A stretch of DNA of 64,000 nt from Chloroflexaceae bacterium (GTDB lineage Bacteria; Chloroflexota; Chloroflexia; Chloroflexales; Chloroflexaceae), in contig JANQID010000010.1 in NCBI GenBank assembly GCA_028282325.1, forward strand, positions 1 to 64,000, in the 5' to 3' direction. The notes beneath the pieces were generated by a model. It worked only from the letters and a program-made list of their open reading frames with translations, did not search any database and was not told the origin of the DNA. This document shows positions 1-64,000 of this stretch, piece by piece (the first letter of the stretch is position 1; each line of letters starts with the position of its first letter). Both the position numbers and the translations under genes were made by a program.

Positions 1-372
1 GATGGTGATCTGGCCGGTATAGCCGTCCTCGTTGAAGATCTCGCCCATACGTTCGGCCAGGGGGAAGACCGTCGAGCTACCCGCGGCGATGATGTCGCCT
101 GTCACTTCCGCCGGGTTCACTTCCGGCAATTCTACGCCAGCCATCGTTGGCTCTTCGGTTGGCTCAGGAGCCTCGGTAGCCTCAGGAGCCTCGGTAGCCT
201 CAGGAGCCTCAGTAGGAGCCGGAGCCTCGGTAGGAGCCGGAGCCTCGGTGGCTTCAGCGACCGGCTCGGCCGTCGGCGCAGGCTGCGTGCCGCCGCCACA
301 TGCTGCGATGGCTGGGATAACCAGCGCCAGCATGAGCATGATAGCCAGTTGGCGTTTGAAAGACTTGAGCAT
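1..372 (-). CDS. pstS: Phosphate ABC transporter substrate-binding lipoprotein PstS, N-terminal part (runs off window)
   Basis: Only the first 124 codons are present; the gene continues past base 1. The product starts with a lipoprotein signal (MLKSFKRQ, hydrophobic stretch, lipobox AIAAC with Cys25), then a Pro/Thr/Glu/Ala linker, then GDIIAAGSSTVFPLAERMGE. The GSSTVFPL segment is the phosphate-binding loop typical of PstS-type proteins. The ATG at 372 follows GGGAG. The mature protein should be tethered outside the membrane and pass phosphate to PstCAB. The Pho-box-like repeats upstream support a phosphate role. Truncation prevents ruling out a related substrate-binding protein. Confidence 0.8.
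   Translation of the reverse strand, partial: MLKSFKRQLAIMLMLALVIPAIAACGGGTQPAPTAEPVAEATEAPAPTEAPAPTEAPEATEAPEATEAPEPTEEPTMAGVELPEVNPAEVTGDIIAAGSSTVFPLAERMGEIFNEDGYTGQITI
152..260 (-). repeat. In-frame TEAP/EATEAP linker repeat in pstS
   Basis: Near-identical 12- to 18-base units encode repeats of the type TEAPAP and TEAPEA directly after the lipobox. This is a flexible low-complexity tether between the lipid anchor and the binding domain. It is slippage-prone, so copy number may vary between strains. Confidence 0.8.
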
Positions 373-519
373 AGCTTCTGTTCTCCCTTGTGAGTTTGCA
401 ATACATATGCAACACCTGGAACACAGCGTTCCCGAATGGCGATAGTTGGCCAGCCAAACGGCTACCCCCTATGAGCACAATCATAGACTGGCGCGCCAGC
501 GCCCTTTGGGAACGGCGCT

Positions 520-573
520 ATCATACTCTGCGCCTATTAAGTCAACGACAAGTTGATGTTAAGTTTTTGTTAA
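520..573 (-). promoter_or_regulatory. Pho-box-like direct-repeat array and -10 of pstS
   Basis: On the minus strand four hexamers begin exactly 11 bases apart: TTAACA (573-568), TTAACA (562-557), TTGTCG (551-546) and TTAATA (540-535). TATGAT (525-520) follows as a possible -10. Tandem TTAACA-like hexamers with an 11-bp period are the known architecture of PhoP/PhoB-type binding sites. The array overlaps the end of the histidine kinase gene and lies about 160 bases upstream of the pstS start. The assignment as a Pho box is inference. Confidence 0.65.
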
Positions 574-1950
574 ATTGAGGGTTGATTTATTGATGATGAG
601 GACATTGTCAACGATGTTTAACGTAATCGTGATTGTCGTACCCTGCCCCGGTTTGCTGTCGATGGAGATCTGACCATCGTGTTCGCGGATAATATCGTTG
701 GCGATAGTTAAGCCCAGGCCGATTCCCTGATTATCGGCTTTTGTCGTAAAGAATGGTTGGAGTACGCGCCCGCTGATATGTTCGGAAATACCGGGTCCGT
801 TATCGGTGATGCATAGCTCAACTGCTTCGGAAGCGTCTGGCGGGCGTCTGGTTTCAATAGTTAGTTTGGCCAAGCGCTGATCTTGACGCCGTTTATGACG
901 GGTCAGCGCTTGTTCAGCGTTGATGATGATGTTCAGAAGCGCACGTTGAAGCTGAAATGGATCGGCGTTGACCATCGGGAGATCGTGACGCAGACGCAAA
1001 TCAACCTCGATGGCGCTAGTTTGCAGCCGATGCATACGCAGATCGATTGTTTGGATGACAATGTCGTTTATATCTGTCAGGATGCGAAGCACTGGATATG
1101 GACGGGATAATGCGAGCATATTCGTAACAATGCGGCTAGCCCAGCGGGCTTGCGCCTCGATTTTTGACAGATCAGCGCGCGCTCTGTCTGAGATTGGCTC
1201 TGTGCTTTCCAGCAGGATCTGGGTGTAGCCAAGGATGCTCATAAGCGGGTTGTTGAGATCGTGGGCTAACCCCGCTGCGTAACGGCCCAGAGTTGCAAGC
1301 TGGTCGCTTTGTTGCGTTCTGGCCTGGGATTGTTCGATCTGCTCCTGCAACGCTTTGAGCGCCGTCACATCACGTTGCCTGACGTATATGGCCTGTGGCT
1401 TGTTATATTCGTCGCGAATCTGATGCCACGAGGCGTGTACCCATTTCTCCACGCCATCTTCTGCAACGACGCGAAATTCAAGATCCGTATCGTCGGCTTC
1501 GGTAAATGCCGCATTGATATGCTCGGCGACCAGATTTCGATCATCGGGATGGCAATAATCGATGATGTTGGTCTTGTATAACTCGCCCGCGTCGTCCATG
1601 CTGTAACCTGTAATTTTTTGCCAGGCATGGTTTGTGTAGATTAATCGACGTTGCGGCGAAAAAATCATCACGTGATCACGCTCCTGATTAGCCAGCGCTT
1701 TGAGGTAGCGGCTTGGCTGTTCAGAACTGCGGACTATGTGCATAATCAAGAGACCGAGAAAAACGCTGGTTGCGCCGATCAGCGCCCAGTCTTTAACGTA
1801 GATCAAGATGTGTTCCCATAGGAATGGCGGCACGAGCAATTTAACGCCACACTCAAAGATGCCGAGCCAGAGGGCGGCTGCGAGGAGGTAAGCGATGGCT
1901 ATCCGCCAGGCTCGCTGATTTAAAGGGATCGGATGCATTGCGTGACTCAT
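559..1950 (-). CDS. Membrane PAS-domain sensor histidine kinase
   Basis: 463 aa from an ATG at 1950 preceded by AGAGGAAACAAACCA; longer in-frame starts give an unlikely N-terminus. Two membrane helices (about 16-40 and 54-73) are followed by a PAS fold (about 85-200), a coiled coil and a HisKA dimerisation domain with phospho-acceptor His230 in GLAHDLNNPLMSILGY. The HATPase has an N box (LLNIIINAEQAL), DNGPGI and GIGLGLTIA. It should autophosphorylate and pass phosphate to an unlinked response regulator. It lies just upstream of pstS on the same strand, so a phosphate-sensing role is possible but unproven. Confidence 0.9.
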   Translation of the reverse strand: MSHAMHPIPLNQRAWRIAIAYLLAAALWLGIFECGVKLLVPPFLWEHILIYVKDWALIGATSVFLGLLIMHIVRSSEQPSRYLKALANQERDHVMIFSPQRRLIYTNHAWQKITGYSMDDAGELYKTNIIDYCHPDDRNLVAEHINAAFTEADDTDLEFRVVAEDGVEKWVHASWHQIRDEYNKPQAIYVRQRDVTALKALQEQIEQSQARTQQSDQLATLGRYAAGLAHDLNNPLMSILGYTQILLESTEPISDRARADLSKIEAQARWASRIVTNMLALSRPYPVLRILTDINDIVIQTIDLRMHRLQTSAIEVDLRLRHDLPMVNADPFQLQRALLNIIINAEQALTRHKRRQDQRLAKLTIETRRPPDASEAVELCITDNGPGISEHISGRVLQPFFTTKADNQGIGLGLTIANDIIREHDGQISIDSKPGQGTTITITLNIVDNVLIINKSTLNLTKT

Positions 1951-2100
1951 TGGTTTGTTTCCTCTGCGAAGATCTGGCGAATCCAGCCTGAGGCTCTTTA
2001 TAGATAGGTTTTTCATAGCATCCGGTGTGTGTAGCGTCGTCTGCGGTAAAGATGCCACAAGGCCCAGCCCTTTCTTTGTGGATGTAGGGCTGAGCGCTCG

Positions 2101-2137
2101 CTCCACAAGCCGAGTTTCCGAAACTCGGCTTGTGGAG
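2101..2137. repeat. Near-perfect 37-bp palindrome
   Basis: Two 18-base arms (beginning CTCCACAAGCCGAG) surround a single central base. It lies between the NHLP-like gene and the histidine kinase gene. Neither side has a T-run, so a classical intrinsic terminator is unlikely. It may be a REP-like element, a processing hairpin or a protein-binding site. Confidence 0.8.
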
Positions 2138-2152
2138 CAACAATTTCAGCAG

Positions 2153-2473
2153 TCAGTGCGAATAAGCGGGTTGAATGGGCTGGAACTGGCGTTCGCTGCG
2201 ATTCGTGCTCGCGCTGTGCAGGCTGTCACGTCGTGATTGTTGCATTTTGACATAGAGGCGAGCGGCAAAATCATGAATATCCGTAGCTCCGTTGATTGAA
2301 GCTACCAGCGTCCGCTCGGCAGGCGAGAGTTGGAAGCCGTGGTGTCCTATATCGAGCGCAGCCTCCGGTGTTGTTAGCAGCAGCGAGGCAAACCTCTGAT
2401 TGCTCAACGCGACGCAGACAAGACGCTCCAATTCAGGATACTGCGGCGACATCCTCCGAGATAACTCGAGCAT
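2153..2473 (-). CDS. Small NHLP/Os1348-like protein
   Basis: 106 aa. Residues about 14-60 (ERLVCVALSNQRFASLLL, then TPEAALDIGHHGFQLSPAER) match the layout of the nitrile-hydratase-like leader (NHLP) clan: an N-terminal helix, a LLxxPEAAL stretch and a LSPAE turn. Such proteins are leader-like; some precede RiPP cores, but many in Chloroflexota are conserved stand-alone proteins. The ATG at 2473 has AAAGGA upstream and overlaps the DUF5317 gene by 41 bases, so the two are likely co-translated. The tail is polar, with Ser, Arg and Gln. No modification enzyme is adjacent, so the function is unknown. Confidence 0.6.
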   Translation of the reverse strand: MLELSRRMSPQYPELERLVCVALSNQRFASLLLTTPEAALDIGHHGFQLSPAERTLVASINGATDIHDFAARLYVKMQQSRRDSLHSASTNRSERQFQPIQPAYSH

Positions 2474-3011
2474 AATCGACCTGTCCTTTCATCACCGACC
2501 AGAGCAAATGCCAGATACCAGCGAGGAGCAAGATATCGCCAATGCTCCAGGCTGCCAGTTGACCGAGTGGCCCTGGCAAATGCAGTCGATCACTAAGCCA
2601 GGCGAACGTGGTTTGTTCTGCTGTCTGAACATTGCTCTTCGAAAAACTCAAGGGCGTTCCTGGCTCAACATATGCATCTGCAACCCGACTGATCGACTCG
2701 GGGCTGACGGGCATCACTCCTCCATTGGCCAACATAACGATCATATTCAGCGCAATGCCGACGCTTGCGAGAACAATGCCGAGATGGCGTCGATTCAGCC
2801 AGCCAAACCATGCCAGGAAAAGTATGCTAACAGCGAGCCACTCGAAGCGGTGTTGTTGCGTCCACATACTGACGATCTGTGCCATCAGAGCTAACACCGC
2901 CGCGAGACCGCCACGTAATTGGAATGTGGCGAGCTGATCCAGGCCTACGCGACCATAGCGCCAGATCAGCACGCCCAGCATCAAGCTAAGCGATCCTGTG
3001 AGAACGATCAT
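2433..3011 (-). CDS. DUF5317 family membrane protein
   Basis: 192 aa from the ATG at 3011, which overlaps the stop of the preceding small gene in an ATGA junction, indicating translational coupling. About five membrane segments are visible, with the signature ANGGVMPVSPESI near residue 100, typical of DUF5317. The biochemical role of the family is unknown. A longer in-frame ORF reaches 3191, but its extra N-terminus reads as out-of-frame sequence of the small upstream gene, so I reject that start. It is the middle gene of a three-gene minus-strand operon. Confidence 0.75.
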   Translation of the reverse strand: MIVLTGSLSLMLGVLIWRYGRVGLDQLATFQLRGGLAAVLALMAQIVSMWTQQHRFEWLAVSILFLAWFGWLNRRHLGIVLASVGIALNMIVMLANGGVMPVSPESISRVADAYVEPGTPLSFSKSNVQTAEQTTFAWLSDRLHLPGPLGQLAAWSIGDILLLAGIWHLLWSVMKGQVDYARVISEDVAAVS

Positions 3012-3157
3012 TGCCCTATCTGCTGGATCAGAGCTATCGGGTTGAAACCGGCGATGCCATGATCGCTCGGCGCGCCGCCGGCAAGCATAAATGTCAACAC
3101 GACACCGATAATAGCGAAAACGCGAATAGCCTTTTTGGTCAATGGGTTGTGGCTCAC
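3008..3157 (-). CDS. 49-aa putative membrane or secreted peptide
   Basis: GTG start at 3157 with an excellent ribosome site (AGGAGG, 7-base spacer). The peptide begins MSHNPLTKKAIRVFAIIGVV and ends NPIALIQQIGQ: a basic N-terminus, one hydrophobic helix (about 11-27) and a short Gly/Pro-containing tail. Its TGA overlaps the ATG of the DUF5317 gene. The ribosome site, coupling and signal-like profile make it a credible gene. I recognise no family. It could be a small partner of the DUF5317 protein or an exported peptide. Confidence 0.65.
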   Translation of the reverse strand: MSHNPLTKKAIRVFAIIGVVLTFMLAGGAPSDHGIAGFNPIALIQQIGQ

Positions 3158-3296
3158 GACAATTCCTCCTGAAGATAAGTTCGGATATCATTTATCTGAT
3201 TTCAGACTATGGGAATTGAGTGAGTTGCCAGTGAGCGTTCAGTAAGTTATGGCGAGTCGGTTGAAAGTGCCGAAACTCTCGCGTGAATCGGAAGAT

Positions 3297-3421
3297 ACCA
3301 AACGAATTTGGATCTACCGCAAGCGGTCATTCTGAGCGCAGCGAAGAATCCCGGCTTTCGGGGACGCCGAGACCCTTCGCTCAGCTCAGGGTGATATGCG
3401 GCCTGTTCACTACCGTTTGGT
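3297..3421. repeat. Dispersed 125-bp palindromic element, copy 1
   Basis: The ends are perfect 8-bp inverted repeats (ACCAAACG / CGTTTGGT). The interior holds an imperfect stem built from GTCATTCTGAGCGCAGCGAA and GCTCAGCTCAGGGTGAT. The same element occurs at 49679-49804 in the opposite orientation and in a diverged form near 33375-33511. No ORF is inside. It resembles a small non-autonomous or REP/MITE-type repeat and may also act as a terminator for the BTAD gene. Confidence 0.85.
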
Positions 3422-3425
3422 GGAA

Positions 3426-6400
3426 TTATGATGCGGCCAGGATTTGGCGATAGATCTGTTCGGCCTCAGAATCTGGTTCTGGATTGATGCCGAGTTCCTC
3501 GTCAAGGATGCGGCGGAGGTTATGGTATTGCTCAATCGCTGCAGCGCGGTTGCCGAGAGCGACCTGACAGCGCATAATGCCGGCGTGAGCGACTTCATCG
3601 AGCGGGGTAAGCGTCAGGATGCGTTGATAAAGATTGAGTGCGTCGGTATAGAATGACTGTTGAGTGCAAGCTTTAGCTACTGATTGCAACGCCTGGAGAT
3701 AGCGTTGTTCCAAGTAGGCCCGCAAGGCGCTGCTCCAGGCATTTTCGCTCTGGTGCAGATAAGGGCCGTGATAGAGATCGAACGCTGTGTAGTAAGCTTC
3801 AATACCATCGGATACGTGATCGAGTTGATCATGAAACCGCTCGACATCATAATTGAGTTGGACAACGTTGCGATTGATCTGATAGCGCTGTCGTCCATGA
3901 AGCTCGATCAACTCACGGGGGAGCGCCGTGCGTAATTGATAGATCGCACTTTTAAGTGCATCACGACTGCGGCTTGGGCTGAGATCGGGCCAGATAGCCT
4001 CGCGTAGTGCTTCGGGTGTGGCGCCTTCACGGTGAGCAAGCAAAAAGTAGAGTACCTCGCGCGCCTTAAACCAACCAATATTAGCCAGTTTGCCATCAAG
4101 CAGAACATGCTCTGCACCGAGCGTGCGTACGACCAATAACGGGCGCTGATCGTCCTGAGCGATGCTCTGTGCCGCTAGCGTGACATTCTCGTGACGATGC
4201 AGCCAATCATTGGCGCGCTGCCAGTCTGACGCCGCTGCGCGCCGTAGCAGATCACGCGCGGTCAAGGTTTCTACAACCAGGAACGCATCATGACCAAGCT
4301 GATCGGCGATCTGCGCAGCATGCTCAAGATGCTTCACCAATGTTGCGTCATTCGCGTCTGGCGATTTCAGCGCGATCTGAGCCTGGATCAGATAGACGCG
4401 CGCCATTTCCATCGGCGTTTCATTCTGTTTGAAGGCTTCCAGCGCTTGCTGAGCAAAGACCGTGGCCTGTTGCCAGTTATGCAATCCGTTGGCGATAACG
4501 GCGCGTAGCAGCAATACGCTAGCAAGGTAGCGTTCTCTGGTTCTGGAAGGCAAATGATCGATCGCATATTCGGCGGCGCTGTAGAGGCGCTGACGCAGCA
4601 GCAGACGAATCTGCGCTAGATCTAGATAGTTGAGAAGGAATGCGCTGCTGCCTTCAAGACGAGCGTTGTCATAGGCGATGCGGGCTTTGTCCCAGAGTTG
4701 CAGATCGGTGTAAAGATCTCCGAGGCTTGCCTGCACGGTGGCCTGATGGCGTGAGACAGCCGCCTCTTCAGCAAAATGCAGCGCCTGGGTCAGCGTTTGA
4801 TACGCAGCGCGGTAATTTCCGGCCAGGTGCTGTACAACGCCCTTGCTATTCAAGCTCATTGCGCGCTGGGAAATATTGCTCACCGTGTTCCAGTACGCAT
4901 CGGCCTGGCTGTAATACTCTTCGGCTCTGTGAAGCTGCCCGATTTCCTCATAACATACGCCCAGGCTATGCTGGATATGCGCGACCATATGCAGGTCTCC
5001 GCACTGATGCTCAAGCTCAAGGGCTTTCTGCAGATCGATGATCGATTGGTTTGTGTACCCCAGCCGTTGGTGGCAGATGGCGATCATTCGCAGCGCCTGA
5101 GTCTGTTGCGATGGTTCGGTGGCAGAGCGAAGCGCCTCTTCGCCATACTCCAGCGCTTGATCGTACTGCCCGCCGATTCGGGCAATCTCTGAATGCAGCA
5201 GGAGCGCCAACGCTCTTTCGTCAGGTCGCATGCGACTGCTGGCGAGTTCGGCCAATACTTTTGCTTCGTGAACAGCTTCGCGGTTGAGTAGTACGCGCGC
5301 TTTGAGTCTGAGCAGCAGTACATCAAGCTCTTCCAGCGGAATGACGGCGAACCAGCGTTCAAGCGTCTCCAGTCGTCCGACCGCATAGAGTTGCTCGCCG
5401 CCCTGGCGCATAATGTCTTTGGCGGTTTGGAGATCATCCGCAGCGATACACGCATCGAATGCCAGCGACCATTGTTTGCGTGCCGCGTAGTGGCGGGCGA
5501 CGCGCAAAGCTGTTGCCCGATAGCTTTGCGGACTGCTCTGGCGGTAGTAGCCCAGCAGAAATTCGCGGAACAGCGGATGATAGCGCAGAACGCCCGGTCG
5601 CACTTCGGTGATGAAGATATGTTGACGCAGAAGGGTCTCCAGGATCTGCATCGAATCGTTGTACTCGAGAATCTCATCGCAGCGCTCCGGGGTAAGCTCG
5701 TCGAGCAACGCCGAGCCGAGCAGGAATGACTGGATCGGCGGCGGCTGGCGGTCAAGCACTTGTTCGGCGAGAAAGCGATACACCTGGCGTTCCGCTTGCT
5801 TGCCGAGATGTACCAGCAGAGCGGTGTTGCTAGTCTGCGATAGAAGCAAAATACCCGTGATCCAACCATTGGATTGAACCGTGATCTCCTCGATCTGCTC
5901 ATAGGGTATGGGTTTCCGGCGTTCGGCTTCAAGTACGGCCGCAGCCTCGTTGGGCGTAAAGCGCAGCTCTTCTTCATCCAGCCCGCTCATCTGGCGTCGA
6001 GCGACGAGCAACATCATATCGGGTATGCCAGGATAGATTCGCGACGCCAAGATCAGGTGGCAGTTGGGGCACCGCGCTAGCAATTGAGAGATGAACTCGC
6101 TGATATCAGTGACGTGATCGACTAGGTGCCAATCATCAATGATGATGACCAGTTCATTTCCAATGGCATAGATGTCGCGCAGCAGCGATGTGGCAACCGC
6201 CGAGAGATTTGTGCTGCCGCGACTTGCGAGAAGGGTTGTCGTACGTTGGGTGGCGCTGGGAAACTTTTGCTCGATTGCTGCCGTCAAATAGCTAAGGAAT
6301 TCCCAAGGGTCTTCGTCTGAACGATCCAACGTGTACCAGCATACGGGTAGCGTCGCCGCATCGGCGAAATCAATCAGCAGAGATGTCTTGCCATATCCGG

Positions 6401-6542
6401 CAGGAGCAGTGAGTGTGATCAGGTTGCGTTCGGCGATCTGCTCCAACAACGTAGTCAGGCGGTTGCGAGAGATAAGGTGCGTCGGGCGTCGAGGCGCCAC
6501 AATCTTGTGTGGAAAATCAACCATCGCACTGCACACTTGCAT
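3426..6542 (-). CDS. Giant BTAD/SARP-type ATP-binding transcriptional regulator
   Basis: 1038 aa. N-terminal STAND-type NTPase: Walker A APAGYGKTSL (Lys52) and Walker B LVIIIDDWHLVD near 130. A long TPR-like helical middle follows (about 340-800). The C-terminal quarter holds an OmpR-like winged helix (WFKAREVLYFLLAHREGATP, then LREAIWPD) and a BTAD helical domain ending in TPR motifs. This is the MalT-like sensor-activator layout with the DNA-binding module at the C-terminus. The inducer is unknown. It is transcribed divergently from the PfkB kinase, which may be a target. The start is uncertain: M1 and M7 both lack a clear ribosome site. Confidence 0.88.
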   Translation of the reverse strand: MQVCSAMVDFPHKIVAPRRPTHLISRNRLTTLLEQIAERNLITLTAPAGYGKTSLLIDFADAATLPVCWYTLDRSDEDPWEFLSYLTAAIEQKFPSATQRTTTLLASRGSTNLSAVATSLLRDIYAIGNELVIIIDDWHLVDHVTDISEFISQLLARCPNCHLILASRIYPGIPDMMLLVARRQMSGLDEEELRFTPNEAAAVLEAERRKPIPYEQIEEITVQSNGWITGILLLSQTSNTALLVHLGKQAERQVYRFLAEQVLDRQPPPIQSFLLGSALLDELTPERCDEILEYNDSMQILETLLRQHIFITEVRPGVLRYHPLFREFLLGYYRQSSPQSYRATALRVARHYAARKQWSLAFDACIAADDLQTAKDIMRQGGEQLYAVGRLETLERWFAVIPLEELDVLLLRLKARVLLNREAVHEAKVLAELASSRMRPDERALALLLHSEIARIGGQYDQALEYGEEALRSATEPSQQTQALRMIAICHQRLGYTNQSIIDLQKALELEHQCGDLHMVAHIQHSLGVCYEEIGQLHRAEEYYSQADAYWNTVSNISQRAMSLNSKGVVQHLAGNYRAAYQTLTQALHFAEEAAVSRHQATVQASLGDLYTDLQLWDKARIAYDNARLEGSSAFLLNYLDLAQIRLLLRQRLYSAAEYAIDHLPSRTRERYLASVLLLRAVIANGLHNWQQATVFAQQALEAFKQNETPMEMARVYLIQAQIALKSPDANDATLVKHLEHAAQIADQLGHDAFLVVETLTARDLLRRAAASDWQRANDWLHRHENVTLAAQSIAQDDQRPLLVVRTLGAEHVLLDGKLANIGWFKAREVLYFLLAHREGATPEALREAIWPDLSPSRSRDALKSAIYQLRTALPRELIELHGRQRYQINRNVVQLNYDVERFHDQLDHVSDGIEAYYTAFDLYHGPYLHQSENAWSSALRAYLEQRYLQALQSVAKACTQQSFYTDALNLYQRILTLTPLDEVAHAGIMRCQVALGNRAAAIEQYHNLRRILDEELGINPEPDSEAEQIYRQILAAS

Positions 6543-6816
6543 AAAATCTGTAAATGTAGGAGTACCTAGTATAGCACGGCCTGGCGCTTCCTCATTTACT
6601 GCATCTTGACTTTTTGCCTCATAATATGAGGGGTGCGAACAGTTCGCGAATCGTTTTAGATTGCAAATTGCTGACGTTTTGCTCGTTTGGAGCGCAGTGC
6701 TTTCTATGCTGAATCAAGATATGGATAAATCAGTTAGAGGTCGTACAATGTGGCTGTAGGACTGGCAGTCCTCGATTGTCTATCTCTTAGGCTGATCTCT
6801 CTATATGTATGAATCT

Positions 6817-7773
6817 ATGCAACGTTTGCTGGTAGTAACTCCCAATCCCGCGTTGGATCGAACTATGGTGTTTTCGCAGCTCCGTCTTGGCGGCGTGCAT
6901 CGTACCGATCACGTAGTTCTTGCGGCTGGCGGAAAGGGTCTGAACGTAGCGCGGGCGGCGCGCACCCTGGGACAGCCGCTTCACATTTGCGGGCCGCTTG
7001 GGGGCTTAACCGGCCAACTGGTGGCGCGGCTCGCCGATCAAGAAGGCTTCGAGTGCTATTGGAGCTGGCATATGTCCGGTGAGACGCGAACATGCGTCTT
7101 AGTGGTCGATCCTCAGGGTGGTGATGCAACCGCCCTGAACGAATCCGGCCCGATCTTTGCCCCATCTGATTGGGCGGGGTTTGTTGATATGGTTGTCGCA
7201 GCCGCTGCTGATGTTGCGCTGGTGACGATCTCTGGCAGCTTGCCTCCAGGCGCGCCGACGAGCGCACTGGGTGATTTGACGATGGCGTTGAGCGCTGCCG
7301 GGCGGCGGGTGATGGTGGATAGCAGTGGGGCTCCGTTGCGTTCTGCCTTGGTGGCGTGTCCATATGCGTTGAAAGTGAATGCTGCGGAGTTAGGTGCAGC
7401 GCTTGATCGGACGATCGATGATGTTTCCCAAGCGGCGGTGGCGCTGAAGGCGCTGCGGCGGCAAGGCATTGCCTTGGCGGTCGTATCGATGGGCGCTTTG
7501 GGAGCCGTAGGTGCGAGCGAGCAGGGATATTATCACGTTTGCCCGCCGAAGTTGGATATCGTGAGCAGTGTCGGGAGCGGCGACTCGCTGATGGCCGGCT
7601 TGGCTGCCGGTCTATTGCGTGGGTACACGCTGCCCGATGCATTGCAACTAGGCGTAGCGTGCGGCGCCGCTGATGCGCTCACCATTGGCGGCGGCCTGAT
7701 CCATATGGAAGATGTCGAACGCATTCGAGCAGCTACGGATACTACCGTGATACCTGAAGCAGACGTTGCCTAA
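6817..7773 (+). CDS. PfkB-family sugar kinase (1-phosphofructokinase / tagatose-6-phosphate kinase type)
   Basis: About 318 aa. RLLVVTPNPALDRT at the N-terminus and GGKGLNVARAARTLG near 40 are the substrate-side PfkB signatures. SVGSGDSLMAGL near 250 is the C-terminal signature with the catalytic Asp. The TPNPALD opening is characteristic of the FruK/LacC branch, which phosphorylates hexose phosphates with ATP. No PTS or aldolase gene is adjacent, so the substrate is open. An ATG 12 bases upstream (6805) is equally possible; neither start has a clear ribosome site. Confidence 0.85.
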   Translation: MQRLLVVTPNPALDRTMVFSQLRLGGVHRTDHVVLAAGGKGLNVARAARTLGQPLHICGPLGGLTGQLVARLADQEGFECYWSWHMSGETRTCVLVVDPQGGDATALNESGPIFAPSDWAGFVDMVVAAAADVALVTISGSLPPGAPTSALGDLTMALSAAGRRVMVDSSGAPLRSALVACPYALKVNAAELGAALDRTIDDVSQAAVALKALRRQGIALAVVSMGALGAVGASEQGYYHVCPPKLDIVSSVGSGDSLMAGLAAGLLRGYTLPDALQLGVACGAADALTIGGGLIHMEDVERIRAATDTTVIPEADVA

Positions 7774-7838
7774 TCGTACTGCGAAGGTCTGTTGCAGCGG
7801 CATATCGAATTGTCTTTTACAAACAAATGAGGTTTATG

Positions 7839-8228
7839 ATGCAGAAGAATCCACAGCAAGAAGAATTTGAGCAGACCGGCGGCCTGGCCGGGCTGGGCGC
7901 CGGGGCTGTTACTGGCGCTAGCGTCGGATCGGCCTTTATTCCGGTTCCAATCATCGGAACCTTTACCGGAGCACTGATCGGTGGCATTCTGGGGAGCCAG
8001 ATCGGCAAAGGCGTCGGCGGCGCGCTTCTTACGTTCATCAATCCGGAAGAAGAGGCGGATGTCGCATCGGTTGCGCCGGAACGACCAACGCCGTCGCCTG
8101 AACCGGCGCCACCGATCGGCGGCGCGGATATGCTCAATCAACTCGAACGCCTGGGACGGTTGCGCGAGCAGGGCGTGATTACCGAGGATGAGTTTAAAGC
8201 GGCCAAAGCGCGGTTGCTCGGTTTGTAA
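7839..8228 (+). CDS. Glycine-zipper and SHOCT-domain small protein
   Basis: About 129 aa. Residues about 12-60 are a Gly/Ala-rich hydrophobic zipper (GLGAGAVTGASVGSAF, then GALIGGILGSQIGKGVGG) that could insert into a membrane. A Pro/Glu linker follows, then a C-terminal SHOCT motif (LERLGRLREQGVITEDEFKA), a short helix pair common at the ends of bacterial proteins. GAGG lies 6 bases before the chosen ATG; in-frame ATGs at 7827 and 7836 are alternatives. The molecular role is unknown. It is convergent with the bactofilin-like gene. Confidence 0.7.
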   Translation: MQKNPQQEEFEQTGGLAGLGAGAVTGASVGSAFIPVPIIGTFTGALIGGILGSQIGKGVGGALLTFINPEEEADVASVAPERPTPSPEPAPPIGGADMLNQLERLGRLREQGVITEDEFKAAKARLLGL

Positions 8229-8246
8229 TCGTTGCCGACAGGCGCT

Positions 8247-9239
8247 CTAGTGTTGAATCGGCCTGGCAGATGATCCGGGGATGAAAGCGCCGCCCCGGCT
8301 TATAATCAGCGCACCTAGGCCGGTTCCCGCGAGCAGATAGAACGCAACGACACCCCAGATCGGTGTGAGTATGGTGCATACAATCAGTGGCGTGCTCAGA
8401 AGCGACGCGCCTAATACGGTTGTCGCTTCTGAAGTTATCTGTCGCGACCGAACGATACGTCGCCCGATCGCCTGTGCGGTAGTCGCCAGTCCATAGAGAT
8501 AGGGTATTTGCACCAACAGCGCGACAACTGCGATAAATGGCAATCCGACTAGCGTCAGGGCGAGCAAGGCGACAAACATTATGGTCACTGCGGACAGGAT
8601 CAGCGTTGTGATCAACCCCAGGGCAACCGATCGCCACGGCCTGTACAGCAATGTACGACCCGCCCCCTCGGTGCGTCGTGGCCAGACTAGCGAACTGGCT
8701 ATGGCAAGCGCAAGGCTGACGATAACCAACACGCTCCCTGCCAGCGCTCCAGGTAAAGTGCCCGACCTTGATCGCGGGTCGCCGACGAGATTCACCAACC
8801 CGGCGACGACCTGCCCGCCGATCGACGGCTCGCCAATCACCTGACCGGCGACTGTTGCCGTGGATTGCTTGCGCAGATTGCCGGTTAACGCCAGTACATG
8901 ACCATCGACGCGCGCGGAAGATCCCAGCGTCACCATACCGCCGTAGCTGATGACATCGCCATATACGCGTCCATTGACGGTGATCGAACCATTCCAACTG
9001 GTGACGTCGCCGACTACTTCCCCGTCGATAATGATGTCTTGCTGAATCGTTGCCACATTACCTTCTATGCGCTCGCCGGGCTCAACGTGAATGATGGCTT
9101 CCTGTGCATTCGCAGCGGGCGGAAAAAACAGACTCAGCAGCAGCAGCGACAGGCTCAGTGTGACCAGCGCGAGGCGTTCGAATACGCGTTGCAGAGGAGG
9201 ACGCGTTTGTAGATGCGGCGATTGATGCAGCGTAATCAC
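8247..9239 (-). CDS. Exported bactofilin-like (polymer-forming) membrane protein
   Basis: 330 aa from a GTG at 9239 that overlaps the stop of the anti-sigma-like gene (GTGA) and has AGGAG 7 bases upstream. A signal peptide ends near AANAQ. Next come short beta-helix-like repeats (IIIDGEVVGDVTSWNGSITV, then GRVYGDVISYGG) typical of polymer-forming/bactofilin domains, then four or five membrane helices. The beta-helical part is predicted outside the membrane, unlike cytoplasmic bactofilins. It is the last gene of the ECF operon and is probably controlled by that sigma factor. Its role in the envelope is inferred. Confidence 0.75.
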   Translation of the reverse strand: MITLHQSPHLQTRPPLQRVFERLALVTLSLSLLLLSLFFPPAANAQEAIIHVEPGERIEGNVATIQQDIIIDGEVVGDVTSWNGSITVNGRVYGDVISYGGMVTLGSSARVDGHVLALTGNLRKQSTATVAGQVIGEPSIGGQVVAGLVNLVGDPRSRSGTLPGALAGSVLVIVSLALAIASSLVWPRRTEGAGRTLLYRPWRSVALGLITTLILSAVTIMFVALLALTLVGLPFIAVVALLVQIPYLYGLATTAQAIGRRIVRSRQITSEATTVLGASLLSTPLIVCTILTPIWGVVAFYLLAGTGLGALIISRGGAFIPGSSARPIQH

Positions 9240-9724
9240 GTACCGGCTCCTATCGAATATGGCAATGTTATGCTGCGCAGCAATTGGCGCCAACCCCAGA
9301 TCAGGATGGCCAGGCCGAGAACGAAAATGACGAAGCCTGCCCATCCTGGCGCTAAGAGCGTATGAACAAGCGGTTTGGCAATCAGGGTGAGCACGAGCAC
9401 AAACCGACCGGGCCCTCCGGTCAACTCGCCGAGGGCGCTGGCCGGTCCGCTGCTATCGAATAGCACACCCCAGCCGCCAAACAGCGCAATCAGCGCTAGA
9501 AGCGCCAGTGCGCCCCAGGCGAGCATAGGGCCTGGCGCGACTCTGCGTTCACGAATTGTAGACGCCGACGGTATTTCCTGGTGAAGTCGAGCCTGCACGC
9601 GCATCGCCAGATCTGGCGGCGTCGGTATGAAGGCTGGCTCTTGATAACGCGCCAATGCCTTGCGCAGAGCTTCGTCGTCAGCCGCTTCATCGTCGTCAGT
9701 TATTTTGTCGCTTCGATATCCCAT
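9236..9724 (-). CDS. Putative membrane anti-sigma factor
   Basis: 162 aa. A charged cytosolic N-terminus (ITDDDEAADDEALRKALARY) and PPDLAMRVQARLHQE are followed by two membrane helices (about 68-90 and 120-145). It overlaps the ECF sigma gene by 25 bases and the bactofilin-like gene by 4, so all three are probably translated together. Position and topology suggest it holds the sigma factor at the membrane. No HxxxCxxC zinc motif is seen, so it is not a classical zinc anti-sigma protein. Confidence 0.6.
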   Translation of the reverse strand: MGYRSDKITDDDEAADDEALRKALARYQEPAFIPTPPDLAMRVQARLHQEIPSASTIRERRVAPGPMLAWGALALLALIALFGGWGVLFDSSGPASALGELTGGPGRFVLVLTLIAKPLVHTLLAPGWAGFVIFVLGLAILIWGWRQLLRSITLPYSIGAGT

Positions 9725-10278
9725 ACATTTGTCCCATCGGTTTTGAGCATGTCGAGTAACATACGCCGTGCGCGATGGAGGCGCGTTTTCACAGCGCTTT
9801 CAGTGAGCCCGGTTGCGTTGGCAATTTCCTGGTAAGACATGTCGTGCCAATAGCGCAAAACCGTCACCGTGCGGTAGTTATCGGGCAACTGGTTCAACAT
9901 TTGCTGGACTTCGTCTTGTCGCTCATGATCCAGGGCGCTCCGTTCGGGGCCGGGATGATCGCTCGTCAACCAGAATGCAACGTCATCGAGCGTTAACCAG
10001 GGATAGCGTTTGCGCCGCAGCCGGTCGATGCAGTAATTCGAGCTGATCGTGAGAAGCCAGGCACTGAAACGTCGCTGCGGATCAAAACTGGACAGGCGCG
10101 TATACGCACGGATAAATGCCTCTTGCACCGCATCCTCGGCTTCCTGGGCATTGTTAAGCATGCGGTAGGCCTGGTTATATACGGCTCCGGTATATCGCTC
10201 AACCAGCCGGTTGAACGCCTCGGTTTTTCCGTCCAGCGTCTGAGCGATCCAGCGCGCCTCCTCTGCCTGCTGATCCAT
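9700..10278 (-). CDS. ECF-family RNA polymerase sigma factor
   Basis: 192 aa. Region 2 covers about 20-90: FNRLVERYTGAVYNQAYRML, NAQEAEDAVQEAFIRAY and RRFSAWLLTISSNYCIDRLR. Region 4 covers about 130-180: MLNQLPDNYRTVTVLRYWHD, then MSYQEIANATGLTESAVKTR, a helix-turn-helix that reads the -35 element. It directs polymerase to an envelope-stress type regulon, judging by its operon partners. It is the first gene of an overlapping set with the anti-sigma-like and bactofilin-like genes. Confidence 0.93.
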   Translation of the reverse strand: MDQQAEEARWIAQTLDGKTEAFNRLVERYTGAVYNQAYRMLNNAQEAEDAVQEAFIRAYTRLSSFDPQRRFSAWLLTISSNYCIDRLRRKRYPWLTLDDVAFWLTSDHPGPERSALDHERQDEVQQMLNQLPDNYRTVTVLRYWHDMSYQEIANATGLTESAVKTRLHRARRMLLDMLKTDGTNVWDIEATK

Positions 10279-10458
10279 ACCGTGTATTGCTCCACTATAA
10301 CTATGTACGCACGATGCTGTCCCAAGGTTGCGGTTTCCCAGGCGCGTGACACTTGCACAACTACGCAGCTTCGTGTACCATCTTGGTGTCCGCGAAGCAC
10401 CGGGGGCTGGCGGTGAATCGGTGATCAGGCGTTTCCCCGGACGCCTTGGGAGAGATCA

Positions 10459-10710
10459 GTGGCAGGCAGCTACAATCGTGAACAAATTCGCGCCGCACTG
10501 TCCGAGACTGACCCTAGCTTCAGCCATTATCTCGATTTAGAGACTGGTAACGTCATCAGAGTTCATGATACTGACCCAAGCCCGGAAACGGAGCAATTGC
10601 GCAATCAGATTATGGAAGGGTATGGCGACCGCTATCGTTATATTCCTGGCGGTAATTCCACACCAGATGATGATGCTGTGAATAATTGGCTGGAGGCTGA
10701 AGGGCTGTAA
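10459..10710 (+). CDS. Small acidic hypothetical protein
   Basis: 83 aa from a GTG at 10459, with GGGAGA 8 bases upstream. The sequence begins MAGSYNREQIRAALSETDPS and continues with LDLETGNVIRVHDTDPSPE; it is acidic and soluble, with no membrane segment. The DLETGNVI phrase recalls UPF0158-like proteins, but the length and the rest do not let me assign it. It stands alone between the divergent ECF operon and the convergent permease gene. Confidence 0.55.
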   Translation: MAGSYNREQIRAALSETDPSFSHYLDLETGNVIRVHDTDPSPETEQLRNQIMEGYGDRYRYIPGGNSTPDDDAVNNWLEAEGL

Positions 10711-10779
10711 TTAAGCGTCTGCCCCCGGCACATTCGGAACGTTGGGTTGGCATACCCAGATATTGGCGTTTGCTTTGGG

Positions 10780-12030
10780 CTACTTCTCATATGGCCGACC
10801 AATTGCTGCAGGGGGCGTGGCCCGTCCGATCAGACCGGCTAGGACGACCATTGTTGTGACGTACGGCAGGATTTGTAGAAACTGAATTGGCATAGGGCTG
10901 CCGAAAAGTTCCACTTTGAGGAACTGGAAGCGTGTACCCAGCGCTTCGGCAAAACCGAAGAGCATCGCACCGCCGAAAGCGCCGAAGGGCGTCCACTTGC
11001 CGAAGATCATGGCCGCCAGGGCGATGAAGCCTTTGCCGTTGGTCATCCCATCGTCGAAATTGCCGACAGTTTCGAGCGAAAACCATGCGCCGCCCAATCC
11101 TGCAATCATTCCGCTGATCAAGACGTTGAGATAACGTGTACGGTTTACATCGATCCCCACTGTGTCAGCCGCGCGCGGATTCTCTCCCACTGCACGCATA
11201 CGTAATCCCCAACGGGTGAAAAACAATACCACATGGGTCGCGATGATCAGAATGATCATCGCGTAAAAGATAGGCTTCTCGCTGAAGAAGAGTTGCCCAA
11301 CCAGAGGGATATCCGCCAGCATGGGGATAGGTAATTCCGGAAGCGTGATTTTGCCCCCCGGCAAGTTGACCAGGAAGGAGCGGCGGAGGTAACCGGTGAC
11401 GCCGATTGCCAGAATATTCACCACCGTGCCGCTGATAATCTGGTCGGTCTTGAAGGTGACGGAGAGCATCGCATGGAGCAAGGCGGACAACCCGCCGATC
11501 GATACCGCCGCCACGACGCCGAACCAGATGCTGCCGGTCAGCACGAAGGCGGCGAATCCAAATGCCGCCCCAAACAGCATCATCCCCTCGATGGCAATAT
11601 TTACCACGCCTGATCGTTCAGAATAAATGCCGGCAAGCGCGCCGAGCGCCAGAGGCGTTCCCAGGCGCATGCTCTCAGCGATCATGGTGAGGGCGTTGGT
11701 TTTTCCGCCGGCGGCGGCGGCGATCAATACAGCAGGAATGATCAATATGCCACTCAGCCAGAGCAGCGGTATACTAATGCTCTCTAGAGACGAAAACCAT
11801 CCGAGAATGCCGCTGCCCAGATACAGCAGCCCGATGATCAGCATCGTCGTCGTTGTCGGCACGGCCAACACAGGACCGGGCGTCTGTCCGGAACTAAAGG
11901 TGAGCGTGGTGGTGAGCGGCTCTTCAACTCCCAACAGCGGTGTGTAATTAAAGAGGATCAGTCCGCCTATAAGGATGAGGAAAAGGGCGATAATCTGGCG
12001 ACGTGAAATGCCTCGACGACGTTTCGTCAT
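10780..12030 (-). CDS. Nucleoside/BMP-type ABC transporter permease
   Basis: 416 aa from an ATG at 12030 with AAAGGA upstream; the longer ORF start at 12066 lacks one. About ten membrane helices are visible. The motif RLGTPLALGALAGIYSERSG followed by VVNIAIEGMMLFGA, and later GENPRAADTVGIDVNRTRYL, is typical of the second permease of BmpA-type purine-nucleoside importers (NupQ/YufQ-like). The usual partners (binding lipoprotein, double ATPase, first permease) are not adjacent, so it is an orphan here or the operon has been split. Confidence 0.85.
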   Translation of the reverse strand: MTKRRRGISRRQIIALFLILIGGLILFNYTPLLGVEEPLTTTLTFSSGQTPGPVLAVPTTTTMLIIGLLYLGSGILGWFSSLESISIPLLWLSGILIIPAVLIAAAAGGKTNALTMIAESMRLGTPLALGALAGIYSERSGVVNIAIEGMMLFGAAFGFAAFVLTGSIWFGVVAAVSIGGLSALLHAMLSVTFKTDQIISGTVVNILAIGVTGYLRRSFLVNLPGGKITLPELPIPMLADIPLVGQLFFSEKPIFYAMIILIIATHVVLFFTRWGLRMRAVGENPRAADTVGIDVNRTRYLNVLISGMIAGLGGAWFSLETVGNFDDGMTNGKGFIALAAMIFGKWTPFGAFGGAMLFGFAEALGTRFQFLKVELFGSPMPIQFLQILPYVTTMVVLAGLIGRATPPAAIGRPYEK

Positions 12031-12230
12031 CAAGCGATCCTTTCTGCTCACTCTGCGGCGCCTCAATCATACCATAGATTGGCGCTGATACGTGTTGCTC
12101 TGCTTGACATAAAATATTCGACGCTGGCATAGAGAATCAAAAGTCGGTATACTGATATGCTGTTGTATGGAAGGTCTCCTAACTCTGCGCTAGACGCAAC
12201 ATGACATAATTTAACTGATTACGGTGTGTT

Positions 12231-12803
12231 ATGGAACAATTGCCCGATCAACGCCAACTTCCGCACATTCCTGAGTCCCATACGCCGCCAACAACCGCAC
12301 AGATGGTGGAAAGTTTGCTGTTCGTTTCAGCAGAGCCGGTGACCGTTGTGCAATTGGCCAGAGCGCTTGATCTTCCCGTTGATACAATCGAAGAAGCGTT
12401 GAGCATGCTCGAAGCGTCATGCCGCTCGCGCGGCATCCGCGTTCAACGTTTTGGCGAACAGGTACAGCTTGTCAGCGCACCAGAAGCATCTCAAGCGATT
12501 ATGCGGCTCCTTGGCGTTCACATGGATTCCCGGCTCTCGAGCGCGGCGCTGGAAGTATTGGCGTTGATCTCGTATCGTCAGCCAATCACGCGGGCAGGCA
12601 TTGAGGATATCCGGGGCGTTGATAGCAGCGGAGTAATCCGCGCTCTCCTTGCCCGTGATTTAATCGTGGAAGCGGGTCGATTGGAAACGGCCGGACGTCC
12701 GATCCTCTATGCGACGACGCCTGAGTTTATGCGCCAGTTTGGCTTGACCAACTTGTCGGAACTGCCCCCACTGGATATCTCATTGCCAGATACGGATGTA
12801 TAG
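12231..12803 (+). CDS. scpB: Segregation and condensation protein B
   Basis: 190 aa. Two winged-helix domains are visible. The first opens with MVESLLFVSAEPVTVVQLAR and a later segment reads RLSSAALEVLALISYRQPIT followed by RAGIEDIRGVDSSGVIRALL, the ScpB signature. ScpB pairs with ScpA and SMC to condense and segregate replicated origins. scpA is not next to it here; its neighbour is the dnaA/DnaA-box region. A perfect TTGACA lies upstream at 12104-12109, but its -10 is weak. Confidence 0.93.
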   Translation: MEQLPDQRQLPHIPESHTPPTTAQMVESLLFVSAEPVTVVQLARALDLPVDTIEEALSMLEASCRSRGIRVQRFGEQVQLVSAPEASQAIMRLLGVHMDSRLSSAALEVLALISYRQPITRAGIEDIRGVDSSGVIRALLARDLIVEAGRLETAGRPILYATTPEFMRQFGLTNLSELPPLDISLPDTDV

Positions 12804-12888
12804 CTCGTTTACATAAGTAAGGCAATGTGCGACCTGACGGATGTGAATAATGCTAGCGCTGAGCGTACGTACAACCGAATTTCTCGGC

Positions 12889-13290
12889 TTTTCCACATTC
12901 TCCCCTACTTATCCACATATTCATAGTGGATAAGTAGGGGAGGAAAAGCATCTCGATCAAAGCGGTTTCTACGTGACGCTAATGCCATTCAATTCCCGCC
13001 AGCGTAAAGATCGGCAAAAAGTTATCCACATGGGAGCGTTTGAGCCAGATCAATATCCCTTGTCGTAGATGGTTCTGGCGTAGGAAACACCGCAATCTGG
13101 CACGGCAACATTATAAGAAGACCTGATTGATTCTGAGTCTTATGTTTCTTGAAATGGCGGGTTTGATCGAGTATGATTGGCGCTACAAGTTCAACGCAGC
13201 CCGATCTCTTTACTCCAAATCTGTAACTTTGACGTCGCTCATTGTTACGCAGATAAATTATGCGTAGACGGCGCACAATATAATATTATG
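12889..13290. other. DnaA-box cluster upstream of dnaA, possible oriC
   Basis: The 528-base gap between scpB and dnaA holds TTATCCACA at 12909-12917 and 13022-13030, an inverted TTATCCACT at 12933-12925, and a one-mismatch TTTTCCACA at 12889-12897. An AT-only stretch lies at 13277-13289, shortly before dnaA. Consensus bacterial DnaA boxes read TTATNCACA. The cluster, the AT-rich stretch and the dnaA neighbourhood fit a replication origin, though the same boxes could serve dnaA autoregulation. A possible dnaA promoter is TTGACG (13229-13234), 17 bases, GATAAA (13252-13257). Confidence 0.55.
12900..12942. repeat. 17-bp perfect inverted repeat carrying two DnaA boxes
   Basis: Arms 12900-12916 (CTCCCCTACTTATCCAC) and 12926-12942 are exactly complementary around a 9-base AT-rich loop. 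Each arm contains a DnaA-box core facing the other. The symmetry would place two DnaA molecules head to head. Confidence 0.85.
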
Positions 13291-13331
13291 TGCACCTCGT
13301 GATTGCAGATTCCCACAGAACGGAGGCCCTT

Positions 13332-14825
13332 GTGAACCTGAGCCAGATATGGCAGGCTGCACTGGGCACAATTCAGATGCAGGTTTCGCGGCAGGAATTC
13401 GATACCTGGTTGCGTGGAACCACTCTGCTGTCGATTGACAACGGCACCGCGACATTGGGCGCCACATCCCCTTTTTACAAAGAGGCGCTTGAGAATCGCT
13501 ATATGGCGCCGGTCCGGCGATCACTCGGCGATATTCTGGGCTACCCGGTGCATGTGCGGGTGGTTATCACCTCTCATCAGGTTTTGCGCCCTGAAACGAC
13601 GGCGACGAGTTATGTGTCACAGTGGAGCGCTCAAGGCTATGACGAGGCGGCGACGATTATGGCCGAGGAAGCGCCTGTTGAACAGAAATACCATTCCCCG
13701 AATGGTCGCGCCAACGGAAAATCGAATGGGGCGGGCGGTACGCCATCTGAACACAAAGCAGTGCAGCTCGAATTGTCCAGTGCAATGCGTACGGGCATGC
13801 TTAATTCAAAGTATGTTTTTGAACGTTTTATTGTCGGTTCAAGTAATCGTCTGGCGCATGCGGCGTGCTCAGCCGTTGCTGAGCATCCGGCGCATGCCTA
13901 TAATCCGCTCTTCCTGTATGGCGGAGTTGGGTTGGGTAAAACCCACCTGCTGCATGCGATTGGCAACTATGTGCTGGATCGCGACCCGGAGATTAATGTC
14001 CTTTATGTTTCGTCAGAGAAGTTTACGAATGATCTGATTAACTCGATTCGTCGGCAGCAGACGGAGGAGTTTCGTATTCGCTATCGCAGTATTGATGTGC
14101 TGCTTATCGACGATATCCAATTTATTGCCGGGAAAGATGCGACGCAGGAAGAATTTTTCCACACGTTCAATACGCTTCACTCCGCAGCCAAGCAGATTGT
14201 GATTAGCTCTGACCGCCCGCCAAAGGCGATCTTGACTCTGGAGGAACGTCTGCGCTCTCGCTTTGAGTGGGGGTTGATCGTCGATATTCAGCCGCCTGAT
14301 CTGGAAACGCGAACGGCGATTTTGCGCGCTAAAGGTGAGCAGATTAGCTTGCGCATTCCGCCTGATGTGATTGATTTCCTGGCGCACAAAATTCAAAGCA
14401 ATATTCGTGAGTTGGAAGGCAGTCTGAATCGTGTGGCAGCCTATGCCGAACTCAACCAGTCGCCGATTACGGTAGACGTCGCAGCATCGGCGCTGGCTGA
14501 ATTGCTTGACAATACGCGCCGGAAGCGCATCACCTCTGATATGATCATTCGGGCGGTCAGCGAATTCTATAGCGTCGACATCCAGACGCTCCAGGGACGG
14601 GCGCGCAGTCGCAATGTGGCCGTGCCGCGCCAGGTCGCAATGTATTTGCTGCGTCAGGAAACCGATAGCAGCCTGGTGGATATCGGGAACTTGCTGGGCG
14701 GGCGCGATCATACCACAGTGATGTATGGAAGTGATAAAATAGCCGAGGACATCAACGCCGACGCACGTTTGCGCAATGAAGTGTTGTCTATTCGTGAGAA
14801 GCTGTATGGGCAAGGGAGTCAGTAG
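13332..14825 (+). CDS. dnaA: Chromosomal replication initiator protein DnaA
   Basis: 497 aa from a GTG at 13332 with GGAGG just upstream; an ORF start 42 bases earlier lacks this. Domain I starts [21 protein letters not shown] variable linker contains a Gly/Asn-rich patch. The AAA+ domain has Walker [20 protein letters not shown] and Walker [14 protein letters not shown]. The C-terminal DNA-binding domain carries [18 protein letters not shown], the DnaA signature. It opens the origin by binding DnaA boxes, several of which lie in the preceding gap. dnaN does not follow it. Confidence 0.97.
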
Positions 14826-14864
14826 GATCGCGAATGTGTCGGATGCTGTAATGTTTTGTGCGTA

Positions 14865-14914
14865 CGAAGCCCCGTCTTTTCTTAGCTTAGGTGAGAAGGC
14901 GGGGTTCGGTTTTG
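14865..14914 (+). terminator. Intrinsic terminator after dnaA
   Basis: A GC-rich arm (CGAAGCCCCG) pairs imperfectly with CGGGGTTCG about 30 bases later. It is followed by GTTTTGTT. Confidence 0.55.
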
Positions 14915-14990
14915 TTATTGGTTCAGGGCAATGTCGCTCCTTATACTCTCGTGTTTGAGGGTGTTTGGCAATGTCAGGAGAGGTCTCAGC

Positions 14991-15764
14991 GTGAGAATCG
15001 CCGGCAACTATACTTTTGAAGCTACGCGTGCCGAAGTCAGGGCGGCGTTGAATGATCCTGACGTGATAAAACGATCCATTCCTGGTTGCCAGAAATTCGA
15101 TCGAGTAGGCGAGCGCGAGTTTGCGAGCGAGCTTACGGTTGACGTAAACTCCATACACAGCGTCTTCAGCGGACGTATGCGCGTTGAAGATGTAAAGCCG
15201 CTTGAATCCTATCGTATTGTTGTTTATGGCGATGGCGACGATGGTTTTGTTATGGGTGAAGGTATTATCAAATTGCGGGATGACGTGCAAACAATCATTA
15301 TGGATTATGGCGGTGAGGTGCAGATCGGCGGGACAATTGCCAGAACGAGCCAGCCTATGCTTGACGGCGCGGCCAAAGTATTGATCAACCAGACCCTCAG
15401 GGCAATTTCCGCACAGGTTATCGCACGCCGCGCCGACCACTCGATTGTGTTTGGCGGTGGCGGTATTGACGTGGTTCCTGGCGCTGCTTCAGAACCTGCT
15501 GGATCATCGTCGCCCGAAAATCCCTTGCTTGCGCAGCAAGAAGACCTTCAACCGTCATCCGGTATGCCTGCTGCTGGTTCATCGTTGTCGCTTGACCAGT
15601 TTTCTGCTGACTCGGCCTATACACCTGAGCATCATAGCGACGTTGAGCGCGGCGGCGTGGCTCCGCGTGGGGTGATTGCCGATACCGTTGAACGTTTCTG
15701 GCTCCTATGGGTTCTTCTGGCGTTTATCTTCGGCTATTTGCTTGGGCGGCGACGGCGACGCTGA
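14991..15764 (+). CDS. CoxG/SRPBCC domain protein with C-terminal membrane anchor
   Basis: 257 aa from a GTG at 14991, preceded by AGGAGAGG and a 7-base spacer; this excludes 20 codons that overlap the dnaA terminator region. Residues 1-150 form an SRPBCC fold of the carbon monoxide dehydrogenase subunit G type (GNYTFEATRAEVRAALNDPD, VIKRSIPGCQKF). A Ser/Pro-rich linker follows, then one membrane helix (FWLLWVLLAFIFGYLLG) and a poly-Arg end. CoxG proteins help recruit or mature CO dehydrogenase, but no cox genes are near and many homologues have other, unknown roles. Confidence 0.8.
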   Translation: MRIAGNYTFEATRAEVRAALNDPDVIKRSIPGCQKFDRVGEREFASELTVDVNSIHSVFSGRMRVEDVKPLESYRIVVYGDGDDGFVMGEGIIKLRDDVQTIIMDYGGEVQIGGTIARTSQPMLDGAAKVLINQTLRAISAQVIARRADHSIVFGGGGIDVVPGAASEPAGSSSPENPLLAQQEDLQPSSGMPAAGSSLSLDQFSADSAYTPEHHSDVERGGVAPRGVIADTVERFWLLWVLLAFIFGYLLGRRRRR

Positions 15765-15800
15765 CCATTTCCGGCTGGTGAGGCGAAGTTCGTGAGAATC

Positions 15801-15834
15801 CAGGAGGGGACACGGATTACCGCGTCCCCTCCTG
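15801..15834. terminator. Bidirectional hairpin between CoxG-like and prs genes
   Basis: Perfect 11-bp arms CAGGAGGGGAC (15801-15811) and GTCCCCTCCTG (15824-15834) lie between convergent genes. No strong T-run is seen, so efficiency is uncertain. Confidence 0.65.
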
Positions 15835-15857
15835 AAGTATACACGCTATCGATGTGA

Positions 15858-16862
15858 TTAGAGTAAGGCGGGGTGGTTGCGCTGTTGGAAGATAGTATCT
15901 ACTGAGACGCCGCGGTTCATCCGTTGGATGACCTCGGCCAGCAATGCGCTAACCGAGAGAACGGTGAGGCCGGGCCAGCGTTTTTCCGGTGGCAGTGGCA
16001 GCGTGTCGGTGGTGACTAATTCGTGGATCGGGCTGTTTTGCAGGCGTTCGGCGGCGTTGCTCGCAAATACTGGGTGAACGCAGCAGGCGTAGATTTCGCG
16101 CGCGCCATTCCGTTCCAGCAGATGCGCAACTTCGATCATCGAACCACCGGTTGCTATTTCGTCGTCGACCAGAATACAACGTTTGTTTTTAACATCGCCA
16201 ATGATGTTGAGTATTTCCGGTGCAGTGAGTTGCCCTTCCCGGCGTGCGAAATACTGGATTCGGCGTTTCTCGGCGATTGCCAGCGGAACGCTGAGCGACT
16301 CGGCGAAGTTGCGGGCGCGTTTGGCGAAGCCGACATCGGGCGAGACGACGACGGCGTCGTCCCAGCCTTTGCCTTTCTCGGCAAAGTAACGCGTAAGAAT
16401 TGACATTGCGCTCAGTTCATCCATCGGCACGCTGAAAAACCCCTGGATCTGTCCGGCGTGCAAGTCGATCGTCAAAACTTGTTGTGCGCCGGCCACCTGG
16501 ATCATATCTGCCATCAGGCGCGCGGTGATCGGTACGCGGGGCTGATCGCGCTTATCGGTGCGCCCATAGGCGTAGTAGGGGATGACAGCAGTAACGCGGC
16601 CTGCCGAAGAGCGTTTGCACGCGTCCAGCATTATCAGCAATTCCAGAATGTTATCGCTCAACGGGGTTGCCAGCGATTGAACGACAAAAACGTCTTTTTC
16701 GCGCACGCTCTCATTCAGCTTTACAAAGATGTTTTCGTTGCTGAACTTGATAACTGTCGCATCGCCTAGCGGAACGCCCGCGCGTTCACAAATCGCCTGC
16801 GCCAGATCTCGACCGCCATTGCCCGCAAAAATGCGTAGTTCGTCAAAACGACTGCCCATCAT
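15858..16862 (-). CDS. prs: Ribose-phosphate pyrophosphokinase
   Basis: 334 aa, normal length. It makes PRPP from ribose 5-phosphate and ATP for nucleotide, His and Trp synthesis. Motifs: FSNENIFVKLNESVREKDVF near 40, the flexible-loop region YYAYGRTDKRDQPRVPITAR near 95-115, the metal-binding DLHAGQIQGFF near 132, and the PRPP-binding loop RCILVDDEIATGGSMIEVAH near 230. The first two codons are both Met; GAGG precedes them. It is convergent with the CoxG-like gene. Confidence 0.96.
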   Translation of the reverse strand: MMGSRFDELRIFAGNGGRDLAQAICERAGVPLGDATVIKFSNENIFVKLNESVREKDVFVVQSLATPLSDNILELLIMLDACKRSSAGRVTAVIPYYAYGRTDKRDQPRVPITARLMADMIQVAGAQQVLTIDLHAGQIQGFFSVPMDELSAMSILTRYFAEKGKGWDDAVVVSPDVGFAKRARNFAESLSVPLAIAEKRRIQYFARREGQLTAPEILNIIGDVKNKRCILVDDEIATGGSMIEVAHLLERNGAREIYACCVHPVFASNAAERLQNSPIHELVTTDTLPLPPEKRWPGLTVLSVSALLAEVIQRMNRGVSVDTIFQQRNHPALL

Positions 16863-16882
16863 TTTTCCTCTTCAACTATACG

Positions 16883-17326
16883 TTAAATTCGTTCTTGTAA
16901 TAATGTCAGTAGTGCATCTCGTTCCAGTCGTAATCCTGATGGTAGAGAATGCTGGCGTATTTGCTCGTCTCCTTCATCAGCGAATATCAATACGCGTATA
17001 GCGGGATGTCGTATGAGAACGGTCAAGAGTTGGTCTACACTCACCTCAACCAGGCGTGGAGATGCGCCGAGACGGTGATGCTGTGCGAATGCCAGCGCCG
17101 CATCTGGACTTGGAAAGGCAACGAGTGTACGAGGATGTGTGCTTCTTTGTTCTCCTGTTTCACTGGCGCTGGTCTCGGTGCGATAGACGTAATATGTAGC
17201 GCAGGCAGTATGTCCATATCCATAGTTCACAAGCTGGGCGCACAACGCATCAAATGCCGCTTGGGCAGTCTCCAGGCTAAAGCCTTGTTGTTGGGCGACC
17301 CCGATGAACAGGGAGGGCTTGATCAT
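16883..17326 (-). CDS. Hypothetical protein
   Basis: 147 aa, soluble, no signal peptide. It reads as alternating helices and strands, with RTLVAFPSPDAALAFAQHHR near 67 and LLTVLIRHPAIRVLIFAD near 100. The layout loosely recalls SseB-like or other small alpha/beta proteins, but I cannot assign it. It lies between prs and the FGYP-repeat gene on the same strand with short gaps, so it may be co-transcribed with them. Confidence 0.6.
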   Translation of the reverse strand: MIKPSLFIGVAQQQGFSLETAQAAFDALCAQLVNYGYGHTACATYYVYRTETSASETGEQRSTHPRTLVAFPSPDAALAFAQHHRLGASPRLVEVSVDQLLTVLIRHPAIRVLIFADEGDEQIRQHSLPSGLRLERDALLTLLQERI

Positions 17327-17344
17327 AGCCGGTCTTGTTTCTGG

Positions 17345-18229
17345 TCACGGCAGGGGCACTGCGGTAGCCGGCGGCGGTATGGTGTCGGGTCGTCGTTCAT
17401 TCAAATAGAGCGCTTGCCCCAGAAGTCCTGACTGAATTTCATAGGGTGTGCCGGCCAGCTCCGGATGATATTCTAAACGCGCCCGCTCAAAATACTGCAC
17501 GCGGTAGATGTTGCCGTCGTTAAGGCGTTCATCGAATTCGTCGCTAATCGGATAGCCAAAAATGTCAAGACCGCCATACTGCTCCCAGAAGGCGAGGAAG
17601 CGATCACTGACGCCGTGATTGGTCTCTGCGAAATAGTGAAGACCGGGTTGGCCGGGAAAGAACGTCTGTTGCGGAAAGTCGCGCGACTGCGTATACTCGC
17701 TGCCTACACGGCCAAGCTGAATTTCATACGGTGTTCCCGCATATTCGGGCCAATGCTCTAGCCGGGCGCGCTCGAACCATTGAATGTTCCGTCCGTTCAC
17801 TTCCATAACCCCAGATATAGGGAGACCAAGAAACTGAACGCCGCCATATGCATCGTAAAACGTGCGAAATTGATCGTCAACGGTAATTGTGGCGTTGGGA
17901 ACGGCGTTGATAGGGGCAATATCGTCTGATGCACGTGTGTCGGGCGCGCCGCCGAACGTGAGCGAAGGCTCCTCGTTCTGCAAAATCATCTCACGTTGCG
18001 TGGCTTCTTGATCGGCAAACGGTTCGAACAGACCGTTGAAGCCATCAGTCAGGAGCAAGACCACCAGCAACCCTGCTACAAAGAGCAACGCTAGTAAGAG
18101 GGTCTGAAATAGAACAGCGAGACGATGGGGTTGTCGGTTGGGCTGATTGTCCGTACTCTGACTGGCAGAAAGCGTAGGAGCTGTTGATGGGTTGGTCTTT
18201 TGCGGATCAGCTTTGTCGTGGTTGCTCAT
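17345..18229 (-). CDS. Membrane-anchored FGYP-repeat protein
   Basis: 294 aa. A polar N-terminus (about 1-38) precedes one membrane helix (TLLLALLFVAGLLVVLLL). The outside part has two repeats of about 75 residues. Each has a GG..FLG/FGYPIS core (GGVQFLGLPISGVMEV; GGLDIFGYPISDEFDE), then WFERARLEHWPE or YFERARLEYHPE, then AGTPYEIQ. The same module ends the subtilase at 19979-21943. It resembles LGFP-type wall-associated repeats, so envelope or glycan binding is a reasonable guess. Confidence 0.75.
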   Translation of the reverse strand: MSNHDKADPQKTNPSTAPTLSASQSTDNQPNRQPHRLAVLFQTLLLALLFVAGLLVVLLLTDGFNGLFEPFADQEATQREMILQNEEPSLTFGGAPDTRASDDIAPINAVPNATITVDDQFRTFYDAYGGVQFLGLPISGVMEVNGRNIQWFERARLEHWPEYAGTPYEIQLGRVGSEYTQSRDFPQQTFFPGQPGLHYFAETNHGVSDRFLAFWEQYGGLDIFGYPISDEFDERLNDGNIYRVQYFERARLEYHPELAGTPYEIQSGLLGQALYLNERRPDTIPPPATAVPLP

Positions 18230-18238
18230 ACTGCTTCC

Positions 18239-18649
18239 TTAATCAATATGCGCTTTGATCTGATCAGCGATCTCCTGCAATTCGCTCTTTTCCACTTTGC
18301 CTGGCCGCCAGTACGCAAGAACGCGATCTCCTTCCCACCGAGGAATGATGTGGACATGGAAGTGAAAAACGACTTGCCCGGCAGCTGCGCCGTTGTTTTG
18401 TACAATATTGAAGCCGTCGGGTTGAAAGGCGGAGGTGATCGCTCGGGCGACGCGTTGGGTTGTGCGTGTCACGGCGACGACAAGATTGGGCGGTACGCTC
18501 AGCAAGTCGGGGTATTCTTCCTTGCAGATGACGAGCGTGTGTCCGCGTGAGGCGGGGTTGATGTCCAGGAACGCCAGGGTATCGTCATCTTCGTAGATCC
18601 GCGCGGCTGGAAGCTCTCCCTTGACGATCCGCGAAAAGATCGATCCCAT
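18239..18649 (-). CDS. HIT-family (histidine triad) hydrolase
   Basis: 136 aa from an ATG at 18649 with GGAGGA upstream (the ORF itself opens 7 codons earlier). SIFSRIVKGELPAARIYEDD at the N-terminus and the triad HFHVHIIPRW near 98 are diagnostic of the HIT family of nucleotide-phosphoramidate or dinucleotide hydrolases. The precise substrate cannot be told from sequence. The stop is 9 bases from the start of the FGYP-repeat gene, so the two are probably in one transcript. Confidence 0.93.
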   Translation of the reverse strand: MGSIFSRIVKGELPAARIYEDDDTLAFLDINPASRGHTLVICKEEYPDLLSVPPNLVVAVTRTTQRVARAITSAFQPDGFNIVQNNGAAAGQVVFHFHVHIIPRWEGDRVLAYWRPGKVEKSELQEIADQIKAHID

Positions 18650-18763
18650 ACATAGTCCTCCAGTAGTCAATGAATATTGATTATAACACAGCGGATATGT
18701 GACTGAGCTACATCACCTTAGCACAAAATCGGCGGTTTTGGCGAATGGCAGTTCTGTGCAATT

Positions 18764-19759
18764 CTATGAAAGCGATTCGGCGTTTACGGCTTCTAATGAC
18801 GGATCGCCCTGATGACGTTGGCTGAACCAGACGAGTGCCAGAGCGCCTAGCAGCACGCCAAACCAGAGGGTACAAAAGCGAATGATGATCGTCGCCGTGG
18901 TCGCATCGCTCGCGCTCATACCGACGAGAGCGACAAGCAATCCGGCGCTGCTGACTTCCGATGCTCCCAGACCGCCGGGCAGAAACGAGACCAGGCCGAA
19001 GAGCGTGCTGGCGGCAAAAATGAATGTTGCCTGGAGCATGAGCAGCGATGTGCCTTCGATGGATAAGCCGGTGAGTACGAAGTAGAACGCCACGCATTCG
19101 AAGCCCCACGATATGAAGCTCAATAGGGTCGAGATAAACAGCACGCGCCATTCTAGCAGTTGGGTCGTACTGGCATAAATCGTCATCAGCCTCGGTGCGA
19201 TCTTACCGCCGAGCGGCAGGTTGGCAATCCAGGTAAGCATACGCTCGCAGATCGGACGGTTCTGTATAACCACGATGCCAACAATGCTGAGACCGAGCAA
19301 AATGAAGAACAACGGACGTGCGGGCGGGTAAAGGGTCAGCCCAAGCGCCATCAACAACAGCATCGCCAGACCGTCCGTCAGCCGTTCCGCCAGCACGATC
19401 GGGGCGGAAGCGCTGACGCGTACGCCATTGACGCGGCGAAGCAAATAGGACTTAAACACCTCGCCTATTTTGCCCGGCGTGACCGACATCACCAGTCCGG
19501 CGGTGAAGATGAGCGCGCTGTCGCCATAGTTTACGCCTTGGCTAAGCTTGAGCCGGCGCAAATAGTAATCCCACTTGAGCCAGCGAAGCGCGTAGTTGAG
19601 AACCGTAAGCCCAAGAATGGTCGGAACCGCGAGCCAGCCGAAGCTGCGGAAACTGGCGCCAACCTGGTTGAGATCGCTGAAAACACCGAGTGTAATCATC
19701 ACGATGACGCCCAGAATGATTGAGGCCAGAATTTTGCCCTGGAGATTCTTCAGTGTCAT
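18764..19759 (-). CDS. UPF0104 / lysylphosphatidylglycerol-synthase-like transmembrane (flippase-like) protein
   Basis: 331 aa from the ATG at 19759; the in-frame extension to 20563 runs antisense through the protease gene and is not credible. About eight membrane helices. Family signatures include YALRWLKWDYYLRRLKL near 55, SVTPGKIGEVFKSYLLRR near 90, ERLTDGLAMLLLMALGL near 125 and SFLPGGLGASEVSSAGLL near 255. Relatives include the membrane half of MprF and AglD, which flip or build polar lipids. No catalytic synthase domain is attached. The substrate is unknown. Confidence 0.85.
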   Translation of the reverse strand: MTLKNLQGKILASIILGVIVMITLGVFSDLNQVGASFRSFGWLAVPTILGLTVLNYALRWLKWDYYLRRLKLSQGVNYGDSALIFTAGLVMSVTPGKIGEVFKSYLLRRVNGVRVSASAPIVLAERLTDGLAMLLLMALGLTLYPPARPLFFILLGLSIVGIVVIQNRPICERMLTWIANLPLGGKIAPRLMTIYASTTQLLEWRVLFISTLLSFISWGFECVAFYFVLTGLSIEGTSLLMLQATFIFAASTLFGLVSFLPGGLGASEVSSAGLLVALVGMSASDATTATIIIRFCTLWFGVLLGALALVWFSQRHQGDPSLEAVNAESLS

Positions 19760-19978
19760 TGTCAGAGTATGTGTTGTTCCATAAACGTATTGTGCCGCAA
19801 CGGGGCGATTATACCGCCCTCTGCTGAGTGACGCAATGATCCGTAATCGGTATTGTAGTTGTGTATATCTGTTGTTATAATTTCTGGGTAGCATATACGA
19901 AGATTCGCATAATGCCCGGCGTTGTGCGAATCTTAGCGCGGGGCATCCTCGCCTCACCTGATTATGGAAGGAGCCTTG

Positions 19979-21943
19979 ATGAAACCGTCTTTGCATCTGG
20001 CACTGGCTCTGTTTGTTCTTGCTCTTGCTGTCTGGCCTGCATTGAGCACATCCGCTGTTCCAGCTAACGATGCGTTTCTTCCCAACGAAGCCTTGGTGAA
20101 GCTCGCGCCTGGATATGCTCTTTCGTCGCGCGCGCAAGTAATGGCGCAGGCTTTTGTCAGCGCGGATCGTCTGGCTGCATTCGAGAATCGATTGCAACGG
20201 CTTGGCATATATCGCGCCGAGTCGCTCGGTGCTGGGAGTCAGTCCTATCGACTGGTGTTTCGCGGTAATATCACAACCCTGAATCTCATTGAGCGTTTGT
20301 CCGCCGATCCTGTCGTTGTATTCGCCGAGCCGAACTATCGGCGGCATCTCCTGCGCGTTCCCAACGATCCGGCGGTCGAACAGCAATGGGCGTTGCGCAA
20401 TATCCAGGCGTTGGAGGCATGGGATATCGCAACCGGCAGTGGCGTTGCGATTGCAGTGCTGGATACGGGTGTTGACGGCGACCACCCGGATCTGAGCGGG
20501 CAAGTGCTGCCCGGTTATAATGCGATTGCGCAAAACGATAACGTGGCTGATAACAATGGTCACGGAACGGCGATCGCCGGATTGATTGCCGCCAATACAG
20601 ATAACGGGGAAGGCATCGCCGGCATATGCTGGGGATGCGCGATCTTGCCCGTCAAGGTGCTCAATGAACGGGGCAGCGGCAATGACGCCAGTGTGTCGCG
20701 TGGTGTGCGTTGGGCGGCGGACAATGGCGCACGGGTGATCAATATGAGCCTGGGCGGCAGCGAGGATAGCCAGATCTTACGTGAGGCGATAGAGTACGCA
20801 CTTGCCCGGAGCGTGTTGGTTGTCGCATCGTCGGGCAATGAACGCCAGCAAGGCAATGCGCCGAACTATCCGGCGGCCTATGACGAAGTGCTGGCGGTTG
20901 GGGCGACCGGAAATACCGATGTGGTGACCGGCTTCTCGAATACGGGCGACTATGTTGATCTCACGGCGCCCGGCGTCGGTCTCTGGACAACGCTACTTGA
21001 TGGGCGGTACGGAACGCCCAACGGCACGTCGTTCTCCAGTCCATACGTGGCTGGCGCAGCCGGTCTCGTATGGACTGTACGCAGCGACCTGGGATGGCCC
21101 GATGTCGCCTGTGTGCTCTCGGCCAGCGCTGATGACAAGGGCGAGCCAGGCAAAGATCCGGAATATGGTTGGGGCCGGCTCAATGCATTGAAGGCGCTGC
21201 AACTGGCGCAAGGCTATACGAGTTGTCCATTAACGCAGCCTGCGCCTATCTCCGAACCGTCGCCGGAACCATCGCCTGTTCCTTCGCCGGAGCCTACACC
21301 GACGCCTGCGCCGCCCTCTGATAACGCTCCGGCTGCGTTTGCTCCCGCACCACCGGTTGCGTCAAACGCCGACCAGATCTACTTCCCTGAGACGCAGCAT
21401 CTTTTGCGGGGCGAATTCAAGCGCTATTGGGAAGCCAACGGCGGCCTGCCAATTTTCGGGTACCCGATCAGTGAGGAGTTTGCCGAACGCGGCGATGATG
21501 GCCTTGATTATACCGCGCAATACTTCGAGCGCTATCGCTTCGAATTGCATCCCGAAAATCCCTGGCCGTACCAGGTGCAGTTAAGCCGTATCGGCGACGC
21601 CATTCTCAAGATTCAAGGGCGAGACTGGTTCACGTTCCCGAAAACCGGGTCGCAACCTGGCTGTATGTTCTTTGCTGAAACCGGCCAGTCGGTTTGCGGC
21701 GCATTTCTGAGCTATTGGCGGGCCAGCGGTTTGGAGTTTGACGGACGTTCAGGCAAAAGTATTGCCGAAAGCCTGGCTCTCTATGGACTGCCACTGTCCG
21801 GTCCACAGGTGGAGGAAGTCGCGCCGGGCGTCTTTCTTACGGTGCAGTGGTTCGAGCGCGCCCGGCTGGAAGATCACGGATCGACCGGGGTGCTCCTGGG
21901 ATTGTTGAGCGACGAATTGGCGCACAGTCGCGGATGGCGCTGA
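19979..21943 (+). CDS. Secreted subtilisin-like serine protease with FGYP-repeat tail
   Basis: 654 aa from the ATG at 19979, preceded by GGAAGGAGCC. Signal peptide about 1-26, then an I9-like propeptide region to about 125. The S8 catalytic domain (about 133-400) has Asp162 in AVLDTGVDGDHPDL, His195 in NNGHGTAIAGL, oxyanion Asn287 in SSGN and Ser351 in NGTSFSSPYVAGAAG. A Pro/Ser/Glu linker (about 420-460) follows, then FGYP-type repeats (FGYPISEEFAERGDDGLDY; YFERYRFELHPE) shared with the protein at 17345-18229. It is probably wall-associated. Terminated by a strong hairpin. Confidence 0.93.
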   Translation: MKPSLHLALALFVLALAVWPALSTSAVPANDAFLPNEALVKLAPGYALSSRAQVMAQAFVSADRLAAFENRLQRLGIYRAESLGAGSQSYRLVFRGNITTLNLIERLSADPVVVFAEPNYRRHLLRVPNDPAVEQQWALRNIQALEAWDIATGSGVAIAVLDTGVDGDHPDLSGQVLPGYNAIAQNDNVADNNGHGTAIAGLIAANTDNGEGIAGICWGCAILPVKVLNERGSGNDASVSRGVRWAADNGARVINMSLGGSEDSQILREAIEYALARSVLVVASSGNERQQGNAPNYPAAYDEVLAVGATGNTDVVTGFSNTGDYVDLTAPGVGLWTTLLDGRYGTPNGTSFSSPYVAGAAGLVWTVRSDLGWPDVACVLSASADDKGEPGKDPEYGWGRLNALKALQLAQGYTSCPLTQPAPISEPSPEPSPVPSPEPTPTPAPPSDNAPAAFAPAPPVASNADQIYFPETQHLLRGEFKRYWEANGGLPIFGYPISEEFAERGDDGLDYTAQYFERYRFELHPENPWPYQVQLSRIGDAILKIQGRDWFTFPKTGSQPGCMFFAETGQSVCGAFLSYWRASGLEFDGRSGKSIAESLALYGLPLSGPQVEEVAPGVFLTVQWFERARLEDHGSTGVLLGLLSDELAHSRGWR

Positions 21944-21966
21944 GCTGTTAATATGCTATGGATGAG

Positions 21967-21996
21967 AAAACGCCAGGTGTGCGCACCTGGCGTTTT
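21967..21996. terminator. Strong bidirectional intrinsic terminator
   Basis: Perfect 13-bp stem AAAACGCCAGGTG / CACCTGGCGTTTT with a TGCG loop between the protease gene and the convergent DUF507 gene. A-run and T-run on either side allow use in both directions. Confidence 0.9.
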
Positions 21997-22020
21997 GCAC
22001 ATAGGCGAGGCGGGGGCGTC

Positions 22021-22320
22021 TCATAAGGTGTAGCCGCGCTTGCGGGCGATTTCTTCCTTGTGTTTGCGAAAGAGAATATCGCGTTCGGTGCCTTTGAGTT
22101 CACGGCTGTAGCTATTCAATACCTCTTCAACTTCGGCATCGATCTGCTCTTCCCGGCGCAAATCTTCGACAATAAAATCATAGATATGCTTCACGCGGGC
22201 GGCGCGTCCCTCGCCTGGCTTTGAGCCGGGGCGTTCTTTATACGCCAGCACCCCCTGCTGCTCAAGCTCATCGTGCAGGCGTTCCGCGATGCGTCGAACT
22301 TTATCCTCGCTCAGTCTCAT
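22021..22320 (-). CDS. DUF507 family protein
   Basis: 99 aa. It opens MRLSEDKVRRIAERLHDELE and has RVKHIYDFIVEDLRREEQID near 42 and SRELKGTERDILFRKHKEEI near 72, the DUF507 layout (normally about 90-180 aa). Entirely helical and charged, without membrane segments. The function of the family is unknown. It stands alone on the minus strand, and its 3' end faces the terminator shared with the protease. Confidence 0.8.
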   Translation of the reverse strand: MRLSEDKVRRIAERLHDELEQQGVLAYKERPGSKPGEGRAARVKHIYDFIVEDLRREEQIDAEVEEVLNSYSRELKGTERDILFRKHKEEIARKRGYTL

Positions 22321-22445
22321 GGTATGTCACTCCACTGGCGTTGTCATCTCGTCCGTTGCGTAATCGATACACGGTATGCACCGGCGTTGGGTAACAGTAT
22401 AGCACGGACTGGGAGTGCCTAAAAATTGCCTGGAAATCGAGGCGG

Positions 22446-22748
22446 CTACTGTAATTCGGCGAGTTGTGCGCGCAGCCATTCCACGCAGTCAGCGTTCACG
22501 CGATAGCAGACGGCGGGACCGTCGTCCTGGCTATCGAGCAACCCGGCCTTGCACAATATGCGCAAATGCTGTGAAATAGTCGATTGGGCGTGGGGGCCGT
22601 CCTGGGGCATATGCAAGAGAATATCGTTGCCAATGCAGTTAGGGTGGCTATTGACATAGCGCAGTATCTGCATGCGTGTCGGGTTTCCCAGCGCTTTACA
22701 GATGTACGAGATGTTCCGATCGTTGGCATACGAGTGAGCCGTCGTCAT
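22446..22748 (-). CDS. ArsR-family winged-helix transcriptional regulator
   Basis: 100 aa. Helix-turn-helix core: YICKALGNPTRMQILRYVNS (about 15-34), then AQSTISQHLRILCKAGLLDS (about 54-73) and a beta-wing DDGPAVCYRVN. ArsR/SmtB proteins repress and are released by metals or other signals. Cys17, Cys38, Cys66, Cys81 and Cys88 are present, but none sits in the classic ELCVCDL metal site, which is missing here, so the ligand is open. An AT-rich gap separates it from the DUF218-like gene on the other strand, a candidate target. Confidence 0.88.
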   Translation of the reverse strand: MTTAHSYANDRNISYICKALGNPTRMQILRYVNSHPNCIGNDILLHMPQDGPHAQSTISQHLRILCKAGLLDSQDDGPAVCYRVNADCVEWLRAQLAELQ

Positions 22749-22918
22749 TGTCGGCCTCCTGCTATAGAATAGTGCTACTTTACGACATATGATGTCTCGC
22801 TGTCAAGATGTTGCATGTATACGTGTGATTGCGAGGCTGCGTTGCGTGGTTTGGACTGGTTGCGTATAATGCCGGAAACGCGGCGCAGCATCCGCCGTTG
22901 GGAGGCGACAGCAAGCAT

Positions 22919-23452
22919 ATGATACGTGGAAGTGTTGTTGTACTGCGGATAATCGGCGCTCTGGCTGTGCATACAGTTGCGGGACTCATCTTGGTATGCG
23001 GCCTGGTCGTGATCCAGTCGCAGCAGGATGAAGCGCGACGCGTCGATGCCGTTGTAGTGTTGAGCGATTGCCAGGATCGTGCATGCCAGGATCACGTGTT
23101 CAATCTGTATCGCCGTAGATATGCAACCAGGCTGGTGTTTGCAGGAAGCGACGCCGAAGCATGTCACAATGCGTTGATCGAACGCGGGTTGCCGTCCGAG
23201 GCTTTGCTGCTTGCCGATTCGCAGGCGGAAGGAGCTGCACGGATGCGCGAAGTCGCCGCCTTTGCGTGGGGACAGGGCATCGCTCGCGTTTTGCTGGTCG
23301 ATGACGCTTATGCGCAGTTGCTGCATTTGAAGACGGCGCGCGATCTGGGCCTGGAGGCGTATAGCTCGCCGGTTCCTGGCGCGGCCTTTGATATTGGCGT
23401 TGTCATCCAGTCAGGAGTCGCATACTGGGGCTATGTCTTACGGGGATATTGA
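22919..23452 (+). CDS. DUF218/YdcF-like membrane-anchored protein
   Basis: 177 aa from the ATG at 22919; the ORF extends 30 codons upstream but only this start gives a normal N-terminal anchor. One membrane helix (VVLRIIGALAVHTVAGLILV) precedes a DUF218-like Rossmann fold: RVDAVVVLSDCQDRACQDHV, TRLVFAGSDAEACHNALIER, and GIARVLLVDDAYAQLLHLKT. The family includes SanA/YdcF proteins tied to envelope integrity. The normally conserved GG-motif and Asn/His residues are partly replaced, so this is a divergent member. Confidence 0.7.
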   Translation: MIRGSVVVLRIIGALAVHTVAGLILVCGLVVIQSQQDEARRVDAVVVLSDCQDRACQDHVFNLYRRRYATRLVFAGSDAEACHNALIERGLPSEALLLADSQAEGAARMREVAAFAWGQGIARVLLVDDAYAQLLHLKTARDLGLEAYSSPVPGAAFDIGVVIQSGVAYWGYVLRGY

Positions 23453-23456
23453 TGCT

Positions 23457-23484
23457 GCCCCGCTTGTCTGCATTGAAGCGGGGC
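23457..23484. terminator. Hairpin between convergent DUF218 and DUF92 genes
   Basis: Arms GCCCCGCTT (23457-23465) and AAGCGGGGC (23476-23484) are exactly complementary with an 11-base loop. Confidence 0.7.
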
Positions 23485-23509
23485 GTTGAACTTCGAAGCG
23501 TTGGTTGTG

Positions 23510-24364
23510 CTAGCCGGCCAGCAGAAAGAAGATGATCATAGCGACGAGACCGCCGACCACCGAGCTGAGCATATTGACCATATCGTTGCTCATCCAGCGC
23601 CAGCCGCGCAGGAATGTGTTGGGCGTACCGTCGCGTCCCACCTTGCGTTCGGTCTCTTTGCCGCTGGGGTAGCGATAAATCGCCTGGACAGTTGCGCCGA
23701 GCAAGCTGTCGAACAATGCGCCGGCCAGTCCGCCTAGCAACCCAGCGATGATCAGCCACCACTCCGGCATCAAGGGCTGTTGGAGGATCATCTGGCCGAC
23801 CACCAGCGAGATAAGCATCGAAACGCCGATGAGCATACCTCCGGCTGCTGACGCGCTAGTTCCCAGCAGCGTGATTCCTCCAGAAGTGCCTGGTTCAACG
23901 ATACGGCCATCCGTAATCAGCCTGGGCTTATGCGGGCTTAACACGCCAAGCTCGGTGGCCCAGGTATCTCCCGTTACTGTAGCCATAACGCCTACGAACA
24001 ACGCCATCAGAAAAACCGGCTGATCGGTGAGCCCATAGGCTAGAGCGAATGCTGCTCCGACGCCGCCATTTGCCAGAGCTTGCACAAAATCGCGGCGTCC
24101 GCCTTTTGAAAACTTTTCGGCGGCGCGGCGCTCCTTAGTGCCTTCTTTGTAGTGCGAAAGCACACTGCTGGTGACAAAGAACACAATTAGTGTGATACCC
24201 CACGGCCATCCGCCAAAACCAAACGTGAGCGTGCCTGTCAGAATTGCGCCCATCCATCCGCTGACCGTGAGTGAGCGCCGCCAGTATGCCAGCGCGCCTA
24301 TCGCCGTACTGAGAGCTAGCCCCATCCCGATACGCAACAGGTCAATGGTTGTGGTCATTGTCAT
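23510..24364 (-). CDS. DUF92 family membrane protein
   Basis: 284 aa with six to seven membrane helices. Family signatures: GALAYWRRSLTVSGWMGAIL near 24, SHYKEGTKERRAAEKFSKGG near 68, ATVTGDTWATELGVLS near 130 and GTSGGITLLGTSASAAGG near 158. DUF92 includes plant VTE6, a phytyl-phosphate kinase; in phototrophs and relatives such proteins may salvage isoprenoid alcohols. That role here is inference. Stand-alone gene. Confidence 0.88.
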   Translation of the reverse strand: MTMTTTIDLLRIGMGLALSTAIGALAYWRRSLTVSGWMGAILTGTLTFGFGGWPWGITLIVFFVTSSVLSHYKEGTKERRAAEKFSKGGRRDFVQALANGGVGAAFALAYGLTDQPVFLMALFVGVMATVTGDTWATELGVLSPHKPRLITDGRIVEPGTSGGITLLGTSASAAGGMLIGVSMLISLVVGQMILQQPLMPEWWLIIAGLLGGLAGALFDSLLGATVQAIYRYPSGKETERKVGRDGTPNTFLRGWRWMSNDMVNMLSSVVGGLVAMIIFFLLAG

Positions 24365-24519
24365 AGTTACTCACCGCAGCCGTTCTTCAATCGAGGCACA
24401 CGCTGCCGTTGGAAGCGCCAACGCATCGCGGGGGTTCGCGCCGTGCGAATCCCCCGCGATTATACCAGATTATACGGCGCAAGCGGTCGTTGCGCCCGGC
24501 TCTCAGAGAGATGACAAGA

Positions 24520-24993
24520 CTAAGCGGCGGCGGCTTGCCGGACTCGCGGCAGTGCGGCGCAGCGATCCGTGACTGCTCTCAGGGTCTGATCAAATTCTTT
24601 GGCGACAGTGTCAGTGACCATTTCGGTTGGAACAAATTGTGCCATCGGGCCAAGCAACGGCGTGAGATCCATCTTCATTGTGGCTTGCAAATCGGTGCCG
24701 TTTACTGCCGGCGAGAGCACCCAATGGTTTTCAATGAACAAGGGATTTTGCACTTTAAAGACAATTTCGCGCGAGTCTACCCAGTCTAACGTTCCTTCGC
24801 AACGAACAGATCCGAAAATGCCCCCTATCGACATATAAGTGATCAAACGCGCGCTGTTCTCGCGTCGATCCTTCAACTCGACTTTCTGGATGCGCGGTAT
24901 CAGCTTCGACAAAGCGTTCGGATCGGACAGAGCAATAAACACTTCTTCGGGCGTAGTGTCCGGTATGTAGCTACCGCGAATAACCTTAATCAT
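24520..24993 (-). CDS. SRPBCC-family protein (polyketide cyclase/CoxG-like)
   Basis: 157 aa from the ATG at 24993; GAGGAG sits 6 bases upstream, making the more upstream ATG at 24999 too close. One SRPBCC domain: KVIRGSYIPDTTPEEVFIAL, SDPNALSKLIPRIQKVELKD, and a C-terminal helix VTDTVAKEFDQTLRAVTDR. These folds bind hydrophobic ligands. It has a near-consensus sigma-70 promoter with three repeated boxes about 90 bases upstream, so it is probably a regulated single-gene unit. Confidence 0.78.
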   Translation of the reverse strand: MIKVIRGSYIPDTTPEEVFIALSDPNALSKLIPRIQKVELKDRRENSARLITYMSIGGIFGSVRCEGTLDWVDSREIVFKVQNPLFIENHWVLSPAVNGTDLQATMKMDLTPLLGPMAQFVPTEMVTDTVAKEFDQTLRAVTDRCAALPRVRQAAAA

Positions 24994-25086
24994 TGTCATC
25001 TCCTCAAGTACTGCTGCCGTCCAGAACTACGCCAGCGAGCGGGTACATGTGAAAAACAGTACATTGTTCATCGTTTGCACAGATAT

Positions 25087-25141
25087 ATTCTACACCTTTT
25101 GCACAGTTTTGTCAACACTTTGAAAGAAGAATCTGTGCAAA
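25087..25141 (-). promoter_or_regulatory. Near-consensus sigma-70 promoter with CTGTGCAAA boxes
   Basis: On the minus strand TTGACA (25115-25110), a 17-base spacer and TAGAAT (25092-25087) form a strong promoter for the SRPBCC gene. The 9-mer CTGTGCAAA occurs in the spacer (25106-25098) and just downstream of the -10 (25082-25074). It is also present inverted upstream (25133-25141 on the plus strand). Boxes in and after the promoter are the usual position for a repressor. Confidence 0.7.
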
Positions 25142-25217
25142 TAGTTTGGCAGATCGAATGGGAAACGTGTGTTCGATGCTATTGTCGCCGATTGGTCGTC
25201 CGAACTTGCGCCTTGAT

Positions 25218-25246
25218 TTGAGTCTGATCGATCACCGTGCTAGAAT
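25218..25246 (+). promoter_or_regulatory. Possible promoter of the OmpR-type regulator
   Basis: TTGAGT (25218-25223), 17-base spacer, TAGAAT (25241-25246), about 45 bases before the start codon. Confidence 0.45.
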
Positions 25247-25291
25247 GCTTACGCTGAGAATTATGTTCGTATGACAGACACGAGGCCTTGT

Positions 25292-26008
25292 ATGTCTGAC
25301 CTGAAAGATAAACTTATCCTGGTTGTCGACGATGAAGCGCGTATGATCAGCTTTATGCGCATGAATCTTGAGTTGGAAGGGGCGCGCGTCGCCAGCGCCT
25401 CGAATGGCAAAGAAGCCTTAGATCATGCCCGCGAGGATATGCCCGATGTGGTGCTGCTGGATATTATGATGCCGGGCATGGATGGTTTTGAAACGCTGCG
25501 TCGCCTGCGCCAGTTTTCACAGGTGCCGGTGATTATTCTGACGGCGAAAGATGAAGAAGAGGATCGCGTGCGCGGCCTCGAGTTGGGCGCCGATGACTAT
25601 GTCGGCAAGCCGTTTAGCCATCGCGAACTGGTCAGCCGCATTCGTGCGGTGTTGCGCCGGCACTACGCGGCTCCGCCTGTGCCTCAGACGATGGTGCAGA
25701 TCGATGATCGACTGAGCATCGATTTTGCCCGTCGCGAGGTGCTGGTCGAAGGGCAACGGGTGAATTTGCGCCCCACGGAGTATCGTCTGCTCTATCATCT
25801 GGTGCAGAATGCCGGGTATGTGCAAACGCACGAGATGTTGTTGACCAAGGTCTGGGGGCCGGAGTATCGCGAGGAGAGCCACTATCTGCGGCTCTATATC
25901 ACCTACTTACGCCAGAAGATCGAGCAGGATCCGGCCAACCCCAAATACATTCTCACCGAGCGCGGCGTTGGCTATCGGTTCCGCGATATCGAGAACGCAT
26001 CGGTGTAG
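25292..26008 (+). CDS. OmpR/PhoB-family response regulator
   Basis: 238 aa from the ATG at 25292 with GAGG 8 bases upstream. Receiver domain 1-120: acidic pair in VVDDEARM, phospho-acceptor Asp57 in [13 protein letters not shown], Thr in [11 protein letters not shown] and Lys in [11 protein letters not shown]. Winged-helix DNA-binding domain about 140-235: [40 protein letters not shown] and a typical RGVGYRF end. No kinase is adjacent. Its stop is only 3 bases from the convergent gene at 26012. Confidence 0.93.
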
Positions 26009-26011
26009 CGC

Positions 26012-26623
26012 TTATTCCAATGTGCTGACCAGGCTCAAGACATCCTGGCGCAGGCGGCGCATTTGCTGATCGATGCCTTCAGGTCGAACCCGCAAGTTCG
26101 CGCGGATCTTGCTCACCCGCGAGCGTAGATCATCGACCGGGTTTTTGTACACATCGGCATAGTCGTAGGCGCGGTCGAGCGAGGCGCGGGTTGTGCTGAG
26201 CAGGCGTTCAACTTCGTCCAGGTCGTTGATTTGCAAGGCCAGTTCGGCGTCGCTCAGTTGACTGGCGGCGCGAATCAGGTAGATGCTGCTCCACAGGACG
26301 CGAACTTCCGCTTCAAGATCCAGGATTTGCTGGGCGAGCACTCGTTCGTCGGGCGCCAGCGGTGTGGGAGTTGGGGTCGGTGTCAGCGCAGCGGCCTCCG
26401 ACGTTGGCGTCGGTGATGAGGCGGCGGCTGGCGATACGGTCGCAGCCGTGGGAGCTACGCGCGCCGTCGGGAAAACAATGAATGCTTGCGCCAGCAGGCT
26501 GATGCCGATTGACGCAAGCGCCGTAATGATAAATGGAAACAGCGCGCCGAGTCGAGACTTCCAGCGCGCATTCGGTTGAGCCGCAGGTTGTTCTGAAGAA
26601 TCTGGCGCGGGCTCAGACACCAT
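26012..26623 (-). CDS. Hypothetical single-pass membrane protein
   Basis: 203 aa. A short cytosolic N-terminus, one membrane helix (FPFIITALASIGISLLAQAF, about 30-49), a Pro/Thr/Ser/Ala linker (SPTPTSEAAALTPTPTPTP) and a C-terminal helical domain outside the membrane (about 95-203) with heptad-like leucines. No family recognised. It is followed 8 bases away by the ANTAR regulator gene, which lies upstream on the same strand, so the two likely share a transcript. Confidence 0.65.
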   Translation of the reverse strand: MVSEPAPDSSEQPAAQPNARWKSRLGALFPFIITALASIGISLLAQAFIVFPTARVAPTAATVSPAAASSPTPTSEAAALTPTPTPTPLAPDERVLAQQILDLEAEVRVLWSSIYLIRAASQLSDAELALQINDLDEVERLLSTTRASLDRAYDYADVYKNPVDDLRSRVSKIRANLRVRPEGIDQQMRRLRQDVLSLVSTLE

Positions 26624-26631
26624 CCATCAGC

Positions 26632-27210
26632 CTAAATCTCGCTCGCCAGCAGGATAGCCTGAGCGATCTCCTTCATCGACTTGCGGGTATTCATCGAGAG
26701 TTGCTGGATCTTGCGGAATGCTTCGGCCTCCTTCAGCCCTTGCGTATCCATCAATACGCCTTTGGCACGTTCAACCAGCTTGCGCGTTTCCAGCGTCTCT
26801 TTGAGATCGCTGATCTGCTGATCCATCTCGGTGAATTCCTGGTAGCGCGCCATCGTGATCTCGATCGCCGGCAACAACTCGGTGTCGCGGAAGGGCTTGA
26901 CAATATAATTGACCACCCCGGCCTCGCGGGCGCGATCCACCAGTTCACGGTCGGAATATGCCGTAAGCAGCAGCACCGGCGCGATGCGTTCTTCGGTCAG
27001 CACCTTCGCCGCCTGGATGCCATCGAGCTTGGGCATCTTGATATCCATCAGGACGAGATCCGGGCGCAGTTCGCGCGCCAGATTGATCACGCTGACGCCA
27101 TCGCCAGCTTCGCCAACGACAAGGTATCCCAGGCCGACGAGCGTCTCTTTGAGATTCATGCGGATTAAGGATTCATCGTCCGCAATCACCAATCGTATTT
27201 GTTGTGCCAT
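26632..27210 (-). CDS. Response regulator with ANTAR RNA-binding domain (AmiR/NasT type)
   Basis: 192 aa from the ATG at 27210, AGGAGTGCCACA upstream; the ORF opens further upstream, but its promoter lies inside that extension. Receiver 1-120 with Asp in LVLMDIKMPKLDG and Lys in YIVKPFRDTELL. The C-terminal ANTAR domain has ETRKLVERAKGVLMDTQGLK and EAEAFRKIQQLSMNTRKSMK. ANTAR proteins act by antitermination: when phosphorylated they dimerise and bind tandem hexaloop RNA hairpins. I could not identify such paired hairpins in the window. Confidence 0.93.
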   Translation of the reverse strand: MAQQIRLVIADDESLIRMNLKETLVGLGYLVVGEAGDGVSVINLARELRPDLVLMDIKMPKLDGIQAAKVLTEERIAPVLLLTAYSDRELVDRAREAGVVNYIVKPFRDTELLPAIEITMARYQEFTEMDQQISDLKETLETRKLVERAKGVLMDTQGLKEAEAFRKIQQLSMNTRKSMKEIAQAILLASEI

Positions 27211-27256
27211 TGTGGCACTCCTTGAACTATGCTGAGATTGGTCTGTGAATGCTGGA

Positions 27257-27285
27257 AGTATAGCACGCGGAATGATGACGGTCAA
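27257..27285 (-). promoter_or_regulatory. Sigma-70 type promoter of the ANTAR regulator
   Basis: Minus strand: TTGACC (27285-27280), 17-base spacer, TATACT (27262-27257), about 45 bases before the start codon. Confidence 0.7.
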
Positions 27286-27457
27286 CTTTTTTGGTACGTC
27301 AGTTCTGGCAATATTGCTGATTGTAACGCGGGATCGCGTCGTGAGGATCTTTGGGGCGACAGCGAGCCGGATGTTGCAGCGCATTTTTCTGCGCGCAGGG
27401 TGTGATACGATATGTTGACGCCGGGCATGCTTCAGACGAAACAGGGGAGATTGCCGT

Positions 27458-28153
27458 ATGTTTCCCGTTGGCGATGAGAATCCGACGCGTCGCACGCCGA
27501 TTGTCAATCATTCGCTGCTGGTGATCAATATTGTTGTGTTTTTGCTCGAAATCGGGTCGGGCTATGAGTTTATCGTGCGCTGGAGTTTTATCCCGTTGCG
27601 ATTGACGGCGTTGTTCAACGGCGTGTTCGACCTGAGCGTTGTGCTGACCATATTCACGTCGATGTTTATGCATGCCAGTATTGCGCATATCGGCGGCAAT
27701 TTGCTATTTCTGTGGATCTTTGGTGACAATGTGGAGGATACGCTGGGGTCGGGGCCATATGTGTTGTTCTATCTGCTGTGCGGCATCGGCGCGACCGGCG
27801 CGCAGTATTTGACCAATCCATTGTCGCAGATTCCTAATCTGGGCGCCAGCGGCGCGATCTCCGGCGTGCTGGCGGCGTATATGGTGCTGTTTCCCTGGGC
27901 GCGCGTGCGCCTGTTCATCTGGCCGTTGGCGTTGATCTTCGGGACGATCGCGGTACCCGCGCTGATATTGATTGCATTCTGGTTTTATCTTCAGCTTGCG
28001 TCCGGGTTTCAATCACTGGGCATGATGGTTGATGAAGGCGGCGTGGCGTTCTGGGCGCACATCGGCGGGTTTGTTACCGGGCTGGCGCTGATCGGGGCGT
28101 TCAAGTTGCGGCGACGGCAATCTGCTCAGAGGTCGTATCGGCGAAGGTGGTAG
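27458..28153 (+). CDS. Rhomboid-family intramembrane serine protease
   Basis: 231 aa, six membrane helices. TPIVNHSLLVINIVVFLLE at the N-terminus, FTSMFMHASIAHIGGNLLFL (helix 2 with conserved His and Asn), catalytic Ser in NLGASGAISGVLAAYMVLF and catalytic His in FWAHIGGFVTGLAL. All elements of the Ser-His dyad are present, so it should be active. It cleaves membrane helices of unknown clients. Divergent from the ANTAR regulator; GGGGAG lies upstream of the ATG. Confidence 0.95.
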   Translation: MFPVGDENPTRRTPIVNHSLLVINIVVFLLEIGSGYEFIVRWSFIPLRLTALFNGVFDLSVVLTIFTSMFMHASIAHIGGNLLFLWIFGDNVEDTLGSGPYVLFYLLCGIGATGAQYLTNPLSQIPNLGASGAISGVLAAYMVLFPWARVRLFIWPLALIFGTIAVPALILIAFWFYLQLASGFQSLGMMVDEGGVAFWAHIGGFVTGLALIGAFKLRRRQSAQRSYRRRW

Positions 28154-28165
28154 CGTTGGCGAACG

Positions 28166-28189
28166 GATGCAGCGTTGCAACGCTGCATC
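28166..28189. repeat. Perfect 24-bp palindrome
   Basis: Self-complementary sequence centred on GTTGCAAC, between the convergent rhomboid and STAS genes. It may be part of the termination region or a binding site. Confidence 0.8.
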
Positions 28190-28206
28190 GGGGCAAGGCG
28201 TAAGAA

Positions 28207-28239
28207 AGACCTGATAAGCACGGTTAGCCTGTCAGGTCT
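28207..28239. terminator. Weak hairpin between convergent rhomboid and STAS genes
   Basis: Arms AGACCTGA (28207-28214) and TCAGGTCT (28232-28239) with a 17-base loop and no T-run. Confidence 0.4.
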
Positions 28240-28267
28240 GTGCATGCGGCTTGCGGCGTTTCCCGCT

Positions 28268-28600
28268 CTATTTTGCGTATTCGTCCAGCGCGGTTGCGCG
28301 GTCGAGATAAATCTTAAATAGGGTGTCAAAGCGGCTCTTGCGGAAGATCTCCGCGATCTGCGGCTGGAGACCGCAAATGCGCAAGTCGCCGCCCAACGGC
28401 TCTACCGTGCGGAGGTTGTTGATCAACATGCGCAGCGCCAGGCTCGCGACGAACGCCACTCCGCTCATATCGGCCAGGGCTTTGCCCCGGTGGGCGACGA
28501 CGGCTGCGGATAGATCTTGCTCAATGGCGGCGATGACGGCCGCGTCGAGGCGTTCGGGCAGTTCGATAACCAGCACGTCGCCGATGGTTTCCAAGTTCAC
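28268..28600 (-). CDS. STAS-domain anti-sigma factor antagonist
   Basis: 110 aa from a GTG at 28600 (AAGGGG upstream). One STAS fold: GDVLVIELPERLDAAVIAAI, then ALADMSGVAFVASLALRMLI, which holds the position of the phosphorylatable Ser, and DLRICGLQPQIAEIFRKSRF. In partner switching the dephosphorylated STAS protein binds the anti-sigma kinase. It is the third gene of a set with the PP2C phosphatase and kinase, separated from the phosphatase gene by a 167-base gap. Confidence 0.88.
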   Translation of the reverse strand: MNLETIGDVLVIELPERLDAAVIAAIEQDLSAAVVAHRGKALADMSGVAFVASLALRMLINNLRTVEPLGGDLRICGLQPQIAEIFRKSRFDTLFKIYLDRATALDEYAK

Positions 28601-28767
28601 GCTGTATTCCCCTTTCCCTTCAGGACGTCGTTGTCGGTTCGTCGTCAGGCCGGATCCGGCCGCGCCAGGCTTGTATTGCTGAAACCGACGGTCATTATAG
28701 CATGAACGAGGGGCAGCAGGACGTCGTCTGTCCTGCCAGTTTCGCGCAGCATCAGCTATTCTTCTGC

Positions 28768-30042
28768 TCAGCCGTCGCGTTTAATCACCAGCAGGGTCAT
28801 ATCATCGGCCTGGGGCGCACCGTCGACGAACGCCTCGACTGCCGCGACAATGTTTTGCACCAGATCTTCCGCCGTTGCGGCGGCGTGGTCGCGCGCCAGC
28901 GCTTGCAGTCGGTCGTCGTCGAACAACTCGCGCGTCGGGTTGAGCGCTTCGGTGATGCCGTCGCTAAACGCGATCAGCGTCTCGCCGGGCGCGATGTTGG
29001 CGTGCGCGGCGGTGAAGGCGAGGTTCGGCAGAAGGCCGATCGGCGGCGTCTGGGCGTCAAGTTCGCGCAGGCTTCGTCCGTCGTGGCTGACGATCAGCGG
29101 CGGGTTGTGCCCGGCGTTGAGGTAGCTCAGCCGCCCGGTTTGCGGTTCGAGTACGGCGTAGAAGAGCGTGACAAACATGTTGCTCGTGCTATGTTCGCGG
29201 GTGATGTAGTCGTTGGTGAGCCAGGTGGCGCTGGCCAACACGGCGTCGGAGTCGAGCGTGGCGCGATCCTGAAAGGCCCGCGGCGCTTGTGAGGCGGCGC
29301 GCAACAGGCTACGGGTCAGCGCGACGAACAGCGCGGCGGTGACGCCCTTGCCGCAGGCGTCGGCCACCACTAGCCCCAGATGATCGTTGCTCAGCGGGAT
29401 GCAATCGAAGAAGTCGCCGCCGACCGCCTGCGCGCCGCGACTGAACGCCGCCACGCTCCAGCCGTCGGGTTGCGGCAGCGTTGCCGGTAGGAATGACGCC
29501 TGGATGCGCCGGGCGATCGCGAGTTCCTCTTCGAGGCGGTTGAGCCGGATCAGGTCGGCTTGGGCCGCTTGCAGCTCGTTGTAGGCGCGCGCCAATTCGG
29601 CGTTTTTGCTTTCCAGGTGCGTAATTGTGTGCTGGTTGGCGGTGCGCAGGCGGCGGGCGCCTTCGCGCAGCATGCCCATTGCCATCTCCGGGTCGCTGCG
29701 CATCAGGGTCAGGAAATGCTGTTCGATGAGTACGGCGATGGTGCAGTCGTTCAGGGCGCGCACGGTGGCCGAGCGCGGACTGTGGTCGATCAGCGCCATC
29801 TCGCCGACGATCCGCCCGCTGTGGAACACGCCAAGCTGGAATTCGGCGCCGTTCAGTTCGGTGGTGATTTCGAGCGCGCCGTCGAGCACAACGGCGCAGT
29901 CGTGGCCGACATCGCCCTCGCGAAACAGCACATCGCCGGGCGCCAGACGGCGCTCCGCGATGCTCGCGGCCATCTGCGCGAGTTCGGCGTCGGAGAGGCT
30001 GTCGAATAGGGCGATCTGGCGGAGTTGGGCAAACATGGTCAC
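28768..30042 (-). CDS. cNMP-binding domain / PP2C SpoIIE phosphatase
   Basis: 424 aa. N-terminal cyclic-nucleotide-binding fold (about 1-130: LAPGDVLFREGDVGHDCAVV, HSGRIVGEMALIDHSPRSAT). A coiled-coil linker (about 140-175) then leads to a SpoIIE-type PP2C domain with metal-site motifs VGGDFFDCIPL, VVADACGKGVTAALFVALTR, NAGHNPPLIV, FSDGITEALNP and DDMTLLVIK. It should dephosphorylate the STAS partner, with activity gated by a nucleotide or similar ligand at the N-terminus. Its start overlaps the kinase gene's stop (GTGA). Confidence 0.93.
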   Translation of the reverse strand: MTMFAQLRQIALFDSLSDAELAQMAASIAERRLAPGDVLFREGDVGHDCAVVLDGALEITTELNGAEFQLGVFHSGRIVGEMALIDHSPRSATVRALNDCTIAVLIEQHFLTLMRSDPEMAMGMLREGARRLRTANQHTITHLESKNAELARAYNELQAAQADLIRLNRLEEELAIARRIQASFLPATLPQPDGWSVAAFSRGAQAVGGDFFDCIPLSNDHLGLVVADACGKGVTAALFVALTRSLLRAASQAPRAFQDRATLDSDAVLASATWLTNDYITREHSTSNMFVTLFYAVLEPQTGRLSYLNAGHNPPLIVSHDGRSLRELDAQTPPIGLLPNLAFTAAHANIAPGETLIAFSDGITEALNPTRELFDDDRLQALARDHAAATAEDLVQNIVAAVEAFVDGAPQADDMTLLVIKRDG

Positions 30043-30455
30043 GGACCTTTGACGATAGTGAGTTCGTTCCAGCTGCTGCGGGGGTTGTGGCGGTAGCCGA
30101 TCTGATCGGCCAGTTCGCGGATCAGAAACAGCCCCAATCCGCCGGGCTCTCGGTCGCGCGGGTCGCCGCCGAAATTCGGCGCGGGCGCGTCGCGCGGGTC
30201 GAAGGGCTGCCCCCGGTCACGAATGGTAATACGCAATGTTCCGGCCTCTTCGGCGCAGGCGATATCGATCGGGCCGGGCGTCCGGTTTGCGTAGCCGTAC
30301 TTGATGATGTTGGTGGCGATTTCTTCGATTACCAGGCGGAGCAGGTAGCATTGCTCGTCCGAGAATCGCGTCCGCCGTTCGATCTCATCGACGAATGCCA
30401 TCAGTCTGTCGATCTGCTCCCAGGTCGCCGGTACTTTGATCCGTCGCTTCATCAC
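30039..30455 (-). CDS. RsbW-like anti-sigma kinase (HATPase)
   Basis: 138 aa. GHKL ATPase motifs: N box LLRLVIEEIATNIIKYGY near 45, ITIRDRGQPFDPRDAP near 78 and PGGLGLFLIRELADQIGY near 103. Such kinases phosphorylate a STAS antagonist or hold a sigma factor. It is the first gene of the minus-strand partner-switch set, coupled by 4 bases to the phosphatase. No sigma factor lies beside it, so the output may be another protein. The neighbour across the divergent gap is the NACHT-FGE gene. Confidence 0.9.
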   Translation of the reverse strand: MMKRRIKVPATWEQIDRLMAFVDEIERRTRFSDEQCYLLRLVIEEIATNIIKYGYANRTPGPIDIACAEEAGTLRITIRDRGQPFDPRDAPAPNFGGDPRDREPGGLGLFLIRELADQIGYRHNPRSSWNELTIVKGP

Positions 30456-30597
30456 GCCTGCCTGCGAAACTTAATGCCGCCTTCGATGTGTCAACGGATT
30501 CAGTATAGCACAGTGATGCCGCGTGGTATAATGTCTTTCGCGAGGCATCTATACATCGTTAATATACTGTAATGATGTGCGTAATACGCGCGGAGCT

Positions 30598-33156
30598 ATG
30601 AACAACCGCCCGGACAACCCCTCGGAGCGCGCCAACCCCCAGGTCGACCTGGGCCCATACAATCGCGTCGAGCGCTTGGCCCTCGGCGACATCGTCGGCG
30701 CGGACAAGGTCGGCGGTGATAAGGTGCTGGGTGATAAATACATCCAGATCTTCATCTACACCGGTCCGGATCGCCCGCCCGACGATACCGCGCGCTCTGC
30801 GCTCGAACAGGCCTATCGTAGCGAGATTATCACCCGCTACATTCTCTGGGAGGCGCGCTACGTCCCGCTGCCGATCAAAGCCGACGGGCGGGCGCAGGCG
30901 GCCGGGTTTGTCGGCGAGCGTGAAGAGCTCTTCTTGGAAGCGCTTCGCGACGCCGCGGTCGCCGAACATACAACCCCGGAGCGCCACACCTTCACCGACC
31001 TGCGCGAAGGTCTGAAGCGTTACAACGACCTGTTGCTGCTCGGCCCGCCCGGCGGCGGCAAGACCACCGCGCTCTGGCGGCTGGCGCTCGACCTGGCCGA
31101 GGACGGGCTGCTGCATGGCGACGACGCCGCGCCGTTGCCGGTCTTCGTGCGCCTGGGCGCTCTGGACAAACAGCAGACGCCGTTCGAGCTGTTGCAGACC
31201 GAAATGGCGAGCGCGGCGCGGGAAGATGCGAGCGGGCGGCGTTTCGCGCTCGATGCCCACCGGCTGCTGGCGCCGCTGCTGCCGGAGTTGCTGGAGCAGG
31301 GGCGGCTGGTTTTGCTGTGGGATGGGCTGAACGAGACGCCGCGCGCGCTGTTTGCCGCTGCCGCGCGCATGCTCGAAGAATTTCGTAAGGAATACCCCGG
31401 CCGGTTCGGCGGCCCGTACAACCGCAGCGTGACCACCTGCCGCACCGATGACCACGCCCAACTGTTGGAGCAGGTCAAACCCGATCCTTTCCCGGTGCAG
31501 CGGGTCGCGGTGCAGGGGCTGGACGCGGAAAGCATGCGCCTGATGGTGCAACGCCGGCTGGGCGCCGACCGTGGCCAATCCCTGCTCGACGCGCTTCAAC
31601 AACCCCAACACCGCGCGCTGGCCGGTCTGGCCCGCACGCCGCTGCTGCTCACGATGATCTGCGAAGTCTACGCGGCGGCCGAGAGCCTGCCGACGAACCG
31701 GGGCCGGTTGCTGCAAGACTTTGTCGCCCAGCGCTGGAGATGGGAAGCGCAACGCCAGGGTGATGCCTGGATTCCCGCCACGACCCAGGGGCGGGTGCTG
31801 GCGCGGCTGGCCTACGCGATGACCGAAAGCCGGGGGCGCGGCACCAGCGTGGCCTGGGAATGGGCCGAACGCGAACTGCGCACCGCCGCGCCGGATGTCG
31901 AACCGACCCATCTGCGGCGACTGGCCCGCCGGGCCGACTTGGTCGAGATGATCGGCGAGGAGCGCGCGCTGCGCTTCAGCCACCAGCTGATCCAGGAGTA
32001 TTTCGCGGCGCTGGAATTGCGCGCCAGGATCGCCGCGATCGTCGCCCAACGCGGCGAGATCGCGCCGGACGATCTGCGGGCCTACGCGGCGCCGGGCAAA
32101 CGCACCGGCTGGGAGGAGACCCTACTGCTGCTGGCCGGCATCGAGGGCGATCAGGGCGACGCGCACCGGCTGATCCGCGCCTTCCTGAGCCAGCCGCTTC
32201 AGGCGGCGCGCCTGCTCCAGGCCGGGGGCGAGGATCTCGATCCGGCGTTGCTAAACGAAGTGGGTGATGAGTTTGCCGTGATGATGGCCGACGAGCGCGT
32301 GCCGGCGCTTCAGCGGATCGAGGCGGGGCAAGCGCTCGGCGAGATCGGCGACCCGCGCCCCGGCGTGTGCGACCTGCCGCCGCCTATGGTCGAATTTCCC
32401 GGCGGCAGCTTCGTGATCGGCGAGCCCAGGGGTAAGCATCGATTCGATAATGAAATCAACGACCAACCGCTGACCATCGCCCCCTTCGCGCTGGCGCGCT
32501 ACCCGGTGACGAACGCCCAATACAAGCTGTTTGTGGACAATGGCGGCTACGACCCGGACGCGCCCTGGTGGCGGACCGACCCGGACGCGCAAACCTGGCT
32601 GCGCAACAACGGGCGCACGCAGCCGCGATACTGGGACAATGCGCGGTTTGCCCGCCCCAACCACCCGGTCGTCGGCGTCACCTGGTACGAGGCGACGGCC
32701 TTCTGCCGCTGGCTGACGCAACAGGTGAACAACGGCATCGTCTACAGGCTGCCGAGCGAGGCCGAGTGGGAGTATGCGGCGCGGGGCGCCGTGCGCCGCA
32801 CGTACCCGTGGGGCGCTGCCGAACCGGATGGCGAGCGGTGCAACTTCAACTGGATCTACGGCGGCCCGACCGCCGTGGGCTGCTTCCCATCCGGGGCGAC
32901 GCCGGAGGGGCTGCTTGACATGGCCGGGAACGTCTGGGAATGGACGCGCTCGGAATTCCGATCCTACCCCTACGATCCAACCGACGGGCGCGAGAACGCA
33001 ACTGAAACAGGTCGAAAACGATTTACACTGCGCGGCGGATCGTGGGGCTACTATCGCGATAGCGCCCGTTGCGCCTGTCGCCGCGCCGGCTATCCCGATG
33101 TTGGCAGCGACCTCTACGGCTTCCGTCTCGCCCATTTGTTCTCTTTGCCTTCGTAA
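30598..33156 (+). CDS. NACHT NTPase fused to a C-terminal FGE-sulfatase (C-type-lectin-fold) domain
   Basis: About 852 aa (a GTG at 30577 would add 7). Residues about 29-50 are a GD repeat (LGDIVGADKVGGDKVLGDKY) seen in other STAND proteins. The NACHT domain has Walker A LLGPPGGGKTTALW (Lys155) and Walker B VLLWDGLNE (Asp242). Helical and NACHT-sensor-like sequence follows to about 590. The FGE-sulfatase domain (594-852) has PVTNAQYKLFVDN, LPSEAEWEYAARG, LLDMAGNVWEWT and LRGGSW/GFRLAH. The catalytic Cys pair of true formylglycine enzymes is not in place, so it is likely a ligand-binding C-type-lectin fold. NACHT proteins sense an intruder or signal and oligomerise. The end looks hypervariable. 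A TATAAT lies at 30526-30531. Confidence 0.9.
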   Translation: MNNRPDNPSERANPQVDLGPYNRVERLALGDIVGADKVGGDKVLGDKYIQIFIYTGPDRPPDDTARSALEQAYRSEIITRYILWEARYVPLPIKADGRAQAAGFVGEREELFLEALRDAAVAEHTTPERHTFTDLREGLKRYNDLLLLGPPGGGKTTALWRLALDLAEDGLLHGDDAAPLPVFVRLGALDKQQTPFELLQTEMASAAREDASGRRFALDAHRLLAPLLPELLEQGRLVLLWDGLNETPRALFAAAARMLEEFRKEYPGRFGGPYNRSVTTCRTDDHAQLLEQVKPDPFPVQRVAVQGLDAESMRLMVQRRLGADRGQSLLDALQQPQHRALAGLARTPLLLTMICEVYAAAESLPTNRGRLLQDFVAQRWRWEAQRQGDAWIPATTQGRVLARLAYAMTESRGRGTSVAWEWAERELRTAAPDVEPTHLRRLARRADLVEMIGEERALRFSHQLIQEYFAALELRARIAAIVAQRGEIAPDDLRAYAAPGKRTGWEETLLLLAGIEGDQGDAHRLIRAFLSQPLQAARLLQAGGEDLDPALLNEVGDEFAVMMADERVPALQRIEAGQALGEIGDPRPGVCDLPPPMVEFPGGSFVIGEPRGKHRFDNEINDQPLTIAPFALARYPVTNAQYKLFVDNGGYDPDAPWWRTDPDAQTWLRNNGRTQPRYWDNARFARPNHPVVGVTWYEATAFCRWLTQQVNNGIVYRLPSEAEWEYAARGAVRRTYPWGAAEPDGERCNFNWIYGGPTAVGCFPSGATPEGLLDMAGNVWEWTRSEFRSYPYDPTDGRENATETGRKRFTLRGGSWGYYRDSARCACRRAGYPDVGSDLYGFRLAHLFSLPS
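33046..33117 (+). other. Candidate DGR variable repeat inside the NACHT-FGE gene
   Basis: Codons 817-840, between the invariant RGGSW and GFR motifs. All 24 consecutive codons end in C or T, whereas the rest of the gene often uses G-ending codons. The residues GYYRDS, C.C, RAGY and VGSDLY fall where diversity-generating retroelement targets of the FGE type carry residues templated by AAC or AAT codons. Adenine-directed mutagenesis of AAY yields only NNY codons. No reverse transcriptase or template repeat was seen in this window, so this is a hypothesis. Confidence 0.5.
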
Positions 33157-33286
33157 TAGCCGATAGCCGATACACGATAGCCGATAGGGCGGCACGATAG
33201 CCGATAGCCGATAGTCGATACACGATAGCCGATAGGGTGGCAAGATAGCCGATAGCCGATACACGATAGCCGATAGGGCGGGCAAG
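33156..33286. repeat. Tandem CGATAGCC array (three higher-order units)
   Basis: Three units of 41, 48 and 42 bases (33156, 33197 and 33245 onward) each consist of ATAGCCGATAGCCGATA, a CACGATAGCCGATAGGG part and a GGCA-type end. The array begins at the last base of the NACHT-FGE stop codon. The rest of the gap to 33632 holds a palindromic element and no gene. Confidence 0.9.
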
Positions 33287-33374
33287 TGATGAGCCGGACG
33301 TTCCGCATCGCAGTGCGGAGTAGGGGCGAAACGCCTTTCGCCTCGACGCTGAAAGCGGGGCGTGGCGTGAAGCT

Positions 33375-33511
33375 GCCAAACCATATGGGAGACACCGCAT
33401 GGTGTCATTCTGAGCGCAGCGAAGAATCTCAGGTTGCAATAACGCCGAGACTCTTCGCCTCCGCTACGCTCCGGCTCAGAGTGACATGCGGTCTCGTCAT
33501 TTTCGCTTGGT
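33375..33511. repeat. Dispersed palindromic element, diverged copy 3
   Basis: The core GTCATTCTGAGCGCAGCGAA and its partner GGCTCAGAGTGACATGCGG match the elements at 3297 and 49679; the outer ends (CCAAACC, GCTTGGT) are degraded. Boundaries are approximate. Confidence 0.65.
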
Positions 33512-33632
33512 AGCAACGCAAGACTGGGCCAGTCTCGCCATTGGCTGACCACCGGGAATGGGTGTAGCGTTTACGCCGGAGATGCACACGAACCGCGACG
33601 TTAAAGCCTGTCCCGGTCTGCCCGGCTCGACG

Positions 33633-35786
33633 TTATCGTCTATCGTCTATCGGATTTTCGGCTATACCATCAATCATCACGCCGAGCGTGCGGCCGTCGG
33701 CGCTGGTGCGATCATACGCGCGTGGGGTGAAGGTCTCGCTGCGCAGCTCGATCACCAGCGCGCCTCGGTCGGCGGCGGTTGCGGCGGGCAGCGCGAAGAC
33801 GTAATCACGCCAACCGGCGGCCACGCGAATCCGCCCCAGCGTAACCCCGTCGGCGCGCACCTCCAGCGTGGGGTCGGGCGCGCCCGGCGGTCGTCCGGAG
33901 GCCAGCCGCAGCGTCAGCAGCGCCGGTTCGGCAGTCCGCTCCAGGCGTACGGTGGCCTGCGCCTTCGTCCAGCGCCAACCGCTCGCCTCGGCGGCGTGGA
34001 AGCCGCGCACATGCCCCAGATCCAGCCCGCCGCCGACATCGAGCGCATCCGGTGGCGGTGACGTGAAGCGCTGCCAACTCCAATCTTGCAGATCCTCCAA
34101 TGAGCCGGTCTCGTAGGCGAACTCGCGGCGGGCGTCGGCGTCGGTGCCGCGTTGCCGCAGCAGGTCGCCCAGCAGCAGATGCGCGTGCGGGTGGGCCGGC
34201 AATAGCGCGATTGCCTCGCGGAGCCAGGTCTCGGCGCCGTCCGGATCGCCGGCGTCCAGGGCCGCGCGGGCCAGCGCGACGCGGGCCAGCGCCGATTCGG
34301 GGTCGTGGTTGCGCGCGGCGTGGGCGGCTTGCGCGGCGCTGTTCGGATCGCCCGCCGCCAGCGCTTGCGCGGCGCTTGCCAGATACCAATGCTTCCAGCC
34401 GCGCTCCCAGGCATACTGCGGATAGGGCGCGTGCAGCAGCGTCAGCCCCAGGATTAGCATCACCAGCGTCGCCCCGCCGATTGAGCCGGTCGGGGTCGTG
34501 CGCGCGCCGCCGCCGAGCGCCAGGGCCGCGAAGGGCAGAAGCACCGGGTAGAGCGGCAGGCGATAGCGCAACTCGACGTGAAAAAGCGCACCGGTGAGCA
34601 CGACATACAGCGCCCAGGGAACAAACGCCCAGCGCGGATCGCTCAGGAGCGCGGGCAGCCGTTGCCGGAGCGGAAGCGCGGGAGCGGGTTGCGCGCGGCG
34701 GACGCCGGCCAGCCCATACGCCCCGGCCAGGGCTAGCGCCAGCCACAGCCCATCGCCGAGCGCCAGCCGCAGCCAGACCTCGGCGGGCGGAACCCAGATC
34801 GCCCGGCGCTCGATCATATCATCGGCGTATTCCAGCGCGAAGAAGTTGGTCAGCTCGCGCCAGGCTTTGGCGGCGAACCGTTGCGGATCGGCGGCGATCA
34901 CGGCGGTGCCCTGACGCATAGCAAGCTGCTGGCGACCCAGGCGGTCGTCGCCCATCGCGTACAACTGCGCCTTCACGGCCTCGCGCCCGGCGGGGTCGTT
35001 GTCGAGCCAGAGGTTTTCGGCCCCGGTCGTGTCGATGAGGATCATCCCGCCGTAGGTCGCGTAGTTGCGCGCGGTCCACGGCGCAAAGACCAGCAGCGCG
35101 GCGATGGCAAACGCCAGCGCGCCGAACGTCGTTTGCCGCCGATCGCGTTTGCGCTCGGTCGCCGCGTTGGCGGGGCGCAGTCGCCCGACCAGCAGCCATA
35201 CCGCACCCAGCGGCAGCAACGGCAGGGCGACCGAACGTACCAGGCAGAGCGCGCCAGCAATCAATCCAGCGAATGCCGCCGCGGGAACGCTGCCCAGGCG
35301 CGCCGCGCGCAGCAGCAGCCAGAAGACCAGCGTCAGCCCGAACAGGAACACGGTCTCGGTGAGCAACTCGGTAGCGTTGGCGGCGAGCGTATAGCTCAAA
35401 GCGGCGAGCAGCGCCGCGACGCCGGCTGGACGTTGCCAGCCGATGCCGTAGGCGCGAGCCGCCTCGCGGGTCAGCAGCCAGACCGGCGCGACCGTGAGTG
35501 CGCTGATGATCGCCTGCACCAGGCGCAGGTTTTGCACCAACGAGTCAACCAGCAGCACAGACCCGGCCAGGAACAGGCTGTAGAGCGGCGGACGCATCAG
35601 GCGCAGCTCTTCGTAGCGCCGCTCTTGCAGCAGGATCAGCGCCTGGCGCAGGTACTCCTGCTCGTCACCGCCAAGCGGATAGAACTCGCGCCAGCGCCAG
35701 ACCAGCCAGCGCAGACCAAACGCCAGCAGCACGCTGAGCGCCAGGACGAGCAATGCGGCGGTATTCGATTGGCGCGCGTCGCGCAT
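33633..35786 (-). CDS. GT39-like membrane glycosyltransferase with TPR and C-terminal beta-sandwich module
   Basis: 717 aa. About 10-12 membrane helices. The first outside loop has the acidic GT-C motif GGDEQEYLRQA near 39-49, and RPPLYSLFLAG follows, as in ArnT/PMT-type enzymes that use polyprenyl-phosphate sugars. After the last helix come TPR-like helices (about 480-560). A beta-rich C-terminal module (about 570-705) has LEVRADGVTLGRIRVAAGW and VIELRSETFTPRAYD. The last residues (GIAENPIDDRR) and the stop codon are encoded by a CGATAG-type repeat, so the C-terminus may have been altered by it. Confidence 0.82.
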   Translation of the reverse strand: MRDARQSNTAALLVLALSVLLAFGLRWLVWRWREFYPLGGDEQEYLRQALILLQERRYEELRLMRPPLYSLFLAGSVLLVDSLVQNLRLVQAIISALTVAPVWLLTREAARAYGIGWQRPAGVAALLAALSYTLAANATELLTETVFLFGLTLVFWLLLRAARLGSVPAAAFAGLIAGALCLVRSVALPLLPLGAVWLLVGRLRPANAATERKRDRRQTTFGALAFAIAALLVFAPWTARNYATYGGMILIDTTGAENLWLDNDPAGREAVKAQLYAMGDDRLGRQQLAMRQGTAVIAADPQRFAAKAWRELTNFFALEYADDMIERRAIWVPPAEVWLRLALGDGLWLALALAGAYGLAGVRRAQPAPALPLRQRLPALLSDPRWAFVPWALYVVLTGALFHVELRYRLPLYPVLLPFAALALGGGARTTPTGSIGGATLVMLILGLTLLHAPYPQYAWERGWKHWYLASAAQALAAGDPNSAAQAAHAARNHDPESALARVALARAALDAGDPDGAETWLREAIALLPAHPHAHLLLGDLLRQRGTDADARREFAYETGSLEDLQDWSWQRFTSPPPDALDVGGGLDLGHVRGFHAAEASGWRWTKAQATVRLERTAEPALLTLRLASGRPPGAPDPTLEVRADGVTLGRIRVAAGWRDYVFALPAATAADRGALVIELRSETFTPRAYDRTSADGRTLGVMIDGIAENPIDDRR

Positions 35787-35799
35787 AGATCCCTCTTGG

Positions 35800-35927
35800 A
35801 TAGCCGATAACCGATAACTGATAGCCGATAGGCCCCGGGCAAGCGTTGGCGGTTCATCGAGGATGTTTTCATACTGCCGAATCTCGCTGCCCTATCAGCT
35901 ATCGTCTATCGGATGTCGGCTATAATC
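35800..35927. repeat. CGATAGCC-type repeat copies between two glycosyltransferase genes
   Basis: GATAGCCGATAACCGATA and GATAGCCGATAGG near 35800-35832, and the opposite-strand form CTATCGTCTATCGG near 35899-35912. They are related to the array at 33156. The second copy encodes the stop region of the next gene. Confidence 0.75.
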
Positions 35928-38311
35928 TTCGCCCAATCCAGGCGCACGCCCAACCGGCGCAACTGCCCGACCTGCGGACCCTGCCGTGCGAGCAGGTCGG
36001 CAGCGTCCGGCGTGAACGCGGCGCTGCGGATGTGAACGATGACATCCGCGCCGGCGGAGATGGTCGGCAGCGGCAAACACACCTCGTCTACGGCGCGGGC
36101 GAGATCGAAGCTGCCGGCCGTTGCGCCGTCGATCGTCACGACGACGCGCGGCATATCCAGATCGTTTGGCCAGCCGCGTCCGTCGACGCGCAGACAGAGT
36201 CTTTGGGGTGTGCCGGAACCGGCCGCTGGGAACCGCAGCCACGCCTCCGGCTCGGACCAGCGGAAGTCGCCCCTGGCTTCGCTATCGCCCTCGCCCAGGT
36301 AGAAGCCGCGAATATAGCCCAGGTCGAGGTCGCCGCCCAGGTCGATGCGCTGATTGGACAGGGGGGGCGGGTCGAGCCAGTTCCAGGCCCACTCAACCGG
36401 GTTCTGGTCATCGACATAGGTCGGGTTAAACGCCGCTCGTGCGCCGTCAAAATCACCGAGCCGTCGGAGCAGATCGCCGCGCACGACGGCGCTTTGCCAG
36501 GCGTGCAGCGGCGCGACTGGCTGGTCGGCGAGCAGTTCCAGCCCCTGTTGCGGGCGACCTTCGAGCCCGGCGAGCAACGGTTCCGCCACGGCTACGGCGT
36601 ACGGCGGCGCGTCGCCGGTGGCCAGGATCGCGCGGGCCGCTGCGGCGTCGCCCGCTCCCAGCGCGGCCATAAGCTGCTGCTCGCGCTCGTAGCCCGGGCG
36701 CGTGTTCCATGCCAACACGCTGCTGGCCAGGCTCGACGGATAGGGGCCGAGATACGACGCCCAGCTCGACGGCGCCGCCTGGAGATAGGCGTAGGGCGTG
36801 ATCGCGACCAGCGCCAGCAGGAGCGCGAGCGCGGCGTACAACATTCCCGCTGCTTTTCGCGGCGCGCGCCGTCCGGCAAACGCCCACGCGGCGACGATAA
36901 ACCCGAACGGCAGCAGCGGCAACCGGAAGCGATTGATCGCGAACAGCAGCGACGCGGCCGGCAGGTTGAACGCCCACCACAGACCGATCAGCGCCAGCAG
37001 AGGCGCGGCGCGCCGGTCGGCGCCGACGGCATGCCGCCGGCGTCCCCAGCCGATCACCGCCAGCGGCAATGCCAGCACATACAGCGTATCGTCGAGCAGA
37101 AACAGCGCGCCGGTCCACCAGCGCGGCGACCAGCCCAGCGTAAAGCCGTCGGTCAGGCGTTCCGCGCCGGTATAGTTGATCTGGAAAAAGTCGATCAGCT
37201 CGCCCAGGCTTTTGGCGAGCGCTCCCGGCGTCTCGCGCAGCAGGCACAGCGCCTCGGCGGTCATCAGTTGCTGGCGCTCGCCCTGGCTGATCGTCGCTGG
37301 GTCGCGCGCCAACGCCGCCTGCAAGCGCGCGTCGTGCTGGCGTAGCAGGCAGGAAGCCGACGCGCCGCTGAGCAACGCGCGGCGCTGGTCGGGCGTGCGC
37401 CCGGTTTCCATCAGGGCCAGCACGAAGTCGCGTGTGGGCGCGTCGCTGCGTTTGCCGTCGTAGGCGGTACGCGCGCCGAGCAGCAGGTTGAACGCGCCCG
37501 TTGTATCGATCAGCACCAGACCGCCGTAGGTCTGGCTCGCGTAGAACGACCAGGGCAGGATGATCGTAGCGCAGATCGCCGTCAGCGCGGCAACCGGACG
37601 CAGCGCTTGCCACGCCGCCGCGACGCCGTGGCGCAAACTGGCCGGGCCGCCCGCTTGCAGCCAGACCCACAGCGCGACGAGGGGCAGAAAACCCAGCGTC
37701 AACCCGCGCGTCAGCGTCGCCAGACCGAGCAGCCCGCCGGCTGCCAGCAACGACCGGAGCCGTCGCCGCTCGGCCCAGCGGCTCAGCGCCAGGAATGCCG
37801 CCATCAGCAACGTCAAATACAGCGTCTCGCTGAGCAGCATTTGCGCGTACGCCGCAAACGGCAGATAGATCGCGACGAGGGCGGTGGCAAGGAGGGGCGC
37901 GACATCTTTCGCCCCGAAGCCTGTCGGTTTCTCCGCGGCCTCATCGGTGTTCGACGGCGTTGCAATCTGCCGGGCCAGGACATACGCCAGCCCGACGTTA
38001 ACAATGCTCAACAACGTCTGGCTCAGGTAGATCGGCGTTAGATTCAGGCCGAAGAGGCGGATATGCGCGGCGAGGAACAACGGATACAATGGCGCGCGCG
38101 TCCACAACCAACTCTGGTGCCAGGCGAACCCCCGGCCCTGCGCCAGCCAGTCGGCAGCGGCCAGGTATTCGGCCTCGTCGCTGATCATGCCCGTGCGCGG
38201 CAGATTGTCCCACAGGGCGACGCGTAACGCCAGCGCCAGCCCGATGATCAGCAGCAGTAGATAAGTTGTGGATCGGGTTGTCGGTTTCGCGCTTGCCACG
38301 TGTATCACCAC
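35906..38311 (-). CDS. GT39-like membrane glycosyltransferase, second paralogue
   Basis: 801 aa from a GTG whose codon overlaps the end of the preceding gene (stop 38307-38305), indicating coupling. The GT-C loop motif is ISDEAEYLAAADWLAQGRG near 43-61 with RAPLYPLFLAAH. About twelve helices follow. The C-terminal 170 residues hold the beta module (VVVTIDGATAGSFDLARAVD; VHIRSAAFTPDAAD) shared with the genes on each side. The substrate is unknown. The end KIIADIR lies in a CGATAG-type repeat. Confidence 0.82.
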   Translation of the reverse strand: MVIHVASAKPTTRSTTYLLLLIIGLALALRVALWDNLPRTGMISDEAEYLAAADWLAQGRGFAWHQSWLWTRAPLYPLFLAAHIRLFGLNLTPIYLSQTLLSIVNVGLAYVLARQIATPSNTDEAAEKPTGFGAKDVAPLLATALVAIYLPFAAYAQMLLSETLYLTLLMAAFLALSRWAERRRLRSLLAAGGLLGLATLTRGLTLGFLPLVALWVWLQAGGPASLRHGVAAAWQALRPVAALTAICATIILPWSFYASQTYGGLVLIDTTGAFNLLLGARTAYDGKRSDAPTRDFVLALMETGRTPDQRRALLSGASASCLLRQHDARLQAALARDPATISQGERQQLMTAEALCLLRETPGALAKSLGELIDFFQINYTGAERLTDGFTLGWSPRWWTGALFLLDDTLYVLALPLAVIGWGRRRHAVGADRRAAPLLALIGLWWAFNLPAASLLFAINRFRLPLLPFGFIVAAWAFAGRRAPRKAAGMLYAALALLLALVAITPYAYLQAAPSSWASYLGPYPSSLASSVLAWNTRPGYEREQQLMAALGAGDAAAARAILATGDAPPYAVAVAEPLLAGLEGRPQQGLELLADQPVAPLHAWQSAVVRGDLLRRLGDFDGARAAFNPTYVDDQNPVEWAWNWLDPPPLSNQRIDLGGDLDLGYIRGFYLGEGDSEARGDFRWSEPEAWLRFPAAGSGTPQRLCLRVDGRGWPNDLDMPRVVVTIDGATAGSFDLARAVDEVCLPLPTISAGADVIVHIRSAAFTPDAADLLARQGPQVGQLRRLGVRLDWAKIIADIR

Positions 38312-40608
38312 GCATCGCTGCGTACAATCTCGATCTCGCCCAGCGTCAGTCGGTTATCGTCCGGCGTTCGGTCGATCTCTTCCGCACCGCTGGTACTGAG
38401 ACGGGCGGCGGGCGAGGGATCGCCGGGCCGATACATCCCCAGCAAGAGCGTATAACGACCGGGCGGCAAATCCGATGGCAGCGGGATGGTGCGATCGTCG
38501 CGAGCCGGTTTGCCGGGAAGCCACGTGCTGGTGGGCAAATACCCGGCGAGCGGTGGCCCATCGTCGCTGGCGACGGGCGGGATGCTGCAATCCTGGCAAA
38601 GGTGCAGGAAGATGCTATAGTCCTCGTCGGGCGATTGGTGCACATCCCAGAACAGCGAAATTGGCAGCGCGCCCCCGACCCGGTAGACGCCCGGCCCGGC
38701 GAAGGTGGTCGCTTTCAACGTGTAGCCGAGCAACTGCACATTCGCGCCAAAGGTCGCTGTGAGCCGGGTTTCCGGTTCGATGATGGCCCCAGTCGTGTAT
38801 CGCTCCGGCGCTTCCTGGCAGAGCGTATGCACGCCGTTGAAGCGCCAGATGCCGCAGGGCCAGGCGCGCTGGTTGCCGCTGTACGCCCAAAATAGCCCCA
38901 CCAGCCCATACTCGTCGCCGGGGGCGGGTGCATCGACGGTGCGCGCATGGTCAGGCGCAATCAGCAGGAAGCTGCGGGCATATCCGGCCAGCTTCGTGCG
39001 CCGTTCAACGTCCCACTCGCGCTGGCCGTAGGCGGTCTCGCCTTGCCAGAAATCGGCGAACGTGATCGGTTCGGGGGCTGGGTCGGCGCTCAATCGATGC
39101 ATATAGTATGCGTAGAGCGGGCGGATGTAGCCGGGATGAACGACGACGGCGTCGTCGGGATGGACGCGCCGCGCCAGTTCGCCGATGGCCTCGCGATATT
39201 GCTCTTTCACCGGGTCGCCCGAAAACAAGCCCAGGCCCGGTTGAAACAGCGCCGCGATCCCCACGCCGATGGCGGTCGCCCACAGAATGGCGTATGTCGC
39301 TCGTATGCCTTCGGACGCTGCGGGCACCGGTTGCTTGCCGTTCGCGCCATTCGCCGCCGGATAGGCCAGAGCCAGAGTCCAGGCCGGGAAGATCAGCATC
39401 AGGTAGCGTGCTTCGTAGATCTGGGTGAAGGCGAGCTGGGCCAGGAACAGGACGAGCGGCGCGAACAAGAAGCTCAGCACGATCCGCGCCGTACGCCGTT
39501 GTTTGTGGGCTGCGTCATCTTCGGTGCGACGAGGGTGGGCGTCGACGAACAGGTGGGCGAGTCCCCACGTCGCCAGCCCGGCCCAGGGCGCCAGCCACCA
39601 CCAGGGGGCATCGCCCGGCCAGCGGTCGATGCTAAACCGGCTGAAGGTCAGGCCCAGCGCGAGAAGCGGGTCGGCGGGAATGTACGCGCCGGTGGCGGCC
39701 CGCTCGCTGCCCAATCCTTGCTGCATCGCGAATACAAGCCCCGCGCCAAGCAATCCCAGCGCGCCCCATCCGACGCTGCGCCAGACCGGCGATCGTGGTG
39801 GTGCGACCAGCAGCCAGGCGCTGCCTGCTGCGATCAGCAGCAATATGGCCAGACGATGGACGAACAGGCTGAGCAGTGCCAGCACACCGAACAACAGCCA
39901 CGCTCCGCGCGTAGGGTGGCGAAATGCGCGGGCCAGGCTCCAGATCAGCAGCGTGGACATTAGCAGCAGCAGGCTGTAGACTTTGGCCTCCTGCGCGTAC
40001 CAGAGAGCGAATGGCGCGCCGACCTGCAACAACGCGGCGGCGAGGGGGAAGCGGATGTCGCGTTTGCCCGTGAGTTCGGCGGCGGCAAAAAAAATCGCCG
40101 CCGTGGCTGCCGCACCGGCCAACGCCGACGGAAAGCGCAACATCCACTCGGCATCCCCCATCAGGGCTGTCCAGAGCTTGAGCAGTGTGTGGTAGAGCGG
40201 ATAGGCCGCGGTTGGGCTGAGCAGATCGTGTAGCAGCACGCTCCAATCCTGGTTGATCATCTGCCAGGAGCTGCCCTCGTCGAGCCAGAGGCTTTGCGCG
40301 TCGAGGCGATAGAGCCGCGGCATCAGGGCGAGCGCGAACAGCGCCAACAGGAGAAGATAGCTGGATAGCCGCGAGTTTGATCGAGCCGCAAAGAATGCAA
40401 AGAGCGCAGGGAACACAGCGGAACGTAGCGGGTTTTGCCGCGGATCCCTTGGCGATGATTCGATGGCCGTGAGACGATGGCCGATGGCCGGTAGGGGCGA
40501 AACATCTTGCGTCCCTCCGTCGACGACGGCTGCCCGGTTTGATTTGTGAGTACAGTCCATATCTGACGGGTTTTGGGTCTTAGAGGACAGATTCATACAC
40601 TTGTTCAA
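38305..40608 (-). CDS. GT39-like membrane glycosyltransferase, third paralogue
   Basis: 767 aa as an open frame, but the first ~85 codons read through repeat-like DNA (GTQDVSPLPAIGHRLTAIES), so the true start is probably nearer SSYLLLLALFALALMPRLY. The GT-C motif is LWLDEGSSWQMINQDW, typical of ArnT-like enzymes, with YPLYHTLLKLW after it. About ten helices follow. The C-terminal half has soluble beta-sandwich sequence ending LTLGEIEIVRSDAW. The stop overlaps the next gene's start. The gene overlaps the GT4 gene at its 5' end by 29 bases if M1 is used. Confidence 0.8.
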   Translation of the reverse strand: MNKCMNLSSKTQNPSDMDCTHKSNRAAVVDGGTQDVSPLPAIGHRLTAIESSPRDPRQNPLRSAVFPALFAFFAARSNSRLSSYLLLLALFALALMPRLYRLDAQSLWLDEGSSWQMINQDWSVLLHDLLSPTAAYPLYHTLLKLWTALMGDAEWMLRFPSALAGAAATAAIFFAAAELTGKRDIRFPLAAALLQVGAPFALWYAQEAKVYSLLLLMSTLLIWSLARAFRHPTRGAWLLFGVLALLSLFVHRLAILLLIAAGSAWLLVAPPRSPVWRSVGWGALGLLGAGLVFAMQQGLGSERAATGAYIPADPLLALGLTFSRFSIDRWPGDAPWWWLAPWAGLATWGLAHLFVDAHPRRTEDDAAHKQRRTARIVLSFLFAPLVLFLAQLAFTQIYEARYLMLIFPAWTLALAYPAANGANGKQPVPAASEGIRATYAILWATAIGVGIAALFQPGLGLFSGDPVKEQYREAIGELARRVHPDDAVVVHPGYIRPLYAYYMHRLSADPAPEPITFADFWQGETAYGQREWDVERRTKLAGYARSFLLIAPDHARTVDAPAPGDEYGLVGLFWAYSGNQRAWPCGIWRFNGVHTLCQEAPERYTTGAIIEPETRLTATFGANVQLLGYTLKATTFAGPGVYRVGGALPISLFWDVHQSPDEDYSIFLHLCQDCSIPPVASDDGPPLAGYLPTSTWLPGKPARDDRTIPLPSDLPPGRYTLLLGMYRPGDPSPAARLSTSGAEEIDRTPDDNRLTLGEIEIVRSDAW

Positions 40609-41818
40609 ACTGAGCGGCGGTGTGATCCCAGGTCAGCTCGGTCTCGATCCGCTGGCGGGCGGCTGCGCCAAGCCGCGCAGCTAGGGCGCGATCGTCAAGT
40701 AGCCGTTGGATTGCAGCGGCGAGCGCAGCCGGATCGCGGGCCGGCGTGATCAAGCCATGCACGCCGTCGTCGATCACGTCGGGGACGCCTGCGACGCGCG
40801 AGGCGACGATGGGACGTCCCGCGCCCATCGCTTCCAGTAGCACGTTGGGCAGACCATCGACGCCCTTGTCGGGGACGATCGGCAGCGTGAACACATCCGC
40901 TGCGGCGATGTAGGTTGCGGCGCGCGCGCGCGCGAGTTGGCCGGGGAAATGCACCCGCTGCGCGATGCCTAGGCGTTGAGCCTGATCGTACAGCGTCGCG
41001 TGCAGATCACCATAACCGGCGATGACCAGGTGCGCGTCGGGATGTGTAGCCAGCACATCGGGCCACGCATCGATCAGCACGCCGAAACCTTTTTTCGCTA
41101 CCAACCGCCCGATTCCAAACACAATCGGCGCGTCGGACGGCAAGCCGAGTTCGGTGCGCATAACGCGAGCGGCATCAGGATCGGGGCGGAATTCGCCCGG
41201 ATGTATGCCATAGGGAACCACCCGGCAACTTGCGGGGCGTGCGCCAAGCAACGCGCCGCGTCGACGCAGGTCGCTGCTACATGCCGTCACCGCCGCTGCC
41301 GAGCGGAACGCCATATGGGCGGCGGCGGCCAGCGCCCAATGCTGTTCGGCGAGGTAGACATCGCTGCCGTGCAGGCTGATCACCAGCGGGATGCCGCGTT
41401 GCCGCGCGACTAGCGCCGCCGGTACGCTATTGGGCAACACCCAGTGAGCGTGAATGAGATCGAACGGAGCACGTACGCCGTTGATCTCCGGTGGGTCTCC
41501 GGTCACCGCAAAGAGCGTGCGCAGCGTTCCGAGCAAGGCGAATGGCATAGCCGCCAGTGTTTGGGGCTTCACGTGCGTGTCGCTCAACAGCGATTGGGCG
41601 TACCCCCAGATATTCAGCGCTGGATGCGGTGCATAGCGAAAAAACTGTAGCGAAACGCCGCGCTCGACTGGGTCGCGCCGAATATCAGGGCACCAGGGTG
41701 CGGCAACGTGAACCGAATGACCGCGCGCGGCAATTCCGGCGGCGATCTCTTCGATAAACGGTGCGGTTGTTTCGCCAGGATACTTCGGATATGACGACGT
41801 GATCATCAAAATACGCAT
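40580..41818 (-). CDS. GT4-family glycosyltransferase
   Basis: 412 aa. GT-B fold: N-terminal MRILMITSSYPKYPGETTAP with FIEEIAAGIAARGHSVHVAA; the cleft phrase LHGSDVYLAEQHWALA; in the C-terminal half IVFGIGRLVAKKGFGVLIDA and the nucleotide-sugar site motif DGLPNVLLEAMGAGRPIVAS (an E-x7-E region). It transfers a sugar from a nucleotide donor with retained configuration, probably in the cytosol for the same glycan that the neighbouring GT-C enzymes extend outside. No clear ribosome site; it directly follows the fourth GT-C gene. Confidence 0.93.
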   Translation of the reverse strand: MRILMITSSYPKYPGETTAPFIEEIAAGIAARGHSVHVAAPWCPDIRRDPVERGVSLQFFRYAPHPALNIWGYAQSLLSDTHVKPQTLAAMPFALLGTLRTLFAVTGDPPEINGVRAPFDLIHAHWVLPNSVPAALVARQRGIPLVISLHGSDVYLAEQHWALAAAAHMAFRSAAAVTACSSDLRRRGALLGARPASCRVVPYGIHPGEFRPDPDAARVMRTELGLPSDAPIVFGIGRLVAKKGFGVLIDAWPDVLATHPDAHLVIAGYGDLHATLYDQAQRLGIAQRVHFPGQLARARAATYIAAADVFTLPIVPDKGVDGLPNVLLEAMGAGRPIVASRVAGVPDVIDDGVHGLITPARDPAALAAAIQRLLDDRALAARLGAAARQRIETELTWDHTAAQFEQVYESVL

Positions 41819-41831
41819 AGGTAGCTTTGGT

Positions 41832-44807
41832 TCAACGATAATCTTCAGGAAAACGATAAATAAAGGCGCGATTGTCGGACGTCGGGCTGGTATAGACCAG
41901 CGTGAACCCGTCGATAACGGCGCCGATGGGGGCGTCGCCGGGATGCAGCAAAGCCGCCAGCGTGCGCGCGCCGTCGCCCTTCACCCGCTGGAGATTTTCC
42001 AGCGCCAGGTATTCGGCATTGTAGCGGCGCGCGATCTCCATCAGCCGAGTGCGTTCGGCGGTGTTGGGGATCATCACCGCCGGGCGTTCGGTATGCCACT
42101 GAAGCTGCCACGGATTGCGGGTCATAATCACGGCGTCGGGTGTGGTTTGCTGTTCCAGCCAGTTATACGCGATCAAGTCAGGCGACCACAGGCCGGGCTC
42201 GTCCTGAATCTTCTCCGCGATGTCTGGCCACGACGGCTGGATGATGCCGGCGATGGCTACGAAGACCAGGATAAAGCCGAGCGGACTCCAGCGTCCATCG
42301 CCGATCTGTGCGAGGCGATCGAAACCGCCCCAGATCACCCAGCCTGCCAGCAACGCGATCCAGGGAATGAGCATTACCCAGTAACGTTCCTCATTGGCGC
42401 GCCAGTAAGTCACCATAAACAACATATACGGTACGAAGGCGAAGACGAGCAAGCTGAGCAGTCGTCGCCGTGAGCGTAGAGCGGCAATCACGCCGAGCGT
42501 CGCCAGCCATGCGCCGATGGGCGAGAGCAGGTTCTTGCTGGCTTCGTCGCTGAGTCGGCTTGACAGAACGCTCAGGCGCTGGGGCAGACCGGTCCAGGCC
42601 GGCATCAGATAATCCCGCAGCGCGACTGTCTGGTTCTGGATTTTCGCCAGCGTTTGATCGAAGCCCCAGCGCAAGATCCAACTGCGGTTGGGAATGCCTA
42701 TCCCGCCCAGATCCGGCGCATAGATGCGATAGATTTCTTCCCAGGCATCGCCGCTGTCGCCGCGATAGCCCAACACCCAGGCGTCGTGACTCTCGGTAGA
42801 GTAGACCGGTTTGCCGAACAGCGCCAGGTTGCGCACCAGGTAGGGCGAGAGAATGATCAACGCTGTCGCCGCCCACAGCGTGACCGGCAGCATACGCGTT
42901 GCAAGCTGTCGGATCGCGGCTTGTCTGTTCGTGTTCCTCAATGTGAACTCGGCAACCTGTGCGCGCACGAGCCAGATCCCGATGCCTGCGGCGATAATCG
43001 CGCCGCTCGGCTTTTGCAGCATCATCAGCCCGGTCAGGGCGCCGGCGAGCAAGAATGAGCGCTGGGTAAGCAAGAACGTCCCGCGCCCGCCACCGACGGA
43101 TGGTGAATGGTCGGCGCTGCGATATGCCGCATAGATCGCGCCGAGTGCGAAAACCACGAACGCCAGGTCGCTTGTTGCGTAGATGGTCAAGTTGAAGAAC
43201 CAGATGCTGGTCAACGTGAGCAAGGCTGCGGTCATTCCCACGCGCCGATCCCAGATGCGTGCGCCGATGTGGTAGATGAGCAGCAGCAGGATCGTGTTGA
43301 AGATCAGGTTCGGCAGCTTGATGGCCCAGGCGTGGGGGCCGAACAGCGCGATAAACGGCGCTATCCAGACCGGTTGCAACAACGGCCAGGTCTCTTGCGG
43401 GCGGGTCGTTCCGTCGTACAGACGATAGAACTGACTGATATAATCGACCGTCCAGCCGCGTCCGGCGATCAGATTGCGCGCGACGATGGCGTTGTCGGAG
43501 TAATCGGCGTGGCCAACGTACGCTATATCGGCGATGATGAGCACCTCATAGCCGATCCAGACGCCGCCCAGCGCTAGTGTGATGATCAGTGCAGGGCGTG
43601 GCCGACCGATGAAAGCGACGATGCCGTTAGCAATGCGGGGTAGACCTTCACGCCCCATCACGAACGCCAGCGCGAGCAGCCCCGTGCCGAGAAGACCGTA
43701 CATCAGTGTGTCGGGAAAACGCTCCCACAATGTGCTGGGGCCGGGCAGCCGGTAGGTTCGGCTGAGTTGCGCGAGGGTATAGCCCAACCAGACCAGCGCT
43801 GCTGTGACGATGCCGTATCCCAGCGCGCGCCCCTGACTGTAACGGCGCACCAACGATCGCGCTGCATCGAGCAGCGGTCGTTGCCAGGTGAATGCCAGGG
43901 CAATGACCAGGACGACCAGGGTGACGCTTAACGCTGCGCCCATCCAGATGCGCGCGATGGCCAGGCCAATGCTAGCCAGACCAGCGCCGATGGCTGCCAG
44001 GGTGAAAACTACTGTCGTAGAACGGAACAGCCGGATCAGCAATCCGTACAGCAGCAACATCGCCAGCGCCAGTTGCGTCACGGCGCCCCAGGCAGGCGGC
44101 ATAAAGATGAAGTGATCCAGCGGCGGTTCAGGCTGATAAACGTGCGCCTCCGCCAGCCGAATCCCTTTGGGGCGCGGATCGACGCCGCGCTCGGTATCGG
44201 TGAATGTGGCCGAGGCGAACAGATCGATGACCAGATCGCTGTCGGTGCGCACATCGGCAGGAATGGAGAAAGTATACGTTTGCCACTGACTAATGGGCGT
44301 GAAATCGCCGATCGTGACCCCATCGGCCTGTACAGTGACGACAGGCTGTTCGACCGCAGGAGCGATCACGTCGGTTGGCCAGCCTTGAGCGAGCAGCGTC
44401 AACTCAAGCTCGGTGTTCGCACCGATGTTGGGGATGAGCAGCGTCGCGTGCTGGCGAGTCCAACGGCTGCGACCGGTGGGCGAATCCGGCGTCAGATCGT
44501 CGGCGTACAAATCGCCGCGTATGATTTCATTGGCACCGAGACCGGTGCTGGCATCGAGGAAGAGACGATCCCCTAGCCAGCCGATCGCTACGCTGCCGCT
44601 GGGAGGAGACTGATAGGCCAGCACGCTAACGACCATACTCAAGATCAGAACCAGGGCGATCGTACGAGCAATGAGCGTGATCCGTCGAGGATATGCCCCT
44701 GCCTGAAGGGTGTCAGGATGCCGCTGTTTTTGCAACGGCATGCCAGATGTTTCATAACGATGGGACGGCAGGGTATCGCCTTCCGATCCGTGAGAATGTT
44801 GACGCAT
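41832..44807 (-). CDS. GT39-like membrane glycosyltransferase with N-terminal beta module, fourth paralogue
   Basis: 991 aa from an ATG at 44807; a -10 hexamer at 44820-44815 would make this transcript leaderless and excludes the ATG at 44816. One anchor helix near 40 is followed by a beta module (about 75-230: VVTVQADGVTIGDFTPISQW, LVIDLFASATFTD) that matches the C-terminal module of the two genes at 33633 and 35906. A membrane segment block and the GT-C core then follow, with motif GHADYSDNAIVARNLIAGRG near 435 and TWPLLQPVWIAPFIALFGP. The C-terminal soluble part reads LLEQQTTPDAVIMTRNP-like sequence. Confidence 0.82.
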   Translation of the reverse strand: MRQHSHGSEGDTLPSHRYETSGMPLQKQRHPDTLQAGAYPRRITLIARTIALVLILSMVVSVLAYQSPPSGSVAIGWLGDRLFLDASTGLGANEIIRGDLYADDLTPDSPTGRSRWTRQHATLLIPNIGANTELELTLLAQGWPTDVIAPAVEQPVVTVQADGVTIGDFTPISQWQTYTFSIPADVRTDSDLVIDLFASATFTDTERGVDPRPKGIRLAEAHVYQPEPPLDHFIFMPPAWGAVTQLALAMLLLYGLLIRLFRSTTVVFTLAAIGAGLASIGLAIARIWMGAALSVTLVVLVIALAFTWQRPLLDAARSLVRRYSQGRALGYGIVTAALVWLGYTLAQLSRTYRLPGPSTLWERFPDTLMYGLLGTGLLALAFVMGREGLPRIANGIVAFIGRPRPALIITLALGGVWIGYEVLIIADIAYVGHADYSDNAIVARNLIAGRGWTVDYISQFYRLYDGTTRPQETWPLLQPVWIAPFIALFGPHAWAIKLPNLIFNTILLLLIYHIGARIWDRRVGMTAALLTLTSIWFFNLTIYATSDLAFVVFALGAIYAAYRSADHSPSVGGGRGTFLLTQRSFLLAGALTGLMMLQKPSGAIIAAGIGIWLVRAQVAEFTLRNTNRQAAIRQLATRMLPVTLWAATALIILSPYLVRNLALFGKPVYSTESHDAWVLGYRGDSGDAWEEIYRIYAPDLGGIGIPNRSWILRWGFDQTLAKIQNQTVALRDYLMPAWTGLPQRLSVLSSRLSDEASKNLLSPIGAWLATLGVIAALRSRRRLLSLLVFAFVPYMLFMVTYWRANEERYWVMLIPWIALLAGWVIWGGFDRLAQIGDGRWSPLGFILVFVAIAGIIQPSWPDIAEKIQDEPGLWSPDLIAYNWLEQQTTPDAVIMTRNPWQLQWHTERPAVMIPNTAERTRLMEIARRYNAEYLALENLQRVKGDGARTLAALLHPGDAPIGAVIDGFTLVYTSPTSDNRAFIYRFPEDYR

Positions 44808-44814
44808 AGCGCCC

Positions 44815-44842
44815 ATTATACAGCGAGTCGCCGGAGTGAAAA
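44815..44842 (-). promoter_or_regulatory. Possible leaderless promoter of the glycosyltransferase block
   Basis: Minus strand: TTTTCA (44842-44837), 16-base spacer, TATAAT (44820-44815). The transcript would begin at about the ATG at 44807. Confidence 0.45.
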
Positions 44843-44977
44843 ATGATGCTCCGCTGATTCCTTGCTCACAAGCGGTTTACTATACCGACGCGCCGCAATT
44901 CTGTTTGACGGACTATGCATTGGGCTGGTATGCTGTTCGCTACATAACTCGCTGGCAGCCTCGTAAAGTCGGAGCCT

Positions 44978-45709
44978 ATGATCTGGACCATTTCCGATCT
45001 GCATCTGTCCTCAGTCAATCCGAAGCCGATGGATGTCTTTGGGTCGCGCTGGAAAGATCATCCGCAGCGCATTGCGGCTCTGTGGCGTGATCGGGTGCGT
45101 CCCGATGACTGGGTTCTGATTGCGGGCGATATTTCCTGGGCGATGCGGTTGAATGAAGCACTGCCCGATCTGGCCTGGATCGACGCCCTGCCGGGACGCA
45201 AGGTGATGATCAAGGGCAACCATGACTACTGGTGGGATCGTGTCGGGCCGCTGCGTCCACACCTGCCGCCCAGCATCACGGCTCTGGAGGCTGACGCGGT
45301 TGACATCGGCGAGGCGATCATCTGCGGCACGCGTGGCTGGATCACTCCGGAGACGGCTGGATTCGTTGATGGCAAAGACACGCGCATTTACAACCGCGAG
45401 CTTGGGCGACTGGATCGGGCGTTGACGGCGGCTCAATCCCTGGCGCGCGCTGATCGTCCGTTGATCGTGATGTTGCACTATCCTCCATTCGTCAATCGCC
45501 AACCGAGCGAGTTTGCCCGCTGCATCACTGCGGCAGGCGCGCAGGCATGCATCTACGGCCATTTGCATCGCCCCAACGACTGGGCCGGCGCCGTGCAAGG
45601 CCGGGTTGACGGCGTCTTCTATCAACTTACCTCCTGCGACTACCTCGGCTTCGGGCCGGTTGCGGTACGCGGTCTGGCGTTATCCAATGAATGCCCATCG
45701 GGCGTTTGA
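44978..45709 (+). CDS. Calcineurin-like metallophosphoesterase
   Basis: 243 aa. Metal-binding motifs in order: MIWTISDLHLS (DxH), VLIAGDISWAM (GDxxW variant), MIKGNHDYWW (GNHD), VMLHYPPF (H) and CIYGHLHRPNDW (GHxH). All five blocks are intact, so it should be an active two-metal phosphohydrolase. Close relatives act on nucleotides, cyclic nucleotides or lipids; the substrate cannot be told. GGAG lies 4 bases before the ATG. It is divergent from the glycosyltransferase block. Confidence 0.92.
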   Translation: MIWTISDLHLSSVNPKPMDVFGSRWKDHPQRIAALWRDRVRPDDWVLIAGDISWAMRLNEALPDLAWIDALPGRKVMIKGNHDYWWDRVGPLRPHLPPSITALEADAVDIGEAIICGTRGWITPETAGFVDGKDTRIYNRELGRLDRALTAAQSLARADRPLIVMLHYPPFVNRQPSEFARCITAAGAQACIYGHLHRPNDWAGAVQGRVDGVFYQLTSCDYLGFGPVAVRGLALSNECPSGV

Positions 45710-45771
45710 GGACCAGAAATCCTGACATATCATAAATGTCAAGAATCAGGATGAAATATGGGTTGCGCTAG

Positions 45772-45801
45772 TTGGACACGAGAGCGATTTAGGTGTATAA
45801 T
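45772..45801 (+). promoter_or_regulatory. Possible gyrA promoter
   Basis: TTGGAC (45772-45777), 18-base spacer and a consensus -10 TATAAT (45796-45801) with TG just upstream. A leader of about 120 bases follows, containing a small GGTG/CACC hairpin and a run of nine or more T near 45876; this could attenuate transcription. Confidence 0.6.
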
Positions 45802-45930
45802 ATGCTCTAAATGATATGATCAAATAACAATCTTGAAAAGGGTCGTGTGATGGTGTGCAGCACCGTCCCGACGCTTTTTTTTTCTACTTTTGCAGAATTC
45901 ATTCCATCACCAGCGAGGGAACAATAGCAT

Positions 45931-48417
45931 ATGGAAATAGGAATCGTGCGGCCGGTAAATATTACCAATGAGATGCGAATGGCCTATCTGGACTATGCGA
46001 TGAGCGTCATCGTGTCGCGAGCGTTGCCCGATGCTCGCGACGGCCTCAAGCCGGTCCAGCGGCGCATCCTCTATGCGATGATGCGTGAAGGGCTGCGCCA
46101 CAACCAACGCTACTCCAAGTGCGCCGGTATTGTGGGTGAAGTCCTGAAGAAATACCATCCTCACGGCGACCTGGCCGTCTACGATGCGCTGGTGCGTATG
46201 GCCCAGCCCTGGAATATGCGCTATCCGCTGGTCGATGGGCAGGGCAACTTCGGCTCGGTAGACGGCGATCCTCCCGCAGCCTATCGCTACACAGAGGCGC
46301 GCCTGACCGAAATCGCCGAAGAGATGCTGCACGACATCGACAAAAACACGGTCGATTTTCGTCCGAACTTTGATAATGAGCACCAGGAACCGACCGTTCT
46401 CCCGTCGCTGCTGCCCAACCTGCTGCTAAACGGCGCGTCGGGCATCGCGGTAGGCATGGCGACGAATATCCCGCCTCACAACCTGGGCGAGTTGTGTGAT
46501 GCGATCATCTATCTGATCGATGATCCTGAAGCGACGGTTGAAGATCTGGTAAAGATCATTCCCGGCCCGGATTTTCCGACTGCGGCGAATATTCTGGGTG
46601 CCGATGGGATCATGAATGCGTATAGCACGGGCAAGGGCCAGATCGTGCTGCGGGCGAAGGCGCATATCGAAGAGGGGGCGCGGAATAGCTATTTGATCAT
46701 TGTCACCGAGCTGCCGTATCAAGTGAACAAAGCCCGTCTGCAAGAACGTATCGCCGAACTGGCGCGTGATCGCAAGATCGAAGGCGTACGCGATGTGCGC
46801 GATGAGTCAGATCGTTCCGGGATGCGGCTGGTGATCATCCTCAAGCAAGATGCGCAGCCGAAGAAGGTTCTTAACGCGCTCTACAAGCATACCCAGATGC
46901 AGACGACGTTCGGGATCAATATGCTGGCGCTGGTGGAGCGAGGACAGCAGCCGCGAGTATTGTCGCTCAAACGTATGCTCCAGGAGTATATCGAGCATCG
47001 CCGCGAGGTGATCCGCCGTCGCACAGAGTTTGATCTTGAGAAGGCGCGCGAACGGGCTCATATTCTCGAAGGCCTCAAAATCGCGCTCGACAACCTGGAT
47101 GCTGTGATCCGCACCATTCGCGAGTCGCGCACCGCCGATAGCGCGCGGAATAATCTGATACGCAACTTCTCGCTCTCCGAACGTCAGGCGCAAGCAATTC
47201 TCGACATGCAGTTGCGCCGCCTGGCTGCGTTGGAGCGCAAAAAGATTGAGGACGAGTACCGCGAAGTGATCAAGCTGATCGCCGGACTGGAAGATATTCT
47301 CGCCAATCCGCGCAAAGTCTTGCATATCATCTCTGAAGATTTGCAGCGTATCAAAGAAAAATACGGTGATGCTCGGCGAACGCGGATTATGCCCGATGTC
47401 AACGCCGATGTCAGCGACGAGGATCTGATACCGAACTTGCGGGTGCTGATTACATTGACCAATCGTGGCTATATCAAGCGCCAGAGTCCCGATTCTTATC
47501 GAACCCAGCGGCGTGGCGGGCGGGGTATTCGCGGAATGTCCACTCGTGAACAGGATGTCGTGCGCCATGTGCTCACGTGCAATACGATGGATGATCTACT
47601 CTTTTTCACTGACCGTGGCAAGGTCTACCAACTCAAAGCGCATGAATTGCCCGATGCCGGTCGCACATCGAAGGGTCTGCCACTGGTCAACTTGATCTCG
47701 CTTGAACCGGGCGAGTTGGTTACGTCGATGCTGGCCGTGCCCGACTTTGATGATGGCGAGTATCTGGTGATGGCGACGGTCAATGGCAAGGTCAAACGCA
47801 CATTCCTCAAGGAATATAGCCAGGTGCGCTCAAACGGGCTGATTGCGATTGGCCTGGAAGAAGGCGATGTGTTGGGCTGGGTGTGTATGAGCCAGGGCCA
47901 CGAGGATATTCTGATGACCACGTCTCATGGCCAGACTATTCGTTTTCATCAGGAAGAAGTGCGTGCGATGGGACGCCCGGCGAGCGGTGTCATCGGCATC
48001 CATCTGGGCAAAAAGGACTATGTCGTGGGGATGGGGCTGGTGCGTGAGCACGCCGATCTGCTGGTCATTACGGCAAACGGTGTTGGCAAACGTACTGCGT
48101 TGAGCGAGTATCCAGTCAAAGGACGTGCAACCAACGGCGTGATTACCATCAGGCTGCGTGAGGATGATAAGTTGGCGTCGGCGCGGGTGGTCACGGACGA
48201 TGCACTCTTGACGTTTATCACCCACCATGGCATTGTAATGCGCACAATGGCAGATGGTATTTCGCAGCAGGGTCGAGCGACCCAGGGCGTCCATATCTTG
48301 AACCTTGACGATGGCGATCAAGTTGCCGGTGTGTCATTCGAGTATCCTGTGGAAGCGGATGATGACAACGGAGTTGATGAGCAAACGACGGTGCTGGTTG
48401 ATCCCAATGGTATGTGA
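45931..48417 (+). CDS. gyrA: DNA gyrase subunit A
   Basis: 828 aa. Catalytic Tyr120 in [12 protein letters not shown] breaks and rejoins DNA. The winged-helix region reads [20 protein letters not shown] and [21 protein letters not shown] coiled coil and the C-terminal beta-pinwheel (about 500-810) follow. The GyrA box QRRGGRG near 528 separates gyrase from topoisomerase IV. The residue aligned with E. coli Ser83 is Leu81, a substitution associated with quinolone resistance. gyrB is not in the window. GAGGGA precedes the ATG. Confidence 0.95.
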
Positions 48418-48482
48418 CGCTAGCCGTCAAGGGCAGCTTGCCCCGTCCACCGTGTATGCCGGCGGCCGGCGTGGCTGCGTCG

Positions 48483-49262
48483 TTAGCTCATAATGTGATA
48501 CCCGCCGTCGACGTAGGTCGTCTCGCCGGTGATCAGCCGGGCGGCATTGGTGGCCAGCATCGCTGTCGCCAGTCCCACATCCTCTATCGTGACCAGACGT
48601 TGCATCGGTGCTCGTTGCGCGACCTCGGCTAGCAGATCGTCGAACTCGGAGATTCCTGATGCAGCGCGAGTCTTGATCGGGCCGGGCGAGATGATATGCA
48701 CCCGGATGCCCTTTGGCCCCAACTCATAGGTCAGATAACGGCCTACCGCTTCGAGTGCGGCCTTGACCGGGCCCATCAAGTTGTAGTTTTCGACCACTTT
48801 TTCCGCACCGTAGTAGCTCATTGCGAACAGGGAGCCGCCGTCGGCCATCAGCGGTTCGGCCAGGCGGGCCATACGGATAAAAGAGTGGCAGGAGATATCC
48901 ATCGCCTGCATAAATCCCTGCATCGACGAGTCGATCAATCGGCCCTGGAGATCCTCTTTGGGAGCATACGCGATTGAATGTAGTGCAAAGTCAAGTCGGC
49001 TCCACTGCGTGTGGATGGCCTCGAAGACTGCTTCCAGATCGCCGGGGGCTTGGACGTCGCAGGGCATGAAGATCGGTGCATCAAGCGACTCAGCCAGTGG
49101 TTCGACATACGGTCTGGCCTTTTCGTTGAGGTAGGTTATTGCCACTTCGGCGCCCAGAAAGCGGAAGGCACTGGCGCAGCCGTAGGCGATCGAGTGCTTG
49201 TTGGCGATACCGAGTACGAGGCCCTTCTTTCCGTCCAGGCGGAGGTCGGCACTGTCGAACAT
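48483..49262 (-). CDS. fabI: Enoyl-ACP reductase (NADH type)
   Basis: 259 aa. It performs the last reduction of the fatty-acid elongation cycle. N-terminal LDGKKGLVLGIANKHSIAYG is the atypical SDR cofactor loop of FabI. Active-site residues are Tyr150, Tyr160 and Lys167 in SYYGAEKVVENYNLMGPVKA. The substrate loop and the end GETTYVDGGYHIMS are conserved. AAGGAG lies 7 bases before the ATG. It is convergent with gyrA and not linked to other fab genes. Confidence 0.96.
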   Translation of the reverse strand: MFDSADLRLDGKKGLVLGIANKHSIAYGCASAFRFLGAEVAITYLNEKARPYVEPLAESLDAPIFMPCDVQAPGDLEAVFEAIHTQWSRLDFALHSIAYAPKEDLQGRLIDSSMQGFMQAMDISCHSFIRMARLAEPLMADGGSLFAMSYYGAEKVVENYNLMGPVKAALEAVGRYLTYELGPKGIRVHIISPGPIKTRAASGISEFDDLLAEVAQRAPMQRLVTIEDVGLATAMLATNAARLITGETTYVDGGYHIMS

Positions 49263-49321
49263 CGTATGACTCCTTTGGTTGACAACTGTGCTTAGCCGGC
49301 GACTGTCTGGTTGTCGCTCGC

Positions 49322-49561
49322 TCAGCGATAGGTATCGACGGGAATGGGCACACTATCGATCAGGCGGTCGGGTTCGGCGGGGTTGAACATCTCGGTCTGA
49401 TGCGTAATCATCTGGCGCACCTGATCAATGATTACCTCACTACCGCGGAAGGCTGGCTCGGAACCGCGCATTTGCCAGCGCCCAGAGAGTGGTTCCAATG
49501 CCTGATAGATGTCATCGACGAGGACATATTAGATGAGCCAGACATCTTCACTAGCATGCAT
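49322..49561 (-). pseudogene. Small ORF with an in-frame stop, possible gene remnant
   Basis: From an ATG at 49561 the frame reads MHASEDVWLI, a TAA, then an uninterrupted 68 codons including DDIYQALEPLSGRW, GSEVIIDQVRQMITHQTEMF and the end LIDSVPIPVDTYR. The composition looks protein-coding, but there is no good start or ribosome site after the TAA. It may be a decayed gene or a small gene with an unusual start. No family recognised. The rest of the gap from 49263 to 49854 holds only the palindromic element. Confidence 0.35.
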
Positions 49562-49678
49562 CTGTGATAAAGACGGTGCAACCAGTCATTGGGCTACCTC
49601 CGTTCGTATTTGTGGTATCAGGAGGATGCGCCAATGACCGGTCATTGACAAGTCTTACAACCCCGAATTAGAGTTCAT

Positions 49679-49804
49679 ACCAAACGATAATGAACAGGCC
49701 GCATGTCACCCTGAGCGGAGCGAAGGGTCTCAGCGTCCCCCGATAGCCGGGATTCTTCGCTTTGCTCAGAATGACCGCTTGTGGTAGATCCAAATTCGTT
49801 TGGT
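49679..49804. repeat. Dispersed 126-bp palindromic element, copy 2
   Basis: ACCAAACG and CGTTTGGT termini; the inside is nearly identical to the element at 3297-3421 but in the opposite orientation. It lies just downstream of the HD-GYP gene. Confidence 0.88.
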
Positions 49805-49854
49805 AATGTTTGTTAAGACGTATTCAGGACGCTTGCGCGGTTGCCATTTTCAGC

Positions 49855-51387
49855 TTATATATTGGCGTTCACTGCGCGCTCTGCCATCGTAAATGGCAGC
49901 CGATCTTGCCGTAAGCGTGGGCCGATGCGCAATGTCGCACCTTCTGCGCGGATCAATTGAATGAACGTATCGACCAGATCAGCATCCCAACTCTTCCCGC
50001 GGCCATCTTGCAATATCTGGAGAGCTTTTTCATCTTCCATCGCCGGGCGATAGGCACGATCGGCGGTTAAGGCTTCAAACGCATCGGCAATAGAAAGAAT
50101 GCGGGTTTCAATCAGCAATTGTTCTCCGGTCAGCCCATTCGGATACCCTTTCCCGTCAAAGCGTTCATGGTGCCCTTCGACGATTTGTATTGCGTCGCGG
50201 AAAGTGCGCACCTTTTTCAGAATTCGCCCGCCAATCGTTGGATGTTCCTTCATTATTGCAAATTCGTCATCATCAAGCGGACCAGGCTTCAGCAGAATGT
50301 GGTCACGGATGCCAATTTTGCCAATATCGTGCAGCAGCGCTGCATAACGGAGGAGTTCAATACGCTGCGGTGGGAGTCCAATGGCTTCAGCCAGTCGGAC
50401 GGCGTATCGAGTGACTTGTTTCGAGTGACCGAATGTGTAAGCGTCGCGGGCGTCAATGGCCTCAGTCAACGCTTCGATTATCTGCCAGTGCTGATCTTTC
50501 ATTTGCTGATGCAGACGGGCATTATCAAGCGACGCAGCGATCTGCGAAGCGATGACGCTCAACAGTTTGCGCTCACTGGCATCGAAGTCAGGCTGATCGT
50601 TGCGTCGTGCCATATGCAGGTACCCGATCGGCTGGTCTTGTGTTCGCAGGACGACCCCGGCGAACAGCGTTGGCTTATCAGCGCCCGGCCCGTCGACAAG
50701 TTTCATATGCGCTTTCAGCATAGTTTCATCGTCGCATTCTGGCGCGAGCGGCACAGGATCCTGTCGTATGGCGGAGTTCCGGCGTGATTTGTAGAGTCGC
50801 AACAGGTTCAGCTCTTGAATCTCCGGGTTGTGCAGCGATATTGCAAGCGTTTCGGGAGCGAAACGCTGCTGGAGGAACTCGCTAATCTGATCCACTTGCG
50901 TGGTCATATCGAGTGAAGAGGCGATAGCCTGACTGAACTGATACATCACAACGAGATCGGAAAGACGCTCTTTTTCCTGGCGCATACGACGCAGTTCCAG
51001 CGCGATACGGACGGTGCGTTCCAGGTTCTCCGTATCGACAGGTTTGGAAAGATAATCGAGCGCGCCGAGCTTTAACGCTTCGCGAGCAGTATCAACAGTG
51101 CCGTGAGCAGTCAAGATTATCGTGTCGACATCTGTATGGCGCTCGCGAATATGCCTGAGCAGCGAGAGGCCATCCATCTCTGGCATTTGCAAATCGATTA
51201 GTGCCAGATCAAATGTTTCCTGGAGCAACATATCCGCAGCGACTCGCCCATTTTCAGCGGTTGCGACATTATAGCGGGAGCGCAGAAGGAGACGACAAAA
51301 GTCGCGAACCATTTTCTCATCTTCAACAACGAGGATGCGTGATCGAGAAGGTGTAGCTAATGTGTTGTCCGGAGTGCTTGTTAACAT
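49855..51387 (-). CDS. REC-GAF-HD-GYP response regulator (c-di-GMP phosphodiesterase type)
   Basis: 510 aa from the ATG at 51387 (CAGGAG upstream). Receiver about 15-135 with Asp65 in LALIDLQMPEMDG. A GAF-like domain covers about 155-310. HD-GYP about 320-490 has LLHDIGKIGIRDHILLKPG, HHERFDGKGYPNGLTGEQL and LSIADAFEALTADRAYRP, with all metal ligands and the GYP intact. It should hydrolyse c-di-GMP or a related cyclic dinucleotide under control of phosphorylation and a GAF ligand. Confidence 0.94.
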   Translation of the reverse strand: MLTSTPDNTLATPSRSRILVVEDEKMVRDFCRLLLRSRYNVATAENGRVAADMLLQETFDLALIDLQMPEMDGLSLLRHIRERHTDVDTIILTAHGTVDTAREALKLGALDYLSKPVDTENLERTVRIALELRRMRQEKERLSDLVVMYQFSQAIASSLDMTTQVDQISEFLQQRFAPETLAISLHNPEIQELNLLRLYKSRRNSAIRQDPVPLAPECDDETMLKAHMKLVDGPGADKPTLFAGVVLRTQDQPIGYLHMARRNDQPDFDASERKLLSVIASQIAASLDNARLHQQMKDQHWQIIEALTEAIDARDAYTFGHSKQVTRYAVRLAEAIGLPPQRIELLRYAALLHDIGKIGIRDHILLKPGPLDDDEFAIMKEHPTIGGRILKKVRTFRDAIQIVEGHHERFDGKGYPNGLTGEQLLIETRILSIADAFEALTADRAYRPAMEDEKALQILQDGRGKSWDADLVDTFIQLIRAEGATLRIGPRLRQDRLPFTMAERAVNANI

Positions 51388-51734
51388 ATAGATGACTCCT
51401 GGGAATTCCAGAGGTGTTGCAGTCAAGCGCAAAGACAGGTATTGAGCGCCCTGCTTAAATCACGAGGCATAGTACATGCCGAGGCTTGCTATTCAACAAC
51501 ATAATTGCCGCATGAGATTGCAATATATTTATAGCTGACACACCTGGGTATGCGCCAGCGCGATATGATGCTATCGGAGCGAGTAGTTGCCATATTTGAT
51601 GCATATTAATGTGGAAGGATATGCTGTGGCCCGCCAGGATTGGGGAAGGGGGATGCGCTGTTGGGCGAGCAAGCGACTGACCGAATCGAAGCCTGATAGT
51701 AGGCGCTGATTAGGGAGAACGTATATACCCCGGG
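51388..51734. other. Non-coding gap
   Basis: 347 bases between the HD-GYP gene and the REC gene. It contains an AT-rich stretch near 51515-51535 that may carry the HD-GYP promoter, but no convincing promoter pair, hairpin, repeat or ORF was found. Confidence 0.5.
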
Positions 51735-52172
51735 TTATGTCGCTGAGTCAGACTGTCGATCGAAAAACATCTTGACACGATTTTCCAATTCTTCAAAATC
51801 GAATGGCTTGGTGAGATACTCATTTACACCCGCGCGGGTCGCCATTTTCTCCGTATCGGGCGTGCCGAATGCTGTCACCATAATGATGTGGACAGCGGAA
51901 TTTTGCTCGCGCAAGGTGCGCACCATTTCAATGCCTCCCATACGCGGCATATTCATATCGGTAATGATGACATCGCATGGGTTGTCGGCAAGGCGTTCAA
52001 GGGCGGCTTGACCATCTTCGGCTTCAAGGACAGTATAGCCGTTGTTGGCGAGAAAGAAGCGATACAGTCGGCGAGTTGCCGCGTCGTCCTCTACTATCAT
52101 CACTGTCTGCGAAACAGACACAGGTTCCTCCAGAGTTGCATCAGATGGGATTGTCATTTCTCCATGGTTCAT
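51735..52172 (-). CDS. Single-domain response regulator (CheY-like)
   Basis: 145 aa. A 20-residue polar lead precedes one receiver domain: VMIVEDDAATRRLYRFFLAN, phospho-acceptor Asp in DVIITDMNMPRMGG, Thr/Ala in VTAFGTPDTEK and Lys in YLTKPFDFEEL. No output domain. It follows the lactate dehydrogenase gene by 24 bases on the same strand and probably interacts with a kinase or phosphatase of this signalling block. Confidence 0.9.
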   Translation of the reverse strand: MNHGEMTIPSDATLEEPVSVSQTVMIVEDDAATRRLYRFFLANNGYTVLEAEDGQAALERLADNPCDVIITDMNMPRMGGIEMVRTLREQNSAVHIIMVTAFGTPDTEKMATRAGVNEYLTKPFDFEELENRVKMFFDRQSDSAT

Positions 52173-52196
52173 AGATTGCAGAAATTGAACCTCATT

Positions 52197-53147
52197 TCAA
52201 GAGACGTGATCGGCTTGTTCGCGTAACAATGCGGCGGAAGCCTGGAATGCTGCGATCTCTTCGTTGCTGAGCGGAAGCGTGAGCACCTCCTCGACGCCGC
52301 GTCGTCCAACGATTGTCGGCAAACTGATAGAAATGTCGTGTACTCCATATTGTCCATACATCGGGCTGCTAATCGTGAGCACCGTATGTTGATCGCGCAG
52401 GACGGCTTCGACGATGGTGAGCAGGCCAAGGCCAATAGCATAGTAGGTCGCTCGTTTGCGTTTGATAATCTCGTAAGCTGCGGTTCGCGTTTGTTCAAAG
52501 AGAGCGTCAAGCGCCGCTTGATCGTATTGCTGACCATTCGCACCGACAAAGTCGTAGAGGCGAACGCCGGCAATGTTGGCCAGACTCCACAACGCCAGCT
52601 CACTGTCGCCATGTTCGCCGACGATATAGGCATGGACGCTACGCGGATCGACGCCATAGCGCTCGCCGAGCAGGTAACGAAAACGAGCCGTATCTAAAAT
52701 GGTTCCCGACCCAATAACACGTCGCTGCTCGGCGCCGATAATCTGCGCCGTGATATAAGTCAGAATATCGACCGGATTTGTTGCAACCAGGATGATAGCG
52801 TGTTGATTGACGGCGGCGATATTTGGGACGATCTGGCGGAAAACGGCGACGTTGCGTTGCAGCAGATCAAGGCGCGTTTCTCCCGGACGTTGGCTGGCGC
52901 CGGCGGTAATCACAACAATATCGGCGTCTTTGATGTCGGCGTAGTCTCCGGGGTAAATGCGAAGGGGACGTACAAAAGGCAAGCCATGATTCAGATCCAT
53001 AGCTTCGCCTTCAGCGCGGGCCTTATCCAGGTCGATCAAGACAAGCTCGCTCGTCAGACTCCGTTGCATAAGCGCATACGCAAAGGAGGCGCCGACCATG
53101 CCCGTGCCAATCAAGGCGACCTTGCCGCTACGCCCCATCTCCGACAT
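52197..53147 (-). CDS. ldh: L-lactate dehydrogenase
   Basis: 316 aa. NAD site KVALIGTGMVGASFAYAL. Substrate loop AGASQRPGETRLDLLQRNV with Gln86, the residue that distinguishes lactate from malate dehydrogenases (malate enzymes have Arg). Arg92 and catalytic His179 in YIVGEHGDSE are in place. It interconverts pyruvate and L-lactate with NADH. AGGAG lies 10 bases before the ATG. It is an isolated metabolic gene between two signalling genes. Confidence 0.93.
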   Translation of the reverse strand: MSEMGRSGKVALIGTGMVGASFAYALMQRSLTSELVLIDLDKARAEGEAMDLNHGLPFVRPLRIYPGDYADIKDADIVVITAGASQRPGETRLDLLQRNVAVFRQIVPNIAAVNQHAIILVATNPVDILTYITAQIIGAEQRRVIGSGTILDTARFRYLLGERYGVDPRSVHAYIVGEHGDSELALWSLANIAGVRLYDFVGANGQQYDQAALDALFEQTRTAAYEIIKRKRATYYAIGLGLLTIVEAVLRDQHTVLTISSPMYGQYGVHDISISLPTIVGRRGVEEVLTLPLSNEEIAAFQASAALLREQADHVS

Positions 53148-53285
53148 AGACCTGATCTCCTATAGCTGTGGTGTGATCCTGATATGATGTCGTTGAATAA
53201 CGCTTAACAAGATCTTTACAACTATCGTTTCACATCATACCACAGAAATCTATGTTCACAATATCATTCATAGGGCAACATGGCA

Positions 53286-53612
53286 TCAGCGATATGAAGC
53301 GAGATCACCCTCCTCAATGGTTGGCATAAAGCGCGACATCTCGACCATTTTAAAGATCTTCTGATGGTGCAGGCTAACGTTCATCGCGAAGAGTTTATGA
53401 CCGGCCTTGCGTGCGGCAACGACAAACTTCAAGAGTGCTGAAATGCCTGCCGAATTGATAAACGACACTTCGCTGAAATTTAATACGGTAATAGGACGCA
53501 TATCATTGCAGGCGGCTGCAATTTCTCCTGCTGAAACAGCATCGACGCTTGTGGTGCGAATATGGAGTACCACCACATCACCCAGTTCTTCGCGTTTGAC
53601 AATGCTATTCAT
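53286..53612 (-). CDS. STAS-domain anti-sigma factor antagonist
   Basis: 108 aa. VKREELGDVVVLHIRTTSVD, then TVLNFSEVSFINSAGISALL with the Ser that partner kinases phosphorylate, then HHQKIFKMVEMSRFMPTIEE. The first 8 bases overlap the end of the upstream anti-sigma kinase gene. That kinase is now broken, so this protein may have lost its local partner. Confidence 0.9.
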   Translation of the reverse strand: MNSIVKREELGDVVVLHIRTTSVDAVSAGEIAAACNDMRPITVLNFSEVSFINSAGISALLKFVVAARKAGHKLFAMNVSLHHQKIFKMVEMSRFMPTIEEGDLASYR

Positions 53613-53952
53613 TGTTTGCGACCCCCTTCAGATAGAGACGCAGTGTCAGCACAGCGCCGGTTTGAGACGAAGCGACTTCATAATCATCGACCAGCGTGCT
53701 TATAAGGTACATCCCAAACCCGCGCAATCTGTCGCTGTCGAGGTTGTGCTCTTCAATGACACGGCGCGAAACTTCAATCTGTGGTACGCCGCTTCCTTAG
53801 ATCGGCGATCTTTATCTCCAGCTTATCAGGAGCTAGTGCAAACTCAGCTGCGACGAGTTTGTGTCCTTCGCCTTTGTTCCCATGCTCGATCGCATTGGTC
53901 ACGGCCTCGCTCACAGCAAGTTCGAGATCTTCGGTACGATCGGGGGAAAGTC

Positions 53953-54288
53953 CTAGTGGGTCACTTGTTGTGCACGACGCCATTCGTTAAGCTTCGTCCG
54001 TCGCGGGCGTGTGATCGCACGGCGGGTGCACGCCCGCGAACCACCTTGCGCATGCCGCCGGGCTCGTTGGCGAGCTCGTCGGGCGGCACGCTTGCCACCC
54101 CGCTCAAACGGGGTGGGATCGCGGCTCCAGGCGACGGCAACCGCCTTGAGCCAGGCGATAATGTCATCGGGGGTTTCAGAATGCGTCCCATCCAGCGCCC
54201 GCCGACGCAAAATCCGCTGGATGGACTCGGCCATATTCAACCAGGAGCCGCCTAAGGGCGTGTACAGCGGCATAATGCCATAATCCAT
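53953..54288 (-). pseudogene. IS630-family transposase, C-terminal fragment
   Basis: 111 codons from an internal Met; in-frame sequence upstream ([14 protein letters not shown]) belongs to it too. The DDE-domain end [20 protein letters not shown], with the final catalytic Glu, is followed by an Arg-rich tail. The TAG stop is partly formed by the TA target duplication. The N-terminal DNA-binding and first Asp-containing parts are missing. Confidence 0.85.
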
Positions 54289-54369
54289 ACACCAGCAGAC
54301 AAATTCCGGTGTGGTATGCCCTGATACTCGTTTTTTGGAAAATGGCAGGGGTCACACCAAGTGACCCAC
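53956..54369 (-). mobile_element. Internally deleted IS630-family element
   Basis: 414 bp. Terminal inverted repeats GTGGGTCACTTG (53956-53967) and CAAGTGACCCAC (54358-54369) are identical over 12 bases and nearly so over 17. Both ends are flanked by TA, the IS630/Tc1-mariner target duplication. Only the C-terminal part of the transposase gene remains, so it could move only if helped in trans. Confidence 0.88.
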
Positions 54370-54497
54370 TAGTGCCTGGCCAATTTCGCCGGCGCTGGCC
54401 CGTACAACTCGCTCGAAGATATGGTTGGAAGGGATGTTGACTCCAATACGTTGCATTCAACAGCTCCTCTGTTGAGCTGAACGGTAATTCAGACGAA

Positions 54498-56087
54498 TTA
54501 TGCGCGCGGTTTGCTTTGTGAAAGACCAGCAATCGATGAAAGCGGATTCGGCGTATTTCCATGCGCGGAAATGGTCGCGGCGATGGATTTCTGGCGTATA
54601 AGATGATCATAACGGCGTAAATACGCTTTACCTAATGATGTATTGCCAATTTGCAAGTAGCAGGCGCCTAGGTAATATAGCGCCTGGGTATGGTGCGGAT
54701 TCCGCCGGAGCACTTTTTCGAAGAGCGGGATCGCACGAGCAGGCTCCGTAAGTTCTTTATAACAGAGGCCGAGCATAAACTGCGTTTCGATATCTTCCGG
54801 CCAGTGCTGGAGTACGCGCGCGAATTCGATGACAGCCAGATCGTAGCGATCGCGTCGTGCATACATGTAACCGAGATCGTATCGCAATGAAGTGGCTTCG
54901 GGTGCAAGTTCTACAGCTTTGCGCCAGGCGGCCAGCGCCCAGTTTTCGTTTCCCAGTGCAGTGTACAGAAAACCGAGCAAATAGTGCGCCTGGGGATCGT
55001 TCGGCAGAAGCTGCACCGCTCGCTCAAATGCTCGTACGGCTGCACTATGCAGTCCCATATCGTAGAGCAATTTTCCCATATGGAGAAACAGTTGTCCACT
55101 GCTCGGACGCAACTTGGCGCATTCAAAGAGAACTTCGTACGCCTCTTTGGGTTGTTTCAGCAGGCGAAACACCGCGCTCATACGGAGGCGTGCATCAACG
55201 TAATGCTGGCGTTGCGGAGGGATCTTGTGATATTCTTGCAAAGCTTCCTCCCAGCGACGGTTGCGGGCCAGCAGATTTCCTAGCAGGTAACGAGCTTTAG
55301 ACTCGTTGGGACGCCATTGGAGCAATGCGCGGTATATGCGTTCCGCCTCGTCTTCGTAGTTTTGCTGTTTCAGATCATGGCTAAGTCGGTAGTACCATTG
55401 GGTAACTTCCTCTTCGCTGCGAATCTCGAGCACCTCATCCTGGATAGCTGGAGAGACGAAGGTCGGTTCAACCCGCAGCGCTTCGGCAAAGCATTGCTGT
55501 GCCAGCTCGTGAGCGCCATGACTCTGATGCATCAGTCCCATATAGTAACGCGGCTCGGCAGCTTGTGGGCGAGCGTCGCACGCATTGCTGTAGTGAATAT
55601 ACGCGCGACCGGCATCCTCGAGACGCTGGTAGCAACGACCAAGCGAGAAATGGGCTTCATAAAGGTCAGGGTTGTGTTCTAACGCTTCTTTAAACGCGGC
55701 AATCGCACGATCAATCTGTCCGCGTATCGCAAATGAAACACCTAGATTATAGTGAGCTTCAGCCAGCTGGGGGTCGGTTTGAACCGACTCCAGATATTCG
55801 CGAAGCGCGCCGTCCCAATCATCTTGAAACGCGAGGGCGTTGCCAATGTAAAGATAGATGATAGCTCGCTCGCGATCATAGATCTGCGCCTGCTCTTCGC
55901 CGTCGACGTAGGCGGCGATGAGTGCGGCTTTAAAATGCTCGATGGCGTCTGAATACGCGGATCGTAAATAGGCGCGCATACCTTTACTGAATGCGGCGCC
56001 TAGGTGCGTCCCAGCCATAAAGCGCTCGCTGCCGGCAAACGTATCCAGGTCAAGAGGCATAAAATTGAGCGGTTCTTTCGCGGCCAT
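54498..56087 (-). CDS. TPR-repeat protein
   Basis: 529 aa from the ATG at 56087 (GGGGAG upstream). About eleven tetratricopeptide repeats fill residues 35-515, for example AEAHYNLGVSFAIRGQIDRA, YEAHFSLGRCYQRLEDAGRA, PQAHYLLGFLYTALGNENWA and TQALYYLGACYLQIGNTSLG. No signal peptide, membrane helix or catalytic domain. TPR arrays hold protein complexes together; neighbours suggest a scaffold for the partner-switch or chemotaxis-type system. It ends 41 bases upstream of the broken kinase gene on the same strand. Confidence 0.88.
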   Translation of the reverse strand: MAAKEPLNFMPLDLDTFAGSERFMAGTHLGAAFSKGMRAYLRSAYSDAIEHFKAALIAAYVDGEEQAQIYDRERAIIYLYIGNALAFQDDWDGALREYLESVQTDPQLAEAHYNLGVSFAIRGQIDRAIAAFKEALEHNPDLYEAHFSLGRCYQRLEDAGRAYIHYSNACDARPQAAEPRYYMGLMHQSHGAHELAQQCFAEALRVEPTFVSPAIQDEVLEIRSEEEVTQWYYRLSHDLKQQNYEDEAERIYRALLQWRPNESKARYLLGNLLARNRRWEEALQEYHKIPPQRQHYVDARLRMSAVFRLLKQPKEAYEVLFECAKLRPSSGQLFLHMGKLLYDMGLHSAAVRAFERAVQLLPNDPQAHYLLGFLYTALGNENWALAAWRKAVELAPEATSLRYDLGYMYARRDRYDLAVIEFARVLQHWPEDIETQFMLGLCYKELTEPARAIPLFEKVLRRNPHHTQALYYLGACYLQIGNTSLGKAYLRRYDHLIRQKSIAATISAHGNTPNPLSSIAGLSQSKPRA

Positions 56088-56383
56088 ACAAATCTCCCCA
56101 CTGGTAGGCTTTGGGGCGGGCATCTAGCTTGCACAAGCGGCCTCATTGCTTCATCTGATCACGGCCTATCTGCGAATCAGATGCGCATAGCCTGGATCGT
56201 TTACTATACCACGTTGTAGCGCTCTTTGCGCAGTGGTTTAGAGAAAGGAACTGTGGAGCATCTTTGGCCCGGCGGTGTGCGCGTAACTCACGCAAATCCT
56301 GCATTACGGTTCGATATCATAACACCTCGAACGCTTATCTTTCGATATATGCAATATGCAATGCTCTCTTTTGTATAAACGTG

Positions 56384-57550
56384 TTAGGCTCGATAATCCT
56401 CTATTGCAAGACGAAGTTGTTGGTGCAGTTCGCGAGCTAATCCGCGACCGAAACGTTCCTGCGCCGATCGTGTTAGTTGTGACAAGGCCGCGATCCATAC
56501 ATCAGGTTTAACATCTGACTCTGAAAGCATGCTCGCTGTGATAACGTCTTCCCAAAAGGTAAGTCCTTGCTCAACGCCGAGCACGTCTTCGACGACGCTG
56601 CGAAGTTCGTCATTCAAATGCGCGAGGCGACGGCGAAATGCCACAATCGTGACATCGTCGCTTTGGCGATGTTCTGCTTGCCATGTCCGTAGCTCGTGAA
56701 GCAATTGTGCGACAAGGGCGCGGGGTTTGAACTGGCTGTCGCGATTGAGCAATGTATACAATCGTTCGAAACCGTACATCGCGCCTGCGCTGTTGATCGC
56801 TTCGGCGATCCCGTCTGTGCAAAGAAAGATGCTATCGCCTGGCTTCAATGCAGTAGTGATTTCCAAGTAGCTGGTAGTCTCGTCAACGCCGAGTGGTAGT
56901 CCGGTGATTTCCAATTCCGCGGCGGCGCCATTCAGCAGAATTGGGAAGGTGTGACCGGCGTTCGCGATGCGCAAGATGCCTTGATCGGGATCGAGCATCG
57001 CATACAGCATTGTCACCATACCTTGCGGTATCTCGCTCAACACGCCACGGTTCACGGCAGCGAGCGTCAAAGCGGGTGAGTCGCTATGGCGAGCTTCGTG
57101 GCGAAACACCGTGCGGGCGACTGCCATACGCAACGCCGCCGGCAAACCTTTACCTGAAACATCACCGATCATAATGCCTTGCCAGCCGTTTGGGAGTGTG
57201 ATGAAATCGTAAAGGTCGCCGCCAAGATCGCGCGCAGGCAATGAAACCGCACTCAATTCCCATCCAGGCATATGGGGAATGGCTGCGAGCAGCAATCCCT
57301 GTTGGATGTCACGTGCGAGTTGGAGTTCGTGCTCCAGCTCAGTTTGTCGCTGCGCCGGTGGGTTAATTGGCTCCTTCGATGCGGGTGCGTGTATGTCTGA
57401 TGATCTGGCATGCGCCTTGTGCGTATGTCGCCGCCCAGATGCCTTCGTCTTACGATTCGGCGTGGCGCGATGATTCAAAAGAGTGTGTGGCGAGGACGAA
57501 AGCCGTCGCCAGTGGCGATTGGTCATAAGCGAGTGTGAAGAGTGGTTCAT
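56384..57550 (-). CDS. PP2C SpoIIE-type phosphatase
   Basis: 388 aa. The first ~65 residues are Arg/His/Ser-rich and low complexity, so the true start may be further in. A short coiled coil (ELEHELQLARDIQQGLLLAA) precedes the SpoIIE domain (about 95-285): ARDLGGDLYDFITLPNGW, IGDVSGKGLPAALRMAVART, NAGHTFPILL, FLCTDGIAEAINS and QSDDVTIVAF; metal-binding Asp residues are present. The C-terminal 90 residues are helical and unassigned. It likely dephosphorylates a STAS partner such as the one at 53286. Confidence 0.9.
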   Translation of the reverse strand: MNHSSHSLMTNRHWRRLSSSPHTLLNHRATPNRKTKASGRRHTHKAHARSSDIHAPASKEPINPPAQRQTELEHELQLARDIQQGLLLAAIPHMPGWELSAVSLPARDLGGDLYDFITLPNGWQGIMIGDVSGKGLPAALRMAVARTVFRHEARHSDSPALTLAAVNRGVLSEIPQGMVTMLYAMLDPDQGILRIANAGHTFPILLNGAAAELEITGLPLGVDETTSYLEITTALKPGDSIFLCTDGIAEAINSAGAMYGFERLYTLLNRDSQFKPRALVAQLLHELRTWQAEHRQSDDVTIVAFRRRLAHLNDELRSVVEDVLGVEQGLTFWEDVITASMLSESDVKPDVWIAALSQLTRSAQERFGRGLARELHQQLRLAIEDYRA

Positions 57551-57578
57551 ACGATGCCAGAAAGCGGGTATGCTGCCA

Positions 57579-57914
57579 TCAACAATGTTTAGTTGTCAAA
57601 GAGTTGATGTGTCGTTGGCAAGTGTCGTGGAGCCAGCGAACGGCGACGCCATCAATCACAGCATCTGGTGGATGATGGTTGAGACGCGCCAATGTGCTGC
57701 GATATTCACGCAGTGCGTAATGGTCTTTGCCAAGTCGGCGATATATTTCGGCAAGATGGAATAGGATGATCGGCGACGTTGGGTCGAGATACCGGGCGCG
57801 TTCGAGTTGCCGCGCCGCCGCCGCAAACTGATCTTGCTGCGCATAGAGAGTGCCTAGCAGGATACGGGCTTTGGAATTCAACGAGTCGAGATCGAGGGCG
57901 CGTCGTAGTATCAT
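57579..57914 (-). pseudogene. TPR tail, possible remnant of a CheR-TPR methyltransferase
   Basis: 111 codons with two to three TPRs (SLNSKARILLGTLYAQQDQF, SPIILFHLAEIYRRLGKDHY). They end in ALREYRSTLARL, PDAVIDGVAVRWLHDTCQRH, which resembles the C-terminal end of TPR-bearing CheR proteins. It sits directly after cheB, where cheR is often found, but no methyltransferase domain precedes it. It could also be an independent small TPR protein. Confidence 0.45.
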
Positions 57915-57984
57915 ATTGCTGGATGATGAATTGTCGGATAGGCGTGAAGTCGGGCCTTTGTAGTAAATGTTGGAGAGTTATAAG

Positions 57985-59130
57985 TCATAATCTGTTGAGT
58001 CGGGCGATTTGTCGTTGAATTGCCGGTGTCATCAGCTCAGGCGGGAGTACTTCATCAACTGCTTCCAACTCGATCGCTGCACGAGGCATACCATAGACAG
58101 CGCAACTACTCTCATTTTGGGCGATGGCATGCCCGCCGAAGCGTCGAATTGTGCGCATCCCAAGTGCTCCATCGCGGCCCATTCCGGTCAGTAAAACGCC
58201 GATGGTATACGATCCGAAGACTTCAGCCGCTGCCTGCATCATGATATCGATCGCGGGACATTGCAGCAACACCGGCTGATCACTCAAATGAATACACCCA
58301 TCAGGTCGCACCAGCAGATTATATTGCGCCGGAGCGACAAACACCATGTTTTTGGTAAGAGCGACCCCCTCACGAGCCAGAGTTATTGGCAACTTTGATG
58401 TATGGGCGAGCCATTCTACCATACCGGCGCTAAAGCCGTGAGCAATATGCTGCACGACAATTACGGCGGCGCCAAGGGCGGGGGGGAAATGCTTCAAGAG
58501 CATCTGAATAATTCCCGGTCCTCCGGTTGATGCGCCGATAACCACGATTGGGAAGGGGTGTAACGTCGTTTCCGCCGTTTTGCGTGCGGCGCGCAATGGG
58601 CTGCTTCGCGCTGGTTTGATCGGCGGCGCATATGTTGCGGGCACATGATTCATTTCGTTGCCGTGCCGTCGTCCGCGCAAATGCGTGATGACCTTGACCC
58701 GTGATAGCAACTTGATTCGTCGAGTCAGTTCATTCCCCGCGCGCTTCGATGCATCCGGTCCGATCAATAGCGGTTTTCGCATCACGTCAAGCGCGCCTGC
58801 CTCAAGCATCTGGAAGGTAATATCAACACCATCGCGGGAAAGTGACGCTGTTAGTACCAGAATGGGTGTAGGATTACGGGCCATCAGCCTTTCAGTGGTT
58901 TCTAACCCGTCCATCACCGGCATACGCACGTCCATTGTGATGACATCGGGCTGTAAGTCTGCGGCCTTTTGCAAAGCTTCGAGACCATTTGCGGCTTCGC
59001 CGACGACCTGGATTTCAGACCCATCCTCGAACAATTGGCGTAATATGCGCCGAATCAACGCCGAGTCGTCCACAATGAGCAGACGCAAGGGCGGCGTTTC
59101 TGGTTCAGCAGGTTCTCTACGAGGCTTCAT
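57985..59130 (-). CDS. cheB: Chemotaxis-type protein-glutamate methylesterase
   Basis: 381 aa. Receiver domain about 15-135 with Asp67 in VITMDVRMPVMDGLE. A linker of about 50 residues leads to the methylesterase domain (about 192-375) with the complete triad: Ser201 in VIGASTGGPGI, His228 in VVQHIAHGF and Asp320 in LLTGMGRDGALG. It removes methyl groups from receptor glutamates to reset sensitivity. The gene lies in a minus-strand cluster with cheY, cheA, MCP and cheW. Confidence 0.95.
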   Translation of the reverse strand: MKPRREPAEPETPPLRLLIVDDSALIRRILRQLFEDGSEIQVVGEAANGLEALQKAADLQPDVITMDVRMPVMDGLETTERLMARNPTPILVLTASLSRDGVDITFQMLEAGALDVMRKPLLIGPDASKRAGNELTRRIKLLSRVKVITHLRGRRHGNEMNHVPATYAPPIKPARSSPLRAARKTAETTLHPFPIVVIGASTGGPGIIQMLLKHFPPALGAAVIVVQHIAHGFSAGMVEWLAHTSKLPITLAREGVALTKNMVFVAPAQYNLLVRPDGCIHLSDQPVLLQCPAIDIMMQAAAEVFGSYTIGVLLTGMGRDGALGMRTIRRFGGHAIAQNESSCAVYGMPRAAIELEAVDEVLPPELMTPAIQRQIARLNRL

Positions 59131-59171
59131 AGTGATACTCGATGAAGATGTGCTTGCCCGCCGGCAAACTC

Positions 59172-59531
59172 CTACATCTCCAGAACCATTTTGACTCGAT
59201 TGGGCAGATTGAGCAGATCGATGTCTTTATTCAGATGGTCATCGACGCCGGCTTCAAAAGCGGCGTGCTTATCATCGCTGGATGTAAGCATAATGATTCG
59301 CAAATCGTCGAGGAGTGGATTATCGCGCAAACGACGACACACTTCATATCCGTCGATGCCTGGCATTTGCACATCAAGCACCATCAAGTCAGGCGCTTCT
59401 TCGGCAATCTGGTGCAGCGCATCTTCGCCACTGTGTGCCAGTCGCACTTCGTAGCCATACATCTCGAGCCTCATTTTGACAATATCGGCCACGAGCTTAC
59501 TGTCGTCTACGACCAGGATCTTATTTGCCAT
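59172..59531 (-). CDS. CheY-like response regulator
   Basis: 119 aa from the ATG at 59531 (AAGGG upstream). A lone receiver: MANKILVVDDSKLVADIVKM, phospho-acceptor Asp53 in LMVLDVQMPGIDGYE, Thr/Ser in IMLTSSDDKHAAF. The usual final Lys region reads DHLNKDIDLLNLP. In this cluster it should be phosphorylated by CheA and carry the output signal. Whether it acts on flagella, pili or gene expression cannot be seen; no motility genes are present. Confidence 0.9.
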   Translation of the reverse strand: MANKILVVDDSKLVADIVKMRLEMYGYEVRLAHSGEDALHQIAEEAPDLMVLDVQMPGIDGYEVCRRLRDNPLLDDLRIIMLTSSDDKHAAFEAGVDDHLNKDIDLLNLPNRVKMVLEM

Positions 59532-59576
59532 ACGTTTGCCCTTATTATAATGTGAGGAAAGGCGCACGTTCGCCGG

Positions 59577-61958
59577 TCAGCATTCGAAAGTTGATGTTGA
59601 GTTGATCGTGCTCCCCAGAAGTTGTTGAACAATTTCGAGCAGGTTGTCTTGATTAAACTGACTCTTGATAATGTAGGCCTGTGCGCCGACTTCTAATCCG
59701 CGCCGTCGATAATCGTCGGAAGCCAGACTGGTCATAATGATGATTGGAAGGTGATCGAGTTGCAAGTCATAGCGAATGCTTTCGGTAAGCTCGAAACCAT
59801 CCATATGCGGCATTTCAATGTCACTCATTACCAGATCGTAGGCCTGTGTACGAAGTTTGTCAAGCGCGTCCCGACCATCAACCGCAGTAGTAACCGTGTA
59901 TCCTGCCGATTGCATGATGCTACGCAGCAATTCGCGGGTCGTAAACGAGTCTTCCACTACCAACAGATGATAGCGTCGTTGCTGTTGGGCGAAGTCTATT
60001 CTCGGGCTTGCCGAGACGCTGTGTGCAGCCTGGATCAACGCTGCCGGGTTTAGCAACAAGATGAGCGCGCCATCACCGAACTGGATCGCGCCGCCGTATG
60101 GTCGTATGGCTGGTTGGTCATAGCAGAGGTCTTCAAGCAGCGGCCCAAGCGATTTCACAACTGCCTCGCGTTCGTCCAACATATGATCAACCAGCAAAGC
60201 CACGAAAGCGTGCTGTCGAACCCTGGCCGTACTCAGGATAATCGCCGGCATACGCTCATCGTGCTGAAAGAAGGGTTCTGTGACAATGCCGAGGATCCTG
60301 GAGAGTTGAAGAAGCGGGACGATCCGGCCTTCGTATTCGATTGTTGTGTGGCCTTCAATCATACATACGCTGTCGCGATGAACCCATATCATTCCCTGAC
60401 AATCAGTGGTGGGTATGGCGAATGTCGCATTGCTGACCCGAACCAATATAACTTGGGTGGTGATCAACGTGAGCGGTAACTGAAGGCTGATCGTGGTTCC
60501 TTGACCTGACTGCGATACGATGACGACTTTGCCGCCGAGTTCGCTAATATTGGTATGGACGACATCCATTCCGACGCCGCGCCCGGAGATGTCTGTAATG
60601 ATTGAAGCGCTGCTGAAACCCGGAAGAAGGATAAGTTCCAGCGCCTCTTGATACGAGAGACGTTCAGCTTGTTCGGCGCTAATTAGCCCCTTGCGCAAAG
60701 CAATAGCGCATATCTTGCGTGGGTCCATTCCTTGTCCGTCGTCTTGAATGCTGATGCATACTTCATTACCCAACGCTTCGGCGCTGACGCGCACGCGACC
60801 ACTGCGGGGCTTCCCCATCGCCTCGCGCTGATCCGGCGACTCGATGCCATGATCCACCGCATTGCGGATAAGATGCAATAGCGGGTCGTTGAGCGCCTCG
60901 ATCATCTTGCGGTCTAGTTCGGTAGTTTCGCCTTGCAGCTCCAATTCAACAACTTTCTCGGTAGCGTGGGCCAGGTCGCGTACGGCGCGCGGGAGATTGG
61001 AGAAGATGGTGGATATTGGCAGCAAGCGTGTTGCCATGACCTCTTGTTCAAGGTCATTGACAAGGAAATGGTATTGATTGACCTGCTGCTCAAAATGTTC
61101 GCATTGATTGGACAGCATATGGCGCATCTCCTGACTGCCACTGAGGAGGTCGTTGATGTGACGATTGAGAATCTGGCGTTGCGATGGCGAGAAGCGCAGG
61201 CGCTGCAAATCTGCGTCTAGTGCCAGCAAGGATTGTTCACAATGCTGAGCGAGGATGTTGAGATCGCTCAGCGCCTGGGTGTTGATTGCCAGCATTTGCT
61301 GCGTAACGGCCAGCTCCCCGACCAGGTTCAGGAGGCGATCCAGCCGATCCACGCGAACCCGGATGGTTTGACGACCTGACGAGGAGCGGAGAAGCGGCGT
61401 GGATGGCTGTTCGACTGGTGTTGCAGGCGCCGGGGTGTATTCTTGAAGTTCTGATGGCGTTTCGCTGGCTGTGGATAGGGGCGCGTCATCCTGTGGTTGA
61501 GAGGCCAGTTGTTCAGTGGGCGACGGAAGGCTCTCCACCATAGATGTGTCCGGCGATGCCTGAGATTGGGCGTCATATTGTTGCAGCGTTGCGATCAATT
61601 CCGCGATATTTTCATCGATCGCTTGACCATTGATCAAACGATCGGTCCATTGAAGTAAAATGTCCCCATTGCGCAGCAACAAGTTGGCGAGTTCGCGATC
61701 AAGAGTTTGCTTCCCTGCACGTATCATATCGAGCATATGCTCCATCGCATGAGCGAGCTGTGCGATGGGTTCGAAGCCGAGAAGCCGTGCCGATCCTTTG
61801 ATTGTATGCATAGCTCGGAAGATGGCGTCGAGATGCGCGCGTACGTTCGTATGATCGCGACTGGCCTGATCTTCCAACGCGAGCAACCCATCATTAAGAA
61901 CACGGATGTTCTCGCTGACTTCTTCGCGAAACTGGGCATAGAAAGCGGAGAGATCCAT
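59577..61958 (-). CDS. cheA: CheA-type hybrid histidine kinase with C-terminal receiver
   Basis: 793 aa. Hpt domain 1-110 with His51 in AMHTIKGSARLLGF; a Pro/Ser/Glu linker (about 135-200); dimerisation P3 about 200-300; HATPase about 310-460 (HLIRNAVDHGIESPDQREAM, ISIQDDGQGMD, GRGVGMDVVHTNI); CheW-like P5 about 470-630; receiver about 665-785 (LLVVEDSFTTRELL, Asp in LVMSDIEMPHMDGFE). The CheA-REC fusion is typical of pili or alternative-function chemosensory systems rather than flagellar ones. Its start is 38 bases from the MCP stop. Confidence 0.95.
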   Translation of the reverse strand: MDLSAFYAQFREEVSENIRVLNDGLLALEDQASRDHTNVRAHLDAIFRAMHTIKGSARLLGFEPIAQLAHAMEHMLDMIRAGKQTLDRELANLLLRNGDILLQWTDRLINGQAIDENIAELIATLQQYDAQSQASPDTSMVESLPSPTEQLASQPQDDAPLSTASETPSELQEYTPAPATPVEQPSTPLLRSSSGRQTIRVRVDRLDRLLNLVGELAVTQQMLAINTQALSDLNILAQHCEQSLLALDADLQRLRFSPSQRQILNRHINDLLSGSQEMRHMLSNQCEHFEQQVNQYHFLVNDLEQEVMATRLLPISTIFSNLPRAVRDLAHATEKVVELELQGETTELDRKMIEALNDPLLHLIRNAVDHGIESPDQREAMGKPRSGRVRVSAEALGNEVCISIQDDGQGMDPRKICAIALRKGLISAEQAERLSYQEALELILLPGFSSASIITDISGRGVGMDVVHTNISELGGKVVIVSQSGQGTTISLQLPLTLITTQVILVRVSNATFAIPTTDCQGMIWVHRDSVCMIEGHTTIEYEGRIVPLLQLSRILGIVTEPFFQHDERMPAIILSTARVRQHAFVALLVDHMLDEREAVVKSLGPLLEDLCYDQPAIRPYGGAIQFGDGALILLLNPAALIQAAHSVSASPRIDFAQQQRRYHLLVVEDSFTTRELLRSIMQSAGYTVTTAVDGRDALDKLRTQAYDLVMSDIEMPHMDGFELTESIRYDLQLDHLPIIIMTSLASDDYRRRGLEVGAQAYIIKSQFNQDNLLEIVQQLLGSTINSTSTFEC

Positions 61959-61996
61959 AATACGTCAATCATACACATTGCGTGTATATAGGTTTG

Positions 61997-63484
61997 CTAT
62001 TCCTCAGCGCTGCTATGTAATCGATCGGCAATTGTGCGTAAATGCGTTGATGATGTGGCCATTTGGCGAGCGCCGGTCGCTGATTGGCGCACAACTTCGG
62101 CGATCTCACGCATCGTTTCGACCACTTGCTCGCTGGCGCTTTTCTGCTGTGCTGTTGCCAGTTCAATTTCAGAAGCGCTCTGTGCGGTTCGTTCAGCCAC
62201 CATCACGGCATTGTCCATCGACTGTCCGGCGCGATTAGAAAGTTCAACGCCACGTTCAACTTCTTTCGTGCCCTCTTCGGCAGCGAGAACGGCGGTGCTA
62301 GTTGCCTGGCGGATTTCGGCGATGACGCCTTGAACTTCTTTTGCGGCGCCCAATGTTCGATTTGCCAGGCTCTTGACTTCGGCGGCGACGACGGCGAACC
62401 GGCGCCCGTGTTCGCCGGCTCCGGCGGCTTCGATGGCTGCGTTCAGCGCTAGAAGATGCGTTGCGTCTGAGATGTCGTCGATAAGATCAATAATTTCGCC
62501 GATCTTTTGCGAACGTTCGCCGAGCTCCAACACCCGCGATGAAATGTCTTGCATCCGAGTTCTAATCCGTTCCATTGCCTGGATGCTCTCATCGACGGCC
62601 ATTTGCCCTTCGCTCAGTTGTTCCAGCGTTTGCTGCGCGGCCTGCGAAACATGGTCGGCGGCCTGGGCGATTTGACGTGCCGTGTTGCCCAACTCCTCGA
62701 TCGTTGAACTGACCTGAGCCACTGCGCTGGCTTGCTCGGTAGCGCCGCTCGCCTGCTGCTGTGATGTTTGCTGCAATTGCGCGGCTGCATCCGTGAGTTC
62801 GCTTCCCAACTCGATCTGTTGGAGTCCGCGCTCCATAAGCTCATTGGTTTTTTGGAGCAGTTCATCGGCGCGTTCTTGCGACTCCTTGAGTACATTGGTT
62901 ATATCGCGTCTCGCAATTCGAGCGAGTACTGACAGCAAGGCGACGGATGAAATAAGAACGAACACAAACGTATAAACGGTCAGCGTTCCCAGCGGAATGA
63001 TCGGTTGTAGGCCAAACATTTCCTGGAGCAGCACATTGATAATATAGCCTGCTATCGCAACGGTGCCGACGCGGGCGCCGTCGAGTTCGTTGCCGATCTG
63101 GCTGGCTGCAACAACGGGAATGAGATAGGCCATGATAAACGGGCCACTGAAGCCACCGATAAGGTTAATGGTGATTGTGCATAAGACAACAAAGCTGTAG
63201 AAGAACACATGTCCGGCGAGGGCGGCCCGATCATGTTGGAGGAGCCAGTATGCTGAGCCAAAGGCAATCAGAATGACGAGCATGTTAATACTGATGATAC
63301 CGATCGATCCGGCCGGTATAAGATTGAACCATTGAAGGACGATGGCAATCGCTTCGACTGTGATGACCAGTAAGATCATGCTCAAGATCATCAGGCGCAA
63401 CAAGCGAGAACTGCCGTAGACGACGCTCAGTCGATCTGTCGCCGAAACATTGGCGTTGATGAGGCGATCCGCTGTTTGCTCCAT
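61997..63484 (-). CDS. Methyl-accepting chemotaxis protein with multi-pass membrane sensor
   Basis: 495 aa. About six membrane helices in residues 28-190 ([20 protein letters not shown] first) replace the usual periplasmic ligand domain. The cytosolic signalling coiled coil covers about 200-490, with the kinase-contact tip [20 protein letters not shown]. Gln/Glu pairs for methylation flank it. The membrane block may sense a lipid-soluble, redox or electrical signal. CGGAG lies before the ATG. It is the only receptor in view. Confidence 0.92.
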
Positions 63485-63514
63485 AATACACTCCGTGTCA
63501 CAGAAAGTTGATAT

Positions 63515-63947
63515 TTACAATTTTAGCCCGACTATATGTTGGCGCAAGACATCCTGCGCGATGCGATGGAGATCGAGTACGAGCAGAGGGTGATTATCAC
63601 ATATCATAGCACCGAGAAACCAAGGGTGTGCCAGACAGGATGCGAGCAATGCGCCCAACGGGCGTATTTCTGCGGCGCAGTTTGTAATCTCATCGATCCG
63701 TTCGGTCAGAAATGCGATATTGCGACGACGAGTCGGGACAATCAACGCATAACGTCGGTCTGACTCTGATACATCGCGCTGATCAAACAAGCTGCCAAGC
63801 TCACAACTAAAAAAGACTTCCGCGAACAGTTGGGCGTCGAAGATCTGCGTGATTGGCAATGAGCCGGAGTTCAAGAATATGGTCGCGTTGCACGATATAG
63901 TCAGAGCGTGCGGTATGAACAGCCAGAAAACGATTCTCGCAGCCCAT
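63515..63947 (-). pseudogene. cheW: CheW-like coupling protein with a frameshift
   Basis: From an ATG at 63947 (AGGAG upstream) the first frame reads MGCENRFLAVHTARSDYIVQ then RDHILELRLIA, a CheW beginning. That frame hits a stop soon after. The +1 frame continues as ITQIFDAQLFAEVFFSCELG, RRYALIVPTRRRNIAFLTER and LLVLDLHRIAQDVLRQ, the rest of a CheW fold, to the stop at 63515. The shift lies near 63850. The 119-codon ORF alone (TTG start at 63874) lacks the first strands of the fold. Real lesion and sequence error are both possible. Confidence 0.65.
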
Positions 63948-63950
63948 TGC

Positions 63951-64000
63951 CTATGCTCCTGAGCGTATAGCTTCTATAATGCTCGCAAGATCGAGCAATG
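63951..64000 (-). CDS. C-terminal end of an upstream gene (window edge)
   Basis: The last codons read LLDLASIIEAIRSGA, then TAG at 63953-63951, only 3 bases before the cheW-like ATG. The tight spacing indicates the same operon. The LLDL ending is of the kind seen at CheW domain ends, but 15 residues are too few to assign. Confidence 0.45.
   Translation of the reverse strand, partial: LLDLASIIEAIRSGA

Follow-up and report, generated by a model that had tools for sequence, protein, structure and literature searches.

A NACHT-FGE gene of a Chloroflexaceae bacterium with a C-terminus probably written by a DGR and no cognate template found in its own assembly

Does the C-terminus of a NACHT-FGE gene in a Chloroflexaceae bacterium bear the marks of mutagenesis by a diversity-generating retroelement (DGR), an established bacterial means of producing novel binding surfaces, and, if so, is the gene still being rewritten? 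The gene lies in a 64,000-nucleotide stretch of DNA, analysed here as a whole and hereafter called the window, where it occupies 30598..33156 on the plus strand (852 aa; ORF list and Pfam), with an ATG start at 30598, its stop at 33156 and an in-frame GTG upstream at 30577.

Domain architecture and the run of NNY codons

The initial annotation, made from the sequence alone, had described the product as a NACHT NTPase joined to an FGE-type domain, and Pfam confirmed both parts. The NACHT NTPase domain (PF05729; aa 146-320; 31033..31557, plus strand) scored 31.1 bits against a cut-off of 26.7, with the Walker A Lys155 (31060-31062) and the Walker B Asp242 (31321-31323), both located by motif position on the plus strand, just where they had been claimed. 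The FGE-sulfatase domain, of C-type-lectin fold (PF03781; aa 595-845; 32380..33132, plus strand), scored 184 bits; it was also recognised by phmmer, and its AlphaFold2 model (pLDDT 86) had EgtB, ToxD and FGE as top Foldseek matches. A scan of named genomes for relatives identified distant ones only, the best at ~30% over the whole length and some of them from Chloroflexi; these served the structure alignment and were unsuited to comparison of the variable repeat (VR).

The annotation had also held that the catalytic Cys pair is lacking, which turned out to be half right: by motif reading, the residue that we take to be the equivalent of human FGE Cys336 is not a Cys; however, Cys825, which lies in the template-fixed RCA motif, presumably occupies the position of human FGE Cys341. 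In the C-terminal region of the protein Cys occurs only at 825 and 827. Formylglycine-generating enzyme, which has the same fold, has paired active-site cysteines, whereas the window domain is without the full pair and has its VR in the active-site region; we consider enzymatic (FGE) activity of this domain unlikely.

As in DGR targets, the VR lies at the 3' end of a gene with a ligand-binding fold and is built of NNY-type codons. Its core (GYYRDSARCACRRAGYPDVGSDLY; 33046..33117, plus strand), which agrees with the templates of relatives at most non-adenine sites, comprises the 24 consecutive codons ending in C or T that had been reported initially, and the run proved to reach further, to 33135 (30 codons); the VR segment itself extends from 33046 to about 33132. 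The core is followed by a fixed 3' end (GFRLAHLFSLPS; 33118..33153, plus strand) that is common to targets of the same class, and homology to relatives' templates stops after GFRLA. Given the C-type-lectin fold, the varied residues would form the ligand face of the FGE domain.

Such a run might in principle arise without any DGR, whether by chance, through biased codon usage or because the FGE domain is under ordinary diversifying selection, as local codons are 52% NNY and several residues (Y, D, C) have NNY codons only. However, the probability of 24 NNY codons is 1.2e-4 even when the amino acids are given along with local codon usage (1.3e-7 from the local NNY frequency), and the longest NNY run elsewhere, in the rest of the gene and six neighbouring genes, is 10 codons. 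Further evidence against this explanation comes from the templates of relatives, described below.

Templates in sister genera

In relatives, the same-class C-terminus reads RGGSW...ARCAxR....P.......GFRLA[HR]LFSLP. NACHT-FGE targets of this class adjoin an RT and a template in five genomes of sister genera (G007, G004, G023, G010 and G033), and in G034 the target adjoins an Avd-like gene and a template; in all, cassettes with template and/or RT alongside the target are found in six other genomes. In one of these targets (G004:C98, 2712-5906) the VR has an extra base and the C-terminal frame is shifted; its template and RT look intact.

The template closest to the window VR is that of G007, which reads TCG TGG AAC AAC AAT CGA GAC AAC GCC CGT TGC GCC TAT CGC and then AAC AAC AAC AAC CCT GAT AAC GAC AAC GAC AAC AAC GGT TTT CGT CTC GCC. 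The relatives' templates have AAC/AAT at the variable codons of the window gene, and the fixed codons GCC CGT TGC GCC. CGC are identical. In the cognate VR/TR pairs of G007, G034, G023 and G033, 14-17 adenines differ and 0 other positions do. Set against the G007 template, the window VR has 21/30 adenines changed and 6/63 other bases (Fisher p 5e-9), all six of the latter at third codon positions, a specificity measured against relatives' templates only, the own-genome template being missing. Templates of different genomes differ from one another at 2-17 non-adenine positions, mostly third positions; the window VR therefore resembles the relatives' templates as closely as these resemble each other, as would be expected of an exact copy of an own template that we have not seen. 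Third-base identity between the window gene and the G007 target was also higher in the VR (0.79) than in the upstream FGE domain (0.46), at an amino-acid identity (0.46) that is the same in both regions.

This coincidence of fixed and variable codons with relatives' templates, together with the raised third-position identity, leaves the explanations that dispense with a DGR scarcely credible. These sequence comparisons give strong support to adenine-directed DGR mutagenesis as the process that wrote the C-terminus. A retroelement belonging to the clade that sister genera carry today would have copied a template with AAC/AAT codons, random bases would have been put at the template adenines and the copy would have been written into the window gene, the expected outcome being NNY codons on the binding face of the C-type-lectin-fold FGE domain.

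DGRs of the same genome and the missing template

The initial annotation had proposed looking in the genome for a DGR RT and a matching template; the former exist, and no template matching the window VR was found. The assembly (4.6 Mb, 140 contigs, estimated completeness 99.98%) encodes three RTs, two of which are DGR enzymes, on contigs C49 and C54. Both carry the DGR RT motif [IVL]GxxxSQ. On C49 a target VR is followed by RT (PIGNQTSQ), Avd and template; compared over 60 bases, template and VR show 11 differences, each of them at an adenine of the template. On C54 an RT (PIGNLTSQ), an Avd (exceeding the NCBIfam cut-off for DGR protein Avd) and a template precede a NACHT-FGE gene, and over 60 bases 14 adenines and 0 other positions differ. 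Both DGRs are complete and appear to be working, each having a PIGNxTSQ RT, a bAvd-family protein and a TR/VR pair with adenine-only changes, and their adjoining targets belong to other classes, with other C-termini. The third RT (G000:C16:6623-9898; 465 aa, with RVT_1 matches in two stretches) was rejected as a DGR enzyme; it adjoins cas1 and a CRISPR array (repeat CTATCGAGGAATGCCCCGCTCTGAAGGGGTTTGAAAC) and is accordingly CRISPR-associated. G042, G029 and G048 also have RTs whose alignment falls into two pieces like this.

With its own RT, Avd and template, either DGR might be supposed to diversify the window gene in trans, the more so as C54 carries the second-best match to the class template. 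However, neither template fits the window VR (at ≤3 mismatches). In addition, a tree of 27 DGR RTs, all from the bacterium's own order, placed the RTs that serve the window target class in one clade (100/99) that excludes both own-genome DGR RTs, which fall in other well-supported clades and adjoin targets with those other C-termini. On template mismatch and RT phylogeny we rejected action in trans by C49 or C54, and regard it as very improbable. The RTs of a second target class (LRAAYR...LARHL) likewise form one clade; one RT clade per target class means that RT and target class travel together, and the RT of the window class is missing from the assembly.

The searches for a cognate template gave a consistent picture. 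When the VR pattern was searched across the own assembly, each base being permitted to be A and ≤3 mismatches accepted, the only match was the VR itself; the class template pattern identified no template for the window VR in that assembly; and blastn of the VR and of the G007 template against the own genome identified only the VR, its paralogues and the C54 template of the other class. Neither an RT nor a template follows the window gene.

These negative results must be read with the state of the assembly in mind: of its 140 contigs, three (C54, C60 and C4) break off within FGE genes, and failure to find a template is therefore no proof. The window gene could still be under diversification if the cell has a cognate RT/template cassette that the fragmented assembly lacks; this cassette might lie, e.g., beyond the broken end of C4, and could have worked in cis in the past or be working in trans today. 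The FGE module on C4, a 3495-base contig that stops before the variable region of its FGE gene, is 92.5% identical to that of the window, and C54 and C60 break exactly at the VR boundary. Moreover, the window VR has no NNA/NNG codon, compared with 1-2 in two broken paralogues, which counts for its having been recently written or kept, and targets in trans are known in Thiohalocapsa (PMC10907252). Against this stand the completeness estimate of 99.98%, at which we nevertheless identified no template and no third DGR RT in the assembly, and the occurrence of an orphan target in a one-contig genome. We therefore hold a still-active cassette to be possible but doubtful, and give the remaining probability mainly to an orphan, frozen target. 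The breaks of C54 (both ends) and C60 (start) share one VR boundary (...EGTDVRSL), which would be expected had the variable repeat or duplicated targets disrupted assembly.

The one-contig genome is the related G042 (5.8 Mb), in which the VR of a NACHT-FGE gene equals the G034/G003 templates at 64/65 non-adenine sites and has 17/28 adenines changed; this contig has no template match and no DGR RT, its only RT being of the kind that aligns in two pieces like that of C16. A similar case is G019, where the VR equals the G034 template at 65/65 non-adenine sites and no template of the window class was found. As G042 is a single contig, orphan targets need not be an assembly artefact.

The window gene looks at present like an orphan target, either frozen after loss of its cassette or cut off from a cassette missing from the assembly, the frozen state being the one we would favour. 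The initial suggestion of a DGR-diversified, self-changing sensor accordingly divides in two: the writing is upheld by the relatives' templates, and present activity is not, the assembly offering no matching template and only DGR RTs of other clades. Taken jointly, a DGR-written VR, an FGE domain that would sense ligands on behalf of a NACHT switch, and a gene that is now an orphan target make up a reading in which we have high confidence.

Paralogues, known relatives and possible role

Twelve stretches of the own genome match FGE-sulfatase, and three paralogues (on C125, C140 and C4) have the C-terminal class or the FGE module of the window gene. The VRs of C125 and C140 keep 22-23/24 NNY codons. 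The C125 gene is frameshifted in its NACHT part and the C140 gene is truncated, and their VRs show 17-18 non-adenine differences from the closest class template; with at least 17 such differences, and with both genes broken, we rejected them as proof of one shared template.

The module common to the window and C4 spans 32334..32828 (plus strand; 92.5% DNA identity by blastn), while the N-terminal parts of the two proteins have ~34% amino-acid identity when the comparison is split, with the boundary of the domain graft at a GDPRPGV motif. A near-identical FGE module on different NACHT parts indicates that the module has moved between them, and transfer is the most likely account of this sequence pattern. 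The two otherwise different proteins also have in common a GDxVGxDKVGGDKVxxDK motif near the N-terminus (~30688-30742 in the window).

STAND-NTPase/CLec DGR targets as a kind are already known, and it is the orphan state that we consider most worth following. Such targets, served by RT clade 5D, were described in multicellular bacteria, e.g., for Thiohalocapsa DGR 3 and DGR 6 (Dore et al. 2024, PMC10907252), and hosts of that DGR lineage include filamentous Chloroflexi. Several DGRs per genome, remote targets and VRs without a matching template in the genome were described there as well, as was, for Thiohalocapsa, domain shuffling together with hypermutation (PMC10907252); remote targets escape the detection of Roux et al. 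2021 (PMC8144416), and Kaur et al. 2020 treated related conflict systems (PMC7159879). Like the window gene, the STAND-CLec targets combine a central NACHT/nSTAND part with a single C-terminal CLec/FGE domain carrying the VR; as here, there are several DGRs and targets per genome, the same CLec class occurs on different N-terminal parts, and some targets are without a cognate template in the assembly (PMC10907252). Unlike them, the window gene is solitary: neither RT, Avd nor template adjoins it, and no effector or adapter domain was recognised. The likeness to clade 5D targets is one of architecture, the window-class RTs being placed only in our own 27-RT tree.

A second known relative is TvpA of Treponema denticola, which to our knowledge has no NACHT part. 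TvpA (2y3c) shares with the window protein an FGE-type CLec domain with a VR at the C-terminus, and the phmmer match between them (E 2.8e-9, query residues 128-258) includes the VR.

With regard to function, the FGE domain is most likely the ligand-sensing tail of the NACHT switch, and a bound ligand would free the NACHT part or make it oligomerise and in this way set off a response, probably in defence. The role would be one in defence or kin recognition. The Avs and other bacterial NACHT anti-phage proteins resemble the window protein in joining a NACHT NTPase to a C-terminal sensor; however, their sensors recognise conserved proteins of phages, and hypermutation of these sensors is not known, whereas the window protein appears DGR-written, and the N-terminal effector domain that marks them was not recognised in it by Pfam, PADLOC or NCBIfam.

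The neighbouring genes comprise an anti-sigma/SpoIIE-type regulatory cluster, a rhomboid protease, an ANTAR response regulator and a PMT_2/TPR membrane protein, and searches with Pfam, PADLOC and NCBIfam recognised no effector domain or gene in or near the window protein. PADLOC matches of the neighbours were rejected as defence systems, shared cNMP-binding or receiver domains explaining them. This lack of recognised defence genes or effector among the neighbours would suit a function in kin or partner recognition, or other signalling in a multicellular bacterium, rather than in phage defence. Dore et al. raised kin recognition by analogy with fungal heterokaryon incompatibility (PMC10907252). 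We nevertheless judge a role outside phage defence the less likely one, as protection against phages is known for bacterial NACHT and Avs proteins that have C-terminal sensors (reviewed in PMC10907252) and the window protein has a match, weak and partial, to the NACHT anti-phage protein EruA in NCBIfam.

The gene is a clear further case of what has been proposed for multicellular bacteria, the hypermutation of NLR-like sensors. In it the scar of hypermutation can be read without the mutator: the gene sequence predicts the template, which was then recovered from sister genera. With such orphan targets, among them that of the single-contig G042, which has no DGR, one can test whether sensors written by DGRs become fixed and are retained after diversification, a question that bears on anticipatory immunity in bacteria. 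More tentatively, we speculate that in this lineage DGRs write NACHT-linked sensors, that recombination carries the FGE module from one NACHT part to another, and that the mutator is then lost or left behind, with selected sensors retained as a fixed repertoire. If this were true, the window gene would represent a sensor archived intact and the two broken paralogues retired ones, and such sensors would bear a readable NNY scar that is missed by tools requiring an RT plus a template.

Dispersed repeats surround the 3' side of the locus. Short repeats of the CGATAGCCGATA type lie directly after the stop codon (33156..33285, no strand assigned), and ~33-base matches of this type occur at many other sites in the own genome and in genomes of the family. 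A second dispersed repeat at 33372-33456 (~85 bases, 84-91% identical) contains CTGAGCGCAGCGAAGAATCTCAG, and this second repeat is also found near several NACHT-FGE or DGR loci of the own genome (L026, L028, L029, L117 and L120).
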